Assembly (NCBI RefSeq): GCF_002879855.1
Contig: NZ_PNYB01000002.1
Span: 248,001 to 312,000 of the forward strand
From: Trinickia soli
Lineage (GTDB): Bacteria; Pseudomonadota; Gammaproteobacteria; Burkholderiales; Burkholderiaceae
Direction: 5' to 3'
DNA: 64,000 nt
Position 1 is the stretch's first letter. Each line of letters opens with the position of its first letter. Below are positions 1 through 64,000 of this stretch, one piece after another. The notes beneath the pieces are model-generated. The model saw only the letters and a program-made list of their open reading frames with translations. It did no database searches and was not told the DNA's origin. The translations under genes were made by a program, and so were the position numbers.

Positions 1-939
1 CATCGAGGGCGGACAGCACGAACCCCCGATAATCGTGCGCTCGAGCGACGAAAACCGCGCGCCGAGCGATTTCACGTGCGCAAGCAGGCTCATCCAGACA
101 GTCGGCACGCCGGCCGAAAACGTCACGCGTTCGGCTTCCATCAACTCGAACAACGACTTGCCGTCCAGGTCCTTGCCCGGCAACACGAGTTTCGAGCCGG
201 CGAGCGGCGCGCCGTGAGGGATGCCCCACGCATTGACATGAAACATCGGCACGACAGGAAGCACCGAGTCATGCGCCGAAAACCCCATCGCATCGGGTAG
301 CGCAGCCCCCATCGCGTGCAGATAGACCGAGCGATGCGAATAGAGCGCACCTTTCGGATGGCCGGTGGTGCCCGACGTGTAGCAAAGGTACGACGCCAGC
401 CGCTCATCGAGCACGGGCCAGTCGTAGTCGCCATCTTGAGCGCCTACGAGCGTTTCATAGCCGAGCAGCGGCGCATCGATGGCGGGAATATCGGCGTCCG
501 CGGCCAGCGCGATCCACCCCTTCACGTTCGGACAGCGCGGGGCGAGCGTTGCGACGAGCGGCGCGAAGGTCGTGTCGAATAAGACGTAGCGATCGTCGGC
601 GTGATTGATGATGTAGACGATCTGCTCGGGGAACAAGCGCGGGTTGATCGTATGGCAGACGGCGCCGAAACCGGTCGTCCCGTAGTACGCCTCGAGATGC
701 CGATAACCGTTCCACGCGAGCGTGCCGATCCGGTCGCCCTGCTCGACGCCGAGCCGTAACAACGCCTGCGCGAGCTGCTTGGCGCGGCGCTCGCAGTCGC
801 GGTAGGTGTAGCGATGGATATCGCCTTCGAGCCGGCGCGACACGATCTCGGTACTGGCGGCGTAGCGTGCGGCGTGCGCAAGCAGCGTCGACACGTTCAG
901 CGGTACATCCATCATCTGGCCCAACAGCGGCGTTTGCAT
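1..939 (-). CDS. Fatty-acid-CoA ligase (AMP-forming), partial at the window edge
   Basis: Activates a fatty acid to its acyl-CoA through an acyl-adenylate, in the cytoplasm. The frame is open from the ATG at 939 to base 1 (313 residues), so the C-terminal part, including the small lid domain, lies outside the window. The start is supported by a GAGGAGA ribosome binding site at about 948-954. The P-loop-like AMP-binding motif YTSGTTGHPKG is at residues 187-197, followed by MFHVNAWG (residues 232-239), typical of the medium/long-chain acyl-CoA ligases of the AlkK type. Chain-length preference cannot be read from the sequence. It is divergent from selO, with 163 bases between the two starts that must hold both promoters. 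Confidence 0.9.
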   Translation of the reverse strand, partial: MQTPLLGQMMDVPLNVSTLLAHAARYAASTEIVSRRLEGDIHRYTYRDCERRAKQLAQALLRLGVEQGDRIGTLAWNGYRHLEAYYGTTGFGAVCHTINPRLFPEQIVYIINHADDRYVLFDTTFAPLVATLAPRCPNVKGWIALAADADIPAIDAPLLGYETLVGAQDGDYDWPVLDERLASYLCYTSGTTGHPKGALYSHRSVYLHAMGAALPDAMGFSAHDSVLPVVPMFHVNAWGIPHGAPLAGSKLVLPGKDLDGKSLFELMEAERVTFSAGVPTVWMSLLAHVKSLGARFSSLERTIIGGSCCPPSM

Positions 940-1102
940 GGCGGCGGTCTCCTCGCGCGGTGGACGGTCCTGACTGTCTGGGTTGATTTCAGCCGAAGTT
1001 CGGCAAGCCCCCCGTCCGAGCGAGCGTTTGCGCGGCTTCGGCCGTGCTCAGCGCGCCGCGGAGCGGCGACTTACAATATCGGGTAACTCCGAGGCCCTCA
1101 AT

Positions 1103-2659
1103 ATGTCGTTTTCCCCAAGCATCGCCGCGCCGTCCCCCCGAATCCCGTCGTTGACCGAGGCGCTATCCGCCGCGCGCCCAGGCGCATTCGCGGGCCTGGG
1201 CAGCGCCTTCTATACGCGCCTGCCGGCCGCCCCATTGCCCGCCCCGTATCTCGTCGGGTTCTCCCCCGACGCGGCACGCATGCTCGGGCTCGATCCCGCC
1301 ATCGCGGCCGAACCGGGCTTCGCCGAGCTGTTCGCCGGCAACGCTACGCGCGAATGGCCGCAGGCAGCCTTGCCTTATGCGTCCGTCTACTCGGGGCACC
1401 AGTTCGGCGTTTGGGCGGGCCAACTCGGCGACGGGCGCGCGCTGTCGCTCGGCGAGCTCGAACACGACGGCCAACGCTACGAGCTTCAACTCAAGGGGAG
1501 CGGCCGCACGCCCTACTCTCGCATGGGCGACGGCCGCGCCGTGCTGCGTTCGTCGATCCGAGAATTCCTCTGCTCCGAGGCGATGCATCACCTCGGCATT
1601 CCGACCACGCGCGCGCTCTCGGTCATCGGCTCCGATCAGCCGGTGCGCCGCGAGGAGATCGAGACGGCCGCCGTGGTCACGCGCGTCTCGCCCAGCTTCG
1701 TGCGCTTCGGCCACTTCGAGCACTTTTACGCCGCTGACCGCACGAGCGAACTGCGCGCGCTGGCGGAGCACGTGATCGACCGCTTCTACCCGGCCTGTCG
1801 CGAGGCCGACGACCCCGTTCTTGCCCTGCTCGACGCCGTCGTCGCGCGCACGGCCGAACTCGTCGCGCAGTGGCAGGCGGTCGGCTTCTGCCACGGCGTC
1901 ATGAACACCGACAACATGTCGATCCTCGGCCTGACGATCGATTACGGCCCATTCGGTTTCGTCGACGGCTTCAATGCCGGGCACATTTGCAACCACTCCG
2001 ACACGCAAGGCCGCTACGCCTATCGGACGCAGCCGCAGATCGCCTACTGGAACTGCTTCTGCCTTGCACAATCGCTACTGCCGTTGATCGGCGAGCGCTA
2101 CGACGAAGCCGTGCGGCAGGAGCGGGCGATCGCCGATACCCAAACGGCGCTCGATCGCTTCAAGGGCCACTTCGGCCCGGCCCTCGAAAGCCGCTTCCAG
2201 GCGAAGCTGGGCTTGGCCGATGCACGCGAAGGCGACGCCGCGTTTGCCGATCGCCTGCTCGCGCTCATGCACGCGAGCCGCGCCGATTTCACGCTGACGT
2301 TCCGGCGCCTCGCGCTGGTTTCGCGGCGAGATGCGAGCGGCGACGGCCCCGTGCGCGACCTGTTTCATGACCTTGCCGGTATCGACGGCTGGCTGGCCGA
2401 CTACCGCGCGCGGCTCGCCGCCGAGACGCGCGACGACGCCGCCCGGCGCGAAGCAATGCATCGCGTGAACCCGAAGTACGTGCTACGCAACCATCTGGCC
2501 GAAGCCGCGATACGGCGAGCGAAGGAGAAAGACTTCTCGGAACTCGAGCGCCTTGCGGCCGTGCTGCGCCGGCCATTCGACGAGCAGCCCGAGCATGAGG
2601 CGTACGCGGCGCTGCCGCCCGATTGGGCCGATACGCTCGAAGTAAGCTGTTCGTCGTGA
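1103..2659 (+). CDS. selO: Protein adenylyltransferase SelO (YdiU family)
   Basis: Pseudokinase-fold enzyme that transfers AMP from ATP to Ser/Thr/Tyr of proteins and is linked to redox stress. The chosen ATG at 1103 gives 518 residues beginning MSFSPS; an upstream in-frame start would add about 40 residues of low-complexity Arg-rich sequence. Visible family motifs are [30 protein letters not shown], the active-site block MNTDNMS and DYGPFGFVD, and the conserved C-terminal EVSCSS. The cysteine third from the end occupies the place of selenocysteine in animal SelO. It is divergent from the acyl-CoA ligase and is followed 241 bases later by msrB, another redox-repair gene. Confidence 0.95.
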
Positions 2660-2900
2660 ACCGATCGGCCATTGCGCTGTCTGGTAGCCGTGTTCGGTTC
2701 GCAATGCCGCCGCGCATCGCATCCGCCCCGCGTGCTAGCGCGTATATACGGGAGAAGCCGACGGTAGAACCAGGCGCTGCGTCGACCGGCGCGATGATCG
2801 ACCTTCGCCGAACTGTCGCGTCGCGCGCGCCAACGACGCCGCGAACGCCCCTCAACCCGACGCGCCACAAGCCGCGTCGCTCAACGGAGACAACATCGAT

Positions 2901-3344
2901 ATGAATGAGCGTCAAACCGATATGCCCGATTCCTCCGACGCACCGCGCGACACCTACGAGGTCAGGAAAACCGATCAGGCCTGGCGCGAGCAGTTGTCCG
3001 ACATGGAGTACGAAGTCACGCGCCACGCCGCCACCGAACGGCCGTTCACGGGGCGCTACTGGGATCATTGGGAAGGCGGCGTCTACGATTGCGTCTGTTG
3101 CGGGACGCCGCTATTCGAATCGTCGACGAAATTCGATGCGGGTTGCGGCTGGCCCAGCTATTTCAAGCCGCTCAACGGCGAAGTGATCGAGGAGCGCACC
3201 GATCGCGCTCACGGCATGCTGCGCATCGAGGTGCGCTGCAAGAACTGCGGCGCACATTTGGGCCACGTCTTCGAAGACGGCCCCGCGCCCACCGGTCTGC
3301 GCTACTGCATCAATTCGGCTGCGCTACAATTCGAGCCCAAGTAA
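2901..3344 (+). CDS. msrB: Peptide-methionine (R)-S-oxide reductase MsrB
   Basis: Reduces methionine-R-sulfoxide in oxidised proteins using thioredoxin. The protein has 147 residues. Two CxxC zinc-binding pairs are visible (C64/C67 and C113/C116), with the catalytic cysteine C136 in RYCIN near the C-terminus and the motif [10 protein letters not shown] at residues 81-90. The ATG at 2901 follows ACGGAGACAAC; an alternative in-frame ATG lies seven codons later. It stands first in a same-strand run (msrB, yciB, bolA, parvulin) that ends at the terminator at 5261. Confidence 0.96.
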
Positions 3345-3453
3345 GCAGGCGGCGGGGCGCCGCCGAGCGGCCGCACGGCATCGTTCCCGCGCGCGGCGCG
3401 CTTGCGCCGCTCGCGGCCCGCTCCGTCCATCGACGCTCTCGGACTCAGGCTCC

Positions 3454-3984
3454 ATGAAATTTCTTTTCGATCTGTTCCCGATCATCTTGTTCTTTGTCGC
3501 GTTCAAGGTTTCGGGCATCTTTACGGCTACGGCTGTCGCTATCGCCGCCACGCTGGTCCAGGTTGCGTGGGTCGCCTTTCGACATCGGAAGGTCGATCCG
3601 ATGTTGTGGGTCAGCCTGGCCGTCATCGTCGTGTTCGGCGGCGCTACGCTCGTGCTGCATAACCAGAAGTTCATCCAGTGGAAGCCTACCGCGCTCTACT
3701 GGCTCTTCGCGATCGGTCTGGCCGTCGCGCGCTACGGGTTTCGCAAGAACCTCATCGAAGCGATGATGGGCAAACAGCTCACGCTGCCCGCGTTGATCTG
3801 GGACAGATTGAACATCGCCTGGGCGCTGTTTTTCGTCGCGCTCGGCATCGCGAACCTGTATGTCGTCGGAAACTTTACCGAGTCGCAGTGGGTCAACTTC
3901 AAGCTGTTCGGCACGACGGGCGCCATGTTCGTATTCATCGTCGCGCAAAGCCTCTGGCTCGCGAAGTATATGAAGGAGGAATGA
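3454..3984 (+). CDS. yciB: Inner-membrane septation protein A (YciB/IspZ family)
   Basis: Small integral inner-membrane protein implicated in cell envelope synthesis and septation. The 176 residues contain about five hydrophobic segments, beginning directly with [20 protein letters not shown], and the typical family blocks WKPTALYW and LWDRLN-like text around the centre. Length fits the family (about 180). The downstream bolA start is only three bases after the stop, with its AGGAGG ribosome binding site inside the last yciB codons, so the two genes are surely cotranscribed. Confidence 0.94.
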
Positions 3985-3987
3985 GCG

Positions 3988-4305
3988 ATGGATGAATCGT
4001 TCTCGTTCCTCGAAGCCTCGCCCGATGCGCGCATTGCGTTCATCGAGGCGCGCCTTACGAAGGTGCTTGCGCCCCAGTCGGTGGCCGTACGCGACGACAG
4101 CGCCCAGCATGCGGGCCATGCCGGAGCGGCCGCAGGCGGCCATTACACGGTGACGATCGTCGCCGACGCCTTCAAGGGCAAACCGCGCGTGGCCCGGCAT
4201 CGGCTGGTGTATGATGCGCTGGCCGACGTTATGCAACGCGGGATTCACGCGCTCGCGATCACGGCCTGCACGCCTGAGGAATTTTCTCGGCCCGCCAACG
4301 TGTGA
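3988..4305 (+). CDS. BolA family protein
   Basis: Member of the BolA family, which works with monothiol glutaredoxins in iron-sulfur and stress metabolism. The protein has 105 residues. The conserved C-terminal half reads RHRLVYDALADVMQRGIHAL, carrying the family RH(R/Q) motif with the invariant His, preceded by HYTVTIVADAF. A short Ala/Gly/His-rich loop (around residues 37-47) is inserted before this. The start is placed by the AGGAGG sequence in the end of yciB. It is translationally close-coupled to yciB and followed by the parvulin gene. Confidence 0.92.
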   Translation: MDESFSFLEASPDARIAFIEARLTKVLAPQSVAVRDDSAQHAGHAGAAAGGHYTVTIVADAFKGKPRVARHRLVYDALADVMQRGIHALAITACTPEEFSRPANV

Positions 4306-4417
4306 TCCACGGCATCGTTGCTTGAACCTCGAGCGCCCCCGTCCCTTTCGACAGGGCGGAAAGGCGGGGGCGCAATCCCTCCACCGATTCTCTTCGACAG
4401 GAACGCCAGGAATTCCG

Positions 4418-5197
4418 ATGATCCATAAAAAGACCCGCCTCTGCGTGTTGCTGGCCGTATTCGCGGCTGCTCCGGCTTTTGCGCAGAACGTTGCCGTCGT
4501 CAACGGCACGGCCATTCCCAAATCGCGCGCCGACGCGCTCATCGCCCAGCTCGTAAAGCAAGGTCAAAAAGATTCGCCGCAGTTGCACGACGCTGTCCGC
4601 GACGAACTCATCAATCGCGAAATCCTCATGCAGGAAGCCGTGCGTGAAGGCATTCCGACGCGCGCCGATGTGAAGGCACAAGTGGCCGTGGCCCAGCAGA
4701 CGGTCGTGCTGCGCTCGCTGATCGAGGACTACGTTGCGAAGAACAAGCCGAGCGATGCCGAAGTGAAGGCGCGCTATGACGAACTGGTCAAGCAAGCCGG
4801 CGGCAAGGAATATCACCTGCACCACATCCTCGTCGATAACGAGCAGCAGGCGAAGGATCTGATTGCGAAGATCAAGGGCGGCGCCAAGTTCGAAGATCTC
4901 GCGAAGCAATTCTCGAAGGACCCGGGCTCGGGTAAGAACGGCGGTGATCTCGACTGGGCGAACCCCAAGACTTACGTGCCGGAATTCGCGGCTGCGGCGG
5001 AGAAGCTTCAAAAAGGTCAGATGACCGATACGCCCGTCCATACGCAGTTCGGCTGGCATATCATCCGCGTCGACGATATCCGCGACATCCAGCCGCCGCC
5101 GCTCGACCAGGTCAAGGGCCAAATCGTGCAGCAGATGCAACAGGAAAAGCTGCAAGCGTTTGAACAGAGTCTGCGCGCAAAGGCGAAGATTCAGTAA
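4418..5197 (+). CDS. Exported parvulin-type peptidyl-prolyl isomerase (PpiC/PrsA-like)
   Basis: Periplasmic proline isomerase/chaperone. The ATG at 4418 gives 259 residues that begin with a clear signal peptide (MIHKKTRLCVLLAVFAAAPAFAQ); the frame is open further upstream, but that part is non-protein-like and antisense to nothing useful. Residues about 20-120 are the helical SurA-N-like chaperone region, and residues about 130-225 are the PPIC rotamase domain (HHILVDNEQQAKDLIAKI, FSKDPGSGKNGGDLDW, QFGWHIIRVDD). It is last in the msrB-yciB-bolA run, and a strong terminator follows. A second parvulin, PpiD, is at 17135. Confidence 0.93.
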   Translation: MIHKKTRLCVLLAVFAAAPAFAQNVAVVNGTAIPKSRADALIAQLVKQGQKDSPQLHDAVRDELINREILMQEAVREGIPTRADVKAQVAVAQQTVVLRSLIEDYVAKNKPSDAEVKARYDELVKQAGGKEYHLHHILVDNEQQAKDLIAKIKGGAKFEDLAKQFSKDPGSGKNGGDLDWANPKTYVPEFAAAAEKLQKGQMTDTPVHTQFGWHIIRVDDIRDIQPPPLDQVKGQIVQQMQQEKLQAFEQSLRAKAKIQ

Positions 5198-5260
5198 CCA
5201 CCCAGTGACGGACGGATAAGGCCGGGCGCAAGGCCGGCTGGCTGTCTCGGTCCCCAACGA

Positions 5261-5291
5261 CAAATGCCGCCCTCGGGCGGCATTTGTTTTT
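5261..5291 (+). terminator. Rho-independent terminator after the parvulin gene
   Basis: A perfect 12-bp stem (CAAATGCCGCCC at 5261-5272 paired with 5275-5286) has a two-base loop and a run of five T on the + strand. The minus side has no T tract, so it serves the + strand operon rather than the convergent purL. Confidence 0.92.
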
Positions 5292-5338
5292 CAGCGTGAC
5301 CTCGCCATCTGGCGCTCCTTTGGCGGAGCGGCCGGCAT

Positions 5339-8300
5339 TTACCCCAACCACCGCCGCGCATTGCGGAACACCCGCATCCACGGGCTGGCCTCGCCCCAAC
5401 CTTCGGGATGCCAGCTCATCTGCACGGTGCGATGCACACGCTCCATGTGCGGCATCAACACCGTGAAGCGGCCGTCGGGCGTCGTGACCGACGTGATCCC
5501 ATCGGGCGAACCATTCGGGTTGAACGGGTAGCGCAAAGTGGCCTCGCCGTGGTGGTCGACGAAACGCATCGCCACCGCCGCGCGCGCGGGATCGCCCTGC
5601 TGCGAGAAATCGGCGAAGCCTTCGCCGTGTGCAATCGCCACCGGAATGCGCGACCCTTCCATTCCCGCAAAGAAGATCGAAGGGGACGATTCGATGCCAA
5701 CGAACGAGAAGCGCGCCTCGAATTTCTCCGACTTGTTGCGCGTGAACTTCGGCCATGCATCGGCGCCCGGAATCATCGAGGCCAAGCTGCTCATCATCTG
5801 ACAGCCGTTGCAGATGCCGAGCGCGAACGTATCGGCCCGGCCGAAGAACGCCGCGAACATGTCGGCCAGTTGCGGATTGAAGCGAATCGTCTTCGCCCAT
5901 CCTTCGCCCGCACCGAGCACGTCGCCGTACGAGAAGCCGCCGCACGCGACGGCGCCCGTGAAGTCGGCCAGTGTGGCACGGCCCGACAGCAGGTCGCTCA
6001 TGTGGACGTCATACGCTTCGAAGCCCGCGCGATCGAACGCGTAGGCCGTCTCCAAATGCGAGTTGACGCCCTGCTCCCGCAAGATCGCAACGCGCGGGCG
6101 GGCCCCCGTCTGAATGAAGGGGGCGGCAACGTCCTCGCTCGGATCGAACGTCAGATGCGGCGCAATGCCCGGATCGTTCGCATCGAGCAGCATCTCGTAT
6201 TCCGCGTCGGCACAAGCGGGATTGTCGCGCAGACGCGAGATGCGCCAGCTCACTTCGGACCAGGCACGCTGCAACTGCGCGCGCGGCGCATCGTAGATCT
6301 TCTTCGCATCGCGATAGACCTCGATCACATCGCGCTCGTTGAGTTTGCCGATGACATGCGAGCATGCGCCCAAGCCGTGGTCGCGCAGCGCAGCGAGCAC
6401 CGCGTCGCGATCGGCTGCACGCACCTGGACGACGGCGCCGAGTTCTTCCGAGAACAGCGCGCGCAACGTCAGATCGTCGCGCCGGCCGCTCGTTTGTTTT
6501 GCCCAATCCTTCGCATCGCCGTAGTCGAACTCGTGCGAGGCATCGAGCGCGAGCATGTCGACGTTCAGCGAAACGCCGACATGGCCCGCGAACGCCATTT
6601 CACAGACGGTTGCCCAAAGGCCGCCGTCCGACCGGTCGTGATAAGCGAGCAGGCGGTCGCTTGCGTTCAGCGATTGAATCGCCGCGAAGAAGCGCTTGAG
6701 GTCTTCGGCATCGTCGACATCGGGCACGCTGTCGCCGACCTGCTGCGTCACCTGCGCCAGAATACTGCCGCCCAGGCGGTGTTTGCCGCGTCCCAGATCG
6801 ATCGCGATCAGCACCGAATCGCCCACTTCGTCATGCCGGCGCAATTGCGGCGTCAGATGCCGGCGCACGTCTTCGACCGGCGCGAACGCCGAGATGATCA
6901 GCGAGACCGGGGCGACCACTTCCTTCGCCACGCCTTGCTCGTCCCACTTCGTCTTCATCGACAAGGAATCCTTGCCGACCGGGATGCTGATGCCGAGCGC
7001 CGGACACAGCTCCATGCCAATCGCCCTGACCGTGTCGAACAACGCGGCGTCCTCGCCCGGCGCGCCGCAAGCGGCCATCCAGTTGGCCGACAACTTGAGC
7101 TTGTCGAGCGATGCAATCGGTGCGCTTGCGATGTTCGTCACCGCTTCGCCCACGGCCATGCGCCCCGACGCCGGCGCATTGATGACGGCAAGCGGCGTGC
7201 GCTCCGCCATCGTCATCGCCTCGCCGCGAAAACCGGCGTAGTCGGCCGCCGTAATGGCGCAATCGGCGACCGGCACCTGCCATGGGCCGACGAGCTGATC
7301 GCGCACGCTCGTGCCGCCCACGGAGCGATCGCCGATCGTAATCAGGAACGACTTGCTCGCCACGGTCGGATGCTTGAGCACCGACACGGCCAGTTCGGCC
7401 AACGACAGACCCGTCACGTCGACAGGTGCGCGCTCGGCGCTTACGCGTTCGACGTTGCGATGCATGCGCGGCGCTTTGCCGAGCAACACGTCCATCGGCA
7501 TGTCGACGGGATAGGTGGCCTCGCCTTCGGCATGTGCATCGATGAGCTGCAGTTGACGCTCCGCCGTTGCGACGCCGACGACGGCCAACGGGCAGCGCTC
7601 GCGCGAGCAGATCGCTTCGAACGCAGGCAGATCGGCCGGGGCGATCGCCAGGACGTAACGCTCCTGCGCTTCGTTCGACCAGATCTCTCGCGGAGACAAA
7701 CCGCTTTCCTCGAGCGGCACCTGGCGCAGCTCGAAGCGCGCGCCCTTGTCCGCGCCGTCGACGAGTTCGGGAAATGCGTTCGAGAGCCCCCCCGCGCCGA
7801 CGTCATGGATGCTCAGAATCGGATTCTTTTCACCGAGCTGCCAACATGCGTTGATGACTTCCTGCGCACGCCGCTCGATTTCCGGATTGCCGCGCTGGAC
7901 CGAATCGAAGTCGAGCTCGGCCGTATTCGCGCCCGTCGCCATCGAACTTGCCGCGCCACCGCCCATGCCGATGCGCATGCCGGGGCCGCCGATCTGCACG
8001 AGCAGCGAGCCGGCCGGCAAATCGTGTTTGTGCGTATGCGCGTCGGAGATGTTGCCGATGCCGCCGGCGATCATGATCGGCTTGTGATAGCCGCGCACCT
8101 GGCCGCTGACGTTCTGCTCATAGACGCGGAAGTAGCCGCCCAGGTTGGGGCGGCCGAATTCGTTGTTGAAGGCGGCTCCGCCAAGCGGACCGTCGATCAT
8201 GATTTGCAGCGGCGAGGCAATGCGGTCTGGACGACCGTAGGCCGTGTGTTGTTCGTTCGGATTGCGCATGGCGAGCGGCTGCGCCGCGTCGCGCGCGTTC

Positions 8301-9418
8301 TCCCACGGCTCGACGGCGCCGGGCAGCTCGAGGTTCGACACGGTGAAGCCCGTGAGACCCGCTTTGGGCCGGGCGCCGCGCCCGGTCGCGCCTTCGTCGC
8401 GAATTTCGCCGCCGGCGCCTGTCGCCGCGCCCGCGAACGGCGAGATCGCCGTCGGGTGGTTGTGCGTTTCGACCTTCATCAGCGTGTGCGTGAGCTCGAC
8501 ATGACGCCCGTAACGCTCGTCGAGCGCCGCGCGCTCGCCCGCTTGCGCCGGGCGCGGGAACCAACGCTCGGCCGGGCCGCCCTGCATGATCGCGGAGTTG
8601 TCCGAATAGGCGACGATCGTGCCCTGCGGATTGAGCTTCTCGGTGTTCTTGATCATCTGGAACAACGAGACGTCCTGCGCCTGCCCATCGATCGTCCATT
8701 GCGCGTTGAAGATCTTGTGGCGGCAGTGCTCGCTGTTCGCCTGCGCGAACATCATCAGCTCGACGTCTGTCGGATTGCGGCCCAGCTTGCCGAAGGCGTC
8801 GACGAGGTAGTCGATTTCGTCGTCGGCCAGCGCGAGCCCGAGTTCGCCGTTCGCGCGTTCGAGCGCCGCGCGTCCCTGCGCACGTACATCGACCGTCGTG
8901 AGCGGCTTGGCCGGCAATTCGTCGAATAGATGCAGTGCGTCGTCACGCGAGCCGACGACGCTCTCGGTCATACGGTCGTGCAGCGCCGCCGCCACCGCGG
9001 CGCGCGCTTCGTCGGACAGCGCCTTCTTGCCGCCAAGCAGGCCGCCGAGGCCCGGCTTCAGCGTGACGGTGAACTCGATGCCGCGCTCGATGCGACGTAC
9101 GTGTTCGAGCCCGCAATGGTGCGCGATGTCGGTTGCCTTGCTGGCCCACGGCGAGACCGTGCCGATGCGCGGCACCACGAGGAACGTCTCTTGCGCGCCA
9201 CGCTGCTCGCCGGGTTCGAACGGCTCGCCGTAGTGCAGCAGCGCCTCGATGCGCTCATTGTCCTGCGCCGACAGCGGCGTCAGTGCGTTGACGAAGTGCA
9301 GATACTGGCCACGCACGCCGACGATGTTCGCGTCGATGCGGGCAAGCGTTTCGAGCAGACGGGTTTGACGGAAGTCGGAGAGCGCCGAAGCACCGGAAAA
9401 GCACGAGAAGTGGGCCAT
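5339..9418 (-). CDS. purL: Phosphoribosylformylglycinamidine synthase, single-chain type
   Basis: Fourth step of purine synthesis: converts FGAR, glutamine and ATP to FGAM. The ATG at 9418 gives 1359 residues, the normal size for the large proteobacterial PurL. Order of domains: N-terminal PurS-like part, linker, two AIR-synthase-like halves (with [13 protein letters not shown]-type sequence [16 protein letters not shown] and [10 protein letters not shown]), and a C-terminal class I glutaminase with nucleophile cysteine in GICNGCQMM and the catalytic His in HGEG. Upstream in-frame codons (to 9490) are Arg/Cys-rich and are not taken as coding. It is transcribed convergently to the parvulin operon and divergently from the DadA-like gene. 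Confidence 0.97.
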
Positions 9419-9769
9419 GGAAGGACGTGGGCGTCGATGAGTCGCGCATCGCGCGCAGCCGCTTCGACAGGTGGGCCGATCGTTGCGCACGAATTGCTAC
9501 GACATGAGGCGAAAGGAAGACCGAGATTATACCTGGAAGTCGTCCCCTGATAGGCGTATCGGGGACGCAGACGCCGAAGCGGGCGTCGCGCCGGCGCAGT
9601 TTCGCGCCCCAGGGTCAGCCATGATTGGCCGTTTGGCGCTATCATGCGCGGTTTGCCTCACCCGCGTCGGCAAGCGCACGCCGCGCTCGTCGTCCCACGT
9701 TTCGCATACGGCACGGCACATGCCGCGTCTCGCGGCGTGGCTGTCTGTGCGCACCGAACCCAGTCATTC
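9419..9769. promoter_or_regulatory. purL / oxidoreductase divergent promoter region
   Basis: This 351-base gap holds no gene. On the minus strand a perfect TATAAT (9526-9531) stands about 108 bases upstream of the purL ATG and is the likely -10 box; no good -35 match sits at the usual distance. No PurR-like palindrome or riboswitch fold was recognised. No convincing + strand promoter for the oxidoreductase was found. Confidence 0.45.
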
Positions 9770-11071
9770 ATGGATGTCATCGTCATCGGCGGCGGAATCG
9801 TCGGCGTCGCCACCGCCTACCAGCTTCGCGCGGCCGGCCACCGCGTGTGTGTCGTCGAGCGCCATGCGACCGTCGCCCAAGGCGCGACCTACGGCCATGG
9901 CGGCATTGTCCTACCCACGCCGCTCGACGCCTGGTTCGGCCCCACGTTCATGGACGCGCGCCGCGGGGCTCGGAGCGGCGTCGTCTATCGCCCCGGCCTC
10001 AATTCGAGCGCGCGCCGCTTCGCGCGGCAGCTCTCGCGCCTGCAGGCGCCCGAGGCGTTCCGCGAGCAATGGCTTCGGCTGCGGCCGCTCGTCGAGCTTT
10101 CGCGCGAAGTCATTGCCTCGATCGCAGGCGGGTTCCATCTCGATTTCGAGCAGCGCGCGGGCCTGCTGCACGTCGTGCGCGACCCCCGCGAATGGGAGCA
10201 GGCACAAAGCGCATTCGATCTGCTACGCGAATTCGAAATGCATCATCACGTGCTGTCGGCCGCCGAATGCGCCGAACTCGAGCATTCCGTTCCCGCGGAA
10301 CCCTCGTTTGCCGGCGGCGCGCTGTTCGAGCACGAGTACACGGCCAACTGCCCGCTCTTTACGAAACTCGTCAAGCAGGTGCTCGACGAGCAAGGTGACG
10401 TGCAGTTCCTGTTCGGGCGCGCCGTAGACGCCATTCGCCTCGAAGGCCATCGCGCCGCGGTTGAACTCGCCCCGGCGGAAGGTCAGCGCGAAAGCAAGCG
10501 CGAAGTCGACGTGATGTCTTGCGACGCCATCGTCGTGGCCGCCGGCGCTGGCAGCATTGCGCTGCTGGAGCGGTTCGGCCTGTCGTTGCCGCTACACGCG
10601 GTCCGCATGCTCGCGCTGACGGCGCCGATCGCCTACGAGGAATGCGCGCCGCATTTGACCGTGGTCGATTCGGCGCGGCGCGTCTCGATGACGCGGATGA
10701 ACCAGCGTATCCGCGTCGCCGGTGCGGCCGTGCTGCAGAGCGAGCGCGAACTCGCCAAACCGCTCGCGGAGCCGCTTGCCGAAGCGGGTTCCGCGCTGCT
10801 GGCGCAGGCCACGCACGATTGGATTCCGGGCGCCGCCAAGATTTCGGCTGCCCACGCCTGGGAAGGCGTGCGCCTGCTCTCCCCGGACGGTCTGCCTTGC
10901 GTCGGCGGCACCGCTCATCCGCGCTTGTTTGCGAACTTCGGGCATGGCCCTGCCGGTTGGGGACTCGCCTGCGGGTCTGCTAAAGTGGTCGCAGATCTCA
11001 TTTCGGGCGCTGCCCCGCTTGTGCCGCCCGAGACGCTGGCCGCCCTGCGGGTCGAACGCTTCGCGAACTGA
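9770..11071 (+). CDS. FAD-dependent D-amino-acid dehydrogenase-like oxidoreductase (DadA family)
   Basis: DAO-fold flavoprotein that probably oxidises an amine or D-amino acid and passes electrons to the respiratory chain. The ATG at 9770 places the dinucleotide-binding motif at the extreme N-terminus (MDVIVIGGGIVGVATAYQL), normal for the family, and gives 433 residues. The C-terminal block HAWEGVRLLSPDGLPCVGG followed by NFGHGPAGWGLACGSAKVVADLISG is typical of DadA-type small subunits. The ribosome binding site is weak. The substrate cannot be fixed from sequence. The next gene starts 106 bases downstream on the same strand. Confidence 0.9.
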   Translation: MDVIVIGGGIVGVATAYQLRAAGHRVCVVERHATVAQGATYGHGGIVLPTPLDAWFGPTFMDARRGARSGVVYRPGLNSSARRFARQLSRLQAPEAFREQWLRLRPLVELSREVIASIAGGFHLDFEQRAGLLHVVRDPREWEQAQSAFDLLREFEMHHHVLSAAECAELEHSVPAEPSFAGGALFEHEYTANCPLFTKLVKQVLDEQGDVQFLFGRAVDAIRLEGHRAAVELAPAEGQRESKREVDVMSCDAIVVAAGAGSIALLERFGLSLPLHAVRMLALTAPIAYEECAPHLTVVDSARRVSMTRMNQRIRVAGAAVLQSERELAKPLAEPLAEAGSALLAQATHDWIPGAAKISAAHAWEGVRLLSPDGLPCVGGTAHPRLFANFGHGPAGWGLACGSAKVVADLISGAAPLVPPETLAALRVERFAN

Positions 11072-11177
11072 CGCCTCGCCGACCGCGGGGCGTCCCCGCG
11101 CGCGTGGCGTCGTCCCGTCTTCAGGGTTTTCGACGCGTTGCCTGAAGCGTTCAAGCGTGTCCGAGAAGCAGCTCGCC

Positions 11178-12782
11178 ATGACCAACCCTCGCCCCCTGCC
11201 CGATCATCCGCCGCAGCTGCTTTCGCCGAACGATCGGCCATTGCCGCTCTTCACCGTGGCACAACTGCGCGAGCTCGAAGCGCGTGGCGCGGCAGGCTTG
11301 CCCGCCCATACGCTGATGGTCCGCGCGGGCGCCGCCAGCGCCCACTACCTGATCGAGCGCGCGGCGCACGAAGGTTCGCTGGCGACGGAGCACCCGGTCT
11401 GGATCGCGGCGGGGCCCGGCAATAACGGCGGCGATGCGCTGGTTCTCGCCACACGGCTTCGGCAGGCAGGCATCGCCGCCGAGGTCTGCATGCCTGTGGA
11501 AGTGAAAGCCGAAGACGCGCGCTGGGCGCTTGGCGAGGCCCGTGCCGCGGGTGTGCCCATTTCGCATGTGCCGCCCGCCTCGCTCGATGCGTTTGGTTGG
11601 GTCGTCGACGGGCTGTTCGGCATCGGCCTCGCCCGCCCGCTCGAAGGCATCTTCGCCGAACTTGCTGTGCGCATCGGCCGACGCGCGACGACGCACGGCC
11701 GCGTGCTAGCCCTCGATGTGCCGAGCGGGCTCGACAGCGATACGGGCAATGTCGTCGATGGCGGCCTCGCCGTTCGGGCCACCGAGACGGTCACGTTTCT
11801 AGGCGCGAAGCCGGGGCTTTACATGACATACGGGCGCGACCTGGCCGGCTCAGTGACGCTGGCGCCGCTCGGCGTGGATCTGCCCCCGGCCGCCGACGTC
11901 GCCCGATTGAACGCGCCGGCGCTGTTCGCGCCGCATTTTCCGGCGCGCTCATTCGCGTCGCACAAGGGCACTTTCGGCAGCTTGGCCGTCGTGGGCGGCG
12001 ACACCGGAATGTGCGGCGCGCCGATTCTGGCGGCGCGCGCCGCGTTGCACACCGGGGCCGGCAAGGTCCATGTCGCATTCGTCGGAGAAGGCGCGCCGGC
12101 CTACGATGCGCCTTATCCCGAGCTGATGCTTCATCCGCCCGGCACGTTGGCATTCGACGCGATGGATGCGCTCGCCGTGGGTTGCGGCATGGGGCGCGGG
12201 GCGAACGCCATCGCTTCGCTGCAGAAGGCACTCGGGTGCAACGCACCGCTCCTGCTCGACGCCGACGCGTTGAATCTGATCGCGTCCGACACGTCATTGG
12301 CGGGCGTGCTGACTGCAGGCGCCGTCAAGGGAGCCAGCGGCGCCGACGGAACGGCGCGTCCGTGCGTGTTGACGCCGCATCCGCTCGAGGCTGCGCGTCT
12401 GCTGGGCACCGACTCCACGTCTATTCAACGCGACCGGCTGGGCTCAGCCCGCGCGCTCGCCGCCCGATTCGCAGCGGTCGTGGTGCTCAAAGGTGCCGGC
12501 ACAGTCATCGCATCGCCGGACGGCCGTGCCGCCGTCAATCCAACCGGCAATGCGGCGTTGGCGACGGGCGGCACGGGAGATGTACTCGGCGGCATCATCG
12601 GCGCATTGCTGGCCGAGCGCCTGCCTGGCTATGAGGCAGCGCTGGCGGGCGTGTACCTTCACGGTTTGGCGGCCGAAACACTGACGGCCGGGGGTAGCGG
12701 GCCCGCTGGATTGACAGCGGGCGAACTCGCTCCGACGGTGCGTACCCTGCTCAATCGGTTGATTTACCCGGTCCGCGATTGA
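11178..12782 (+). CDS. nnr: Bifunctional NAD(P)HX epimerase / ADP-dependent NAD(P)HX dehydratase
   Basis: Repairs hydrated NADH and NADPH. The 534 residues form two fused domains. The N-terminal YjeF epimerase domain covers residues about 25-225, with GPGNNGGDALVLATRL and DVPSGLDSDTGNV. The C-terminal ribokinase-like dehydratase domain covers residues about 235-530, with HKGTFGSLAVVGG, LLDADALNLI, VLTPHPLEAARLLG and the nucleotide-binding NAALATGGTGDVLGGIIGALLA. The start at 11178 follows CCGAGAAGCAG. It is similar in length and architecture to E. coli Nnr (YjeF). No terminator is obvious before the convergent LprI-like gene. Confidence 0.95.
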   Translation: MTNPRPLPDHPPQLLSPNDRPLPLFTVAQLRELEARGAAGLPAHTLMVRAGAASAHYLIERAAHEGSLATEHPVWIAAGPGNNGGDALVLATRLRQAGIAAEVCMPVEVKAEDARWALGEARAAGVPISHVPPASLDAFGWVVDGLFGIGLARPLEGIFAELAVRIGRRATTHGRVLALDVPSGLDSDTGNVVDGGLAVRATETVTFLGAKPGLYMTYGRDLAGSVTLAPLGVDLPPAADVARLNAPALFAPHFPARSFASHKGTFGSLAVVGGDTGMCGAPILAARAALHTGAGKVHVAFVGEGAPAYDAPYPELMLHPPGTLAFDAMDALAVGCGMGRGANAIASLQKALGCNAPLLLDADALNLIASDTSLAGVLTAGAVKGASGADGTARPCVLTPHPLEAARLLGTDSTSIQRDRLGSARALAARFAAVVVLKGAGTVIASPDGRAAVNPTGNAALATGGTGDVLGGIIGALLAERLPGYEAALAGVYLHGLAAETLTAGGSGPAGLTAGELAPTVRTLLNRLIYPVRD

Positions 12783-12825
12783 CACGCGCGCCGCATGCGA
12801 ATGGGCGCTGCGCCAGCGCCTGTCG

Positions 12826-13680
12826 CTACTGAGCGGCGGCCTGTGCGGTAGGCCGCTCGACGATTTGCTCGTTCAGATAGGCGAAGTGGCGCTCGCGCGG
12901 CACCGTCGGCGGGACGGCCATCGGTTCGTCGGGCTTGCGGTCGAGATAACTGACGACGAGGTCGTCGCCGTTGATGGCGATGCCGATCGGCTGAATCCTG
13001 TCGCCGATCTGGAACGTCGTGCCTCGTCCGTCACCGAAAACCACGGCCGCGTAATAAAACGTTCCACTGCCCGCGCCTTCTTCGGATAGGAACAGGGCCA
13101 CGGCCGGCCGGCCACCGAGCACGCCGCCGACGTGCTCGGGCGGCTCGACGACGCGCGTCACGTCCTGCGCCGCCGAATCGGGCGCCGCCGGTTCGGTATG
13201 CTGCCCTCCGAGCAACGTCACGTCTTTGTTGCCCACGCGGTAAATGGCGTCTTTGTAATCGATCGAAGGTTGCGCGGGCTTTTGTTCGTGTGCAGCGGCC
13301 GCCGCGACCGTCAGGCCCAGATGCTCCGCTGCGCTTGCGCGCAATGCGTCGACGCGAAGTTGATAGGCGTTCGTGAGGCACGACACTTGTGCCCCGCAGG
13401 CATCGCGCGTGTCGTGCTCCCACTTTTGCTGGTCCGCCTGCACGCCGTCGCGGAAGTCGCGATACGGCATGCTGTCGGCGACGGGCTTCGCTTCGAGCAG
13501 CATGGCATAGTAGGCGCCCGCCCGAGCATCCAGTGCGCGCAATGCGCCATTCGCGCAAATGGCGCGTTCGCTCGGCAGGTGCGGTTTCGCACAGTCGATG
13601 CCGGCGGCCTGAGCGAACCCGTTCGAGGAAACACATGCAAGGAGCGCCGCGGCAGCGACGCATTGGCCCATTTTTTTCAT
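12826..13680 (-). CDS. Exported LprI-like (DUF1311) protein
   Basis: Predicted secreted protein of 284 residues. After a signal peptide (MKKMGQCVAAAALLACVSSNGFAQA), residues about 27-115 match the LprI/DUF1311 pattern: DCAKPHLPSERAICAN, LRALDARAGAYYAML, W-x-DTRDACG and CLTNAYQLRVDAL, with four cysteines likely in disulfides. Some LprI proteins inhibit host lysozyme; this is family knowledge and is not shown here. The remaining 165 residues are a less familiar domain. The start could be the first or fourth codon; the ribosome binding site is poor for both. It is convergent with nnr. Confidence 0.8.
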   Translation of the reverse strand: MKKMGQCVAAAALLACVSSNGFAQAAGIDCAKPHLPSERAICANGALRALDARAGAYYAMLLEAKPVADSMPYRDFRDGVQADQQKWEHDTRDACGAQVSCLTNAYQLRVDALRASAAEHLGLTVAAAAAHEQKPAQPSIDYKDAIYRVGNKDVTLLGGQHTEPAAPDSAAQDVTRVVEPPEHVGGVLGGRPAVALFLSEEGAGSGTFYYAAVVFGDGRGTTFQIGDRIQPIGIAINGDDLVVSYLDRKPDEPMAVPPTVPRERHFAYLNEQIVERPTAQAAAQ

Positions 13681-13992
13681 TTTTCGTTATGCAGTTGCGA
13701 GGTTGAGAAACGTCAGATGATAGCTCGCATCGGGCGCGTTTTGCGACGCTCTACCCCCTCATGCGCCTGTTGTCGGTCTACTGTCGGCATACTGTCGGCA
13801 GACCGTCGGGTTGGGTATTCGCGTCGTATGAGCGCCTTCGATGGCATCGCGATACGCGTTCGACCGGAGGCGAGGCGAACTACGAGCCTTCGAGGCGGCC
13901 GATAACGCCGTTATACTGATCGACCCCGGCGCAACCCCAGCGCCCGACCAAGCCTGGCTCATGAAAGAGCCCCTCTTCGTTAGACGAACGCC
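13681..13992. other. Intergenic region between the LprI-like gene and pgi
   Basis: This 312-base gap has no supported gene. It holds the helically spaced TGTCGG repeats at 13771-13809 and, near 13911-13916, a TATACT that could be a -10 box for pgi, with only a weak -35. The long frame open on the other strand from pgi across this gap is antisense shadow. Confidence 0.5.
13771..13809. repeat. Four TGTCGG direct repeats spaced exactly 11 bases
   Basis: TGTCGG begins at 13771, 13782 and 13793, and a degenerate CGTCGG begins at 13804. The bases between are similar (TCTAC, CATAC, CAGAC), so this is an 11-base unit repeated about 3.5 times. The spacing is close to one helical turn. It lies roughly 180-220 bases upstream of the pgi start. 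Confidence 0.75.
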
Positions 13993-15624
<1,632 letters not shown>

Positions 15625-15664
15625 GCCCGACGCGGCGCTCACCGGCGCTCAGGCGCCACAGCGT

Positions 15665-16372
15665 TCAGGCGGTGAGCGGGCTGGGTCGGACGACCCGGCC
15701 CGCGTCGATCGTAATCGTATGCGCGCAGCGGCGCGCGAGGTCGGCATCATGCGTGACCAGCACGAGCGTCGCCCCTTGCGCGGCGTTGAGTTCGAACATC
15801 AGATCGATCACGGCCTGCCCCGTGGCGGCGTCGAGGCTGCCGGTCGGCTCGTCGGCGAACAGCACGGCCGGGCGCGTCACGAACGCACGAGCCAATGCGA
15901 CGCGCTGTTGCTCGCCTCCCGACAGCAGCTTCGGGTAATGCCTTGTTCGCGCTCCCAGCCCGACTTTTTCGAGCAATGCCTTGGCACGCGCCGTGGCCTC
16001 TTGCGTATCGACCCCGCCTTGCAATTCGAGCGGCAGCCTGACGTTTTCGAGCGCAGTCAAATGAGGCATCAACTGAAACGACTGGAAGACGAAGCCGACC
16101 GCCCCGTTCCTGAGGCGCGCGCGCTCGTCTTCCGACAGCATCGCGAGATCGTGTCCGAGCAGGCGAACCGAACCGGACGTGGGATTGTCCAAGCCCGCGA
16201 GCAAGCCGAGCAGCGTCGACTTGCCCGAACCGGATGCGCCAACGATGGCAACGCTCGTACCCGCAAGGACACGGAGGTCGATGTCCTCGAGTATCGTCAG
16301 TTCTCCCGTTGCATCCTTGACGCGCTTGCATAAACTGCGCACTTCGATAATGGCATGGGTATTTTCTGGCAT
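15665..16372 (-). CDS. ABC transporter ATP-binding protein (YbbA/LolD-like)
   Basis: ATPase subunit of a MacB/LolD-type exporter family. From the ATG at 16372 it has 235 residues: Walker A GASGSGKST (residues 45-53), Q-loop VFQSFQLMPHLTALENV, signature LSGGEQQRVALARA, Walker B VLFADEPTGSLD and switch His in LVTHD. A farther start (16438) is possible, but its extra residues are the antisense of the tesA signal peptide. E. coli has the same divergent arrangement of ybbA and tesA. The partner permease (YbbP in E. coli) is not next to it here; pgi is, so its membrane partner is unknown. Confidence 0.9.
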   Translation of the reverse strand: MPENTHAIIEVRSLCKRVKDATGELTILEDIDLRVLAGTSVAIVGASGSGKSTLLGLLAGLDNPTSGSVRLLGHDLAMLSEDERARLRNGAVGFVFQSFQLMPHLTALENVRLPLELQGGVDTQEATARAKALLEKVGLGARTRHYPKLLSGGEQQRVALARAFVTRPAVLFADEPTGSLDAATGQAVIDLMFELNAAQGATLVLVTHDADLARRCAHTITIDAGRVVRPSPLTA

Positions 16373-17048
16373 GAACAAGCGTCGCTGGATTGTTGGTACG
16401 GCCGCCGCGGCCGCGATTGTGGCGTCAACCGTCGTCATAGCCGTCTCGCCGTTCGCCTCGTCGCCGGCTCACAGTGCCGAAACGACGAGGCCCGTCATCG
16501 TCGTGCTGGGCGACAGCATCTCGGCCGAATACGGCTTGCCGCGCGACACAGGATGGGTGGCACTGCTACGCAAGCGGCTGGCCGACGAGCGAATCGATTA
16601 TAGCGTCGCGAACGCGAGTATCAGCGGCGATACGACAAGCGGCGGGCGCGCACGTATGCCGGAACTGATGGCGCGCCTGAAGCCGTCGATCGTGATCGTC
16701 GAACTGGGCGCGAACGACGCGCTGCGCGGCGTGCCGCTATCGACGACGCAAGACAACCTGCGCACGATCGTCGAACAGGCGCAACAAGGGCGCGCGAAGG
16801 TCGTGCTCGTCGGCATGTATGTGCCGGCGAATTACGGCCAAGCGTACACGCAGCGTTTTCATGGCCTCTACAGCACACTGGCGCATGATATGCACGTGAA
16901 GCTCGTGCCATTTCTCCTCGCCGGCATCGAAAACCGGCCCGACATGTTTCAATCGGATCAGATGCACCCCTCGCAGCAGGCACAGCCGGTGTTGCTCGAC
17001 AACGTCTGGCCTGTACTGTCGCCGCTGCTGGGCAAGACCGGCCACTGA
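16371..17048 (+). CDS. tesA: Multifunctional acyl-CoA thioesterase I / lysophospholipase L1 (SGNH hydrolase)
   Basis: Periplasmic SGNH esterase acting on acyl thioesters and lysophospholipids. It has 225 residues with an N-terminal signal sequence (MNKRRWIVGTAAAAAIVAST...). Block I VVLGDSISAEYGL carries nucleophile S49, GANDALRG is block III, and D196/H199 lie in DQMHPS near the C-terminus. The ATG at 16371 overlaps the ATG of the divergent ABC ATPase gene within a single CATG. A bidirectional terminator follows at 17101. Confidence 0.93.
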   Translation: MNKRRWIVGTAAAAAIVASTVVIAVSPFASSPAHSAETTRPVIVVLGDSISAEYGLPRDTGWVALLRKRLADERIDYSVANASISGDTTSGGRARMPELMARLKPSIVIVELGANDALRGVPLSTTQDNLRTIVEQAQQGRAKVVLVGMYVPANYGQAYTQRFHGLYSTLAHDMHVKLVPFLLAGIENRPDMFQSDQMHPSQQAQPVLLDNVWPVLSPLLGKTGH

Positions 17049-17100
17049 GCGCAACTTCGTCTGGCGGGACGGCGGAGCCGCGGCGGTCGCGCCTTAAACA

Positions 17101-17126
17101 AAAAACGCGCCTTGCGGCGCGTTTTT
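17101..17126. terminator. Bidirectional terminator between tesA and ppiD
   Basis: An 11-bp perfect stem, AAAAACGCGCC (17101-17111) with GGCGCGTTTTT (17116-17126), has a four-base loop. A/T runs on both sides let it act for tesA on the + strand and for ppiD on the minus strand. Confidence 0.9.
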
Positions 17127-17134
17127 CTCGTCTG

Positions 17135-19066
17135 CTACTGCGAATCGGCTTGCGACCCGCCGAGCGAACCATACAGCTTGACCTTCGAGCGCTTTCGCAG
17201 CGACGCCATATACGCTTCCAACTGCGTTTGCGCGTCCACCTGCGCCAGTTGACGCTGTGCGGCCGTCAGGCGGTTCGGGTCGATCGGCGCCGGCGGTACG
17301 ACGCTGTTGATGCGGTAGATCGCGTAGCCGTCGTTGCCGAGATCCACGCCGACGTAACCGGGCAGTTTCGTGTCGTCGGCCTTGAAGATCGCACTCAGCG
17401 CGAGCGGCGAGATGCCCTGCGCGTCAGTGCGCGAGATCTTCTGCTCGGCCCCGAAGCCGGCCGTCGATTTCGACTTTTGCAGCTCGGCGAGCTTGGCCGC
17501 GCCATCCTTGCGGGCGAGTTCCGCGGCCTGCTCCGCGATATATTTGGCCTTGACCGCGTCCTTGATCGACGCGAGGGGCGGCGTAGCGGCACCCTTGTAG
17601 TCGTTCACATGGGCAGCGATCAGCGTGTTGTTCCCGACGTCGATCGCTTGCGTGTTGTTATGGTTCTTGACCGAATCGTCGGCAAACACGGCCGCCAGGA
17701 ACTTCGGATTGTTGAGCGGGCTGTCCGGCGGCAGCGCAGGGTTCGCCTTCGGCGTGACCGTCGCCGTCTGGATCGTCAGCTTGAACTTGTCAGCAGCCGG
17801 CTTCAGGCTCTTCGCCTGTTCGTAGACCGTCGACGTAAAGCCATCGGCATCGTCGCTGTAGGACTTCGTGGCCAGTTGCGTCTTCAGATCCTTGACGATC
17901 GCGTCCTTCACCTCGGCGAAGGGCTTCGTCGCCGCCGCTTTGACGTCCGTCGCCTTGATGATGTGATAGCCGAACGACGTATGCACGACGCTGCTCACTT
18001 CGTCTTTGTTCAAGGCCATCGCGGCCGTATCGAACGCCTTTTCGCCGGTCAGCACGCCGCTTGTCGACCAGCCGAGGTCGCCGCCCTTCGCCGCCGATCC
18101 CGGATCCTGCGATTCCTTTTGCGCGATCGCGGCGAATTGATCGGGGTGCGCCTTGACGTCGGCCAGCACCGCTTCGGCTTTCGCCTTCGCCTTCGCATCG
18201 TCGGCCGGGCTCGCCGATTTCGGCGAGGCGATCAGAATCTGGCTCACGCGCACTTCGCGCGGCGTCGTGTAGTGCGCGACGTTATCGTCGTAGTACTTCT
18301 TCGCGTCGGCATCGGTGGGCGACACGCCGGCCGCGAGCGTGGCCGGCGAAAGCACGAGGTAGTCGATCGTGGCCGTGGCGGGCGTGGCGAAATCGGCTTG
18401 ATGGGCGTCGTAGTAAGCCGACAGCTGCGCATCGGTGGGTTGAACCTTGGCCGCGTAATCGCTCGCATGCAACATGAGCGCTTGCACGACGCGCTGCGCC
18501 TCGGCGAGCTGAGCGACGCGCTCGGCCAGCGACTTCGGCGTAAACGCGCTGGCCTCGATGCTTTCGGGAATCTGCTGCATGGCGAGCCCGTAGCGCACGC
18601 GCTCGTCGTACTGCTCGGGCGTCATACCTTGCATCGCGAGCAGTTGCTTGTAGCGATCGATGTCGATCGAACCATCGGGCTTGCGCAGCGACGCGATGAC
18701 GGGGTCGGCCAGCAGCGCGCGGCGCACGGCATTGTCGGACGCCGTCAGGTGTTCGCGCTGCGCTTCGTCGGCCATGGCGCGCTGCTGGATCAGGTTGTCG
18801 AGCAATTCGCTGCGACGCGCCGGCGTATCGAGCGCCTTCGCATCGAACTGCGCACCGAGAAACTGGCGAGCCTGATCGAGCTGCTGGCGCATGGCGCTGT
18901 CGAATTCGGCGCGGGCGATCTTGTGCCCGTTCACGCTCGCCACGTTCGCGCTTTCGTCAAAGAAATTGCGAAAGCCTTGTATACCGACGAAACCCAACCC
19001 CGGTACGATGACCAGGACGAGCATGAGCATCATCAGGCGCTTATGGTTGCGAAAGAAATCGAGCAT
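17135..19066 (-). CDS. ppiD: Membrane-anchored periplasmic chaperone PpiD (SurA-N + parvulin)
   Basis: Chaperone for newly translocated outer-membrane and periplasmic proteins, anchored at the SecYEG exit. The ATG at 19066 gives 643 residues beginning MLDFFRNHKRLMMLMLVLVIVPGLGF, an N-terminal membrane anchor. A SurA-N-like chaperone region (residues about 35-200), a parvulin domain in the middle (VSQILIASPKSASPADDAKAK ... DLGWS ... SFGYHIIKATDV) and a long C-terminal chaperone region follow. Upstream in-frame codons are antisense to the phaZ leader and are excluded. In E. coli, ppiD follows hupB; here they are about 11 kb apart. Confidence 0.94.
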   Translation of the reverse strand: MLDFFRNHKRLMMLMLVLVIVPGLGFVGIQGFRNFFDESANVASVNGHKIARAEFDSAMRQQLDQARQFLGAQFDAKALDTPARRSELLDNLIQQRAMADEAQREHLTASDNAVRRALLADPVIASLRKPDGSIDIDRYKQLLAMQGMTPEQYDERVRYGLAMQQIPESIEASAFTPKSLAERVAQLAEAQRVVQALMLHASDYAAKVQPTDAQLSAYYDAHQADFATPATATIDYLVLSPATLAAGVSPTDADAKKYYDDNVAHYTTPREVRVSQILIASPKSASPADDAKAKAKAEAVLADVKAHPDQFAAIAQKESQDPGSAAKGGDLGWSTSGVLTGEKAFDTAAMALNKDEVSSVVHTSFGYHIIKATDVKAAATKPFAEVKDAIVKDLKTQLATKSYSDDADGFTSTVYEQAKSLKPAADKFKLTIQTATVTPKANPALPPDSPLNNPKFLAAVFADDSVKNHNNTQAIDVGNNTLIAAHVNDYKGAATPPLASIKDAVKAKYIAEQAAELARKDGAAKLAELQKSKSTAGFGAEQKISRTDAQGISPLALSAIFKADDTKLPGYVGVDLGNDGYAIYRINSVVPPAPIDPNRLTAAQRQLAQVDAQTQLEAYMASLRKRSKVKLYGSLGGSQADSQ

Positions 19067-19149
19067 GCGTGATCGGTTACGTTGGACAAAAACGCCCAAT
19101 AGTACAACAGGTCCAACGGCAGACGGCAATTTGGACCGAGGAGGCGACG

Positions 19150-20523
19150 ATGTTTTACCAGTGGCTCGAAACCCAGCGCGCGTTGCTGCGGTCGATCGAC
19201 GCGTGGGCCTCGCTGGCGGCGGCACCGTGGGGCGGTTTGCCGGGTTGCTCACAGGGCGCGCCGCCGGTCAGCACATCGGAACCGGACGAAGGCCGCTTTG
19301 CGCGCGTCGCGTTGCCCGGCTGCGACTGGATCTATCGGTTGATGCAAACGACGCCCGAGCCCCCGCCGTTCGGAATCGAAGCGGTGCAAATCGATGGGCG
19401 CACCATCAAAGTGTCCGAGGCGGTCGTCGATCGCACGGCCTTTTGCGAACTGCGACGGTTCGCTCGCGAACGGGAAACGACGCCTGCCCCGCCTGACGAA
19501 AGCGGCCCGGCAGTGCGACCGAAGCGTGAGCGGCGAGGCAAAGCAGCCGCTGGCGCCGCCGACGGCCCGCCCCCACCGTGCGTGCTGCTCGTGACCCCGC
19601 TCGCCGGACACCACGCCGTGATGCTGCGCGAGACGGTCCAAACGTTGCTCGAAGAGGCGGACGTCTTCGTCACCGACTGGGCGAACGCGCGTGACGTCCC
19701 GCTCGATCAAGGCCGGTTCGGCCTGGACGACTATGTCCTCGCGGTCGAGCGTTTTTTACGGCCGTTGACCGAACGCGGCGTGCATGTGCTGGCCGTATGC
19801 CAAGCGGCCCCGCCAGCGCTCGCCGCCGCCGCGCTGGTCGCCGCTGCCGGCGAAGGCCGTGCGCCGCTGAGCGTCACGCTGATGGGCGGCCCCATCGACA
19901 CGCGTCCGCATCCGACCATGATCGACCGGCTTGCCGCGACGCATGACATCGAATGGTTCCGCCGCACCGTCATCGACATCGTGCCGCCCCCCTACCCGGG
20001 GGCCGGTCGACGTATCTATCCTGGCTACCTGCAGCACGCGGCGATCGTCGCGGCACACCCGCACCGGCAATTGGCCCTGGAATCCCGCTATTGGACCAGC
20101 CGTATCTCGGGTGACGCCCAGGCCGTCGCCTCGAGCCTGCGCTCGCTCAACGAATATTCGGCCGTGCTCGACATGGACGAGGAATATTTCCTCGATACGG
20201 TTCGCGTCATTTTCCAGGAGCAGCGATTGGCGCGCGGCACGTGGTCGATCGGCGCCCGCCGCGTATCACCGGCGGCGCTGAGTGCTACGGCGCTTTGCAC
20301 AGTCGAAGGCGATCGGGACGACATCACGGGCGCAGGCCAGACGCACGCAGCGCACGACCTCTGTCGCGCCGTGCCCGATGCAATGCGCATGCGTCTGACC
20401 ATTAACGATTGCGACCATTACGATCTGTTCACCGGGCCGCGTTGGCACGACGTTATTCATCCGACGTTGCGCGAGTTTTGGATTTCCGCATCGGCAAGCG
20501 GGGCGAGCGGCGCGGTGCAATGA
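19150..20523 (+). CDS. phaZ: Intracellular polyhydroxyalkanoate depolymerase (PhaZ1 type)
   Basis: Hydrolyses stored polyhydroxybutyrate granules in the cytoplasm. It has 457 residues starting MFYQWLETQRALLRS behind a very good ribosome binding site (GAGGAGG). The alpha/beta-hydrolase core carries a cysteine in the nucleophile position (C217 in HVLAVCQAAPP), as in the PhaZ1 enzymes of Cupriavidus. The acid region is EGDRDDITG, and DCDHYDLFTGPRWHDVIHP near the C-terminus carries the catalytic His. It is divergent from ppiD, with 83 bases between the starts. It indicates a PHB-storing organism. Confidence 0.88.
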   Translation: MFYQWLETQRALLRSIDAWASLAAAPWGGLPGCSQGAPPVSTSEPDEGRFARVALPGCDWIYRLMQTTPEPPPFGIEAVQIDGRTIKVSEAVVDRTAFCELRRFARERETTPAPPDESGPAVRPKRERRGKAAAGAADGPPPPCVLLVTPLAGHHAVMLRETVQTLLEEADVFVTDWANARDVPLDQGRFGLDDYVLAVERFLRPLTERGVHVLAVCQAAPPALAAAALVAAAGEGRAPLSVTLMGGPIDTRPHPTMIDRLAATHDIEWFRRTVIDIVPPPYPGAGRRIYPGYLQHAAIVAAHPHRQLALESRYWTSRISGDAQAVASSLRSLNEYSAVLDMDEEYFLDTVRVIFQEQRLARGTWSIGARRVSPAALSATALCTVEGDRDDITGAGQTHAAHDLCRAVPDAMRMRLTINDCDHYDLFTGPRWHDVIHPTLREFWISASASGASGAVQ

Positions 20524-20775
20524 TTGCGCGCGCAACTGATTGCGGCTGCATGCGCTCGATCAGCCTCGAGCGAAATCGATTACATTTCACAGTCGAAATC
20601 ACTCCACCCGACTTTGCCACGAACGCTTGTAGGGGAATCCTTACACGCCTTCGTCAACACTTACCGCACTTTCAACCGCCGCCGATTTCTTTCATTTGGC
20701 CGACCTCCGATACTGTCATTCAGGAAATAGGCGCGCCCGCCCCCTGGCTATGCGCAGCTCCTTAACGGAGGTCGT

Positions 20776-21552
20776 ATGTTCAACGAAGCAGTTTTCGCCG
20801 ACGATATCGCGGCTCCATCTGCAGCGCCCGCGACATCTTGCACCGGCCGTGCGTCCAAGCCCGCTCGTGTGGCGCAGCAATGCACCACGTGTTCGATGCG
20901 TTCGGCTTGCATGCCGCAAACACTTAATGCGCAAGACCTCTCGCGCTTCGATTCGATCGTCAGCGCCACGCGTATCGTCAAACGCGGGGATTCGCTCTAC
21001 CGCGCGAACGATTCGTTCCAAAGTATCTATGCGATTCGCGCCGGTTCGTTCAAAACGGTCGTCATGCACCGTGACGGCCGCGAGCAGGTCACAGGTTTTC
21101 ATCTGGCCGGCGAAGTGCTGGGACTCGACGGCGTCTGCACGGAACGACACAGCAGCGACGCCATCGCACTCGAAGACAGCAGCGTGTGCATCATCCCTTA
21201 CGAGCTCCTCGAAGCGCTCTGCGCCGAATCGAGAACGCTTCAGCAACAGATGCTCCGGACAATGAGCGGCGAAATCGTGCGCGAATCATCGCTGATGATG
21301 TTGCTGGGCACGATGAGCGCCGAGCAGCGCGTCGCTTCGTTTTTGCTCAATGTGTCTTCCCGGATGAAAGCGCGTGGTTATTCCCCAGCCGAATTCAATC
21401 TGCGCATGACCCGCGAAGAGATGGGCAATTTTTTGGGCATGAAGCTCGAAACCGTGAGCCGCATGTTCTCGAAGTTTCAACGCGATGGGCTCGTCCATAC
21501 GCACGGCAAGCAAATCCGCATCGTCGATATCGACGCTCTCGGCCGCGTGTGA
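20776..21552 (+). CDS. fnr: FNR-type oxygen-responsive transcription regulator
   Basis: CRP/FNR-family regulator of 258 residues. The cysteine pattern is exactly that of E. coli FNR: C36-x2-C39-x5-C45 at the N-terminus and a fourth, C138, 93 residues later, so it should hold an oxygen-labile [4Fe-4S] cluster. The cyclic-nucleotide-binding-like beta roll occupies residues about 60-180, and the recognition helix is in MTREEMGNFLGMKLETVSRMFSKF. The ATG at 20776 follows AACGGAGG. A perfect FNR box lies upstream of narK at 56018 in this window, so the nar operon is a likely target. The 252-base upstream gap shows no clear autoregulatory FNR box. Confidence 0.93.
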   Translation: MFNEAVFADDIAAPSAAPATSCTGRASKPARVAQQCTTCSMRSACMPQTLNAQDLSRFDSIVSATRIVKRGDSLYRANDSFQSIYAIRAGSFKTVVMHRDGREQVTGFHLAGEVLGLDGVCTERHSSDAIALEDSSVCIIPYELLEALCAESRTLQQQMLRTMSGEIVRESSLMMLLGTMSAEQRVASFLLNVSSRMKARGYSPAEFNLRMTREEMGNFLGMKLETVSRMFSKFQRDGLVHTHGKQIRIVDIDALGRV

Positions 21553-21591
21553 TGTCGGCGTGTCACAGCGCGCGCTCGTGAGGCGCGTGGC

Positions 21592-22581
21592 TCAAGCCCG
21601 CACGTCAAGCACGGCCGCCCCTGCCAGGCGCCCTTCCCGCAAGTCGGCCAGCGCTCGATTTGCTTCGGCCAAAGGGTATACCGTGGTCTCGATCTCGAGC
21701 GGGACTTCGTCGGCGAGTTTCATGAACGCATGGCCGTCCTCGCGCGTGAGATTCGCCACGGAAACAATTCGACGTTCGCCCCACAAATCGTCGTACGGAA
21801 ACGAGGGAATGTCGCTCATATGAATGCCGCCGCATACGACGATGCCCCCTTTGACCAGCGCATGCAATGCGATTGGCACAAGCGCGCCCACCGGGGCGAA
21901 AATCAGCGCGGCGTCGAGCGGCTGCGGCGCGGGCTCGGTGCTTGAGCCGGCCCAGTGTGCCCCGAGACGCCGCGCGAGCGCCTGCGCCGCCGTATCGCCG
22001 GGACGCGTGAACGCATAGACTTCGCGCCCCTGATGACGCGCCACTTGCGCGACGATGTGAGCAGCCGCGCCAAACCCGTAGATACCGATGCGCCTTGCGT
22101 CGCCCGCCATCGACAACGACCGATAGCCGATCAGGCCGGCGCACAGTAGCGGCGCCGCCTCCCGATCGTCATAGCGCTGCGGCAAGCGAAAACAATAGCG
22201 GCTGTCGGCGACGGTGCGTTCGGCGTAGCCGCCGTCGATCGTATAACCCGTGAACTGGGGCGCGTCACAGAGATTCTCCCTTCCTCGCCCGCAATATGTG
22301 CAATGCCCGCACGTTCGGCCGAGCCACGGCACGCCGACGCGGTCGCCGACCGAAAATGCGCTGACGCCTGCGCCGATCGCCGCCACGACGCCGACGATCT
22401 CGTGCCCCGGCACGAGCGGCGTTTTCGGCTGTGTCAGTTCGCCATCCACGACATGCAGATCGGTGCGACATACGCCGCACGCATGGACATCGATCAACAA
22501 CTGGCCGGGCTCCGGCCTTGGATCGGCCAGCTCGCGCAATTGCAACACCGGCGAATGCCCATCGAAAACCATCGCTCGCAT
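21592..22581 (-). CDS. Zinc-dependent alcohol dehydrogenase (MDR family)
   Basis: NAD(P)-dependent medium-chain dehydrogenase of 329 residues. Catalytic-zinc region: ACGVCRTDLHVVDGEL and GHEIVGVV. Structural-zinc cysteines are in CGHCTYCGRGRENLCDAP. The Rossmann segment is IGIYGFGAAAHIVAQVA. The ATG at 22581 has a strong GGGAGG ribosome binding site, so the longer frame upstream is discarded. It resembles the YahK/AdhP-like enzymes; the substrate is not predictable. It is convergent with fnr (40 bases between stops). A second enzyme of this superfamily is at 45040. Confidence 0.92.
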   Translation of the reverse strand: MRAMVFDGHSPVLQLRELADPRPEPGQLLIDVHACGVCRTDLHVVDGELTQPKTPLVPGHEIVGVVAAIGAGVSAFSVGDRVGVPWLGRTCGHCTYCGRGRENLCDAPQFTGYTIDGGYAERTVADSRYCFRLPQRYDDREAAPLLCAGLIGYRSLSMAGDARRIGIYGFGAAAHIVAQVARHQGREVYAFTRPGDTAAQALARRLGAHWAGSSTEPAPQPLDAALIFAPVGALVPIALHALVKGGIVVCGGIHMSDIPSFPYDDLWGERRIVSVANLTREDGHAFMKLADEVPLEIETTVYPLAEANRALADLREGRLAGAAVLDVRA

Positions 22582-22859
22582 TTGCGTACCTCCCAGTGTG
22601 TTGGGTCGAGCCATGCGCCGATCCGGCGCCGGGAATCGGGCACCGGGCACCGGGCTCCGACTATCGGCGCCTCTGCTCATTGCCCATTTCAGCGCACGCC
22701 GTCGGCCAGAACTTGACCCAAAGCAAGGTTGACGGGTGCCGTCCGCGCGATGATTGACTTTAACGAAGCGACGCCGGCAACGCCAGGCAGGCCTTCGGCT
22801 TCGAACAAAAACGCAAATCGACCTGAACCGAGGAAGCAGTACGAGGAGAGGACACGACG

Positions 22860-23222
22860 ATGCGCATCACTATCCATCTCAGTACGTTCGACGAAATCAA
22901 TCCCTGCGCGTATGCGATCGTCTGGATCGATCGCGACGCGCGGAAATGGTCGCGCGAGAGCCACTATGGCCTGGATTTGCCCACTTGGGGCATAGTCGAG
23001 GTACAGCCCGGACTGACGCGTTTATGCGATCCGCACGATGGCACTGCGATTTGCGATCTGGACGGTTTCGATCTTCAGCGCAAGGACGGCCCGTTTGAGG
23101 GCGAAACCGGTTCGGCGCAATGGTGCGGCAACCGATCCCGTGGCCATTGGCACGTGCAGTGCATCGACGATGAGACTACCCTGGCAGAACACGGCGTCTT
23201 TGCCGACGACGACAGCCTCTGA
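22860..23222 (+). CDS. Small hypothetical protein, 120 residues
   Basis: Not recognised. The ATG at 22860 has a good ribosome binding site (GAGGAGAGG). The product is acidic and soluble, with six scattered cysteines and several tryptophans (WIDRDARKWSRESHYGLDLPTW, SAQWCGNRSRGHWHVQC), and no signal peptide or membrane segment. It is preceded by 278 bases without a gene and followed by the 13-bp tandem repeat at 23255. Its convergent neighbour is the FAH-family hydrolase. Coding is likely from the ribosome binding site and composition, but function is unknown. Confidence 0.6.
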   Translation: MRITIHLSTFDEINPCAYAIVWIDRDARKWSRESHYGLDLPTWGIVEVQPGLTRLCDPHDGTAICDLDGFDLQRKDGPFEGETGSAQWCGNRSRGHWHVQCIDDETTLAEHGVFADDDSL

Positions 23223-23254
23223 GCGACGCCGCATCAGTGGTCGTATCGACAGCC

Positions 23255-23319
23255 GTGTTCAACGGCGGTGTTCAACGGCGGTGTTCAACTGCGGTGTTCA
23301 ACTGCGGTGTTCAACTGCG
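23255..23319. repeat. Five tandem copies of a 13-bp unit
   Basis: GTGTTCAACGGCG occurs twice, followed by GTGTTCAACTGCG three times, end to end without gaps. The array lies between two convergent genes, 33 bases after the stop of the 120-residue protein. Confidence 0.95.
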
Positions 23320-23365
23320 GACGCGCATCCGCGCCCCGCAGCTGTGTATATCAGGCATGTTGAGC

Positions 23366-24214
23366 TTATTGCGCGGCGACCGTCCGCTGCAACTGCTCGC
23401 CCAGCCCGCTGATCCCCAACCGGATCGTCTGCCCCGCCTTCAGGTAGACCGGTGTCGGCTTGATACCGAGCCCGACGCCGGGCGGCGTGCCGGTGGAGAT
23501 GACATCGCCGGGCTGCAGGCTCATGCAGCGGCTCAGATAGGCGACGAGCTCAGCGACGCCAAAAATCATCGTGCGCGTATTGCCGTTTTGATAGCGATGG
23601 CCGTCCACCTCGAGCCACAAATCCAACTGCTGAGGGTCGGCCACCTCGTCGCGCGTGACGAGCCACGGACCGATCGGGCCGAATGTGTCGAAGCCTTTGC
23701 CCTTGTCCCACTGGCCGCCGCGTTCGATCTGCCATTCGCGCTCCGACACGTCGTTGACGACGCAATAGCCGGCCACGTGATCGAGCGCGTCTGCCGCATC
23801 GACGTTCTTGCACGGCTTGCCGATCACCACACCGAGCTCGACCTCCCAGTCGGTCTTGTTCGAACCGCGCGGGATTTCGACGTTGTCGTTCGGCCCGACG
23901 ATCGCGCTCGTCCACTTGTTGAAGACTACGGGCTCCGTCGGCACCGGCAGATTCGATTCGGCCGCGTGGTCGGCATAGTTCAGACCGATACAAACCATCT
24001 TTCCCACCCGACCGACGCATGCGCCCAGACGCACGCCCTCGGGCGCGCGCGGCAACGTCGACGTATCGAGCGCGCGCAGCCGGGCGAGACCGGCATCGGA
24101 CAGCACGTCGCCGGCAATGTCGTCCACCACCGCCGAAAGATCGCGCACGATGCCGTCGGCATCGACCAAGCCCGGCTTTTCCTGGCCCTTCGGGCCGAAT
24201 CGAAGCAGTTTCAT
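23366..24214 (-). CDS. Fumarylacetoacetate hydrolase (FAH) family protein
   Basis: Probable metal-dependent C-C hydrolase or lyase acting on a 2,4-diketo acid, of the group often annotated ureidoglycolate lyase or 2,4-diketo-3-deoxy-L-fuconate hydrolase. It has 282 residues. FAH motifs are CIGLNYADHAAE, metal ligands E124 and E126 in DWEVELGVVIG, D155 in VVNDVSEREWQ, and STGTPPGVGLG near the C-terminus. The ATG at 24214 begins MKLLRFGPKGQEKPG, the classic family N-terminus. A divergent IclR gene suggests local control. No other sugar-acid pathway gene is adjacent, so the pathway is open. Confidence 0.9.
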   Translation of the reverse strand: MKLLRFGPKGQEKPGLVDADGIVRDLSAVVDDIAGDVLSDAGLARLRALDTSTLPRAPEGVRLGACVGRVGKMVCIGLNYADHAAESNLPVPTEPVVFNKWTSAIVGPNDNVEIPRGSNKTDWEVELGVVIGKPCKNVDAADALDHVAGYCVVNDVSEREWQIERGGQWDKGKGFDTFGPIGPWLVTRDEVADPQQLDLWLEVDGHRYQNGNTRTMIFGVAELVAYLSRCMSLQPGDVISTGTPPGVGLGIKPTPVYLKAGQTIRLGISGLGEQLQRTVAAQ

Positions 24215-24415
24215 TGTGTTGCTGTTCCTCAAGATGGATGAAACGGATGGCGTCGGCAAGATGCAACGATGCAGCCTCGTCATGCCCCCCGTGCGGTGGC
24301 TGACGAGGCTGCGCCTTCGCTATGCTGCGGGTTGCTACAGTCAGTCACTACGATTTCTGCTCGCCGAAGCCGTTCGCAAGTGACAGCGTTTGCGCCGGCC
24401 GGCATAATTCGTTTG

Positions 24416-24440
24416 CGTATGAACGCAATATTCATATACG
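24416..24440. promoter_or_regulatory. AT-rich inverted repeat, candidate IclR operator
   Basis: TATGAA (24418-24423) and TTCATA (24431-24436) are separated by seven bases; flanking CG and ACG extend the symmetry imperfectly. It stands in an AT-rich pocket within an otherwise GC-rich region, between the FAH and IclR genes, about 75 bases before the IclR start. An AAGGAG at 24455-24460 lies just downstream. Confidence 0.45.
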
Positions 24441-24510
24441 GACGATCATACATCAAGGAGATCGATCATCGTGTACCCTTCAGTCCCCACGCCGTGAGGC
24501 AGCGACGCCA

Positions 24511-25329
24511 GTGAAGCCAGCCAAGCCATCCACCGCGAACGAAGTCCATCCGGACGCGACGACCGATGAAGCCGAGCGCTACCGCGCGCCCGCGCTCGAC
24601 AAAGGGCTCGACATCCTCGAACTTTTGTCTGAACAAAAAGAAGGGCTTACCCGGGCCGAGATCATGAAAGCGCTTGGCCGCAACGCGAGCGAAATCTATC
24701 GGATGCTCGAGCGGCTTGTCGCGCGCCAGTACGTCATGCGCTCGGCCGCCGGCGATCGCTATTCGTTGAGTCTCAAGCTGTTTGCGCTCGCGCATCGGCA
24801 CCCTCCCATGAACCGGTTTATCGCCGAGGCGCTGCCGGTCATGCAGGCTTTCGCCGAAACAGCCGAGCAGTCCTGTCATCTGACCGTCTATGACCGCGGC
24901 AACCTGCTCGTCATTGCACAGGTGGACGGACCAGGCACCTGGGGGCTGTCGATTCGCCTCGGTTCGCGCGTGGGCCTGATCGATACCGCGTCGGGCCAAG
25001 TCATGCTGGCCTTCCAAAGCGCAGCCGAGCGCGACCGCATGCTGGCCGAGCACACGAAGGTCAAAGGCGAAATCTCGCTCGCGGGTACCGCGCTCGCGAG
25101 CTCTTTCGCGATGATTCGCGAGCAGGGACATTTGCGCAAGGACAGCGCGCAAACTTTCGGCGTGACCGATATCACGTTCCCGATCCTCGGCCCGTCGGGG
25201 CATGCGATCGCCTCGCTGACCACGCCCTACATGCGCCGCATCGACGAATACGTCGCCCCGTCGCTCGATGATGTGACGACGATGCTCGGCACGGCCGCGC
25301 ACAAGCTGTCGATGCATGAAACGAGGTAG
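24511..25329 (+). CDS. IclR family transcription regulator
   Basis: DNA-binding regulator with an N-terminal winged helix (ALDKGLDILELLSEQKEGLTRAEIMKALGRNASEIYRMLERL) and a C-terminal effector domain (residues about 100-265; GLSIRLGSRVGLIDTASGQVMLAF, VTDITFPILGPSGHAIASLTTPY). A GTG start at 24511 preceded by GTGAGGCAGCG gives 272 residues; the frame is open much further upstream, but without a usable ATG. A far better AAGGAG at 24455 is out of frame and instead precedes a nine-codon frame (24471-24497). It probably controls the divergent FAH-family gene; the effector is unknown. Confidence 0.88.
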   Translation: MKPAKPSTANEVHPDATTDEAERYRAPALDKGLDILELLSEQKEGLTRAEIMKALGRNASEIYRMLERLVARQYVMRSAAGDRYSLSLKLFALAHRHPPMNRFIAEALPVMQAFAETAEQSCHLTVYDRGNLLVIAQVDGPGTWGLSIRLGSRVGLIDTASGQVMLAFQSAAERDRMLAEHTKVKGEISLAGTALASSFAMIREQGHLRKDSAQTFGVTDITFPILGPSGHAIASLTTPYMRRIDEYVAPSLDDVTTMLGTAAHKLSMHETR

Positions 25330-25441
25330 CGGCGGCCTGCGTCGAGTGCTCAATTTCGGGCCGGATTGGCCGTTAACACAAAGAACAAGCCGCAGAGAAC
25401 CCACACCCTACATCGTGTAGCCGCCCTTAACGACCATCGCC

Positions 25442-26950
25442 ATGAAACCAGGCACCCCCTCCGACGCGACCGGACTCGACGCGACCGGCGTCGCGCTCGC
25501 CGATTTGTTCGATCTGACGCCCACGTCGCTCTGGCTCGAAGACTACAGCCGCCTGCGCGCCTTGTTCGACACCTGGCGCGAGCAAGGCGTGGCGGATCTG
25601 CGCGCGTTCCTCGAAGCCGATTCAAGCCGCGTCGCGCAATGTTCGGCCTGCATCCGCGTGTTGAAGGTCAATCGCCGTACGCTCGAGATGTACGGCGCAC
25701 GCGATTTCGACGAGTTGTGCGCGCACCTGCACATCGTCCTGCGCGACGACATGCTCGAAGCGCACGTCGACGAACTCGTGCAGATGTGGTCGGGCAGCGC
25801 GACGTTCGAAAGCAAGAGCGTGAATTACACGCTCGGCGGCCGGCGTCTGGACATCCTGCTCAAGGGCGTCATGCTGCCGGGGCACGAAGCCTCGTGGGAT
25901 CGCGTGCTCGTCGCCATCGACGACATCACCGCACTCGAAGATGCGCGCCGACGCGTCGCCGCAAGCCAGCAGTACGCACAAGGCTTGTTCGAGCACGCGC
26001 CCGTCTCGCTCTGGATCGAAGATTTCCGGCGCATCAAAGTGCTGATCGATGAAGTACGCGAGCAAGGCATCACCGATTTCCGGACATTCACGGACGTGCA
26101 CCCCGAATTCGTCGAGCGCTGCATGGCCGAGATCGTCGTGCTGGACGTGAACCGCTACACGATCGATCTGTTCAAGGCCGACGACAAGCCTTCGCTATTG
26201 AGCCGGCTGCCCGAAGTCTTTCGTGACGACATGCGCCCTCACTTTCGCGAGCAACTGATCGAGCTGTGGGAAGGCCGGCTCTTTCAACAGCGGGAAGTGC
26301 TGAACTATTCGCTCGATGGCAGCGAAGTGCATCTGCATCTGCAGTTCTCCGTGTTTCCCGGACACGAGCAGCACTGGGACCTCGTCTTGCTTGCGCTGAC
26401 CGATATCACCGCGCGCAAGAAGGCCGAGGCGTACCTCGAATATCTGGGCAAGCATGATGTGCTGACGAAGCTGAAAAACCGTTCGTTCTATGTCGACGAG
26501 CTGAATCGCCTCGAACGCAAAGGCCCCTTCCCCGTCAGCGCGATCATCGTCGACCTCAATGATCTGAAAACCGTCAACGACCAACTCGGGCATGCGGCGG
26601 GCGACGCGCTGTTGCGGCGCGCCGGCGAAGTGCTGCTCAAGGCGATCCACAAGCCGTATCAGGCGGCGCGCATTGGCGGCGACGAATTCGCGGTGCTGCT
26701 TCCCGGCGCGAACGAGCGCGAAACGGAAGTGGTCGCCGAAAGCATTCGCCAAATTGTCGAACTGAACAATCAGTTCTATTCGGGGCCGAAATTGAGCTTC
26801 TCGATGGGCGCATCGACCTGCGACCTCGGCGAGCGCATCGAGGACATGCTGCGCGAGGCCGATGCCGCCATGTACGAAGACAAGCGTCGCCATCATGCTC
26901 CCGAAGCTTCAACCACCGCCCCTCGCCCGGTGACCACAGAAGACGCTTGA
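25442..26950 (+). CDS. Diguanylate cyclase with two tandem PAS-like sensor domains
   Basis: Makes the second messenger c-di-GMP. It has 502 residues and no membrane segment. Two related PAS-like domains, residues about 21-166 and 181-324, share SLW-EDF/Y, REQG, V-NR-T, RDDM and PGHE blocks at the same spacing, so they arose by internal duplication. The GGDEF domain covers residues about 335-480 with intact GGDEF at 412-416 and metal-binding D371. No RxxD inhibitory site precedes GGDEF, so product inhibition through that site is not expected. The stop codon lies inside the -35 box of the following tetR gene. Confidence 0.93.
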   Translation: MKPGTPSDATGLDATGVALADLFDLTPTSLWLEDYSRLRALFDTWREQGVADLRAFLEADSSRVAQCSACIRVLKVNRRTLEMYGARDFDELCAHLHIVLRDDMLEAHVDELVQMWSGSATFESKSVNYTLGGRRLDILLKGVMLPGHEASWDRVLVAIDDITALEDARRRVAASQQYAQGLFEHAPVSLWIEDFRRIKVLIDEVREQGITDFRTFTDVHPEFVERCMAEIVVLDVNRYTIDLFKADDKPSLLSRLPEVFRDDMRPHFREQLIELWEGRLFQQREVLNYSLDGSEVHLHLQFSVFPGHEQHWDLVLLALTDITARKKAEAYLEYLGKHDVLTKLKNRSFYVDELNRLERKGPFPVSAIIVDLNDLKTVNDQLGHAAGDALLRRAGEVLLKAIHKPYQAARIGGDEFAVLLPGANERETEVVAESIRQIVELNNQFYSGPKLSFSMGASTCDLGERIEDMLREADAAMYEDKRRHHAPEASTTAPRPVTTEDA

Positions 26951-26982
26951 CAATCTATCTGCTAGTAGATAGATTAGCGGGC
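26947..26982 (+). promoter_or_regulatory. tetR promoter with embedded operator
   Basis: -35 TTGACA (26947-26952) and -10 TAGATT (26970-26975) have an ideal 17-base spacing. The palindrome ATCTATCT-N6-AGATAGAT (26953-26974) fills the spacer and overlaps the -10, so a bound repressor would block RNA polymerase. The expected transcription start (about 26982) coincides with the tetR ATG at 26983, implying a leaderless message. The same operator recurs at 27598. Confidence 0.8.
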
Positions 26983-27549
26983 ATGGACACGACGAAGACG
27001 ATCCGCGAACAGATACTCGACCATGCCATCACGTTGATGATGCTGCGGGGTTACAACGGGTTCAGTTATCGGGATTTGTCGGAACTCGTCGGCGTGAAGA
27101 CATCGAGCATCCACTATTACTTTCCGTCGAAAGACGACTTGGTGCTCGAAGCCGTTCAGGCCTATACGCAGGAAGTGCAAGGCGCGGTGCAATCGATCGA
27201 TGCGTCGCTGTCTTCGCAGGCGAAGCTCGCCAGGTTCGCGAAGATGTTCGGGCGCACGCTTGGCGATGGCGATCAGATCTGCCTATGCGGCATGCTGGCG
27301 GCCGACATCGAGACGTTGCCCGAGCCGGTCCGTTTGGCAGTGCAAGCGTTTTTCAGGGCGAATGAGACCTGGCTTGCCAAGGTATTCGCAGAAGGCGCTC
27401 ATGATGGCACCGTCGCAATGGGCGTCAAGCCGGAACAGGCCGCGCGCACATTCTTTGCGGCCCTGCAAGGCGCCGGACTGACGAGTCGGCTATTCCGAAC
27501 GAGGAGCCGGCTCGATGAAGTGGGAGCATCGTTCAAGACGTCGAAGTAA
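26983..27549 (+). CDS. TetR family repressor
   Basis: It has 188 residues. The N-terminal helix-turn-helix is in residues about 10-55 (ILDHAITLMMLRGYNGF, YRDLSELVGVKTSSIHYYFPSKDDL), and the C-terminal ligand-binding helical domain is variable as usual. Three cysteines are present (one in DGDQICLCGMLAADIE gives a C-x-C), which might allow redox sensing; this is inference. Its promoter carries an operator matched in 20 of 22 positions by one upstream of ohr, so it most probably represses itself and the peroxidase gene. There is no ribosome binding site upstream of the ATG, in line with the leaderless promoter. Confidence 0.92.
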   Translation: MDTTKTIREQILDHAITLMMLRGYNGFSYRDLSELVGVKTSSIHYYFPSKDDLVLEAVQAYTQEVQGAVQSIDASLSSQAKLARFAKMFGRTLGDGDQICLCGMLAADIETLPEPVRLAVQAFFRANETWLAKVFAEGAHDGTVAMGVKPEQAARTFFAALQGAGLTSRLFRTRSRLDEVGASFKTSK

Positions 27550-27561
27550 GCAGTCGAAGCA

Positions 27562-27587
27562 AGGGCGCGGTTAGGCGCCCTATTTAT
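27562..27587 (+). terminator. Weak hairpin after tetR
   Basis: A seven-base stem, AGGGCGC with GCGCCCT, has a six-base loop followed by ATTTAT rather than a true T run. It could attenuate readthrough from tetR into the ohr promoter. Confidence 0.4.
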
Positions 27588-27594
27588 GGGTGTT

Positions 27595-27622
27595 GTTATC
27601 TATCTATAAGTAGATAGATAAC
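27595..27622. promoter_or_regulatory. Second TetR operator, upstream of ohr
   Basis: A perfect 28-base inverted repeat (12-base arms starting GTTATCTATCTA, four-base centre TAAG). The core ATCTATCT-N6-AGATAGAT at 27598-27619 matches the tetR-promoter operator in 20 of 22 positions. TATAAG (27605-27610) at its centre could be the ohr -10 box. Just downstream, ACACGTC (27621-27627) and GACGTGT (27643-27649) can form a hairpin in the leader. Confidence 0.85.
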
Positions 27623-27744
27623 ACGTCAAACCCCAATAGTTGGACGTGTAGTGGCTGAAGCAAAAGCGGTTTCATGCGGATGGCCTATCTTCTACCGGGT
27701 GGCCCGCCGCATTTCTCACACTGACCTTTGATAGGAGTTGCACC

Positions 27745-28170
27745 ATGTCGATCGAAAAAGTTCTCTACCGTGCTCATGCTCGCGCTACGGGCGGCCGTGA
27801 CGGGCGTGCCGTCGTACCCGACAGCGGTCTCGACCTGCGCTTGACGACACCCCGCGAGCTCGGAGGCGCTGGCGGTGACGGCGCCAATCCCGAGCAACTG
27901 TTCGCGGCAGGCTATAGCGCGTGCTTCATCGGCGCACTGAAGTTCGTCGCGGCGCGCGACAAAATCGCGTTGCCGCAGGATGTGTCGATCGATGGCAGCG
28001 TCGGCATCGGCCAGATTCCGAACGGCTTCGGCATCGAGGTTGAGCTCAGGATCTCGCTGCCCGGCATGGATCGCGACGCGGCACAAGCGCTGATCGAAAA
28101 GGCCCACGTCGTGTGCCCGTATTCGAACGCGACGCGCAATAACATTGACGTCACGCTCACGTTGGCCTGA
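27745..28170 (+). CDS. ohr: Organic hydroperoxide resistance protein (Ohr/OsmC family)
   Basis: Thiol peroxidase that reduces organic and fatty-acid hydroperoxides using lipoylated or other dithiol donors. It has 141 residues, with the two redox-active cysteines C60 ([12 protein letters not shown]) and C124 ([12 protein letters not shown]) in the Ohr-subgroup contexts. A strong GATAGGAG ribosome binding site precedes the ATG. Ohr genes are usually controlled by a MarR-type OhrR; none is present here, and the adjacent TetR protein with its operator seems to take that role. Confidence 0.95.
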
Positions 28171-28192
28171 CTTCACGGCGCGATGCAAGAGA

Positions 28193-28218
28193 AAACGCCC
28201 AGGCCTTGCGGCCTGGGC
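28193..28218 (-). terminator. Terminator for the DUF4148 gene
   Basis: A perfect nine-base stem, GCCCAGGCC (28197-28205) with GGCCTGGGC (28210-28218), is followed on the minus strand by GTTTTC. The + side lacks a T run, though it may also limit transcription from ohr. Confidence 0.8.
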
Positions 28219-28253
28219 AAAGCACCACCGGAAACTCCAGCGGCTCGGAGACC

Positions 28254-28580
28254 TTAGTTGCGTTGATAAACGTTGGGCGAGTACGAGCTCACGGCGCCAT
28301 CCTTCAGCGGGCTCCCGGCTTGCGAGGCGCCCTCCACGCTCGGGCCATAGCCGCTCGTATCGGCTTGCGCGATGCCTTGCTGCGCCTTCACGCGTTGCTC
28401 AGCCGCCTGGATATTGTCCGGATAGTGGATGCGGTCGAGCGGGTTGTAACCCGCTTGTTCGACGCGCACCAGATCGGCGCGCACTTGATCGCGCGTGACG
28501 GGCTGATTCGATTGAGCGAACGATGCAACGGGGGCGACGAGGGCGACGGCGACAGCGATTTGCTTGATGAGCGAGTTCAT
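28254..28580 (-). CDS. DUF4148 exported small protein
   Basis: It has 108 residues with a clean signal peptide ending in VASFAQS. The mature part has the DUF4148 pattern: VTRDQVRADLVRVEQAGYNP, then NIQAAEQRV and a polar C-terminus. The family is nearly confined to Burkholderiales, occurs in many copies per genome and has no known function; members are often abundant periplasmic proteins. GGAGGT precedes the ATG. It is divergent from the LysR gene with 242 bases between, so LysR control is possible but not shown. Confidence 0.9.
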   Translation of the reverse strand: MNSLIKQIAVAVALVAPVASFAQSNQPVTRDQVRADLVRVEQAGYNPLDRIHYPDNIQAAEQRVKAQQGIAQADTSGYGPSVEGASQAGSPLKDGAVSSYSPNVYQRN

Positions 28581-28822
28581 GATTACTACCTCCGGGTACT
28601 GTTCTTAGGGGCTGCGAACACCGTTGTGTGCAGCAGGTGAAGGCAGTGTAGGCTTAGGGTCTTCCCGGATAAATATGGGATTTCGGAATTCATTGGTGCG
28701 GTAGGGATAACAATCCGAAGCCGCCGCTCGCACCCGGCTGCGCAGCCTGCGAGCGCCGTGGCGCGACTTGACCGACAATTGCGGAGCGGTCAAACAGAGA
28801 ACGATACGGAGGGAGGCGGCCT

Positions 28823-29770
28823 ATGGATCGCTTCGTTGCAATGAAGGTGTTCGCGCGCGTCGTCGAATCGCACAGCTTCGTCAAGGCGGCCGAATCGCTG
28901 CAGATGGCGACGCCGCAGGTGTCGCGCATCGTCCAGGCGCTTGAGGCGCATCTGGGTGCGCGGCTGCTCAACCGTACGACGCGCAGCATCAGCGTCACGG
29001 ACGACGGCGAAGCCTATTATCAGCGCTGCATTCGCGTGCTCGCCGAAGTCGACGAGATGGAAGCCGAACTCACGCATGCGAAACTGAACCCCAAAGGGCG
29101 GCTGAAAGTGAACCTGCCTGCGCTGGTCGCCAAAATGATCATCATTCCCGCGCTGCCCGACTTCTTCGCGCGTTATCCCGACATTGAAGTCGAGATGGGT
29201 TTGAGCGATCGCCAGGTCGATATCGTCGAGGAAGGCGTCGATTGCGTCATTCGGACCGGCGACCTGGAAGATTCGGGGCTGGTGGCGCGACGCATCGGCA
29301 ACATGCGGCGCATTACGTGCGCATCGCCTGCCTACCTGGAGAAATACGGCGAGCCGAAGACCATCGAAGACTTGCACCAACATATTGGCGTCAATTACGT
29401 ATCGAGCAATACAGGGCGATTGCGGATGTGGGACTACGTCGCGAACGGCGTAGTAGAAACGGTCGAAATGCGAGGCCTGATCGCTGTGAACGACGTCGAC
29501 GCGTACGTCCAGTGCGGCCTTCATGGCCTTGGGTTGCTCAAGACTGCGATATTTCCGATCGCACATTACCTCGCCAAAGGCGAACTACGGGAAGTATTGA
29601 AGGACTATTGTTCGCCCCAGCGGCCGATCTCGATCATGTATGCGCGCGATCGGCACTTGCCGCGCAAGGTGCGCGTGTTTGCCGATTGGGTGGCGGAGTT
29701 GTTTGCGCGCGAGCCGTTGATGCAGACGCCAATCAATGCGCCGGTGAGCGTTGGCGCAGAGGCGGCCTAA
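28823..29770 (+). CDS. LysR family transcription regulator
   Basis: It has 315 residues. The N-terminal helix-turn-helix reads MKVFARVVESHSFVKAAESLQMATPQVSRIVQALEAHLGARLLNRTTRSISVTDDG, of the CrgA/DsdC-like subgroup common in Burkholderia. The C-terminal periplasmic-binding-protein-like effector domain covers residues about 90-300. A strong GGAGGGAGG ribosome binding site is present. Its neighbours (DUF4148 divergently, tRNA-Val downstream) give no pathway hint. Confidence 0.94.
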   Translation: MDRFVAMKVFARVVESHSFVKAAESLQMATPQVSRIVQALEAHLGARLLNRTTRSISVTDDGEAYYQRCIRVLAEVDEMEAELTHAKLNPKGRLKVNLPALVAKMIIIPALPDFFARYPDIEVEMGLSDRQVDIVEEGVDCVIRTGDLEDSGLVARRIGNMRRITCASPAYLEKYGEPKTIEDLHQHIGVNYVSSNTGRLRMWDYVANGVVETVEMRGLIAVNDVDAYVQCGLHGLGLLKTAIFPIAHYLAKGELREVLKDYCSPQRPISIMYARDRHLPRKVRVFADWVAELFAREPLMQTPINAPVSVGAEAA

Positions 29771-29865
29771 GGAGCATGCGCAGAAGCACAGCATGAGTGC
29801 GGCCCTGTGAGCCGCTCTGTGAGCCGTTTGGGCGCTGGCTTAATCCGGCTCGATCCGCCCCGGGA

Positions 29866-29907
29866 AAACAAAAAACCCGCATAACCGGACGGCTCGCGGG
29901 TTTTTGT
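29866..29907. terminator. Hairpin terminator after the LysR gene, probably bidirectional
   Basis: AAACAAAAAACCCGC pairs with GCGGGTTTTTGTTT (one bulged A) around a 15-base loop. The A and T runs on either side let it end both LysR transcription and readthrough from the minus-strand tRNA-Val. Confidence 0.85.
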
Positions 29908-29952
29908 TTGACCGTCACGCCAGGATGCGCTGACGGGTGCATTCACGAACGA

Positions 29953-30028
29953 TGGTGGGTGCTGAGAGGCTCGAACTCCCGACCTACGCCTTGTAAGGGC
30001 GCCGCTCTACCAACTGAGCTAAGCACCC
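29953..30028 (-). tRNA. tRNA-Val (anticodon UAC)
   Basis: It has 76 bases including an encoded CCA (29953-29955). The acceptor stem GGGTGCT pairs with AGCACCC, the D-loop reads TAGCTCAGTTGGTAGAGC, the anticodon loop CTTACAA gives UAC, and the T-arm carries GTTCGAG. It is located just downstream of hupB on the same strand. Confidence 0.97.
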
Positions 30029-30111
30029 GTTCGCGAAGCTTTGCTTTGCAGCTTTTTACGGTTCCCGCTGCATTCGCGAACGTGTCAGGACGTTCACAAC
30101 CAGCGAGCCCG

Positions 30112-30384
30112 CTAGTTTAGCGCATCTTTTAGCGCTTTGCCAGGCTTAAATTTGGGCACCTTGGCCGCCTTGATCTTGATCGCCGCGCCGGTGCGCGGAT
30201 TGCGGCCAGTGCGCGCCGTGCGCTTGCCGACTGCAAACGTGCCGAAGCCGACCAGCGTCACCGTACCGCCCTTCTTCAACGCCCCCTTGACGCCGCCGAT
30301 CACAGCCTCGAGCGCCCTTCCCGCGGCCGCCTTCGATAGGTCTGCTTGCTCTGCAATATGGTCGATCAGTTCCGTCTTGTTCAT
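30112..30384 (-). CDS. hupB: DNA-binding protein HU
   Basis: Histone-like DNA-bending protein of 90 residues starting [22 protein letters not shown]. The family signature [21 protein letters not shown] and the C-terminal [15 protein letters not shown] are present. The frame is open upstream for 59 more codons, but these are not HU-like. It lies on the lon strand, as in the conserved tig-clpP-clpX-lon-hupB order. The 290 bases before it up to the next gene hold only its presumed promoter. Confidence 0.97.
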
Positions 30385-30674
30385 CCGAATCCCCGATGAT
30401 GAATGTTGGACTGCAATTGTGAGAGCACCGGAAAGTGCTCGAAAGAGAGCACAGGCAAGCTGCGCTGGCCCATTAAAGGTGGCCGAAACTACAGTGTCAA
30501 CCGGGGTTGCGCCGGATACGGGCAACCACCATTGGCCGCGGTATCGCACGCCTGGGCGCACCCGGGATAAAACGACGGTTTCGCTGCTGACCGCGCCGGT
30601 TCTTGCCTAACTGGCCAATTCCCGCGCGACGCCGCTGGGATAAGCGTTCGGCGTGCCCCTTCTTCTCCGCCTTT

Positions 30675-31262
30675 TTAGCCACACGCCAGCGGTTTTCGAG
30701 CGTCGATTTCGGGGTTCTCTATAAAGGACAGCGTTTTGCCTCGCGGCATCACGCATTGGTCGCCCTGAAAAACCGGCCACGCAAAAAACGGAATGATTTG
30801 CGCCTGCGGAGCGAAAGGCGCAGTGTCGTATCCCGCATAGTCGGCAGTAAACGATTCTCCGTTTTCCAATTGAAAATACAGTGCGCCAATGTGTCTTGTC
30901 GGGCCGCTGGCGCTATCGTTACTGACGTTAAAACCGATTACGTCTTTGGCGTGAATGAAGTGGTTGTCACGTAAAGGCGGAAGCACAAAATCAACCTTGG
31001 TGTTGTCGTGGAAATCGACCGTTAGAGCGGTTTCACCAATCCTTACGAGCTGCGCGCTGAGCCTGCATGGAGCACTTCCCACATTCAGAATGGCAAAAAA
31101 AGCGTTGGATTTGCTCATACCCGGAGCATCTGCCGCTATTTGTCGGATTTCGATATTGTTTTCCGAACATGCGTCGGTTTTTGCGCAAGCAGTGGGCGGG
31201 TTGACGAAAAGTAAGCAGAGCGCAACGATGCCTGCGGCTTTTGGTTCGTTGATGATGACCAT
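30675..31262 (-). CDS. Exported hypothetical protein, AT-richer than its surroundings
   Basis: Not recognised. From the ATG at 31262 (preceded by GAGGAACCGGGAT) it has 195 residues with a signal sequence ending near PPTACA and a mature domain containing NAFFAILNVGSAPCRLSAQLVRIG and two further cysteines. It is probably a secreted beta-rich protein; the Asn/Phe-rich text resembles small envelope domains such as DUF4232, but I cannot assign it. GC content is visibly lower than in neighbours, and it sits between hupB and lon, which are normally adjacent, so acquisition by transfer is plausible. Confidence 0.65.
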   Translation of the reverse strand: MVIINEPKAAGIVALCLLFVNPPTACAKTDACSENNIEIRQIAADAPGMSKSNAFFAILNVGSAPCRLSAQLVRIGETALTVDFHDNTKVDFVLPPLRDNHFIHAKDVIGFNVSNDSASGPTRHIGALYFQLENGESFTADYAGYDTAPFAPQAQIIPFFAWPVFQGDQCVMPRGKTLSFIENPEIDARKPLACG

Positions 31263-31893
31263 ATCCCGGTTCCTCAACGTATTCGTATCACATGCACGAC
31301 CTGTCTACAGGTGGCATGCGATTCTCGAAGACTTTTGGCCTCGTTAACCAGGTCCCGGTAGCGGAGGCGCGCCGGTGGTAACGCCCCCCTTCTAGCGGCT
31401 CCCGGCCCTCGTCTCGACGATTTTTGGCCTCATTGATCGGGGCCGACTCCGGCGCAGCAGCGAGATCCCTCGCAACGTCGGTGAGACTACGAGACGATCC
31501 TTCGATCAAAAAAGCGCAAACGAAGAAGGGGACGCGGCTCCGCCAAACTGCTCGAAAAAGGCTGCGATTGATTATATTGATGCGCTCGCTCGATGGGGTG
31601 TCTCTGCGATTGAACGTCGGCTCGCCTTCCCGCAATGTGAACAATAAATGAGACGCCGTGGGTGACTCGCATACTGCCCGCGCCGCGACGCATGTAGGTC
31701 GAAGCAATGCTGACTAAGGCCGGTTCCGATGAACGAAACGGTGTCGATACCGATCTCCCGAAAGGAAACAGCCCGATCAGCGTAAGCCGATCGGGCTGTT
31801 TGGGGCATGGTCGACTGCCTCGATGAGAACCGCGAGAGGCGCACTGCACACCAATCGCGGTTTTGATTGCCGCATTCTGCGCGGCCACCGTGC
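31263..31893. other. Gene-free stretch before lon's 3' end
   Basis: These 631 bases have no supported gene on either strand: short open frames have no ribosome binding site and no protein-like composition. A sequence TTTTGGCCTC appears twice (about 31332 and 31424). The only clear element is the lon terminator at 31766. It may be the remnant of an insertion together with the adjacent AT-richer gene. Confidence 0.5.
31760..31801 (-). terminator. lon terminator
   Basis: A perfect 13-base stem, AAACAGCCCGATC (31766-31778) with GATCGGGCTGTTT (31789-31801), has a ten-base loop. On the minus strand it is followed by TTTCCTTT. It lies about 90 bases after the lon stop. Confidence 0.8.
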
Positions 31894-34311
<2,418 letters not shown>

Positions 34312-34437
34312 TTCATTTCCCCATGAGTGGAATCAGTTCTTTCGGTAGTTGAGGCTGGCGGTACGAATTGCAAGCCTGCGCGTGCGGGAAAAGTTCGATG
34401 AATTCAGAAGCGGTCAGTGTTACCCACAAGATAAACG

Positions 34438-34467
34438 AAAAAAGCCGTTCACGTCTCCATGAACGGC
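34438..34467 (-). terminator. clpX terminator
   Basis: The stem GCCGTTCA (34444-34451) with TGAACGGC (34460-34467) is followed on the minus strand by six T (34443-34438). Confidence 0.88.
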
Positions 34468-34493
34468 CGTTCCAGCAAAAGCTTTAGGGCTGA

Positions 34494-35765
34494 TCAATTC
34501 GAGCCCGCCACCTTGGGGGCCTCTTCATAGATAAGCAGGGGCTTGCCGTCACCGTCGATGACGTTGTCGTCGATGATCACTTTGCTGACCCCTTTCATGA
34601 CCGGCAGTTCGTACATGACGTCCAGCAATGCCTGTTCCAAAATGGATCGCAGGCCGCGCGCCCCCGTCTTACGACGAATCGCTTTGCGCGCCACGGCTTG
34701 CAGCGCCGCGGGCCGGATTTCGAGCTCGACCCGCTCCATCGCGAACAGCTTGTTGTACTGCTTCACGAGCGCGTTCTTCGGCTCGACGAGAATTTTCATC
34801 AGTGCAGCTTCGTCAAGCTTACCGAGCGTCGCCACAACGGGCAGACGGCCGATCAATTCGGGGATCAACCCGAATTTGATCAGATCTTCGGGCTCGACTT
34901 CGCGCAACACCTCGCCGGCGTCGCGCTCCTGCTTGCTCTTCACGCTTGCGCCAAAGCCGATGCCGGTCTTTTCGGTGCGATCGGTGATGACCTTTTCGAG
35001 GCCATCGAAGGCGCCGCCGCAGACGAACAGAATATTCGTCGTATCGACCTGGATGAAGTCCTGATTGGGGTGCTTGCGCCCGCCTTGCGGCGGCACCGAC
35101 GCCATCGTCCCTTCGACGAGTTTGAGCAGCGCCTGCTGGACGCCCTCGCCCGATACGTCACGCGTAATCGACGGGTTGTCGGACTTGCGGCTGATCTTGT
35201 CGATCTCGTCGATGTAAACGATTCCGCGCTGCGCCTTCTCAACTTCGTAGTTACAGTTTTGCAGCAGCTTTTGAATAATGTTCTCGACGTCTTCACCCAC
35301 GTAGCCGGCTTCGGTCAGCGTGGTGGCGTCGGCGATCACGAACGGTACGTTCAGCAGGCGGGCCAACGTCTGCGCAAGCAATGTTTTGCCGGACCCGGTA
35401 GGGCCAATCAGCAGAATATTGCTTTTCGACAGCTCTACGTCGTCCTTCTTGTCGAGATGCTTGAGCCGCTTGTAGTGGTTGTAGACCGCCACGGCCAGAA
35501 TCTTCTTCGCGCGCTCCTGCCCGATCACGTACTGATCGAGGATGTCGCGAATTTCTTGCGGGCTCGGCAGATCGGACTTCGACAGGCCGACGTCCGTGCC
35601 GGCGCCCGCGGCTTCGTCGCGAATGATCTCGTTGCACAAGTCGATACATTCATCGCAGATGAACACCGACGGGCCGGCAATGAGTTTCTTGACCTCATGC
35701 TGGCTCTTGCCGCAAAACGAGCAATACAGCAGCTTTTCGCTGTTCGAACCTTTCTTGTCCGCCAT
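34494..35765 (-). CDS. clpX: ClpX, ATPase subunit of the ClpXP protease
   Basis: AAA+ unfoldase that feeds substrates to ClpP. It has 423 residues. The N-terminal C4 zinc domain has C15, C18, C37 and C40. Walker A is GPTGSGKT, with pore and Walker B sequence [15 protein letters not shown] and sensor region [15 protein letters not shown], and the LGF-type ClpP-binding loop region contains GIGFGASV. It is on the clpP strand with 205 bases between them, and the clpX terminator at 34438 closes the unit. Confidence 0.98.
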
Positions 35766-35970
35766 GGATATACGAGCCTCCGGACACTCGAATGACAGGT
35801 GCGCCGATTGCCGCCCCTAACGCAGGGTCGGATCCAATCGGCCGGCGCGTCGGGACATGTGCAATCCACGTCCCCCGACGCGCTTAGAACTATTATCGAC
35901 CATTTCCGAGATCGCTTGAGCCGGCCGTCCCACTCAGTGAGCAAATACCCGGGCTGCCGGCTTGCGCGAT

Positions 35971-36624
35971 CTACGGACGCTTATGCAAAACCTGATCGAT
36001 GAGCCCGTACGCCTGCGCGTCTTCACCGGACATGAAATTGTCGCGGTCGGTGTCACGTGCGATGCGCTCGACCGGTTGCCCCGTATGTTGGGCAAGCAGC
36101 TGGTTGAGCCGCTCTTTCAGATACAGAATTTCACGCGCCTGAATCTCGATATCGGACGCCTGGCCGCGCGCGCCGCCGAGCGGCTGGTGAATCATCACGC
36201 GGGCGTTGGGCAACGCGAACCGCTTTTCCTTCGCGCCGGCGGCCAACAGGAATGCGCCCATGCTGGCCGCAAGCCCCATGCAGAGCGTCGATACGTCGGG
36301 TTTGACGAACTGCATCGTGTCGTAGATCGCCATGCCGGCCGACACCGAGCCGCCCGGGCTGTTGATGTAGAGGCTGATGTCCTTGTCGGGATTCTCGCTC
36401 TCGAGGAACAGCAACTGCGCCACGACGAGGTTAGCCGTCTGGTCGTTGACTTCGCCGACCATGAACACGACGCGCTCTTTCAACAAGCGCGAATAAATAT
36501 CGTACGAACGCTCGCCGCGGCCGCTCGTTTCCACGACGATCGGAACGAGCCCCAGCGCTTGCGCCTCGAAATCGCGCGGTGCGTTCGAAGCCAACGTGTC
36601 CAACAGTTGAGCGCGAGAGATCAT
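35971..36624 (-). CDS. clpP: ClpP, proteolytic subunit
   Basis: Tetradecameric serine protease partner of ClpX. It has 217 residues from the ATG at 36624 (AAGGA upstream). Catalytic triad: S121 in [10 protein letters not shown]146 in MIHQP, D195 in DTDRDNF. The handle helix region [19 protein letters not shown] is present. It follows tig, from which it is separated by a strong hairpin terminator (36714), so clpP probably has its own promoter or depends on partial readthrough. Confidence 0.98.
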
Positions 36625-36713
36625 GCAAAGGATCCTTGTTCGGAATGGGTCTTGAAACGGCGGGAAGACAGCCCGCACGCGCTTGCTACCCGCAGCCAAC
36701 GCGTTGCTGCATG

Positions 36714-36754
36714 AAAAACGGCGTGCGGCCGTCGCTCCGACAGCCTGCACGCCG
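36714..36754 (-). terminator. tig terminator / attenuator before clpP
   Basis: CGGCGTGC (36719-36726) pairs with GCACGCCG (36747-36754); an inner GTCG/CGAC continues the stem. On the minus strand the stem is followed by TTTTT (36718-36714). It lies between the tig stop and the clpP start. Confidence 0.85.
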
Positions 36755-36767
36755 CTCTGGCGATGCC

Positions 36768-38114
36768 TTACGCTTGCGCCGAGGCGCTCGCCAGTGCTTC
36801 GAAGCTGACTTCCTTGTCCGTCACCTTCGCCTTGCCGAGGACGAATTCGACGACGTTGCTTTCAACGACATACGCTTCCATCTCGGCCAAGCGCTGCTTG
36901 TTCGAATAATACCAGCGGATGACTTCCTTCGGGTCTTCATAGCTCTTAGCAAATTCCTCGACTTCCGCGCGGATTTGCTCGGGCTTCGCCTCGAGGCCGT
37001 TCTCCTTGACGAGTTCGGCCAACACCAACCCCAACTTCACGCGACGCTCCGCCTGTTCCTTGAACATCTCGGCCGGAATCGGCGCGTTTTGCGCGTTAGG
37101 CACACCGCGTTGCACGAGATCCTGGCGCGCCATCTCGACGAGGCGTTCCTGATCCTGCTCGATGAGGGCCTTCGGCACTTCGAGTTCGGCAACCTTGAGC
37201 AGCGCGTCCATCACTTGATTCTTGACCAGCGACTGCGTACGACGCTTGGCTTCGCGCTCGAGGTTTTCCTTGATCTCTGCACGCATTTTAGCGAGATCGC
37301 CGTCGGCGATGCCGAGCGACTTCGCAAATTCGGCGTCGACTTCGGGAAGGTGCGGCCACTCGATCTTCTTCATCGTGATCGTGAACTGAGCCGTCTTGCC
37401 GGCGACTTCCTTGCCGTGGTAATCGTCAGGGAACTTCAGATCGAATTCGCGCGCCTCGCCGACCGTGAGGCCCGTCGCCGCCTGCTCGAACTCGGGCAAC
37501 ATACGGCCTTCGCCAAGCACGAACGCGAAATCTTCCGCGGTGCCGCCTTCAAACGCTACGCCATCGAGCTTGCCGACGAAGTCGACCGTCACGCGATCGC
37601 CGCTCTTGGCCGCTACGTCCGCACCGCCGTCGCCATGCTCGCCGGCTTCGCCGCGTGCGTGGTAGTGCACACGCTGCTTGCGCAGGATGTCGAGCGTGCG
37701 ATCGACTTCGGCTTCGGAGATTTGCGTGACGGCGCGCTCGACTTCGGCGCTCGCCAGATCGCCGAGCTTCACCTCAGGGTAAACCTCGAACGTGGCGTCG
37801 AACGCATACGTATCGTCCGCCGCGCCTTCCTTCGGGCTGAAGCTCGGCTGGCCGGCCACGCGCAGGTTCTCGGTGCGGCTGATGTCGAAGAACTGCTTGC
37901 CGACCTTGTCGCTCAGCACTTCGGCTTCGACCTGCCCCGCGTACTGCTGGCTCACCATCTTCAGCGGCACCTTGCCCGGGCGGAAGCCCGGCATGCGGAC
38001 GTTCTTCGCGAGTTGGCGGATGCGCGAATCGATTTCCTTCTGCACTGTGTCTTTCGGCAGGGAAATCGTCACACGGCGTTCAAGCTTGCCGAGGTTTTCA
38101 ACAACGTTAGCCAT
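36768..38114 (-). CDS. tig: Trigger factor
   Basis: Ribosome-bound chaperone with prolyl isomerase activity. It has 448 residues. The N-terminal ribosome-binding domain includes [12 protein letters not shown] (signature GFRxGxxP) and [20 protein letters not shown]. The middle FKBP domain (residues about 160-245) contains [25 protein letters not shown] and [19 protein letters not shown]. The C-terminal helical arms follow. The ATG at 38114 has a weak TAGGACG ribosome binding site; codons upstream are not family-like. Confidence 0.97.
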
Positions 38115-38552
38115 GGCTTCAATCGTCCTAAATTGTTCAAGCGAATTGGTATCTTCGCCGTGCCCACGTGTTGCGCCTCGCTCTGAAAGCGCCGCAATCA
38201 CCGCCGGTAGTTGCCTCGGGAGTTGCTCGGAAGTTGCCTGGGCAGCTGCCCGAGTCGTCCCGCCGGCGGCACGGTTGGATCGGAAGAATCGAATATTCTA
38301 GCAAACTATTGGTCGGTGGCACCCCGATTCGGCGATAGGGGCGTCCCGAGGGCGCCGCGTCGCTCATTCTGATCGGCTTTTGATCGGCTGGATCGCACGA
38401 GCACGACTGCTTCGGCGCTCGGCGATGTCGGCCATTGTGCCAAGCGTATCCAATCTGGCATGCGCACTGATAAGCTCGCATCCGAGCGAACATAGAACAT
38501 CGAACCCGCGCGCATGTCGCGAACGCGGCGCGCCCACTTACCTGGAGACACC
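38115..38552. promoter_or_regulatory. Divergent promoter region of tig and glycerate kinase
   Basis: This gap of 438 bases has no supported gene. On the minus strand TAGAAT (38300-38295) could be the tig -10, giving a leader of about 170 bases; the -35 is poor. No terminator, palindrome or RNA fold stood out on the + side. Confidence 0.35.
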
Positions 38553-39689
38553 ATGCTTCGCAGTACGCCCACTGTCGTCATCGCCCCCGATTCGTTCAAA
38601 GGCTCGCTGAGCGCGCAGCAAGTGGCCGAGGCCATTGCGCGAGGCGTGCGGCGCGCGCTGCCCGGCGCACAGGTGCGCTCGTGCCCGATGGCCGATGGCG
38701 GCGAAGGAACGCTCGACGCAATGCTCGCGCGCGGCGGCGAACGACGCACGCTGCGGGTTCGCGGCGCTGCGCAGGCAGAACGCGATGCGGCCGCAGGCGT
38801 GCTGCCCGACGGCAGCGCCGTCGTCGAGACGGCCGAAATCGTCGGCATCACCGACGCCGTCGCGATGCAGACCCCCGTCGAAGCACGCAGCACCCTGGGC
38901 ATGGGCCAGGCGATCCGCCTGCTGCTCGACGGCGGCGCGCGACGGTTCTTCGTTGCGCTCGGCGGTAGCAGCACGAACGACGGCGGAGCCGGCTTGCTCG
39001 TCGGGCTCGGCCTCAAGCTGCTCGATGGTCAAGGCCGCGAACTGGAGCCAACCCCGGCGGCGCTCGGCGCACTCGCACGCATCGACGTCGCCGGGCTCGA
39101 CCCGCGACTCGCGCAGGCATCGTTCGTCGCCATGTCCGATGTCGACAACCCGCTCACGGGCGAACATGGCGCAACCGCCGTGTTCGGTCCGCAAAAAGGC
39201 GTGGCGGCCGAGCGGATCGGCGCGCTCGACGCGGTGCTCGCCCACTTCGCCGAACTCGCCGAAGCGGCCCTCGGCCGCAAGGCTCGCGACCTGCCCGGAG
39301 CGGGCGCGGCCGGCGGCCTCGGCTTCGCGTTGCATTTGCTCGGGGCGCAGTTCGAGCCGGGGGCGGAGGTCGTCGCGGCACAGGTCGGGCTCGATGCGGC
39401 GCTCGAACATGCCGATTGGCTCATCACGGGCGAAGGTCGCTCCGATACGCAAACGCTGCACGGCAAAGCGCCCTTCATCGCCTGCCGTCACGCGCGGGCC
39501 GCAGGCGTGCCGGCCACGCTGCTGTCGGGCGGAATCGATCCCGCTGCTCTGGCACGGCTTGGCGAGCATTTCAACGGATGTTTTTCGCCGGCCCCCGGGC
39601 CGATCACGCTCGAAGTCGCGATTCGCGATGCGGCAAACCTGCTGACGAACGAAGCCGAGCAGCTCACGCGCTTGAAGTTCGGCGGCTGA
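38553..39689 (+). CDS. Glycerate kinase (GarK/GlxK type)
   Basis: Phosphorylates D-glycerate to 2-phosphoglycerate (this class I family), feeding glycolate/glyoxylate carbon into glycolysis. It has 378 residues: VVIAPDSFKGSLSAQQVAEAIARG, MADGGEGTLDAM, FFVALGGSSTNDGGAGLLVGLG, MSDVDNPLTGEHGATAVFGPQKG and ITGEGRSDTQTLHGK are all standard blocks. The ribosome binding site is CTGGAGACACC. The stop codon abuts a 13-bp tandem repeat. It stands alone with a MarR regulator downstream; no glyoxylate genes are adjacent. Confidence 0.95.
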   Translation: MLRSTPTVVIAPDSFKGSLSAQQVAEAIARGVRRALPGAQVRSCPMADGGEGTLDAMLARGGERRTLRVRGAAQAERDAAAGVLPDGSAVVETAEIVGITDAVAMQTPVEARSTLGMGQAIRLLLDGGARRFFVALGGSSTNDGGAGLLVGLGLKLLDGQGRELEPTPAALGALARIDVAGLDPRLAQASFVAMSDVDNPLTGEHGATAVFGPQKGVAAERIGALDAVLAHFAELAEAALGRKARDLPGAGAAGGLGFALHLLGAQFEPGAEVVAAQVGLDAALEHADWLITGEGRSDTQTLHGKAPFIACRHARAAGVPATLLSGGIDPAALARLGEHFNGCFSPAPGPITLEVAIRDAANLLTNEAEQLTRLKFGG

Positions 39690-39739
39690 ACGGGTTTGCC
39701 GAACGGGTTTGCCGAACGGGCCTGCTGAGCGGGCCTGCG
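39688..39739. repeat. Four tandem 13-bp units at the glycerate kinase stop
   Basis: GAACGGGTTTGCC occurs twice, then GAACGGGCCTGCT and GAGCGGGCCTGCG, end to end. The first unit begins on the last two bases of the stop codon. Confidence 0.85.
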
Positions 39740-39853
39740 GACCCCTGCGAGCGTGCAGCGGTGATGAAAGCGCGCGTTGACCGCCGACCGGGATGAAGCA
39801 ACAATCGCCCGAGTGGACGATTCCCGCCCTCTTCGACAGGATCGATACGACTT

Positions 39854-40297
39854 ATGAAGGCGCCAGCCAAAGCCGGGCTCGAGCAGTTCTTGACCTATCG
39901 CATGCATGTACTGAACAAGCTTTCGGACCGCGGGATCAGCGAGCGCTATCAAGCGAAGCTCGAGATCACGTTGCCGGAGGCGCGCGTCATCGCCTCGGTG
40001 GGCTCGTTCGGGCCCTTCTCGATCATGGAGTTGGCCAAACACGCCAATCTCGACAAGAGCCAGGCGAGCCGCGCGGCCGAGGCACTCATCAATCGAGGCC
40101 TCATTGGACGCGAAGCCAGTAGCGAAGACGGCCGCGTCGTCCTGATCTCACTGACGCCCGAAGGCCGTGTGCTTTATCGCAAGGTGATGCCGATCGCGCG
40201 CAAGTGGAACGCGGATCTGTTCGGGTGTCTCGATGCGGCCGAGATGGAAGCGTTTGGACGCGCGCTCGACAAGGTGATTGCGCACGCGCAAGGGTAG
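39854..40297 (+). CDS. MarR family transcription regulator
   Basis: It has 147 residues: winged helix with LPEARVIASVGSFGPFSIMELAKHANLDKSQASRAAEALINRGLIGREASSEDGRVVLISLTPEGR and terminal dimerisation helices. The ribosome binding site is weak (ACAGGATCG). No divergent partner is present; the glycerate kinase gene upstream ends 164 bases before. Target and ligand are unknown. Confidence 0.93.
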   Translation: MKAPAKAGLEQFLTYRMHVLNKLSDRGISERYQAKLEITLPEARVIASVGSFGPFSIMELAKHANLDKSQASRAAEALINRGLIGREASSEDGRVVLISLTPEGRVLYRKVMPIARKWNADLFGCLDAAEMEAFGRALDKVIAHAQG

Positions 40298-40544
40298 CAC
40301 CGGCCGCCGCATTTGCGGCACCGGTCTGGGCGAATAACGGTGCGCGCGCTGGGGCAACGTCTGCGGGCCGACGCGATCCCAGCCGATTGGAAAAATGGGA
40401 AACCGAACGCGGCGTGTGGAGACTCGATCAGTGCGCGTCGAATGGGTATGCCGCCGGATTCTCACTACAGACCTGACGTCCGCTCGCTTGCATCCTTATT
40501 CGCTGTCGAATACGAACGCATTTGAGCGGCTCTCCTGTAATACT

Positions 40545-40631
40545 TGGTGCGAGGAGCGGGACTCGAACCCGCACACCATTGCTGGCGTCAGGACCTAAAC
40601 CTGGTGCGTCTACCAATTTCGCCATCCTCGC
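40545..40631 (-). tRNA. tRNA-Leu (anticodon UAG)
   Basis: It has 87 bases with encoded CCA (40545-40547). The acceptor GCGAGGA pairs with TCCTCGC, the D-arm contains GGCGAAATTGGTAGACGC, the anticodon loop TTTAGGT gives UAG, and a long variable arm and GTTCGAGTC are present. No direct repeat of its 3' end was seen within the window, so no integrated element can be claimed. Confidence 0.97.
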
Positions 40632-40949
40632 GCCGAGGCCACGCTTACCGCGCCTCGATGTCAGGCTCGCTTTCGCGGCGCCGCGGGAACGGCACGCGCT
40701 CGAAAGCGTAAGCACGAGATTCTAACTCATCCACTCGGCATTGTGTCGAACATCGCATGATTTTCGTAGCGGCATGCCATCGCCCGCATCGTCGCCGGCA
40801 TTAAACGAACACGGCAATCTCGCGCGCTTCTCTCTTCGAGCAAACGCCGTAGAAAGTCTAAATTGGTTGTGTGCGCAACTAGTTTGCACTATCCTGCCTC
40901 CAGCCTACCCTTCACTTATGAGTTGAAGGAATCGTCGGGAGAGCAAATC
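40632..40949. other. Region between tRNA-Leu and the aldolase operon
   Basis: These 318 bases have no gene. They must hold the tRNA promoter (minus strand) and the aldolase promoter (plus strand). TTGGTT at 40863 with CACTAT at 40887 is a weak + strand candidate; GTTG-N6-CAAC (40866-40879) overlaps it and could bind a regulator. Confidence 0.35.
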
Positions 40950-41690
40950 ATGAACGAGGTCGAGCGTGCATTGCGCGTCCAGCTGGCCGGCACCTATCGC
41001 ATCTTCGCGATGCTCGGTTGGACCGAACTGATCTACAACCACATCACGTTGCGTGTGCCGGGCCCGCAAACGCACTTCCTCATCAATCCGTTCGGGTTGC
41101 ATTACTCGGAAGTCACCGCGTCCAATCTCGTCAAGATCGACCTCGACGGCAATATCGTCGGCCCTTCGATTCACCGCGTAAATCCCGCCGGCTTCGTCGT
41201 CCATGCCGCCATTCATCGCGCCGTAGCGGACGCTCATTGCGTCATGCATACCCATACGACGGCCGGCCTCGCGGTTGCCTGCTCCGAAGCAGGTCTCGAG
41301 AATTCGAACTTCTACTCCGCGCAAATCGATGGCAGGGTGGCTTATCACGATTTCGAAGGCATCACCGTACGCGCCGACGAAGGCGCGCGGCTCGTTGCCA
41401 ATCTCGGCGACAAACGGCTCATGATTTTACGCAATCACGGCTTGTTGGCCGTCGGCTCGACGATCGCGCAATGCTTCGCGCGTCTGTGGACACTCAACCG
41501 CGCGTGCGAGATTCAATTGGCGAGCGCAGCGCTCGGCGCCGCGCGACCGATTACGCCGGAAGTCTCTGCGCGCTGCACACGCGATGCATTGCAGTTCGAT
41601 CCGGCCTACGGCGCAGGACAGGACGTGCTCGATGCGCTGCTGCGGCAAGTCGATAAGATCGATTCGTCCTATAAGGAGTTTGTCGGATGA
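40950..41690 (+). CDS. Class II aldolase/adducin family protein
   Basis: Zinc-dependent aldolase-fold enzyme of 246 residues. The zinc histidines are in CVMHTHTTAGLAVA and RNHGLLAVG, and the N-terminal segment YRIFAMLGWTELIYNHITLRVPG is typical of the family. The ATG at 40950 has a GGGAGAG site. Its stop overlaps the start of the next gene (ATGA), so the two are translated together. Members act as aldolases, decarboxylases or epimerases on small hydroxy/keto acids, so the substrate remains open. Confidence 0.92.
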   Translation: MNEVERALRVQLAGTYRIFAMLGWTELIYNHITLRVPGPQTHFLINPFGLHYSEVTASNLVKIDLDGNIVGPSIHRVNPAGFVVHAAIHRAVADAHCVMHTHTTAGLAVACSEAGLENSNFYSAQIDGRVAYHDFEGITVRADEGARLVANLGDKRLMILRNHGLLAVGSTIAQCFARLWTLNRACEIQLASAALGAARPITPEVSARCTRDALQFDPAYGAGQDVLDALLRQVDKIDSSYKEFVG

Positions 41691-42694
41691 ACCTGGATGT
41701 TCAACGTGGGGCCAACCCCATACGCACAGCTGTAGTCGGCGCCGGCGCGATCGGCGGGCTGTTGGCCGCAGCGCTCGTACGCGGCGGTCATCACGTGTCG
41801 GTTCTCGCGCGCGGCGATACGCTCAGCGCTCTCGAGCAGAATGGGTTCCGAATTCTCGCCGACGATGCATCGGCCGGCGTCGTGCCCGTGCGCGCCAGTG
41901 CAGACGCCACGGCGTTGGGCGAACAAAACATCGTCGTGCTGGCGCTCAAGGCGCAGGCGCTACCGGGCCTCGTCGCTTCATTGCGGCCGATGATCGGTCC
42001 CGACACGCTCGTCGTCACCGCGATGAATGGTTTGCCATGGTGGTTCTTGCAAGGTCTCGGCACCGCCGTCAGCGCCGAACCGCTAGAGGCGATCGACCCG
42101 GGCGGCTGCGTCGGTGCGGTGCTGCCCGCCGCGCGCGCGATCGGCTGCGTCGTGCATTTGTCGGCCGCGAACGAAGCGCCCGGCGTGGTGAAACGCGGCC
42201 GCGGCAACCGACTCATCGTCGGCGCCGCGACGCCTGCCTTCACAGCCGCTGCCCACGCCTTCGCGGCGGCCCTGTGCGCGGGCGGCTTCGACGTCGAATC
42301 GACCGACGATATCCGCGCCGAAATATGGGCAAAGCTATGGGGCAACATGAACATGAACCCGCTAAGCGCGTTGACCGGTTCCACCGCGGACCGCTTGCTC
42401 GACGATCCGCTCACGCACGCCCTCGCACTGCGCATGATGGAAGAAGCCGACGCGATCGGACAACGGCTCGGTTTGTCGACGGGCATGTCGGCATCGCAGC
42501 GTGTAGCCGTCACACGTCAACTGGGCGCTTTCAAAACGTCGATGCTGCAAGACATGGAGGCACGGCGCCCACTGGAAATCGACCCGATCCTCGGTGTGTT
42601 TCCAGAACTGGGGCGCAGGCTCGACGTGCCCACACCGTTTTGCGACGCCGTGCTCGGCTTGCTGCGCCAACGCGCGGCAAACAGCGGGCTGTAA
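41687..42694 (+). CDS. 2-dehydropantoate 2-reductase family oxidoreductase (ApbA/PanE-like)
   Basis: NADPH-dependent ketoacid reductase fold, 335 residues. Nucleotide-binding AVVGAGAIGGLLAAALVRGGHHVSVLARG (residues about 15-43), the catalytic Lys region in WAKLWGNMNMNPLSALTG, and the C-terminal helical domain are all present. The ATGA overlap with the aldolase points to a shared pathway, probably reduction of the aldolase product or substrate, rather than pantothenate synthesis. The true PanE role cannot be excluded from sequence alone. Confidence 0.9.
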   Translation: MNLDVQRGANPIRTAVVGAGAIGGLLAAALVRGGHHVSVLARGDTLSALEQNGFRILADDASAGVVPVRASADATALGEQNIVVLALKAQALPGLVASLRPMIGPDTLVVTAMNGLPWWFLQGLGTAVSAEPLEAIDPGGCVGAVLPAARAIGCVVHLSAANEAPGVVKRGRGNRLIVGAATPAFTAAAHAFAAALCAGGFDVESTDDIRAEIWAKLWGNMNMNPLSALTGSTADRLLDDPLTHALALRMMEEADAIGQRLGLSTGMSASQRVAVTRQLGAFKTSMLQDMEARRPLEIDPILGVFPELGRRLDVPTPFCDAVLGLLRQRAANSGL

Positions 42695-42758
42695 GCACGA
42701 GGCAGCGCTTGAGACAGCGTTCGGCCACGGCCGCATAACGACTCTCAGCCGTCAGGCA

Positions 42759-43160
42759 TCAGGCATCGATTTGTTCGTAGGCGTCGCGGCCCGCTCGCGC
42801 CAGGTCGCGCCAAATCGTGGAAGGACAGACGTGCCCCATCGCGCGACGCCCGAGCAATTCATCGCAGAGCATAGAGAGGCGCTGCAAGGACTTCATCGCC
42901 TCGCTCTCGCTGCCATTGCTCGCACCGCTTCCATCGCTCGCACCGCTTCCATCGCGCACACGAAGCACGGCGCTCGCATTGCGCACCGCACGCTCGATGG
43001 CTTGCCATTGCATGTCTTGAACCTGGAGCCCGGAAGCACCCAATTGGGCCGCAGCGCCCGATACCAGGTAAAGCTCTTTGAGCGCAGCGCGGGCATCTGC
43101 GGCGAAAGCCAGTTGCCGATCGTTGTCGATCGGATGCATAGACGAAGTCGCGAGAGACAT
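42759..43160 (-). CDS. Hypothetical protein with an in-frame Ser/Gly repeat
   Basis: Not recognised. It has 133 residues, mostly helical and soluble, interrupted at residues about 70-87 by DGSGASDGSGASNGSES, encoded by an 18-base tandem repeat. The start is uncertain (43160 or 43139), since neither has a ribosome binding site. It lies between the PanE-like gene and the response regulator. Coding is supported by a long frame and non-random composition only. Confidence 0.45.
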   Translation of the reverse strand: MSLATSSMHPIDNDRQLAFAADARAALKELYLVSGAAAQLGASGLQVQDMQWQAIERAVRNASAVLRVRDGSGASDGSGASNGSESEAMKSLQRLSMLCDELLGRRAMGHVCPSTIWRDLARAGRDAYEQIDA

Positions 43161-43384
43161 AGGAGGCGGTAGTAAGACGAATCGCTTTAGACGTCACCAA
43201 TAGTTCATGGATGGCCAGCCGATAAACGCAACCATCGCACCAACCCGGGCGTCCGCTGCAGGCAGAGCATCGTTATGCGCAAACGTTAGCGCGCGGTCCG
43301 CCAGCGGGATGCCTGCCGAACCGGCTCTAATAATTACGGCGTCGGTCCCTGTTTTTGGATAGGGGTTAACGCGAGGGTAGCCAG

Positions 43385-44032
43385 CTACGGGTCGTCGGGC
43401 TCGTCGGCGAGGCCGTGGCGCAGTGCGTATCGGATCAGCGCCGCATCGTTTTCGAGTCCCAGCTTGTCGAGGATATGCTTCTTGTGCGTGCTGACTGTTT
43501 GCGGCGTCAGGTCGAGCTCGTCTGCGATACGCCGGCTCGTTGCGCCCGTCGCGAGACGTCGCAACACGTCGCGCTCGCGAACAGTCAGCGCGTCATGCCG
43601 GCCAAGCTCGGTCAGGCGCGCGAGCCGCTGTGGCTGCCGTTCGGCTTGCCCGAGCCCGGCGTACAACTCGCCCTGCGCCACCTTGCGCACCGCGGCCACG
43701 AGCTCCGTGCCCGCGCATTCCTTCGTCAGATAGCCGGCCGCGCCGGCTTTGAACGCGCGCTCCATGACGTGCGACGCGGTATGCATGCTCAAAACGAGCA
43801 CACGAAGCTGCGGGCTGGCTGCTCTTATGCGCTCGATCAACGAAATGCCACCGCCCGCGGGCATGGTCAGATCCAGCACGAGCACGTCGGCCGGCGTGTC
43901 ATGCGTGAGCGCGAGCGCCGATACGCCGTCGTGTGCCTGTCCCGCCACGACGAAGTCTTGCGCCGCATGAAGGATGCGGAGCAGACATTCGCGCATGACC
44001 GCGTGGTCGTCGGCCAGCAGCACGCGAATCAT
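43385..44032 (-). CDS. NarL/FixJ-type response regulator
   Basis: Two-component output protein of 215 residues. The receiver domain has acidic pocket D8/D9, phosphoacceptor D54 in VLVLDLTMP, and Lys in YLTKECAG. The C-terminal LuxR helix-turn-helix reads LTVRERDVLRRLATGATSRRIADELDLTPQTVSTHKKHILDKLGL. The ATG at 44032 follows GGGAG. No sensor kinase gene is in the window, so it is an orphan here. It lies 4 kb from narI on the same strand and could serve the nar genes as NarL does in enteric bacteria, but that is inference. Confidence 0.93.
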   Translation of the reverse strand: MIRVLLADDHAVMRECLLRILHAAQDFVVAGQAHDGVSALALTHDTPADVLVLDLTMPAGGGISLIERIRAASPQLRVLVLSMHTASHVMERAFKAGAAGYLTKECAGTELVAAVRKVAQGELYAGLGQAERQPQRLARLTELGRHDALTVRERDVLRRLATGATSRRIADELDLTPQTVSTHKKHILDKLGLENDAALIRYALRHGLADEPDDP

Positions 44033-44339
44033 ATGAGGACTCCCAAGCAATCGTGCTTCGGTCGTTCTTCATTTTAGTTTTTGCGAATCGAGGGCGGCAG
44101 GCGAAAAAGCAATCTCGCGACGGCGCCATGTGCGCAAGCCCACATTGATCCGATCGTACGAAAACTCGAATGATTCCTACAGCGCCGCGGAAAGCGCCGA
44201 CGCAAACTCTGCCGCGTCACCGATGGATCGTCTCGAACATTTCGGAGAAACTGCAGCGACGCTTTGGTCGCGGCTGTAGGTAAAAGTTGGCGCCGGCCGA
44301 GCGGTGATGCCCTCGCGTTTTGGATAGGAGACACGCCAT
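44033..44339. other. Gap between response regulator and small + strand gene
   Basis: These 307 bases have no supported gene. A TTGAT half-site at about 44143 is not followed by an FNR partner half. Nothing else was recognised. Confidence 0.3.
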
Positions 44340-44576
44340 ATGTTGACGCCGCACGAACTTGCCAGGTTGTTCGTTATCGTGGACGCGCCGGAAAGCGCCG
44401 ACGCCGCGAGCCCCGAACTCGAAGCGCTGGTCGAGCATGAACTCGTGCAGTGCATCACGCGAACCGGCGAGTCGGTCGAACTTCGTTTGACGCCTCGCGG
44501 CGCCCAAGTGCTTGCACGGCTTGCCCACGGTGCCATAGGGTCAGGCGAGAGCGCCGGCCGCGCACGCGGCACGTAA
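44340..44576 (+). CDS. Small hypothetical protein, wing-like
   Basis: It has 78 residues behind a good ribosome binding site (GATAGGAGACACGCC). The segment ELVQCITRTGESVELRLTPRGAQVLARLA resembles the last strand-wing-helix of MarR/PadR winged-helix proteins, without the rest of the domain, so it could be a mini winged-helix protein or a truncated regulator. The tail is Gly/Ser/Arg-rich. It is convergent with the HMA-like gene (24 bases between the stops). Confidence 0.6.
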   Translation: MLTPHELARLFVIVDAPESADAASPELEALVEHELVQCITRTGESVELRLTPRGAQVLARLAHGAIGSGESAGRARGT

Positions 44577-44600
44577 CCATGCACGTGCCGGGCCACACGA

Positions 44601-44801
44601 TCAGCGTTGTTTGATGCGGGCGTCATAGCCCGCCTCGTAAAGCGCGATCAAGAATTCTTCGGGATAGAGCCACGAATCGACTTCGATCGCTCGCGCACCG
44701 GCATTCACTTCGACCTCTGCCTGCGGATCGACGCTGCCTACCGCCGCCGCTATGCGCGCGGCATCATCGTTTCCCGTCATCATCGCCACCTCGAATCTCA
44801 T
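44601..44801 (-). CDS. HMA-like domain protein lacking the metal-binding cysteines
   Basis: It has 66 residues from the ATG at 44801, which follows a strong AGGAGGGG. The pattern MRFEVAMMTGNDDAARIAAAVGSVDPQAEVEV ... ALYEAGYDARI fits the beta-alpha-beta-beta-alpha-beta copper-chaperone fold. In the place of the usual MTCxxC loop it reads MTGNDD, so both cysteines are lost (G10 and D13). Metal binding in the normal way is therefore unlikely. It lies in the anaerobic-respiration region next to the alcohol dehydrogenase gene, divergently. Confidence 0.65.
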   Translation of the reverse strand: MRFEVAMMTGNDDAARIAAAVGSVDPQAEVEVNAGARAIEVDSWLYPEEFLIALYEAGYDARIKQR

Positions 44802-44880
44802 AGCCCCTCCTGTGCTTCCTGATTCATATGCCCGGCGCCATGCACTACGCGCTCTGCGCAGCACCCCGCATGTGCCTCAC

Positions 44881-44903
44881 TATATGTCACGTTGTGACAT
44901 ATA
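44881..44903. promoter_or_regulatory. Perfect 23-base palindrome upstream of the alcohol dehydrogenase
   Basis: TATATGTCAC (44881-44890) and GTGACATATA (44894-44903) flank a three-base centre GTT. It is AT-rich, and lies 137 bases before the ADH start and 80 bases before the divergent HMA-like start, so a dimeric regulator could control both. Confidence 0.75.
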
Positions 44904-45039
44904 ACGGCGGCAAATCGCCACGCGTGCCGTTGCGCAATGATCTCCGCAGCGCTAACCCATCCGATTGACCTGGCTCAAGCGTTTGTCGTTGCCTCGCATC
45001 GATACTGACCGCTCGGCTTCACACCAACAGGAGTTGAGG

Positions 45040-46065
45040 ATGTCGACATTGATGAAAGCGGCGGTCGTAAGAGCATTCGGCGAACCGCTCAGTATCGAGG
45101 CGCTCCCCGTACCGGCCCCCGGCCCCGACCAGATTCTCGTCAAGATCGAGGCATGCGGGGTCTGCCATACGGACCTGCACGCGGCCGAAGGCGACTGGCC
45201 GGTCAAGCCGTCGTTGCCCTTCATCCCCGGCCATGAAGGCGTCGGGTATGTCAGCGCGGTAGGCTCGCAAGTCAAGCATCTGAAAGAAGGCGATCGCGTC
45301 GGCGTGCCCTGGCTCTACACCGCATGCGGTTGCTGCGAGTATTGCCAGACGGGATGGGAAACGTTGTGTCACGCGCAGAAGAACACCGGCTATTCCGTCA
45401 ATGGCAGCTACGCCGAGTACGTCGTGGCCGATCCGAATTACGTCGGGCGACTTCCCGATAACATCGCGTTCGATGAAATTGCGCCGATCCTTTGCGCAGG
45501 CGTCACTGTTTATAAGGGCATTCGCGTGACCGACACACGGCCGGGACAGTGGATCGCCATTTCGGGTATTGGCGGGCTCGGTCATGTCGCCGTTCAGTAC
45601 GCAGTCGCGATGGGGCTGCACGTCGTCGCCGTCGACGTGTCCGACGATAAGCTCGAACTCGCGCGCAAGCTCGGCGCGACGCTCACCGTCAATGCAGCCA
45701 CGCAGGATCCTGGCGCGTTTGTTCAGAAGGAAATCGGCGGCGCGCACGGGGTGCTCGTGACAGCCGTATCGCGCAGTGCTTTTGCGCAGGCGCTCGACAT
45801 GGTCAGGCGTGGCGGCACGGTATCGCTAAACGGTCTGCCGCCTGGCGATTTCCCGTTGCCGATATTTTCGACGGTACTGAACGGCATCACCGTTCGCGGC
45901 TCGATCGTCGGCACTCGACGCGATTTGCAGGAATCGCTCGATTTCGCAGCCGAAGGCAAGGTCCGTGCGCATATCCATCGCGATCGGCTGGAGAACATCA
46001 ATGCCATTTTCGCCGCATTGAAAGCCGGCACGGTCGACGGGCGCATCGTCTTGACCCATGATTGA
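45040..46065 (+). CDS. adhP: Zinc-dependent alcohol dehydrogenase (AdhP type)
   Basis: NAD-dependent dehydrogenase of 341 residues, close to AdhP/AdhA ethanol dehydrogenases. Catalytic zinc: [19 protein letters not shown] and GHEGVGYV. Structural zinc: [16 protein letters not shown]. Cofactor: [26 protein letters not shown]. The ATG at 45040 sits six bases after AGGAG. The 23-bp palindrome upstream is a likely regulatory site. Placement in the nitrate-respiration region suggests a role in redox balance under low oxygen. A 14-base palindrome (46068-46081) follows the stop. Confidence 0.92.
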
Positions 46066-46187
46066 TCGGTCATCGATGACCCGGGCAAGGCTGTCAACGT
46101 CGATACGCGTTCGTCAACATTGATGCAAGCGGCTCAGCCTGTTCAACGTTGACGGCCAGTTGTTGCGTCAGCACGCGGTGCGGGGCT

Positions 46188-47147
46188 TCAATAGGCGACA
46201 GCCCCGCCTTCGAAGCGGCGCGGGTCGGCGCGTTCGCACGATATCGTGGTCCCCGCCGAGCCGTCGACAAGTCGCGCCACATCGTTGAGCGCGCCGATGG
46301 CGGCGCGCCGCCCCGTCCGCTCGACGAAGCTTGAAGCAGCCTGAAGCGTCGGCGCCATCGATCCCACGGTCGAAGCGAGTTCGCGCAGTGCGCTTGGATG
46401 GCCGTGGCGGAGCAATTTCGAATTGGCCGTGCCCCAATCGAGAAAAACGCCCGCCATTTCGGTCACGATGACGAACAAGTCGGCTTCGATCGCCTCGGCC
46501 ACGAGCGCCGCGCCGGAATAACAATCGATCAGCGCTTCGACGCCGCGCAATCCGCCGCCGTCGGCGGCTACAGGCACGCCGCCAACGGCGCATACCACGA
46601 CGGTGCCTTGTTCGACGAGCCGGTGCAAAGGTTCCGCCTGAAGCAAACGCAGCGGGCGTGGATTGGGCACCACGCGCCGATAGCCGATGCCATCCTGGGC
46701 AATCCGCCAATGATTCGCGCGGGCCACCGCCAGCGCGCGTTCTCCGAGCAAGACCGAGCCGACCGGTTTATCGGGGTGCGCGAAGGCGGGGTCGTGACTA
46801 TCGACTTCGACCATCGACAGCAACGTCGCACACGGGCGATCGCTCGGCAGAAGATTGCGCAATTCGAGTTCGAGCCGATAGGCAAGATTCAAATCTGCCT
46901 CGACGGGAAACGCGTCGCCGTGCACCTCGTGTTTCGTGTGGCCGTTGCAGCCGCTATGGCCGTTATGCCCGTGCGGGGCGGGCGCGGCGATTCGGTTCGT
47001 GCCGGCATGCACGATCACGAGGTCGTGGGCATACGCGACCTGAGCGAGCTGCGCAGCTGCCTGCCTGATGAGGGACGCCTGCTCCGGGCCGCCTTGCCCG
47101 CCATGTCTGTGCAGCACACGCTCGCACAATGCGATCACGATCCGCAT
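46188..47147 (-). CDS. Carbamate kinase-like protein with degenerate active site
   Basis: It has 319 residues of the amino-acid-kinase fold and clearly descends from ArcC: RRVVPNPRPLRLL, VVVCAVGGVPVAADGGGLRGVEALID, VFLDWGTANSKLL and the C-terminal GSMAPTLQAASSFVERTGRRAAIGAL are conserved. The catalytic motifs are lost: GGN becomes CER (residues 8-10), HGNGPQ becomes HAGTNR (47-52), IDKD becomes IDCY, and TDV becomes TEM. A His-rich insert (residues about 59-76, HGHNGHSGCNGHTKHEVHG) may bind metal. GAGGAA precedes the ATG. It lies downstream of narI on the same strand. Carbamate kinase activity is doubtful. Confidence 0.85.
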   Translation of the reverse strand: MRIVIALCERVLHRHGGQGGPEQASLIRQAAAQLAQVAYAHDLVIVHAGTNRIAAPAPHGHNGHSGCNGHTKHEVHGDAFPVEADLNLAYRLELELRNLLPSDRPCATLLSMVEVDSHDPAFAHPDKPVGSVLLGERALAVARANHWRIAQDGIGYRRVVPNPRPLRLLQAEPLHRLVEQGTVVVCAVGGVPVAADGGGLRGVEALIDCYSGAALVAEAIEADLFVIVTEMAGVFLDWGTANSKLLRHGHPSALRELASTVGSMAPTLQAASSFVERTGRRAAIGALNDVARLVDGSAGTTISCERADPRRFEGGAVAY

Positions 47148-47336
47148 GTCTCGGTTCCTCTTGCCTGACGGAGTTGCGCGAACGCGCAGCGATGCTTGGC
47201 CTGTTGCGATCGCGTCGCGCCCGGGGCGCTCACGGACATTTATAAAGGAAACCGGTGCTCAAGACTGCGCCCTGGACCACATCCGCGATCGCTCCATTCG
47301 CCGGTAGAACCCACTTGCGGTAGCAGCAGACCAACG

Positions 47337-47585
47337 CTACTCGTCCTCGCCCTCCTCGGCCTGCAAGATATCGAATACGCGCGCCGCTTTGCCGTGCAGT
47401 TCGTAATCGAGCCGTCGCTCTTGCAGTTGGTCGGATCGATAGCGCGTATAGGCGTCGAGCACTTCCGCACTCGTCGCCCCGACGCCGACGATCTGAGCAA
47501 TGACTTCGTCATCAAGCGGGCCGACGATACTGCGGATGTCGCTGGCCGTTGCGGCCGGCAACTCCGGGGTGGGGTTGGCATTCAT
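47337..47585 (-). CDS. Small acidic hypothetical protein downstream of narI
   Basis: It has 82 residues from the ATG at 47585 (GGAGAAGC upstream). It is predicted helical and acidic, with no cysteines and no membrane segment; text such as IRSIVGPLDDEVIAQIVGVGATSAEVLDAYTR suggests a small helical bundle. It begins 84 bases after the narI stop on the same strand, so it may be the last gene of the nar operon. Function is unknown. Confidence 0.7.
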   Translation of the reverse strand: MNANPTPELPAATASDIRSIVGPLDDEVIAQIVGVGATSAEVLDAYTRYRSDQLQERRLDYELHGKAARVFDILQAEEGEDE

Positions 47586-47669
47586 CGTGCTTCTCCGATC
47601 GACGTCCGACAGGGACACTTGCCAGACCTCACGATGCAGGACGGACGGCGTCGCGCCGTCGCCCTGCAA

Positions 47670-48398
47670 TCACATTTCATGCCGTATGCCGTTACGCCGT
47701 GCGTTCGCCCCGAGCCGGCGGGAACGCACGAGCTGATACGGACGCAGCGCATAGGCAAGCGTACCGAAACCGCTCCAGATATGCACGAGGCGCGTGAACG
47801 GAAACAGCAAGAACACGGTCATGCCCAGAACCAGATGCAGCTTGAATGGCCACATCACGAACGCCATCTGGCTCGCGTCGGGACGTAGCGTGACAATGCG
47901 CTGCGCCCAATCGGCCAACACGAGCATCTCGTGCGCATCGGCGCGCTGGGCATACGAAAACGGCAGCGTCAGCAGGCCCAGGCACAACTGCAGCCAGAGC
48001 ACGAGAAGCAGCGCCAGATCGGTGCGACGGCTCGTCTTGCGGATACGCGCGTCGAAGATGCGCCGATGCAGCAGCATCGTCAGGCCAATAAAGCAAAGCG
48101 TGCCCGCAGCCCCGCCCGAGACGATCGCCAGCATCTGCTTCTGCGACGCCGTGATGAACACCGAATACAACGCATGGGGCGTCAATAGGCCAACCGTATG
48201 ACCGAACAACAAGAACAGCACGCCTATATGAAACAGATTGCTGCCCCAACGCAACTGCGCACGACGTAACAGTTGCGACGAATCGCTCTTCCACGTGTAC
48301 TGCGCGCGCTCGAATCGCGCGAGGCTGCCGAGCAGGAATACTGTCAGGCAGATATACGGATAGACCGAAAAAAAGAACGTATTCAGTGACGTGCTCAT
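47670..48398 (-). CDS. narI: Respiratory nitrate reductase gamma subunit (cytochrome b)
   Basis: Inner-membrane diheme cytochrome b that takes electrons from quinol and passes them to NarH. It has 242 residues with five hydrophobic segments. Heme-ligand histidines H57, H67, H188 and H206 have the same spacing as in E. coli NarI. The start at 48398 is chosen because its ATGA overlaps the narJ stop and lies at the right distance from AAGGAG; an ATG two codons earlier is too close. The C-terminal tail is Arg-rich. Confidence 0.96.
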   Translation of the reverse strand: MSTSLNTFFFSVYPYICLTVFLLGSLARFERAQYTWKSDSSQLLRRAQLRWGSNLFHIGVLFLLFGHTVGLLTPHALYSVFITASQKQMLAIVSGGAAGTLCFIGLTMLLHRRIFDARIRKTSRRTDLALLLVLWLQLCLGLLTLPFSYAQRADAHEMLVLADWAQRIVTLRPDASQMAFVMWPFKLHLVLGMTVFLLFPFTRLVHIWSGFGTLAYALRPYQLVRSRRLGANARRNGIRHEM

Positions 48399-49144
48399 GC
48401 CCATGCTCCTTCGGCACCGTTCGGCGCTGCATGTGATTCATCTGCGGGTACGCGCCGAACGACATGCACCGGTTGGACTCGCCCCGCGGCCTGCTGCCCC
48501 GCGTTGCCGCAGCCATCGAACGCCGCCGGCTCCTGCCACGATACGTCGAGGTCGACCTCGGGCTCAGGCGGCGATGCATCGGTGTCGACGCGCTCGCCGG
48601 CGATGTCGAGCAGCGCGCCGAGAACGGCCGCATAGCCAGAACCGCGCCGATCGACGGCGCTGTAAATGCGCTGAACGATATGCGCGACCTCACCGAGTAA
48701 CGCGACGGCCGCTTCGCGTGGCTGCGTCGATGCGTATTCGAGCAGCACCGTCAAATGATCGGGCAATTCGTCGGAACGCAACGCCAAGCCCGCTTGCTCG
48801 TAGGTTGCGATCAGATCGAGCATGGCCGGCCCGCGCTCGCGTGAATCGCCATGCACGTGCTCGAACAGATGCAGCGCGGTCCCGCGTCCTCGATCGAACA
48901 GCTCGACATAAGCTGCCTGCGCCTCGAGCTCATCGCCAGCGCCGATCGTGACCAACAGCGACTCGATCCCGGCAACGCGCTGCGCCCCGATGAAGCTCGA
49001 TGCGCGCAATAGCTCGCGGAGATCATCGAGGTGGCGTCGCCACTCGGCATCGGGATAGCTGAGCAAATACGCCAGCGCGCGCAGCGTCAATGCGAACGCG
49101 GTCCGCTGAGGGTCCGGTTGTTCCGATCGTTCCAATCGTTCCAT
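48395..49144 (-). CDS. narJ: Nitrate reductase assembly chaperone
   Basis: Dedicated chaperone needed for insertion of the molybdenum cofactor into NarG; it is not part of the final enzyme. It has 249 residues, almost entirely helical. Typical sequence: LRALAYLLSYPDAEWRRHLDDLRELL, AAYVELFDRGRGTALHLFEHVHGDSRERGPAMLDL and ELPDHLTVLLEYAS. The C-terminal 60 residues are a variable acidic/Gln-rich tail. The start is two bases after the narH stop, and the stop overlaps narI. Confidence 0.96.
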   Translation of the reverse strand: MERLERSEQPDPQRTAFALTLRALAYLLSYPDAEWRRHLDDLRELLRASSFIGAQRVAGIESLLVTIGAGDELEAQAAYVELFDRGRGTALHLFEHVHGDSRERGPAMLDLIATYEQAGLALRSDELPDHLTVLLEYASTQPREAAVALLGEVAHIVQRIYSAVDRRGSGYAAVLGALLDIAGERVDTDASPPEPEVDLDVSWQEPAAFDGCGNAGQQAAGRVQPVHVVRRVPADESHAAPNGAEGAWA

Positions 49145-49146
49145 GA

Positions 49147-50670
49147 TCAGCTCTCCACCTTGATCGGGATCGTCCGTTTGCCTTGGCCACCGAACAGGCT
49201 TGCGTCCTCATCGCCGTGATTGCAACCGTTGCCGAAGCTGAATCCGCAATCGCCACGCATGTCGAACGCATTCTCGGCGTACTCGCGATGCGACGTCGGA
49301 ATCACGAAGCGATCTTCATAATTCGCGATCGCCATCACGCGGTACATCGTCTCCATCGTTTCGACGCTCATGCCAACCTGGCGCAGCACCGTGTCGTCGG
49401 TGATGCCGTCCACATGCTTGGCACGTTGGTAAGCGCGCATCGCCAGCATCCGCTCGAGCGCACGCACGACCGGGCCTTCGTCGCCTGCCGTCAGCAGATT
49501 CGCGAGATATTTCACGGGAATCCGCAACTGGCTGACATCGGGAATCGCACCGTTCGCACCGATATGGCCCGCTTGCGCGGCGCCCGTGATCGGCGACAGC
49601 GGCGGCACATACCACACCATCGGCATCGTGCGGTACTCGGGGTGCAGCGGCAACGCAACCTGCCATTCGACGGCCATGCGGTACACGGGGCTGTTGCGCG
49701 CGGCGTCGAGCCAGTTCTCCGGCACGCCGTCACGCCGCGCCGCTTCGATCACGGCAGGATCGTGCGGATCGAGGAACACGTCGAGCTGCGCGCGATACAG
49801 GTCCTGCTCGTTCTCGACGCTGGCGGCCGCTTCGATCCGGTCGGCGTCGTAAAGCAACACGCCGAGATAGCGGATGCGCCCCACGCACGTTTCGGAGCAC
49901 ACGGTGGGCTGCCCCGCTTCAATACGCGGGTAGCAGAAGATGCACTTCTCCGCCTTGCCGCTCTTCCAGTTGTAGTAGATCTTTTTGTAGGGGCAACCGC
50001 TGACGCACATGCGCCAGCCGCGACACTTGTCCTGGTCGATCAGGACGATGCCGTCCTCCTCGCGCTTGTAGATCGAACCCGAGGGGCACGATGCCACGCA
50101 TGCGGGATTCAGGCAGTGTTCGCAAAGACGCGGCAGGTACATCATGAACGTATTCTCGAACTGTCCGTAGATGTCCTTTTGAATCGCCTCGAAATTGCTG
50201 TCCTGGCTGCGCTTCGAGAACTCGCCGCCCAGGATCTCCTCCCAGTTCGGCCCACCCGTGATCTTATCCATCGGCTGGCCCGTGATGAGGCTGCGCGGCC
50301 TGGCTGTCGGCGCCGCCTTCATTTCCGGCGCGCTTTGCAGATGATCGTAGTCGAACGTATAGGGCTCGTAGTAATCGTCGATCTGCGGCAGGTTCGGATT
50401 GGCGAAGATGCGCGAGAGCACCTTGAGCTTGCTGCCCTGGCGCGGTTCGATCGAACCGTCCTTTTTGCGAATCCAGCCGCCGTTCCACTTCTCCTGGTCT
50501 TCCCACTGTTTCGGATAGCCGACCCCGGGCTTCGTTTCGACGTTGTTGAACCACGCGTATTCAACGCCGGGCCGATTCGTCCAGACGTTCTTGCAGGTCA
50601 CGCTGCAGGTGTGGCAACCGATGCACTTGTCCAGGTTCAGCACCATGCCGATTTGGGCGCGCACTTTCAT
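49147..50670 (-). CDS. narH: Respiratory nitrate reductase beta subunit (iron-sulfur)
   Basis: Electron-transfer subunit carrying three [4Fe-4S] clusters and one [3Fe-4S] cluster. It has 507 residues. The first cysteine cluster, C16/C19/C22/C26, is numbered as in E. coli. CEHCLNPACVASCP and CRGWRMCVSGCPYKKIYYNW follow, the Trp in place of a Cys marking the [3Fe-4S] site, then CIFCYPRIEAGQPTVCSETC. The start overlaps the narG stop as ATGA. It sits at the cytoplasmic face with NarG. Confidence 0.98.
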   Translation of the reverse strand: MKVRAQIGMVLNLDKCIGCHTCSVTCKNVWTNRPGVEYAWFNNVETKPGVGYPKQWEDQEKWNGGWIRKKDGSIEPRQGSKLKVLSRIFANPNLPQIDDYYEPYTFDYDHLQSAPEMKAAPTARPRSLITGQPMDKITGGPNWEEILGGEFSKRSQDSNFEAIQKDIYGQFENTFMMYLPRLCEHCLNPACVASCPSGSIYKREEDGIVLIDQDKCRGWRMCVSGCPYKKIYYNWKSGKAEKCIFCYPRIEAGQPTVCSETCVGRIRYLGVLLYDADRIEAAASVENEQDLYRAQLDVFLDPHDPAVIEAARRDGVPENWLDAARNSPVYRMAVEWQVALPLHPEYRTMPMVWYVPPLSPITGAAQAGHIGANGAIPDVSQLRIPVKYLANLLTAGDEGPVVRALERMLAMRAYQRAKHVDGITDDTVLRQVGMSVETMETMYRVMAIANYEDRFVIPTSHREYAENAFDMRGDCGFSFGNGCNHGDEDASLFGGQGKRTIPIKVES

Positions 50671-53600
50671 TTTTCGACTCCTTGCGTTTGCGCCGCGCTC
50701 ACCGCAGCCGCGGGTTCGTCAAGCCAATCGACATGCCGCATCTTGCGCACGACCACGAACTCGTCGCGGTTGGTGCCGATCGTTCCGTAATAGTTGAAGC
50801 CGTAGCTGAGTTGCGCGTAGCCGCCGATCATATGCGTGGGCTTCAACACGATGCGCGTCACCGAGTTGTGAATGCCGCCGCGCACGCCCGTGATTTCCGA
50901 GCCGGGCGTATTGATGATCTTTTCCTGAGCGTGGTACATGAGCACCATGCCAGGCTTGACGCGCTGGCTGACCACCGCGCGCGCTGAGATCGCGCCGTTG
51001 ACATTGAACAGTTCGATCCAATCGTTGTCCTCGATGCCGGCCCGACGCGCGTCGTCTTCGCTGAGCCATACGACGGGACCGCCGCGATTGAGCGTCAACA
51101 TCAGCAGATTGTCGCTGTACGTGCTGTGGATGCCCCACTTCTGATGCGGCGTAATGAAGTTCAACACGATCTCGGTATTGCCGTTCGGCTTGACGCCGTT
51201 CATGAGATCCGTCGCCTTCATGTCAACGGGCGGGCGGTAACTGGTGAAGCCTTCGCCGAACGCGATCATCCAGGGATGGTCCTGGTAGAACTGTTGACGG
51301 CCGGTCAGGGTCCGCCAGGGAATCAGCTCGTAGACATTCGTGTAGCCCGCGTTGTAACTGACCGTCTCGCTCTCGATGCCGCTCCAGGTGGGCGAACTGA
51401 TGATCTTGCGCGGCTGTGCCTGGACGTCGCGATAGCGGATCTTCTCGTCTTCGCGCGCCAGAGCCAGGTGCGTATGATCGCGCCCTGTCGCCTTGGACAA
51501 CGCCTCCCATGCCTTGACCGCGACGTGGCCGTTCGTCTCCGGAGCAAGTTGCAGGATGACTTCGCACGCGTCGATGTCGGTGACGATACGCGGCATGCCT
51601 TGCGTTACACCGGCCTCCTGTGTCAATCCATTCAGTTGTCCTAACTGTTGGACCTCGGCTTCCGTCTTCCAGGCGATGCCCTTGCCGCCGTTGCCGATCG
51701 TCGTCATTAACGGGCCGAGCGCCGTGAACCGCTTGTACAGGTTCGGATAGTCACGCTCGACGAGCGTCACCTGCGGCGCTGTCTTTCCCGGTATCACCGC
51801 GCACTCGCCTTTGCGCCACTCGCGCACTTCGAACGGCTGCGCGAGCTCCGCGGGCGTGTCGTGCATGAGCGGCGTCATCACCACATCGCGTTCGACCCCC
51901 AGATGGTCCGGGCACACCTCGCTGAATGCCTTCGCAAAGCCCTTGTAAATTTCCCAATCCGAACGCGACTGCCAAACCGGGTCCACCGCCGCCGAGAGCG
52001 GATGAATGAACGGATGCATGTCGCTCGTGTTCAGATCGTTCTTCTCATACCAGCTCGCCGTCGGCAGCACGATGTCGGAGTACAGGCACGTCGTGCTCAT
52101 CCGGAAGTCGAGCGTGACGAGCAGATCGAGCTTGCCTTCCGGCGCCTGCGCGTGCCAGTTCACTTCCTGCGGCTTGGCGTCGCTCGGCCCAAGGTCCTTG
52201 CCCTGCACGCCGTTACTCGTCCCCAGCAAATGCTTGCAAAAATATTCGTGGCCCTTGCCCGACGAACCCAGCAGGTTCGACCGCCATACGAACATGTTGC
52301 GCGGCCAGTTTTCGGGGGCGTCGGGATCTTCGCAACTCATCTTCAAGTTGCCGCTTTCCAAGCCGTTAGCGACGAAATCACGGACATCCTGGCCTGCCCG
52401 CTCCGCCATGTCGGCGAGACGCAGCGGGTTCGTCGTCAACTGCGGTGCGCTCGGCAGCCAGCCCATGCGCTCGGCGCGTACGTTGTAGTCGATCATGCTC
52501 GCTTGCGCGTACGAAGCGTCGGCCAGCGGCGAGGCGATCTCGTCCGGACCCAGCTTCTCGTAGCGCCATTGATCGGTATGCGCATAGAAAAAGCTCGTAC
52601 TGTTCATCTGGCGCGGCGGGCGCGCCCAATCGAGCGCAAACGCCAGCGCCGTCCAGCCCGTCTGCGGCCTGAGCTTTTCCTGGCCGACATAGTGGGCCCA
52701 ACCGCCGCCGCTGCGGCCGATGCACCCGCACATCATCAAAAGATTGATGACGCCCCGGTAGTTCATATCGGCGTGATACCAGTGATTCATCGCCGCGCCG
52801 ATGATGACCATCGATTTGCCGTGCGTTTTGTCGGCGTTCTCGGCGAATTGGCGCGCCAGCGCAACGATCTGCCCGCGCGGGACGCCCGTGATCGATTCGG
52901 CCCATGCCGGCGTGTAAGCGGCGTCGACGTCGTAATTCGCTGCGCCGCTGCCCAGCCCGCGATCGACGCCGTACTGCGCGGCCTGCAGGTCGAACACCGT
53001 TGCGACGTAGGTTTCGTTGGCGCCGCCCGCGTCATTTGCATCGCCGCCGAGCGCGACGCGAACGGCCGGGACGCGCGCGACCGATATCGCGCCGCTTTGC
53101 GCGTTCGCGGGGAAATGAGGGTTGTGCACGCCGCCGAAGTACGGAAACGCCACGTCGACAATCTCATGCGCCTGCGGCGTATCTTCGAGCACGGAGAGTT
53201 TCAGGCTCACTGCGCCGTCGTTTTGCGCATCCCGTTCTTCAAGATTCCATTTGCCCGCATCGTCGCGCCCCTGCGCCCCCCAGCGAAATCCGATCGATCC
53301 GTTCGGCAATGCGACGCGGCCCGTGCGATCGAAGGCTACCGTTTTCCATTCGGGATTGTTCGTCTGCCCGAGGTGGCCGGCGAAATCGTTCGCGCGCAGA
53401 TACCGATCCGGCACGAGCGTCGTGCGGCCATCGGGCAACGTGTGCCGCTTGAGCATCACGAGCATCGGCATGTCGGTATAGCGCCGCACGTAGTCGTCGA
53501 AGTAGGCGCTGCGCTTGCGGAAGAAAAATTCCGTCAGGACGACATGGCCCATCGCCATGGCAAGCGCGGCGTCGGTGCCCTGCTTCGGGTGCAGCCACAG

Positions 53601-54479
53601 ATCGGCCAGCTTGGCTACTTCGCTATAGTCGGGCGTGATCGCAACGGTCTTTGCGCCCTTGTAGCGGACTTCGGTAAAGAAGTGGGCGTCGGGCGTGCGG
53701 GTCTGCGGCACGTTGCTGCCCCACGCGATGATGAACGTCGAGTTGTACCAGTCGGCCGATTCAGGCACGTCGGTTTGCTCGCCCCAGACCTGGGGGCTCG
53801 CCGGCGGCAGATCGCAGTACCAATCGTAAAAACTCATGCAGACGCCGCCGATCAGGCTCAGATAGCGGCTGCCCGCAGCGTAGCTGACCATGCTCATGGC
53901 CGGGATCGGCGAGAAGCCGATGATGCGATCGGGCCCGTGACGTTTGATCGTATAAACGTTCGCGGCGGCGACGAGGCGATTGACTTCATCCCAGGTGCTG
54001 CGCACGAAGCCGCCCATGCCGCGCACTTGCTGATAATCGCGCCGTGCTTCGTCGTTTTCGACGATCGACGCCCACGCATCGACGGGATCGCGATGCAAGG
54101 CCAACGCAGCGCGCCAGCGCTTGAGCAAGCGGCCCCGCACCATCGGATACTTGACCCGGTTTGCGCTGTACAGGTACCAGGAATACGAAGCGCCGCGCGC
54201 GCACCCGCGCGGCTCGTGATTGGGCATGTCCCAGCGCGTGCGCGGATAGTCGGTTTGCTGGGTTTCCCACGTGACGATGCCGCCCTTCACGTAGATCTTC
54301 CACGAGCATGAACCCGTGCAGTTGACGCCGTGCGTGCTGCGCACGATCTTGTCGTGCGACCAGCGGTTGCGATAGGCATCCTCCCACTTGCGATCTTCGC
54401 CGGTCGTGACGCCGTGGCCTTCCGAAAAGCGCTCCGACGGCAGTGCGAAGTGAATCAGTCGATCGAGAAAGTGACTCAT
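50667..54479 (-). CDS. narG: Respiratory nitrate reductase alpha subunit (molybdenum)
   Basis: Catalytic subunit that reduces nitrate to nitrite with a bis-MGD molybdenum cofactor, on the cytoplasmic side. It has 1270 residues (E. coli 1247). The FS0 iron-sulfur ligands H50, C54, C58 and C93 have the E. coli spacing. The molybdenum-Asp region reads ESADWYNSTFIIAWGSN, and further blocks include GAAMNHWYHADMNYR and LVTLDFRMSTTCLYSDIVLPTASWYEKND. Starting with MSHFLDRL, it lies 13 bases after the narK stop, with CGGAGC as ribosome binding site. Confidence 0.99.
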   Translation of the reverse strand: MSHFLDRLIHFALPSERFSEGHGVTTGEDRKWEDAYRNRWSHDKIVRSTHGVNCTGSCSWKIYVKGGIVTWETQQTDYPRTRWDMPNHEPRGCARGASYSWYLYSANRVKYPMVRGRLLKRWRAALALHRDPVDAWASIVENDEARRDYQQVRGMGGFVRSTWDEVNRLVAAANVYTIKRHGPDRIIGFSPIPAMSMVSYAAGSRYLSLIGGVCMSFYDWYCDLPPASPQVWGEQTDVPESADWYNSTFIIAWGSNVPQTRTPDAHFFTEVRYKGAKTVAITPDYSEVAKLADLWLHPKQGTDAALAMAMGHVVLTEFFFRKRSAYFDDYVRRYTDMPMLVMLKRHTLPDGRTTLVPDRYLRANDFAGHLGQTNNPEWKTVAFDRTGRVALPNGSIGFRWGAQGRDDAGKWNLEERDAQNDGAVSLKLSVLEDTPQAHEIVDVAFPYFGGVHNPHFPANAQSGAISVARVPAVRVALGGDANDAGGANETYVATVFDLQAAQYGVDRGLGSGAANYDVDAAYTPAWAESITGVPRGQIVALARQFAENADKTHGKSMVIIGAAMNHWYHADMNYRGVINLLMMCGCIGRSGGGWAHYVGQEKLRPQTGWTALAFALDWARPPRQMNSTSFFYAHTDQWRYEKLGPDEIASPLADASYAQASMIDYNVRAERMGWLPSAPQLTTNPLRLADMAERAGQDVRDFVANGLESGNLKMSCEDPDAPENWPRNMFVWRSNLLGSSGKGHEYFCKHLLGTSNGVQGKDLGPSDAKPQEVNWHAQAPEGKLDLLVTLDFRMSTTCLYSDIVLPTASWYEKNDLNTSDMHPFIHPLSAAVDPVWQSRSDWEIYKGFAKAFSEVCPDHLGVERDVVMTPLMHDTPAELAQPFEVREWRKGECAVIPGKTAPQVTLVERDYPNLYKRFTALGPLMTTIGNGGKGIAWKTEAEVQQLGQLNGLTQEAGVTQGMPRIVTDIDACEVILQLAPETNGHVAVKAWEALSKATGRDHTHLALAREDEKIRYRDVQAQPRKIISSPTWSGIESETVSYNAGYTNVYELIPWRTLTGRQQFYQDHPWMIAFGEGFTSYRPPVDMKATDLMNGVKPNGNTEIVLNFITPHQKWGIHSTYSDNLLMLTLNRGGPVVWLSEDDARRAGIEDNDWIELFNVNGAISARAVVSQRVKPGMVLMYHAQEKIINTPGSEITGVRGGIHNSVTRIVLKPTHMIGGYAQLSYGFNYYGTIGTNRDEFVVVRKMRHVDWLDEPAAAVSAAQTQGVEK

Positions 54480-54492
54480 GGATGCTCCGAAT

Positions 54493-55902
54493 TCAACATG
54501 GCATCGGTGCTCGGCGGCGCGCGTACTGCCACCACGTCACCGCGATACAGATCAGATAAAACCCGATGAAGACGTACAGCGCTGCCTCGGGGCCGCCCGT
54601 CAGCGAGATCGAGGTGCCGTAGCTCTTGGGGATGAAGAAGCCACCGTACGCCGCCATTGCCGCGGTAAAGCCCAGCGTGGCCGCGGCCTCGGTGTTGCCC
54701 TGCTTCGTCGCGCGCTCGATCGCCGCGCGGTCGTGCGGATCGGCCTCTTTCAGGTTCAAGGCGAGAAAGATCACCGGAATCATGCGGAACGTCGAACCGT
54801 TGCCGATGCCCGTCGTGAAGAACAGCACGAGAAAGCTCAGGAAGAAGCCGCCGAAGCTGCCGCCCGACGGCCCAGAGGGCAGGAAGAACAGCACGCCGCC
54901 GACCGCCAACGCCATCACGACGAAATTCCAGAGCGTGACGCGTGCGCCGCCAAGCTTATCGGCGAGCCAGCCGCCGAAAGGACGCACGATTGCACCGATC
55001 AACGGGCCGAGCCAGGCATAGGCAAGCGGATTGACGGTCGGAAATTCGTTCTTGATCAACAAGGGAAAGCCGGCCGCATAGCCGATGAACGAACCGAAGG
55101 TGCCGAGGTAGAGCAGGCACATGAGCCAGTTGTGTTTGCGTCGGAAGATCGCCGCCTGCGCCGCGAAGGAAGCCTTCGCTTCGGCGATGTCGTTCATGCC
55201 GAACCACGCGGCGAGCGATGCCACCGCGATCCACGGCACCCAGATGAACGCCGCGTTTTGCATCCAGACCTGCGATACATGCCCGGCCTTGACGATCGTT
55301 TGCGGCGCGCCGCCGAAGATGCCGAGCACGCCTGCGGTGACCACGAGCGGACTCAGAAACTGCACGACAGACACGCCGAGATTGCCGAGACCCGCGTTGA
55401 CGCCGAGCGCGGAGCCTTTGCGCTCCTTCGGAAAGAAGAAGCTGATGTTGGCCATGCTCGAACTGAAGTTGCCGCCGCCGAAGCCGCACAGCAGCGCAAG
55501 TGCGAGCATGGTGCCGTAAGGCGTCGTGTTGTCTTGCACGGCAAAGCCGATGCCGAGCGCAGGCACGAGCAGGGATGCCGTCGAGATGGCCGTCCAGCGT
55601 CGACCGCCGACGAGCGGCACCATAAACGAATAGAAGATGCGCAACGTCGCACCGCTCAGCGCGGGAGCGGCGGCGAGCCAAAACAGTTGATCCGTCGTGT
55701 ATTTGAATCCCAGCCCGGGCAAGCTGACGGCGACGACGCTCCAGACTTGCCAGATTGCAAAGGCCAGGAACAGGGCCGGCACCGAAATCCAAAGATTGAG
55801 CTTCGCAACGGCTTCGCCCTCGCGCTCCCAAAAGGCCTTGTCCTCGGGCGTCCAGATGTCCAGCGTGTGGCCGCTTCGCTGCGTCAGCGAACGGATGGTC
55901 AT
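54493..55902 (-). CDS. narK: Nitrate/nitrite transporter (NarK family)
   Basis: Twelve-segment MFS transporter bringing in nitrate and/or exporting nitrite. It has 469 residues. The nitrate-signature glycine-rich motifs are visible: ALLCGFGGGNFSSSMANISFFFPKERKGSALGVNAGLGNLGVS and FFTTGIGNGSTFRMIP, with the conserved Arg in each substrate-binding half. The N-terminal extension (about 40 residues) contains WTPEDKAFWEREG, common in proteobacterial NarK. It is the first gene of narKGHJI, behind an FNR-dependent promoter. Confidence 0.97.
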   Translation of the reverse strand: MTIRSLTQRSGHTLDIWTPEDKAFWEREGEAVAKLNLWISVPALFLAFAIWQVWSVVAVSLPGLGFKYTTDQLFWLAAAPALSGATLRIFYSFMVPLVGGRRWTAISTASLLVPALGIGFAVQDNTTPYGTMLALALLCGFGGGNFSSSMANISFFFPKERKGSALGVNAGLGNLGVSVVQFLSPLVVTAGVLGIFGGAPQTIVKAGHVSQVWMQNAAFIWVPWIAVASLAAWFGMNDIAEAKASFAAQAAIFRRKHNWLMCLLYLGTFGSFIGYAAGFPLLIKNEFPTVNPLAYAWLGPLIGAIVRPFGGWLADKLGGARVTLWNFVVMALAVGGVLFFLPSGPSGGSFGGFFLSFLVLFFTTGIGNGSTFRMIPVIFLALNLKEADPHDRAAIERATKQGNTEAAATLGFTAAMAAYGGFFIPKSYGTSISLTGGPEAALYVFIGFYLICIAVTWWQYARRRAPMPC

Positions 55903-55982
55903 GGCGGCACCCCTATCGATTGGTTTTGATCTCGGCGGCGCGACGCGTTCGATCGGTTTCCTCCGAATGCGCTCACGCCGAC

Positions 55983-56031
55983 GAACCAGAAACTAACCGG
56001 TCGGCCCGATGCCTGAATTGATGTCGATCAA
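55983..56031 (-). promoter_or_regulatory. FNR-dependent narK promoter
   Basis: A perfect FNR/ANR box, TTGAT-GTCG-ATCAA, is at 56018-56031 (on the + strand TTGAT at 56018-56022, ATCAA at 56027-56031). On the minus strand TTAGTT (55996-55991) lies where a -10 belongs if the box is centred at -41.5, giving a start near 55983 and a leader of about 80 bases before narK. The rest of the 319-base gap (55903-56221) shows nothing else; no NarL heptamer pair was confidently found. Confidence 0.88.
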
Positions 56032-56221
56032 ATACATCAAAAAGTCGATGGAGCGCGACAGCGTGTCCGCAATCCACCGCTCACAACGAGGCAAAGTATT
56101 GATGCGCGTCATGGCGGCAGATGTGTCGCGCGCGGACAATCAACCATGATTGCCTGCGGCGTTTGGGAGTTTGTGACGCGCTTCGGTGACACGGGCCGGC
56201 GAGCCGGCGCCTCCATCCCTT

Positions 56222-56758
56222 TCAGCTCGCCAGTGCGAAATCGAGTGGCCAGCGCTTGCGCAGAAAGTCGATGATGTTCTGATCGAGTGCGGGCGAAGCG
56301 TACACCCACGTCACCGGCCCAGCGGCGAGCTTCGGCAGTTTTTCGCAGCGAATACCTGCATGCACGAGCGGTAAGTTGCGCGCGCGGTACCACTCGATAT
56401 CCGCGGCGGCGCCGGGGTCGTCGCTGTAGCAGAGCCACTCGGCGGCAAAGGCGGCCTGCGCTGACGCCAACGCGTTGCTTACGCCTTCCGGCAGCGGAGA
56501 GCGATTCCCAAGGACGATCTCCGTCGGCGGGTACGCAATCACCCAATCGTCGTAAACGTCGTCGCTGACGCTGTGATAGAAGGTCGCTTCGTGCATCGAA
56601 TAGTAGCGCTCGAGCATGAAGAAGCTCGCCACGAATCCGCCGCGTGACGGTCCCGTGTACCAGCCGTAAACGTTCTCGCCGTCCACGAGCACGACGACGG
56701 CGCACATCAGGCCTGGCCCGTGCGGCTCGTAGACAAGGTAGGTCGCGCGTTGATTCAT
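56222..56758 (-). CDS. Hypothetical protein upstream of the nar operon
   Basis: Not recognised. From the ATG at 56758, with a strong AAAGGAG, it has 178 residues: soluble, aromatic-rich (YLVYEPHGPGLMCAVVVLVDGENVYGWYTGPSRGGFVASFFMLERYYSMHEATFYH) with a C-terminal TWVYASPALDQNIIDFLRKRWPLDF. The same frame stays open for 107 more codons upstream and there encodes a Cys-rich, protein-like stretch, so a longer form is possible. It is on the nar strand but separated from narK by the FNR promoter. Confidence 0.65.
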   Translation of the reverse strand: MNQRATYLVYEPHGPGLMCAVVVLVDGENVYGWYTGPSRGGFVASFFMLERYYSMHEATFYHSVSDDVYDDWVIAYPPTEIVLGNRSPLPEGVSNALASAQAAFAAEWLCYSDDPGAAADIEWYRARNLPLVHAGIRCEKLPKLAAGPVTWVYASPALDQNIIDFLRKRWPLDFALAS

Positions 56759-57189
56759 GACGCTCTCCTTTGCCACGTACGGCGCGCTTGCGCGAGCCGC
56801 CTGCTGCTCCATGCTGTCGATGCAGGCGCCCCTTCCGGGCGTGACCGCTTCGGCGTACCAACGGCGAAAAAATTCGCCACCCTGCCGCAACTCGTCGGCC
56901 GTTAGGGCGTCGAATGGCTTCGAACAGCGCAGTTCGGCAGGCTGCACAGCGGCACAATGGGCGCAATGGGCGCACGGTACGCTGCTCAGCCTAGCGTGCG
57001 CCGCCCCGTTGCGGTGCGCTTTGATCGCCGTCAAACCTGCGTGCATCGCCTCTCGCCGTGGCGCTTTGACGCCGATCAACGCATGCGATTTCGCACGCGC
57101 TTACGCTGGCCGTGAGCGTCGTGCAGCGCGGCGGACGCCATGGGGCGAACGCCAATCAGGGCCGCATCGGAGCGGCAAGGAGCATCGGA
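56759..57189. other. Interval between two divergent hypothetical genes
   Basis: If the short start of the 178-residue protein is right, these 431 bases hold only promoters. The minus-strand frame continuing through them (to 57079) reads CAHCAHCAAVQPAELRC and FDALTADELRQGGEFFRRW, which looks more like protein than chance, and may be a true N-terminal extension. No promoter motif was convincing. Confidence 0.35.
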
Positions 57190-57603
57190 ATGAACGACAG
57201 CTATGAGCGCCGGGCCCTGCTGCTGCAGCTCGGCAGCGTCCTGCAGACGACGAGCCTGCTGCTCGCGCACGAGCGCCCCGACGAAACGCTGGGCGAGCTG
57301 ACCGAGGCGCAGCCTCTGCTCGCCGATGTGCCGCTGCTCGAATACGCTTACCAACGCATGACCGTGCGTGAGTTTGTCGCGGCTGCCTTGCGCGCGTTTT
57401 GCCTGTGGCCACAGTTGCTGTTGGAAACACCGCTCGATCGCGCGGCGCTCGCCAGCCCGGTGCGCGAGCACCTGTTCCATGACAACCCGCACGGCTGGGC
57501 CGCATATGCCGCTTCGATACAAAGCGAAGTAGCGTGGTTCGGCAAGCCGACACCCGTCGCCGGCAACCGGCACGACGGCGATGGGGCGCGCCGCACGGCG
57601 TAA
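57190..57603 (+). CDS. Hypothetical protein, 137 residues
   Basis: Not recognised. The ATG at 57190 follows AAGGAG at six bases. It is a helical, Leu/Ala-rich protein (MNDSYERRALLLQLGSVLQTTSLLLAHERPDETLGELTEAQPLL, then VREFVAAALRAFCLWPQLLLE). The length and helical character recall small chaperone-like or TorD/NarJ-type helical proteins, but no signature is present. It is divergent from the 178-residue gene and convergent with the prolyl oligopeptidase gene. Confidence 0.65.
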   Translation: MNDSYERRALLLQLGSVLQTTSLLLAHERPDETLGELTEAQPLLADVPLLEYAYQRMTVREFVAAALRAFCLWPQLLLETPLDRAALASPVREHLFHDNPHGWAAYAASIQSEVAWFGKPTPVAGNRHDGDGARRTA

Positions 57604-57729
57604 GTCGCGCCCCATTGCCCCGTTGCCCTCTTGTTTCGCAGACGGTGGCAAGCGTGCGGACGACGCATAGCGTCAGTTCCGCGATGCGTCAGCGCGCCGC
57701 GCCTTTGCCGCGGCGCGCGCCATTCACCG

Positions 57730-59916
57730 CTACTTCGCCTTCGGCTGAAAACCCTCGGCGCCGACCTGCCAGAGCGAGAACGCCCATTCGTCTGCGAAAC
57801 GGTCGGCCGTTTGCTTGACGCTCGAGCCGATGCCATGCCCCGCATCGTAGTCGACCCGCAGCAATACGGGCCGCCCGCTCGAGGTTGCGGCTTGCACGCG
57901 CGCTGTCATTTTCAGCATGTGCCACGGCGAGACGCGCGGATCGTTCGCCCCCGTCGTAAACATGACGGCGGGATATGGCGTGCCGTCATGAATGTGCGCG
58001 TAGGCACTCATTGCGTAGAGCCCATGAAAACCGGCTTCGGTCGTCGTCGAGCCCATTTCGGGCACGTTCGGCGGGCCGTTCGGCTCCGTCTCGAAGCGCA
58101 ACGTATCGGATACGCCGACGTCATCGAGCACGACGCGGAACAGGCCCGGATCGAGTGTCAGGGCACCGCCCATCACGATGCCACCCGCGCTGCGCCCGTT
58201 CGCCACCAGATAGCGACGCTGCGTATAGCCTTGGTCGATCATGTAATGCGCGCCCGCCAGGAAGTCGAACATCGTGTTGATCTTCCACTGCTTTTGGCCG
58301 GCACGGTGCCAGGCATCGCCATACTCGCCGCCGCCTCGCATATGCACGACCGTCATGATGCCGCCCTGCTCGAACCAGGCGCGCCACGCCGGTTGATAGT
58401 TGGGGTCCAGCGACAAGCCATAGCTGCCGTAGCCGTAGATGATCGTCGGATGCGAACCGTCGCGCGCAATGCCCTTCTTCGAAATGATCGAAATCGGCAC
58501 CCGCGTGCCGTCGTAGCTCGTGGCGAACGTTTCCTGCGCCTCCAGTTCGTCCGACTCCGTCGTCGATGGCGGAATGAGTCCCGTGTCGGCCGCCGCGGCC
58601 GCACCCGGCGCATAGGCGATCTCGCGCGGCGCCTTGATCCAACCGCGCAGCTCGAACATCACGCCCGGCAGCTTCGCGTCGGGCTGAAGATCGCGAATCG
58701 CGCCCGCGAACGGTAGCCCGATCGTGCGATCGTCCTTGCCGTCGAAACCGGTCCGGTGCAGCTCGAACGTTGCGCCGGCGCGCTCGGCAAGGTATATCCC
58801 GTCGCTCGCCAGTGCAAAGGAGTCAATGACGTTGAGCCCCTCGGGCACGATCGTCGTCGCATGCGCGAGATCGGGACGCGCTGCCGGCATCGACACCACC
58901 TTGAAGCGCGAGGCGTCCTTGCCCGTCAACGCATAGAGACGATCGCCGTGCAGTTGCACGTCGACGACGCCGTCTTCCGGGCTCGCGATTTTCTTCCACG
59001 GCGTTTTGGCGCCGTGGATGTCGGCGAGTCGGGCAACGTAGAACGTATTCGGATTGTTATCCATGTTGTGATTCGCGACGGCAACGGCATACGGCGAATC
59101 GGGCGAAAGCAAGACGTAAGTCCCCTGTCCCTCGGGCACGTCGAGTTGCGCCGACACGCCGCGGCCGAAGACCGCGGCGTCGCCGTCGCCATCGGCGTGC
59201 TGCCCCAGCACGTGCAGGTGCGTCACTGCGTTGTACTCGCTTTGCGCAGGCGGCGTATTGGGGCCGACCTTCGGATAGCGCAGATAGAAGAACGAGCGAT
59301 TGTCGTTGCGCCAGGACACCACGCACGAACTCGTGCGGTCGATCGCTTCGGCGAGTGCCCGGCCCGTTTGCACGTCGACCACGTGCAACACGCTCTGCTC
59401 CGAACCGCCTTCGGAAATGCCATACGCGACGTAGCGGCCGTCCCACGATGGCGCGTACCAATCGAGCGCGTAATGGCGCGCGCTGTCCTTCGACAACGCG
59501 GCGGGGTCGACGAGCACGTGCTCTTCGCCGTCGACGCCGTCGCGATAGGCCAGCTTCAGCAGGTTTTCGCCCGCCGCGGCCGTTTGGTAAAACAGCCGAT
59601 GGCCTCGTCGCATGAAATCCGTGCGACGCAGATCGCCGCCCATCAACGACTCGACGCGCTGCACCAGCGCATTGCGGCCCGGAATCGCCGCCAGCGTGCG
59701 CCGCGTGTAGTCGTCCTGCGCCTTCATCCACGCCTGGACCACGGGATCTTTCAGGTTCTCCATGTAGCGGTAATTGTCGACGACCGGCGTGCCGTAATAC
59801 GTATTCGTGACGGGATGCACGGGGGCGACGGGGGGAAGGTCGGCCGACCAGGCAGCGCTCGAGGCGGTGAGACAAGACAGAACCGTTACGGCTAGAAGAG
59901 GCTTGTTTCGTTTCAT
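57730..59916 (-). CDS. Exported prolyl oligopeptidase family peptidase (S9A)
   Basis: Serine peptidase of 728 residues with a signal peptide (MKRNKPLLAVTVLSCLTASSAAWSA), so it is periplasmic or secreted. The N-terminal part begins with HPVTNTYYGTPVVDNYRYMENL, followed by the seven-bladed propeller. The catalytic domain has S576 in NGRSAGGIVMG, D659 in GANDPRVSPWHMLK and H694 in DAGHGIGSS. The family cleaves short proline-containing peptides. It is followed by a convergent small gene, and it lies next to the tape-measure-like gene on the same strand with 174 bases between; a shared role is not implied. Confidence 0.95.
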   Translation of the reverse strand: MKRNKPLLAVTVLSCLTASSAAWSADLPPVAPVHPVTNTYYGTPVVDNYRYMENLKDPVVQAWMKAQDDYTRRTLAAIPGRNALVQRVESLMGGDLRRTDFMRRGHRLFYQTAAAGENLLKLAYRDGVDGEEHVLVDPAALSKDSARHYALDWYAPSWDGRYVAYGISEGGSEQSVLHVVDVQTGRALAEAIDRTSSCVVSWRNDNRSFFYLRYPKVGPNTPPAQSEYNAVTHLHVLGQHADGDGDAAVFGRGVSAQLDVPEGQGTYVLLSPDSPYAVAVANHNMDNNPNTFYVARLADIHGAKTPWKKIASPEDGVVDVQLHGDRLYALTGKDASRFKVVSMPAARPDLAHATTIVPEGLNVIDSFALASDGIYLAERAGATFELHRTGFDGKDDRTIGLPFAGAIRDLQPDAKLPGVMFELRGWIKAPREIAYAPGAAAAADTGLIPPSTTESDELEAQETFATSYDGTRVPISIISKKGIARDGSHPTIIYGYGSYGLSLDPNYQPAWRAWFEQGGIMTVVHMRGGGEYGDAWHRAGQKQWKINTMFDFLAGAHYMIDQGYTQRRYLVANGRSAGGIVMGGALTLDPGLFRVVLDDVGVSDTLRFETEPNGPPNVPEMGSTTTEAGFHGLYAMSAYAHIHDGTPYPAVMFTTGANDPRVSPWHMLKMTARVQAATSSGRPVLLRVDYDAGHGIGSSVKQTADRFADEWAFSLWQVGAEGFQPKAK

Positions 59917-60090
59917 TGTTGTGCTCGCTCCAAGTAACGACGCGCAAGATTAACGCGCGGCGCGCCCCGACGATAGTAGAGAACTTGCTCGAATGATGGC
60001 GCCAAGTGAGCATCACGATCGCGCGGCGGGTTTTATTGCGCAGCATCGATCGCCCGGCGCAGACGTCGGCTTCGCGCTTGATCCCGGCCT

Positions 60091-63000
60091 TCAGGACCGG
60101 CGATCGCGCCAATTGACGATCAGCAATTCCGGCATCCACGCGAGCCGCACCATCGACAGGTTCCAGGGAAGCGTGTCGAGCAGGACATCGAATGCCTTCC
60201 CCTCGACGGACAGGCGCCAGTGCGGCTCCGCGCCGTCTTCGCGTTCGAGCCGGCCGCTTCGCATCAGAAACGACTCGCGCAGCCCTTCGATGGTCGTGCC
60301 GCGCAACTTGTCCCAGTTTTGCTTGACGCCGTTCAGCAGCCCCTCCGACAACCCAAGCTCGCGCTCGTCGCGTTCGCGGTCTGCACCGGCAGCGAGCGGC
60401 AGCGCGGGCGCCACGCCGCACATGACCTTGGCGAGTGGCAGCAGCGCCTCGTGGCGAGCGATGGCGTTGCAGGCCAGTGCGTGCAACAAATGCACGGCGC
60501 GACTTTGGGCATCGAAATCGACAAAGCGCCCGCCGCGTTGGAGTTCGAGCATTTCGAAGTACCGCGATAGAAACGGCCACAACATCACCATGCCGGCGTT
60601 TTCAACCTGGATCGGTGTGCTCGGCATATCGGGCGGCTCCGGTTTTCTGTCCTCCGGTGTGCCGGGGGCGCGGGTAGGCTGTCGTCGCTCGGGCGTTTCG
60701 GATGCGCTACGTGCCGGCGGGCCGGCGTCGAGCATCGACTCGCGCGCGGACAGCCAGGCAATCCAGTCGCGCGCGAGCGAGGCGTCGCGAGTCGTACCGG
60801 TCACAGCGCGGCGCCAGCGCGCGAGCACTTGCCGCCGCGTGACGGATTGAGCCGGTGCGCTCGGGCTCTGCGAAATCCCGCGGGATGCTTCGATCGCCCG
60901 GTGGCCAGGGTCGGCGAACGTTGCTTCGACGAGCGTCGCCAGCATGGCTTTCTCCCCGCCTCGCCGCGCATAGCGCAACCAAATGGCCTGTGCTTTCAGG
61001 CGCATCTGCTCGCCGGCCGACGGAGCGAACGCCATCGCCGCGTCGCAAAGCGCAACGGCCACCGGCGCCAGAGGCAATGACAAGATGCGTGTGACGAGTA
61101 CGAACGTTTCGCCGCGCAGCGACGCCAATCGCGAGAAACCGGGTTCGGTCACCACCGTGCGCTCGATCAAACGCGCCAATATGCGCGGTGCGGTTTGAGC
61201 CAATCGGTGGAACGCAGCGTGCAGCAGAGTTGGCGACTGACTCTCTCCGTAGCGCAGATAGGCCACGATCAACGGTAGGTCTGCGCCGGTCCGGTGCGGC
61301 GCGTCGGTCGATTGCCCGGCCGGGCTTATCTCATCGTGCGGGCCAGTTGGCTTTGTGAGCTTCGTCAGCTTTGTTTGCCTTGCGGCCGCCGCAGCGGTTG
61401 CCTGCGATATGGTGGCAAGGGCATCTGTCGATGTGGCGGCCGCTGCCCCGGCCATGCCGCCTGCGCTCATGCGGGCACTCTGCTGCGCGCGTTCATCCGT
61501 GGGTGAACCAGGCGTCACGCGCTGCGCGGTCAATGCAGCGAGCGCCTCACGAAGCGCTGTCGATCCGGGTGACACGAAGGCCATCAGATGTTCAGCGACA
61601 GTCCCCGCATCGAAACCCGTGCGTCGGGCAAGGCCCTCGACGACGCGCGCGATCCTCGTGTCAAGCGACATCTGCGCGCCCGACGGCGACAGCAAAGCCG
61701 CGAGCCACGCACGCCGGGCTTCGCGCGCCATCCCCGGCCGGCCCAGCCGCCTTGCCATTGCCGAGGCAGCGTCGAGTAGCTCTTTCGATGCCTGGCCATG
61801 CGCGCTCTCAAGCGTCGACATCAAAAGCGGTACCGCGTCCGGCCTCAAAAAAGCCGACAGTCGACGCAGCACTGCCGGATCGGCGCTGCGCGCGCGCAGC
61901 CGCTCCATGACCTGCCCGCCACGCTCTTGCAATGCGAGTTCGAGCCACTGCCGGGACGGCATCGCGAGCCAGGGCGCTGCCTCGGCGTCAACGTGCCCCG
62001 TCGAAAAGAATTCGACGAATGCTTGCGCAGCGCCCGGCGCGTCGTTGCGATCGGCCAACGCGGTACGCACCGCCTCCCGCGGCAACCTACGCCACAAACG
62101 GCGAAGCTGAGCGCGTCCGCGGTCCGCTTCGTTCCAGACCGGGTTGCGCGCGAGCGCCGCCAACCAGCGACGCAACGGTATGCCGTGATAGCGTGCAAGC
62201 CGTGTCAGCATCGCGAGCACGGCATCGACCGAGCCGATCGACGCGTCGCTCGATGTCGCCCCAGGCTTGGGCGAGCCCGTTGCAGTCAATCTCGCCCGAT
62301 GCGACAGCGCACTCAGTTCGGCCGCATCGAATCGCGTGGGCGTCAAGCGCAGCGCGCGCAGCAACCCGGGCCACGACGCAACGAACGCAGCGGCGAGGTC
62401 GCCGGACCCGGCAACGGCCGATGCTTCACGAAGGCCTTCTATCGCTGCAGGAACCGGCTTGGCCGCAGCTAACGACGACCCGGATTCGCCAACGACATCC
62501 GGCGCCGCATCACGGCCGGCGTTCGTGGCCACTCGCACGAGCCCGGCGCGCAGCATACGCATCCGCCGCACAGTCCCCGGTGCACTGTGCGTCGCCAGCA
62601 ACAGCACGTCGACGAGTTCTGCCGGGGGCAGTTGCATCGCCTCCGCCGCTTTTGTCAGCATCCGCTCAAGCCAAATCGTTTCTGAGAAGGCCCCCGCTCG
62701 TAGTGCAACGAGCGTTTCGAGCGTCGCCGCCGATATCGCCCGCCGTAATGTCGCGCGTCGCGACATCGGCCACGGCGTGTGCTCGATCAATGCATCGAGT
62801 GCCGCGAGCGTGCCGACGATGCTCCGCGCAGCCGTAGGCTCGATTTCGGCAATCCATTCGGCGCGCGCCTTGGCGTCGAGCGAAGCGGCCAAACGCTCCT
62901 GCCGCCTTTGCACGTCGACGCTCCGCAGGCGAGTCCGACCACCGCGGTTTGGGCCGCCTTCGCCGCCACCGACACTCCATGCATCGTCGCCGCGCAACAA

Positions 63001-64000
63001 CGCAACCATGCGGGAGGGCGAACGGCGGGCGATGCGTAACGCCACTTTCACCGGGTCGAAGTTTTCGTCTGCAAACCACGGCAGTGCGCCGAAATCCAGG
63101 TAAAAGGCGAGCGTTTGCGCATCGCGGGCATCGCCTTCGGCCGGCATGCGGTCGTCTTCTTGCGGATCGACCTCGCGCGCAACATGTTCTCCGTCTTGCT
63201 CGTGCGAGGCATGGATACCCGGCCCCTCGGGTCTGGCCCGCAGCGCGGCGTCTTCGCGCAGGTCGACCAGAATCCGGTGCAACGATTCATCGCGCTCGAC
63301 CTCCTTGGAAGCCGATCCCAACCGCTCGAGCAATGCATCGATCAACGTGAGGTACTCGAGCCCTGCCCGCGTCGCCAAGCCTCGCAGCAGCGCGGAGAGG
63401 AACGAACGTCGGTTGAAGCGGCCACCGCGGTCCGCCAGCAGGTAGGCAAAAACCGTTTGCCAAAGCGCGTCGTCGAAATCGTCGGGACGCATTCGCGCAA
63501 CGGGCGCTGCACGCTGACGCGCGGCGACATAGCGCACATCGCCGAGCACCTCTTGCGCATCGTTCGGTCGAAGCGCTTGCACCGCACGCACACGCATCGT
63601 CGCCGTCATCGCACCGACCCAGCGCTCGCGGCGCGCCGTATGCCGTCCATGCTCGCGCATCAACCGAACGAGCGCGGCCGTATCGGCATCGAGCGCATCG
63701 AGGAAGGTCTGTTCGATCGTGTCGGCGCCAGCGGTGACGCGGCCTTCGAACCATGCAGCGAGCCTCGACAGACGCGCATCGCCCCACGCATGCGACCCCG
63801 CACCCGCATGGTTGGACGCCCTGCTCCCTGGGGGCTCCGCCGACGCGGCCAGATCCGAGAATCCTGGCGCGGTCGATGTCGCACTGCGCGCGTCCGTGCT
63901 CTGATCCGCCACGGTTCGCCTGGCACCGACGACGGACGCCGGAAAGCCGAATCGGTCGATCAGCGCCGTACGCAAAAGCCCCACGAGCCGCTCTTCGAGT
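60091..64000 (-). CDS. Contractile injection system tape measure protein, N-terminus cut off
   Basis: Very large helical, Ala/Arg/Leu-rich protein; about 1300 residues are visible and the frame is still open at the window edge (reading LEERLVGLLRTALIDRFG), so the true start is outside. The last 200 residues carry the C-terminal signature of CIS tape measure proteins: NAGMVMLWPFLSRYFEML, FVDFDAQSRAVHLLHAL, LPLAKVMCGV, LRESFLMRSGRL and KAFDVLLDTLPWNLSMVRLAWMP. Such proteins set the length of phage-tail-like contractile injectors. The middle has low-complexity linkers (residues about 255-285, 840-920 and 1090-1115). Baseplate, sheath and ATPase genes would be expected to the right. Confidence 0.85.
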   Translation of the reverse strand, partial: LEERLVGLLRTALIDRFGFPASVVGARRTVADQSTDARSATSTAPGFSDLAASAEPPGSRASNHAGAGSHAWGDARLSRLAAWFEGRVTAGADTIEQTFLDALDADTAALVRLMREHGRHTARRERWVGAMTATMRVRAVQALRPNDAQEVLGDVRYVAARQRAAPVARMRPDDFDDALWQTVFAYLLADRGGRFNRRSFLSALLRGLATRAGLEYLTLIDALLERLGSASKEVERDESLHRILVDLREDAALRARPEGPGIHASHEQDGEHVAREVDPQEDDRMPAEGDARDAQTLAFYLDFGALPWFADENFDPVKVALRIARRSPSRMVALLRGDDAWSVGGGEGGPNRGGRTRLRSVDVQRRQERLAASLDAKARAEWIAEIEPTAARSIVGTLAALDALIEHTPWPMSRRATLRRAISAATLETLVALRAGAFSETIWLERMLTKAAEAMQLPPAELVDVLLLATHSAPGTVRRMRMLRAGLVRVATNAGRDAAPDVVGESGSSLAAAKPVPAAIEGLREASAVAGSGDLAAAFVASWPGLLRALRLTPTRFDAAELSALSHRARLTATGSPKPGATSSDASIGSVDAVLAMLTRLARYHGIPLRRWLAALARNPVWNEADRGRAQLRRLWRRLPREAVRTALADRNDAPGAAQAFVEFFSTGHVDAEAAPWLAMPSRQWLELALQERGGQVMERLRARSADPAVLRRLSAFLRPDAVPLLMSTLESAHGQASKELLDAASAMARRLGRPGMAREARRAWLAALLSPSGAQMSLDTRIARVVEGLARRTGFDAGTVAEHLMAFVSPGSTALREALAALTAQRVTPGSPTDERAQQSARMSAGGMAGAAAATSTDALATISQATAAAAARQTKLTKLTKPTGPHDEISPAGQSTDAPHRTGADLPLIVAYLRYGESQSPTLLHAAFHRLAQTAPRILARLIERTVVTEPGFSRLASLRGETFVLVTRILSLPLAPVAVALCDAAMAFAPSAGEQMRLKAQAIWLRYARRGGEKAMLATLVEATFADPGHRAIEASRGISQSPSAPAQSVTRRQVLARWRRAVTGTTRDASLARDWIAWLSARESMLDAGPPARSASETPERRQPTRAPGTPEDRKPEPPDMPSTPIQVENAGMVMLWPFLSRYFEMLELQRGGRFVDFDAQSRAVHLLHALACNAIARHEALLPLAKVMCGVAPALPLAAGADRERDERELGLSEGLLNGVKQNWDKLRGTTIEGLRESFLMRSGRLEREDGAEPHWRLSVEGKAFDVLLDTLPWNLSMVRLAWMPELLIVNWRDRRS

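What the first reader, a model, noticed from the sequence alone, without database searches (positions are those of the whole stretch)
60091..64000. Edge of a contractile injection system locus in a Burkholderiaceae genome
The C-terminal 200 residues match the pattern of contractile injection system tape measure proteins (NAGMVMLWPFL, LPLAKVMCGV, LRESFLMRSGRL, DVLLDTLPWNLSMVRLAWMP). The protein is over 1300 residues and unfinished at the window edge. Extracellular injection systems of this type are scattered and mostly uncharacterised in Burkholderiales, and the payload and target are unknown. The visible gene would be one end of the locus.
Basis: partly seen in the sequence, partly recalled or inferred. 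Interest (0 to 1): 0.8.

Follow-up and report, generated by a model that had tools for sequence, protein, structure and literature searches.

The report
Injection machine with far-off toxin genes
The window ends inside a complete gene set for a phage-tail-like protein syringe; its probable toxin cargo is not beside it, as is usual, but appears to be encoded by three related genes on another part of the genome, which matters because it suggests how to find the cargo of such syringes when nothing is encoded next to them.

Summary
The finding holds. The protein at 60091-64000(-) is a 1377-aa tape measure (CIS_TMP, E 4e-82), last gene of a canonical extracellular contractile injection system (eCIS). 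The next 18 kb on the same contig hold AAA+ ATPase, Pvc16-type cap, sheath, two tubes, CIS_tube, VgrG spike, PAAR, gp25, baseplate proteins and a fibre-like protein. No payload lies beside it; the slot after the tape measure is a 174-bp gap. In two nearest relatives that slot holds an eCIS_core (DUF4157) protein. This genome has three such proteins, all on another contig, with similar N-termini and unrelated C-termini, one with a nuclease domain. In 398 family genomes this core subclass is in 20 of 20 with this machine type and 4 of 378 without; in 50 machine-bearing genomes of several phyla it is in 48, within 40 kb of the spike gene in 36. The payloads are therefore probably encoded in trans. 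Shared ancestry inflates these counts. The machine is a new member of a known kind; the unlinked payload set is the interesting part. Loading is inferred, not shown.

The parts
60091..64000 (-). Tape-measure protein Cis14 (CIS_TMP), 1377 aa; the gene runs on to window-equivalent 64224 on contig C26. The other genes of the locus lie beyond the window edge and are listed in the full report in contig coordinates
   Evidence: Pfam PF19268 E 4.4e-82 for the full ORF; ORF
59917..60090 (.). 174-bp gap after the tape measure: the 'payload slot' that holds an eCIS_core protein in two nearest relatives and is empty here
   Evidence: L256, L257; ORFs on either side

Best explanation
The tape measure in the window is the terminal gene of a complete extracellular contractile injection system with all frames open: a phage-tail-like particle whose sheath contracts and drives a tube tipped by VgrG and PAAR through a target membrane. 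Its payloads are encoded in trans. Three orphan proteins on contig C15 (about 99.7, 261.5 and 474.4 kb) carry a shared N-terminal module, a leader with SPRxxxQ-type motifs plus an eCIS_core (DUF4157) domain of a subclass marked by HEAWH, followed by unrelated C-terminal parts, one with a DNA/RNA non-specific endonuclease domain. The N-terminal module is read as the address that brings each payload, with help of the AAA+ ATPase, into the tube; the C-terminal part acts in the target cell. Shown: machine genes and order, the three orphan proteins and their architecture, co-occurrence with the machine type, occupancy of the slot in two relatives. Inferred: particle assembly and release, loading, ATPase role, toxicity, target.
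For: Machine: core set on one strand over 22 kb; none of the 15 ORFs has an internal stop; 13 of the 15 genes have BLAST relatives in all of 9 other loci compared; the nearest solved structures are CIS particles. Payloads: three eCIS_core ORFs in this genome, 0 of 14 control genomes; N-terminal parts 54-58% identical over 136-174 aa, no significant match between C-termini; nuclease domain in one. Slot: in two nearest relatives (VgrG 76-77% identical) the gene after the tape measure is an eCIS_core protein of this subclass; beside it in one of them a short ORF starts with 45 residues that align at 62.5% identity with the start of this genome's third core protein. Co-occurrence: subclass in 20 of 20 machine genomes against 4 of 378 others; in one genus of 32, in 13 of 13 with and 0 of 19 without; in 48 of 50 machine genomes from several phyla, 36 with a copy within 40 kb of the spike gene. 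Modularity: 35 such proteins share the N-terminal module, only 4 pairs have similar C-termini at E 1e-5; C-terminal Pfam hits include nuclease, ADP-ribosyltransferase, phosphatase and Ntox15.
Against: No experiment; nothing shows that particles are made or the three proteins loaded. The p-values (4e-30 and 3e-9) ignore shared ancestry: on a tree of the groEL region of 30 of the 32 genus genomes only 3 independent supported changes exist, sign test p 0.25. The genome has a second, different CIS on contig C6 that could be the user; G005 too has a second sheath gene (35% identical to that of C6). Subclass cores also occur in 3 genomes with a B'-type CIS (G006, G008, G267), and G003, with neither, has a core that only its match length puts in the subclass. 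Of the 50 named machine genomes two lack the subclass (G407, G433). The leader pattern was chosen after seeing the sequences; in 17 held-out leaders it is in 6 (shuffle mean 0.75), while another motif, QG[KR]F, is in 9.
Confidence: 0.7

Rival explanations
1. The three orphan eCIS_core proteins are cargo of the second CIS (C6:80239-97454), not of the system at the window edge, whose own cargo is lost.
For: The second system is in the same genome. Its more distant relatives (sheath 39-41% identical) in G006, G008 and G267 have subclass cores on the same contig, within about 27 kb.
Against: Its close relatives (sheath 53-57% identical) in G001, G002, G007 and G009 have no subclass core, 0 of 4; G001 has one core of the other class. 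The cores beside the B'-type systems have other leaders: SPRxxQ or DNRP in 1 of 6, against 28 of 29 in genomes of the window's type. Two nearest relatives of the window's system carry such a core right after the tape measure.
Confidence: 0.15
2. The locus is a machine without cargo: the payload beside the tape measure was lost and the C15 proteins are remnants or cargo of something else, such as a type VI secretion system.
For: The slot after the tape measure is empty. PMC11297309 (passage seen) notes that DUF4157 is sometimes present in type VI effectors.
Against: The 15 machine ORFs are open and so are the three payload ORFs. In complete or near-complete genomes of another genus the arrangement recurs: core 0.55 to 1.65 Mb from the tape measure in G111, G139, G160, G167 and G203, so an unlinked payload is not peculiar to one genome.
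Confidence: 0.15
3. The machine works inside the cell or anchored to a membrane, like the thylakoid-anchored CIS of Anabaena or the cytoplasmic CIS of Streptomyces, and is not released.
For: Anabaena tCIS proteins are among the nearest solved relatives (7b5h for sheath, spike and Cis12). No long tail-fibre gene was recognised. In G111 and G355 a 909-1089 aa protein that reads like an exported protein with C-terminal membrane segments follows the ATPase, and ORFs of like size stand there in G115, G139, G167 and G185.
Against: No relative of the G111 form of that protein was found in this genome (the tool warns that an empty answer alone shows little). AlgoCIS, described as extracellular (title of PMC8894135, listing seen), is about as near. 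Fibre-like relatives of the 262-aa protein gave 61 ORF hits in the 80 named loci.
Confidence: 0.15

Closest known systems
SalCis particle (PDB 9r9h, 9r9i, 9r9n, 9rce)
   Same: Sheath matches over residues 35-544, E 1.6e-147; spike 9rce_F is the best hit of the VgrG profile; 'SalCis12' matches Cis12
   Different: Organism, payload and paper not found here: the word SalCIS is in 0 papers of the library, so cargo and gene order could not be compared
AlgoCIS of Algoriphagus machipongonensis (PDB 7adz, 7aeb, 7aef)
   Same: Sheath, spike and Cis12 homologous
   Different: A marine bacterium of another lineage; a passage of PMC11297309 discusses its effector Cgo1 and the DUF4157 motif; gene order there was not compared
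Thylakoid-anchored CIS of Anabaena (PDB 7b5h, 7b5i; PMC8894136)
   Same: Sheath, spike and Cis12 homologous; a two-protein cap Cis16A/Cis16B, of which the 380-aa protein may be the second; two DUF4157 proteins, Alr3311 and Alr3312, were detected with it by mass spectrometry (passages seen)
   Different: The All3326 match is weak (E 0.0034); anchoring was not tested
PVC and Afp (Photorhabdus, Serratia)
   Same: Same kinds of core parts; cargo loading by N-terminal signal peptides and the Pvc15 ATPase is reported there, and signal peptides are said to group by sequence alignment within eCIS clades (PMC11495950, passages seen)
   Different: Three sheath paralogues each among the hits, cargo encoded downstream of the operon; sheath and spike less alike than those of AlgoCIS and tCIS
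DUF4157/eCIS-associated toxins (PMC8213781, PMC11297309)
   Same: N-terminal DUF4157 with variable C-terminal toxin domain
   Different: The training toxins there lie almost entirely within ten genes of the operon and no specific conserved signal-peptide sequence is reported (passages and section 10 seen); their classifier was run on whole genomes, so unlinked ones may be in its dataset, which I did not see

Membership tests
Extracellular contractile injection system (eCIS) | Contractile sheath and inner tube of phage-tail type | tested here: met
Extracellular contractile injection system (eCIS) | Spike complex: VgrG/GPD, PAAR, CIS_tube protein | tested here: met
Extracellular contractile injection system (eCIS) | Baseplate: gp25, J-like Cis11, Cis12 | tested here: met
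Extracellular contractile injection system (eCIS) | CIS_TMP tape measure, AAA+ ATPase and Pvc16-type cap in the same run of genes | tested here: met
Extracellular contractile injection system (eCIS) | DUF4157 payload gene beside the operon (usual, not universal) | tested here: not met
   the three eCIS_core matches of the genome are all on another contig
Extracellular contractile injection system (eCIS) | Tail fibre that binds the target | tested here: inconclusive
   only a 262-aa fibre-like protein, no Pfam match over a cut-off
Extracellular contractile injection system (eCIS) | Released particle | not testable with these tools
   needs microscopy of culture material
Type VI secretion system | Membrane complex TssJLM, TssK, ClpV | not tested
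   no Pfam hit of this kind among the locus proteins scanned; the rest of the genome was not searched for them
eCIS payload (DUF4157 protein) | eCIS_core domain with HExxH near the N-terminus and a variable domain behind it | tested here: met
eCIS payload (DUF4157 protein) | Loaded into the particle | not testable with these tools
   needs proteomics of particles

The most novel reading that the evidence does not exclude
This class of eCIS uses a genome-wide set of unlinked payloads addressed to one machine by a leader-plus-core module. Different machines and lineages use different leader vocabularies (SPRxxxQ and DNRP in Burkholderiaceae with this machine, other leaders beside B'-type systems, QG[KR]F repeats in other, mostly gammaproteobacterial, genomes), so cargo of a machine with no neighbouring cargo can be found by reading the address. 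A corollary is split cargo: in some relatives the address module stands alone, next to a separate membrane-like protein.
Probability: 0.45. Interest if true: 0.7.

Novelty: new member of a known kind. Interest (0 to 1): 0.5.

Why it matters
Cargo of most eCIS is unknown, and published searches lean on genes near the operon. Here the machine has no neighbouring cargo, yet the genome holds three candidates recognisable by a shared N-terminal module, and the same pairing of machine type and module recurs in other genera and phyla. If loading is confirmed, the module gives a direct way to list cargo in such genomes and makes the question of what the DUF4157 domain does testable.

Tried and rejected
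Toxin fused to the tape measure or spike: no extra Pfam domain in either. Cis12 ORF first taken as a possible payload because it has no Pfam hit; rejected by its match to solved baseplate proteins. Prolyl oligopeptidase at 57730-59916 as payload: a Peptidase_S9 protein with an N-terminus that reads like an export signal (my reading), no core or leader, and not seen after the tape measure in the two relatives. Anti-phage reading of the ATPase: PADLOC and NCBIfam hits to IetA/IteA cover the shared AAA domain, 93 bits against an NCBIfam cut-off of 510. Homologue of the accessory protein of G111 in this genome: none found. PDB relatives by sequence of two of the three orphan proteins: none at E 0.01; the third was not tried. 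A universal leader motif: not supported, 6 of 17 held-out leaders. Papers: 'Trinickia' with 'contractile injection' 0 papers; 'SalCIS' 0; searches for unlinked or orphan cargo listed nothing whose title or abstract start describes this arrangement; only open-licence PMC text is searched.

Rows dropped before counts. Family sample: cores of G077, G121 and G136:C4 were inspected and are not of the subclass; cores of clearly longer match were put in the other class by match length, and of these only G001, G136:C4, G245 and G255 were inspected; a partial core at G185:C2:204916 was left out. G003 is counted among the 4 of 378 by match length alone. Ten of the 30 CIS_TMP genomes (G025, G026, G054, G060, G085, G092, G094, G102, G150, G245) were not counted as this machine type, because the tape measure is up to about 820 aa or a fragment and the sheath hits, where there are any, look like other kinds; of these only G245 has an eCIS_core. 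The type call of the 20 rests on tape-measure and sheath hits; gene order was checked in 10 including this genome. Named set: 50 of the 80 loci were given to the search; four odd matches (G409:C38, G420:C11:655036, G421:C81:46016, G426:C56) were left out of the 88 cores; the subclass there is by match length, with sequence seen for 18 loci. Of those 19 cores in 18 loci, two (L245, L249) overlap the family sample and were left out of the 17 held-out leaders.
Full report
Observation. The frame 60091-63999(-) is real and holds all the stretches quoted. The window is contig C26:248001-312000 of a 6.10-Mb draft genome in 103 contigs. Continued across the edge, the ORF is 1377 aa, C26:308091-312224(-), with a CIS_TMP match of 277 bits, E 4.4e-82.

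Machine. Genes on contig C26, all on the minus strand (window position = contig position minus 248000; all but the first lie beyond the window edge): tape measure 308091-312224 (PF19268); Cis12 312224-315598, start chosen by me (no Pfam; solved baseplate proteins); 262-aa fibre-like protein 315598-316386; baseplate J 316383-320567 (PF04865; TIGR02243 below its cut-off); gp25 320589-321032 (PF04965); PAAR 321041-321340 (PF05488); VgrG-like spike 321383-323173 (PF04717 and PF05954); CIS_tube 323170-323835 (PF19266); DUF5908 323835-324020 (PF19265); tubes 324042-324503 and 324578-325030 (PF06841); sheath 325064-326698 as ORF (PF17482); 380-aa protein 327043-328185 (no Pfam); Pvc16_N cap 328182-328895 (PF14065); AAA+ ATPase 328825-330300 (PF00004). 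None of the 15 ORFs has an internal stop.

Relatives of the machine. The sheath's best solved relative is PDB 9r9h, E 1.6e-147, then AlgoCIS and the Anabaena tCIS; PVC and Afp are more distant. Spike and Cis12 have the same three kinds of relatives first. In 9 other loci compared, 13 of the 15 genes have BLAST relatives in all 9; the 380-aa protein has them in 3 of 9 and DUF5908 in 2 of 9; baseplate J is two ORFs in G111; ATPase and cap genes stand at either end of the run.

Who carries it. A scan of named genomes with the spike alignment gave 452 relatives, best 80 kept, whose record titles name Beta-, Gamma-, Alpha- and Deltaproteobacteria, Chloroflexi, Bacteroidota and others. The window's genome shares the genus code of G005; 2 of the 11 genomes of that genus, this one included, have a related tape measure.

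Missing cargo. The next gene beyond the tape measure is 174 bp away and is a prolyl oligopeptidase. In two nearest relatives, Burkholderia sp. 4M9327F10 and a Paraburkholderia MAG (spike 76-77% identical), the next large ORF after the tape measure on the same strand, of 1642 and 740 aa, has an eCIS_core match. In this genome all three eCIS_core matches are on C15. A pattern search of the window plus 56 kb to its right found no PHEAWH; two leader-like matches were in plus-strand frames that overlap the tape measure.

Orphan cargo candidates. The three ORFs have 1126, 913 and 1048 aa. Their N-terminal parts are 54-58% identical over 136-174 aa; the rest shows no significant match. The 913-aa protein has Endonuclea_NS_2, E 1.1e-6. 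If the contigs are as assembled, the nearest is at least about 100 kb from the machine (contig lengths and places; my arithmetic). They belong to a subclass with HEAWH as the zinc-site motif: in 35 such proteins from 23 genomes 29 columns are invariant. Only 4 pairs have similar C-termini at E 1e-5, one of them this genome's third protein with that of C. pampae. Pfam finds eCIS_core in 35 of 35, Endonuclea_NS_2 in 2, and in 1 each Exotox-A_cataly, ART, ADPrib_exo_Tox, PARP, DSPc, Ntox15 and others, some of which may fall on the same protein. Several of these families act on eukaryotic targets in known proteins (recalled), so eukaryotes are plausible targets, but that is not shown for this genome.

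Co-occurrence. In 398 family genomes CIS_TMP is in 30 and eCIS_core in 61. By tape-measure and sheath hits 20 of the 30 have this machine type. The subclass is in 20 of 20 of these and 4 of 378 others (G003 of the 4 by match length only). Of 29 subclass cores in the 20 genomes, 4 lie within 40 kb of the tape measure; the other 25 lie further off or on other contigs, in five complete or near-complete genomes 0.55-1.65 Mb away. In one genus of 32 genomes, which all bear handles of the family sample, the machine is in 13 and eCIS_core in the same 13. These counts overstate independence: on a tree of the groEL region (gene and flanks, 30 of 32 genomes) the label changes 4 times and gives 3 independent pairs on supported branches. 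The pairing recurs in five genus groups (g1, g3, g11, g14, g25), and in 48 of 50 named machine genomes, 45 of 47 without the three shared with the family sample. There, 46 of 88 cores are within 40 kb of the spike gene, in 36 genomes; 12 genomes have only unlinked ones and 12 have both. Draft contigs can hide linkage.

Which machine. The genome has a second CIS on C6 with lower third-position G+C (0.65-0.74 against 0.74-0.88 for the first). Close relatives of that system occur in four genus members without the subclass; distant ones (B'-type) occur in G006, G008 and G267 with subclass cores nearby but mostly with other leaders. G005 has a sheath of this second kind too (35% identical). SPRxxQ-type or DNRP motifs are in 28 of 29 leaders of the first type and 1 of 6 of the second; shuffled leaders of the first type give means of 0.98 and 0.05 for the two motifs, against 22 and 15 seen. 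The patterns were chosen after looking. In 17 held-out leaders the first is in 6, DNRP in 0 and a QG[KR]F motif, noticed in these same leaders, in 9 (shuffle means 0.75, 0.02 and 0.03). So leaders differ by lineage and perhaps by machine; a single code is not shown.

Mechanism. By analogy to PVC, where an N-terminal signal peptide and the Pvc15 ATPase load cargo and signal peptides group by alignment (PMC11495950, passages seen), the leader-plus-core module is read as the loading address. PMC11297309 (passages and section 10 seen) reports that its training toxins lie almost entirely under ten genes from the last core gene, that no specific conserved signal-peptide sequence was detected, and suggests DUF4157 as a chaperone in cis or from nearby genes. 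PMC8213781 (passages seen) names DUF4157 as an eCIS core domain. PMC12923769 (passages and section 6 seen) classifies fibre anchors; I did not test the 262-aa protein against its models. Unlinked cargo of this kind was not described in what I read, but I did not see supplements or datasets.

Verdict. The machine is a new member of a known kind; the unlinked cargo set and the leader vocabularies are what deserve a test.

Noticed in passing
G000 contig C6:80239-97454 (loci L014, L015): A second, different CIS in the same genome: Pvc16_N, sheath, tubes, CIS_tube, spike, baseplate J (10 proteins scanned, no AAA+ among them; no CIS_TMP match on C6); lower third-position G+C may mean later arrival.
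   Followed up: partly
L133:324-3593 and L118:8204-10933; like-sized ORFs at the same place in G115, G139, G167, G185: A 909-1089 aa protein that reads like an exported protein with C-terminal membrane segments follows the ATPase in some relatives; the three scanned gave one Pfam hit, He_PIG.
   Followed up: partly
L019:4025-4291 and L019:3141-3998: In T. dinghuensis an 88-aa ORF with the leader motif but no core stands beside a 285-aa protein that reads like a membrane protein; possible split cargo.
   Followed up: no
L111:4576-6494 (G191); core-only ORFs also in L107, L113, L114: Core-only proteins of 177-199 aa; in G191 the ORF overlaps a 440-aa membrane-like protein by 4 bases. In these four genomes a groEL gene lies within about 13 kb.
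   Followed up: partly
L239, L248, L250-L255: Copies of QG[KR]F, up to 8, in the leaders of subclass cores, often as PLQGKF.
   Followed up: partly
L016 around 670-1882: Two transposase-like ORFs (recalled resemblance to IS3 and IS110) a few kb from the first orphan core gene.
   Followed up: no
window 49147-55902: Nitrate reductase alpha and beta subunits and an MFS transporter.
   Followed up: no
window 56222-57079: 285-aa ORF without a Pfam match over its cut-off.
   Followed up: no
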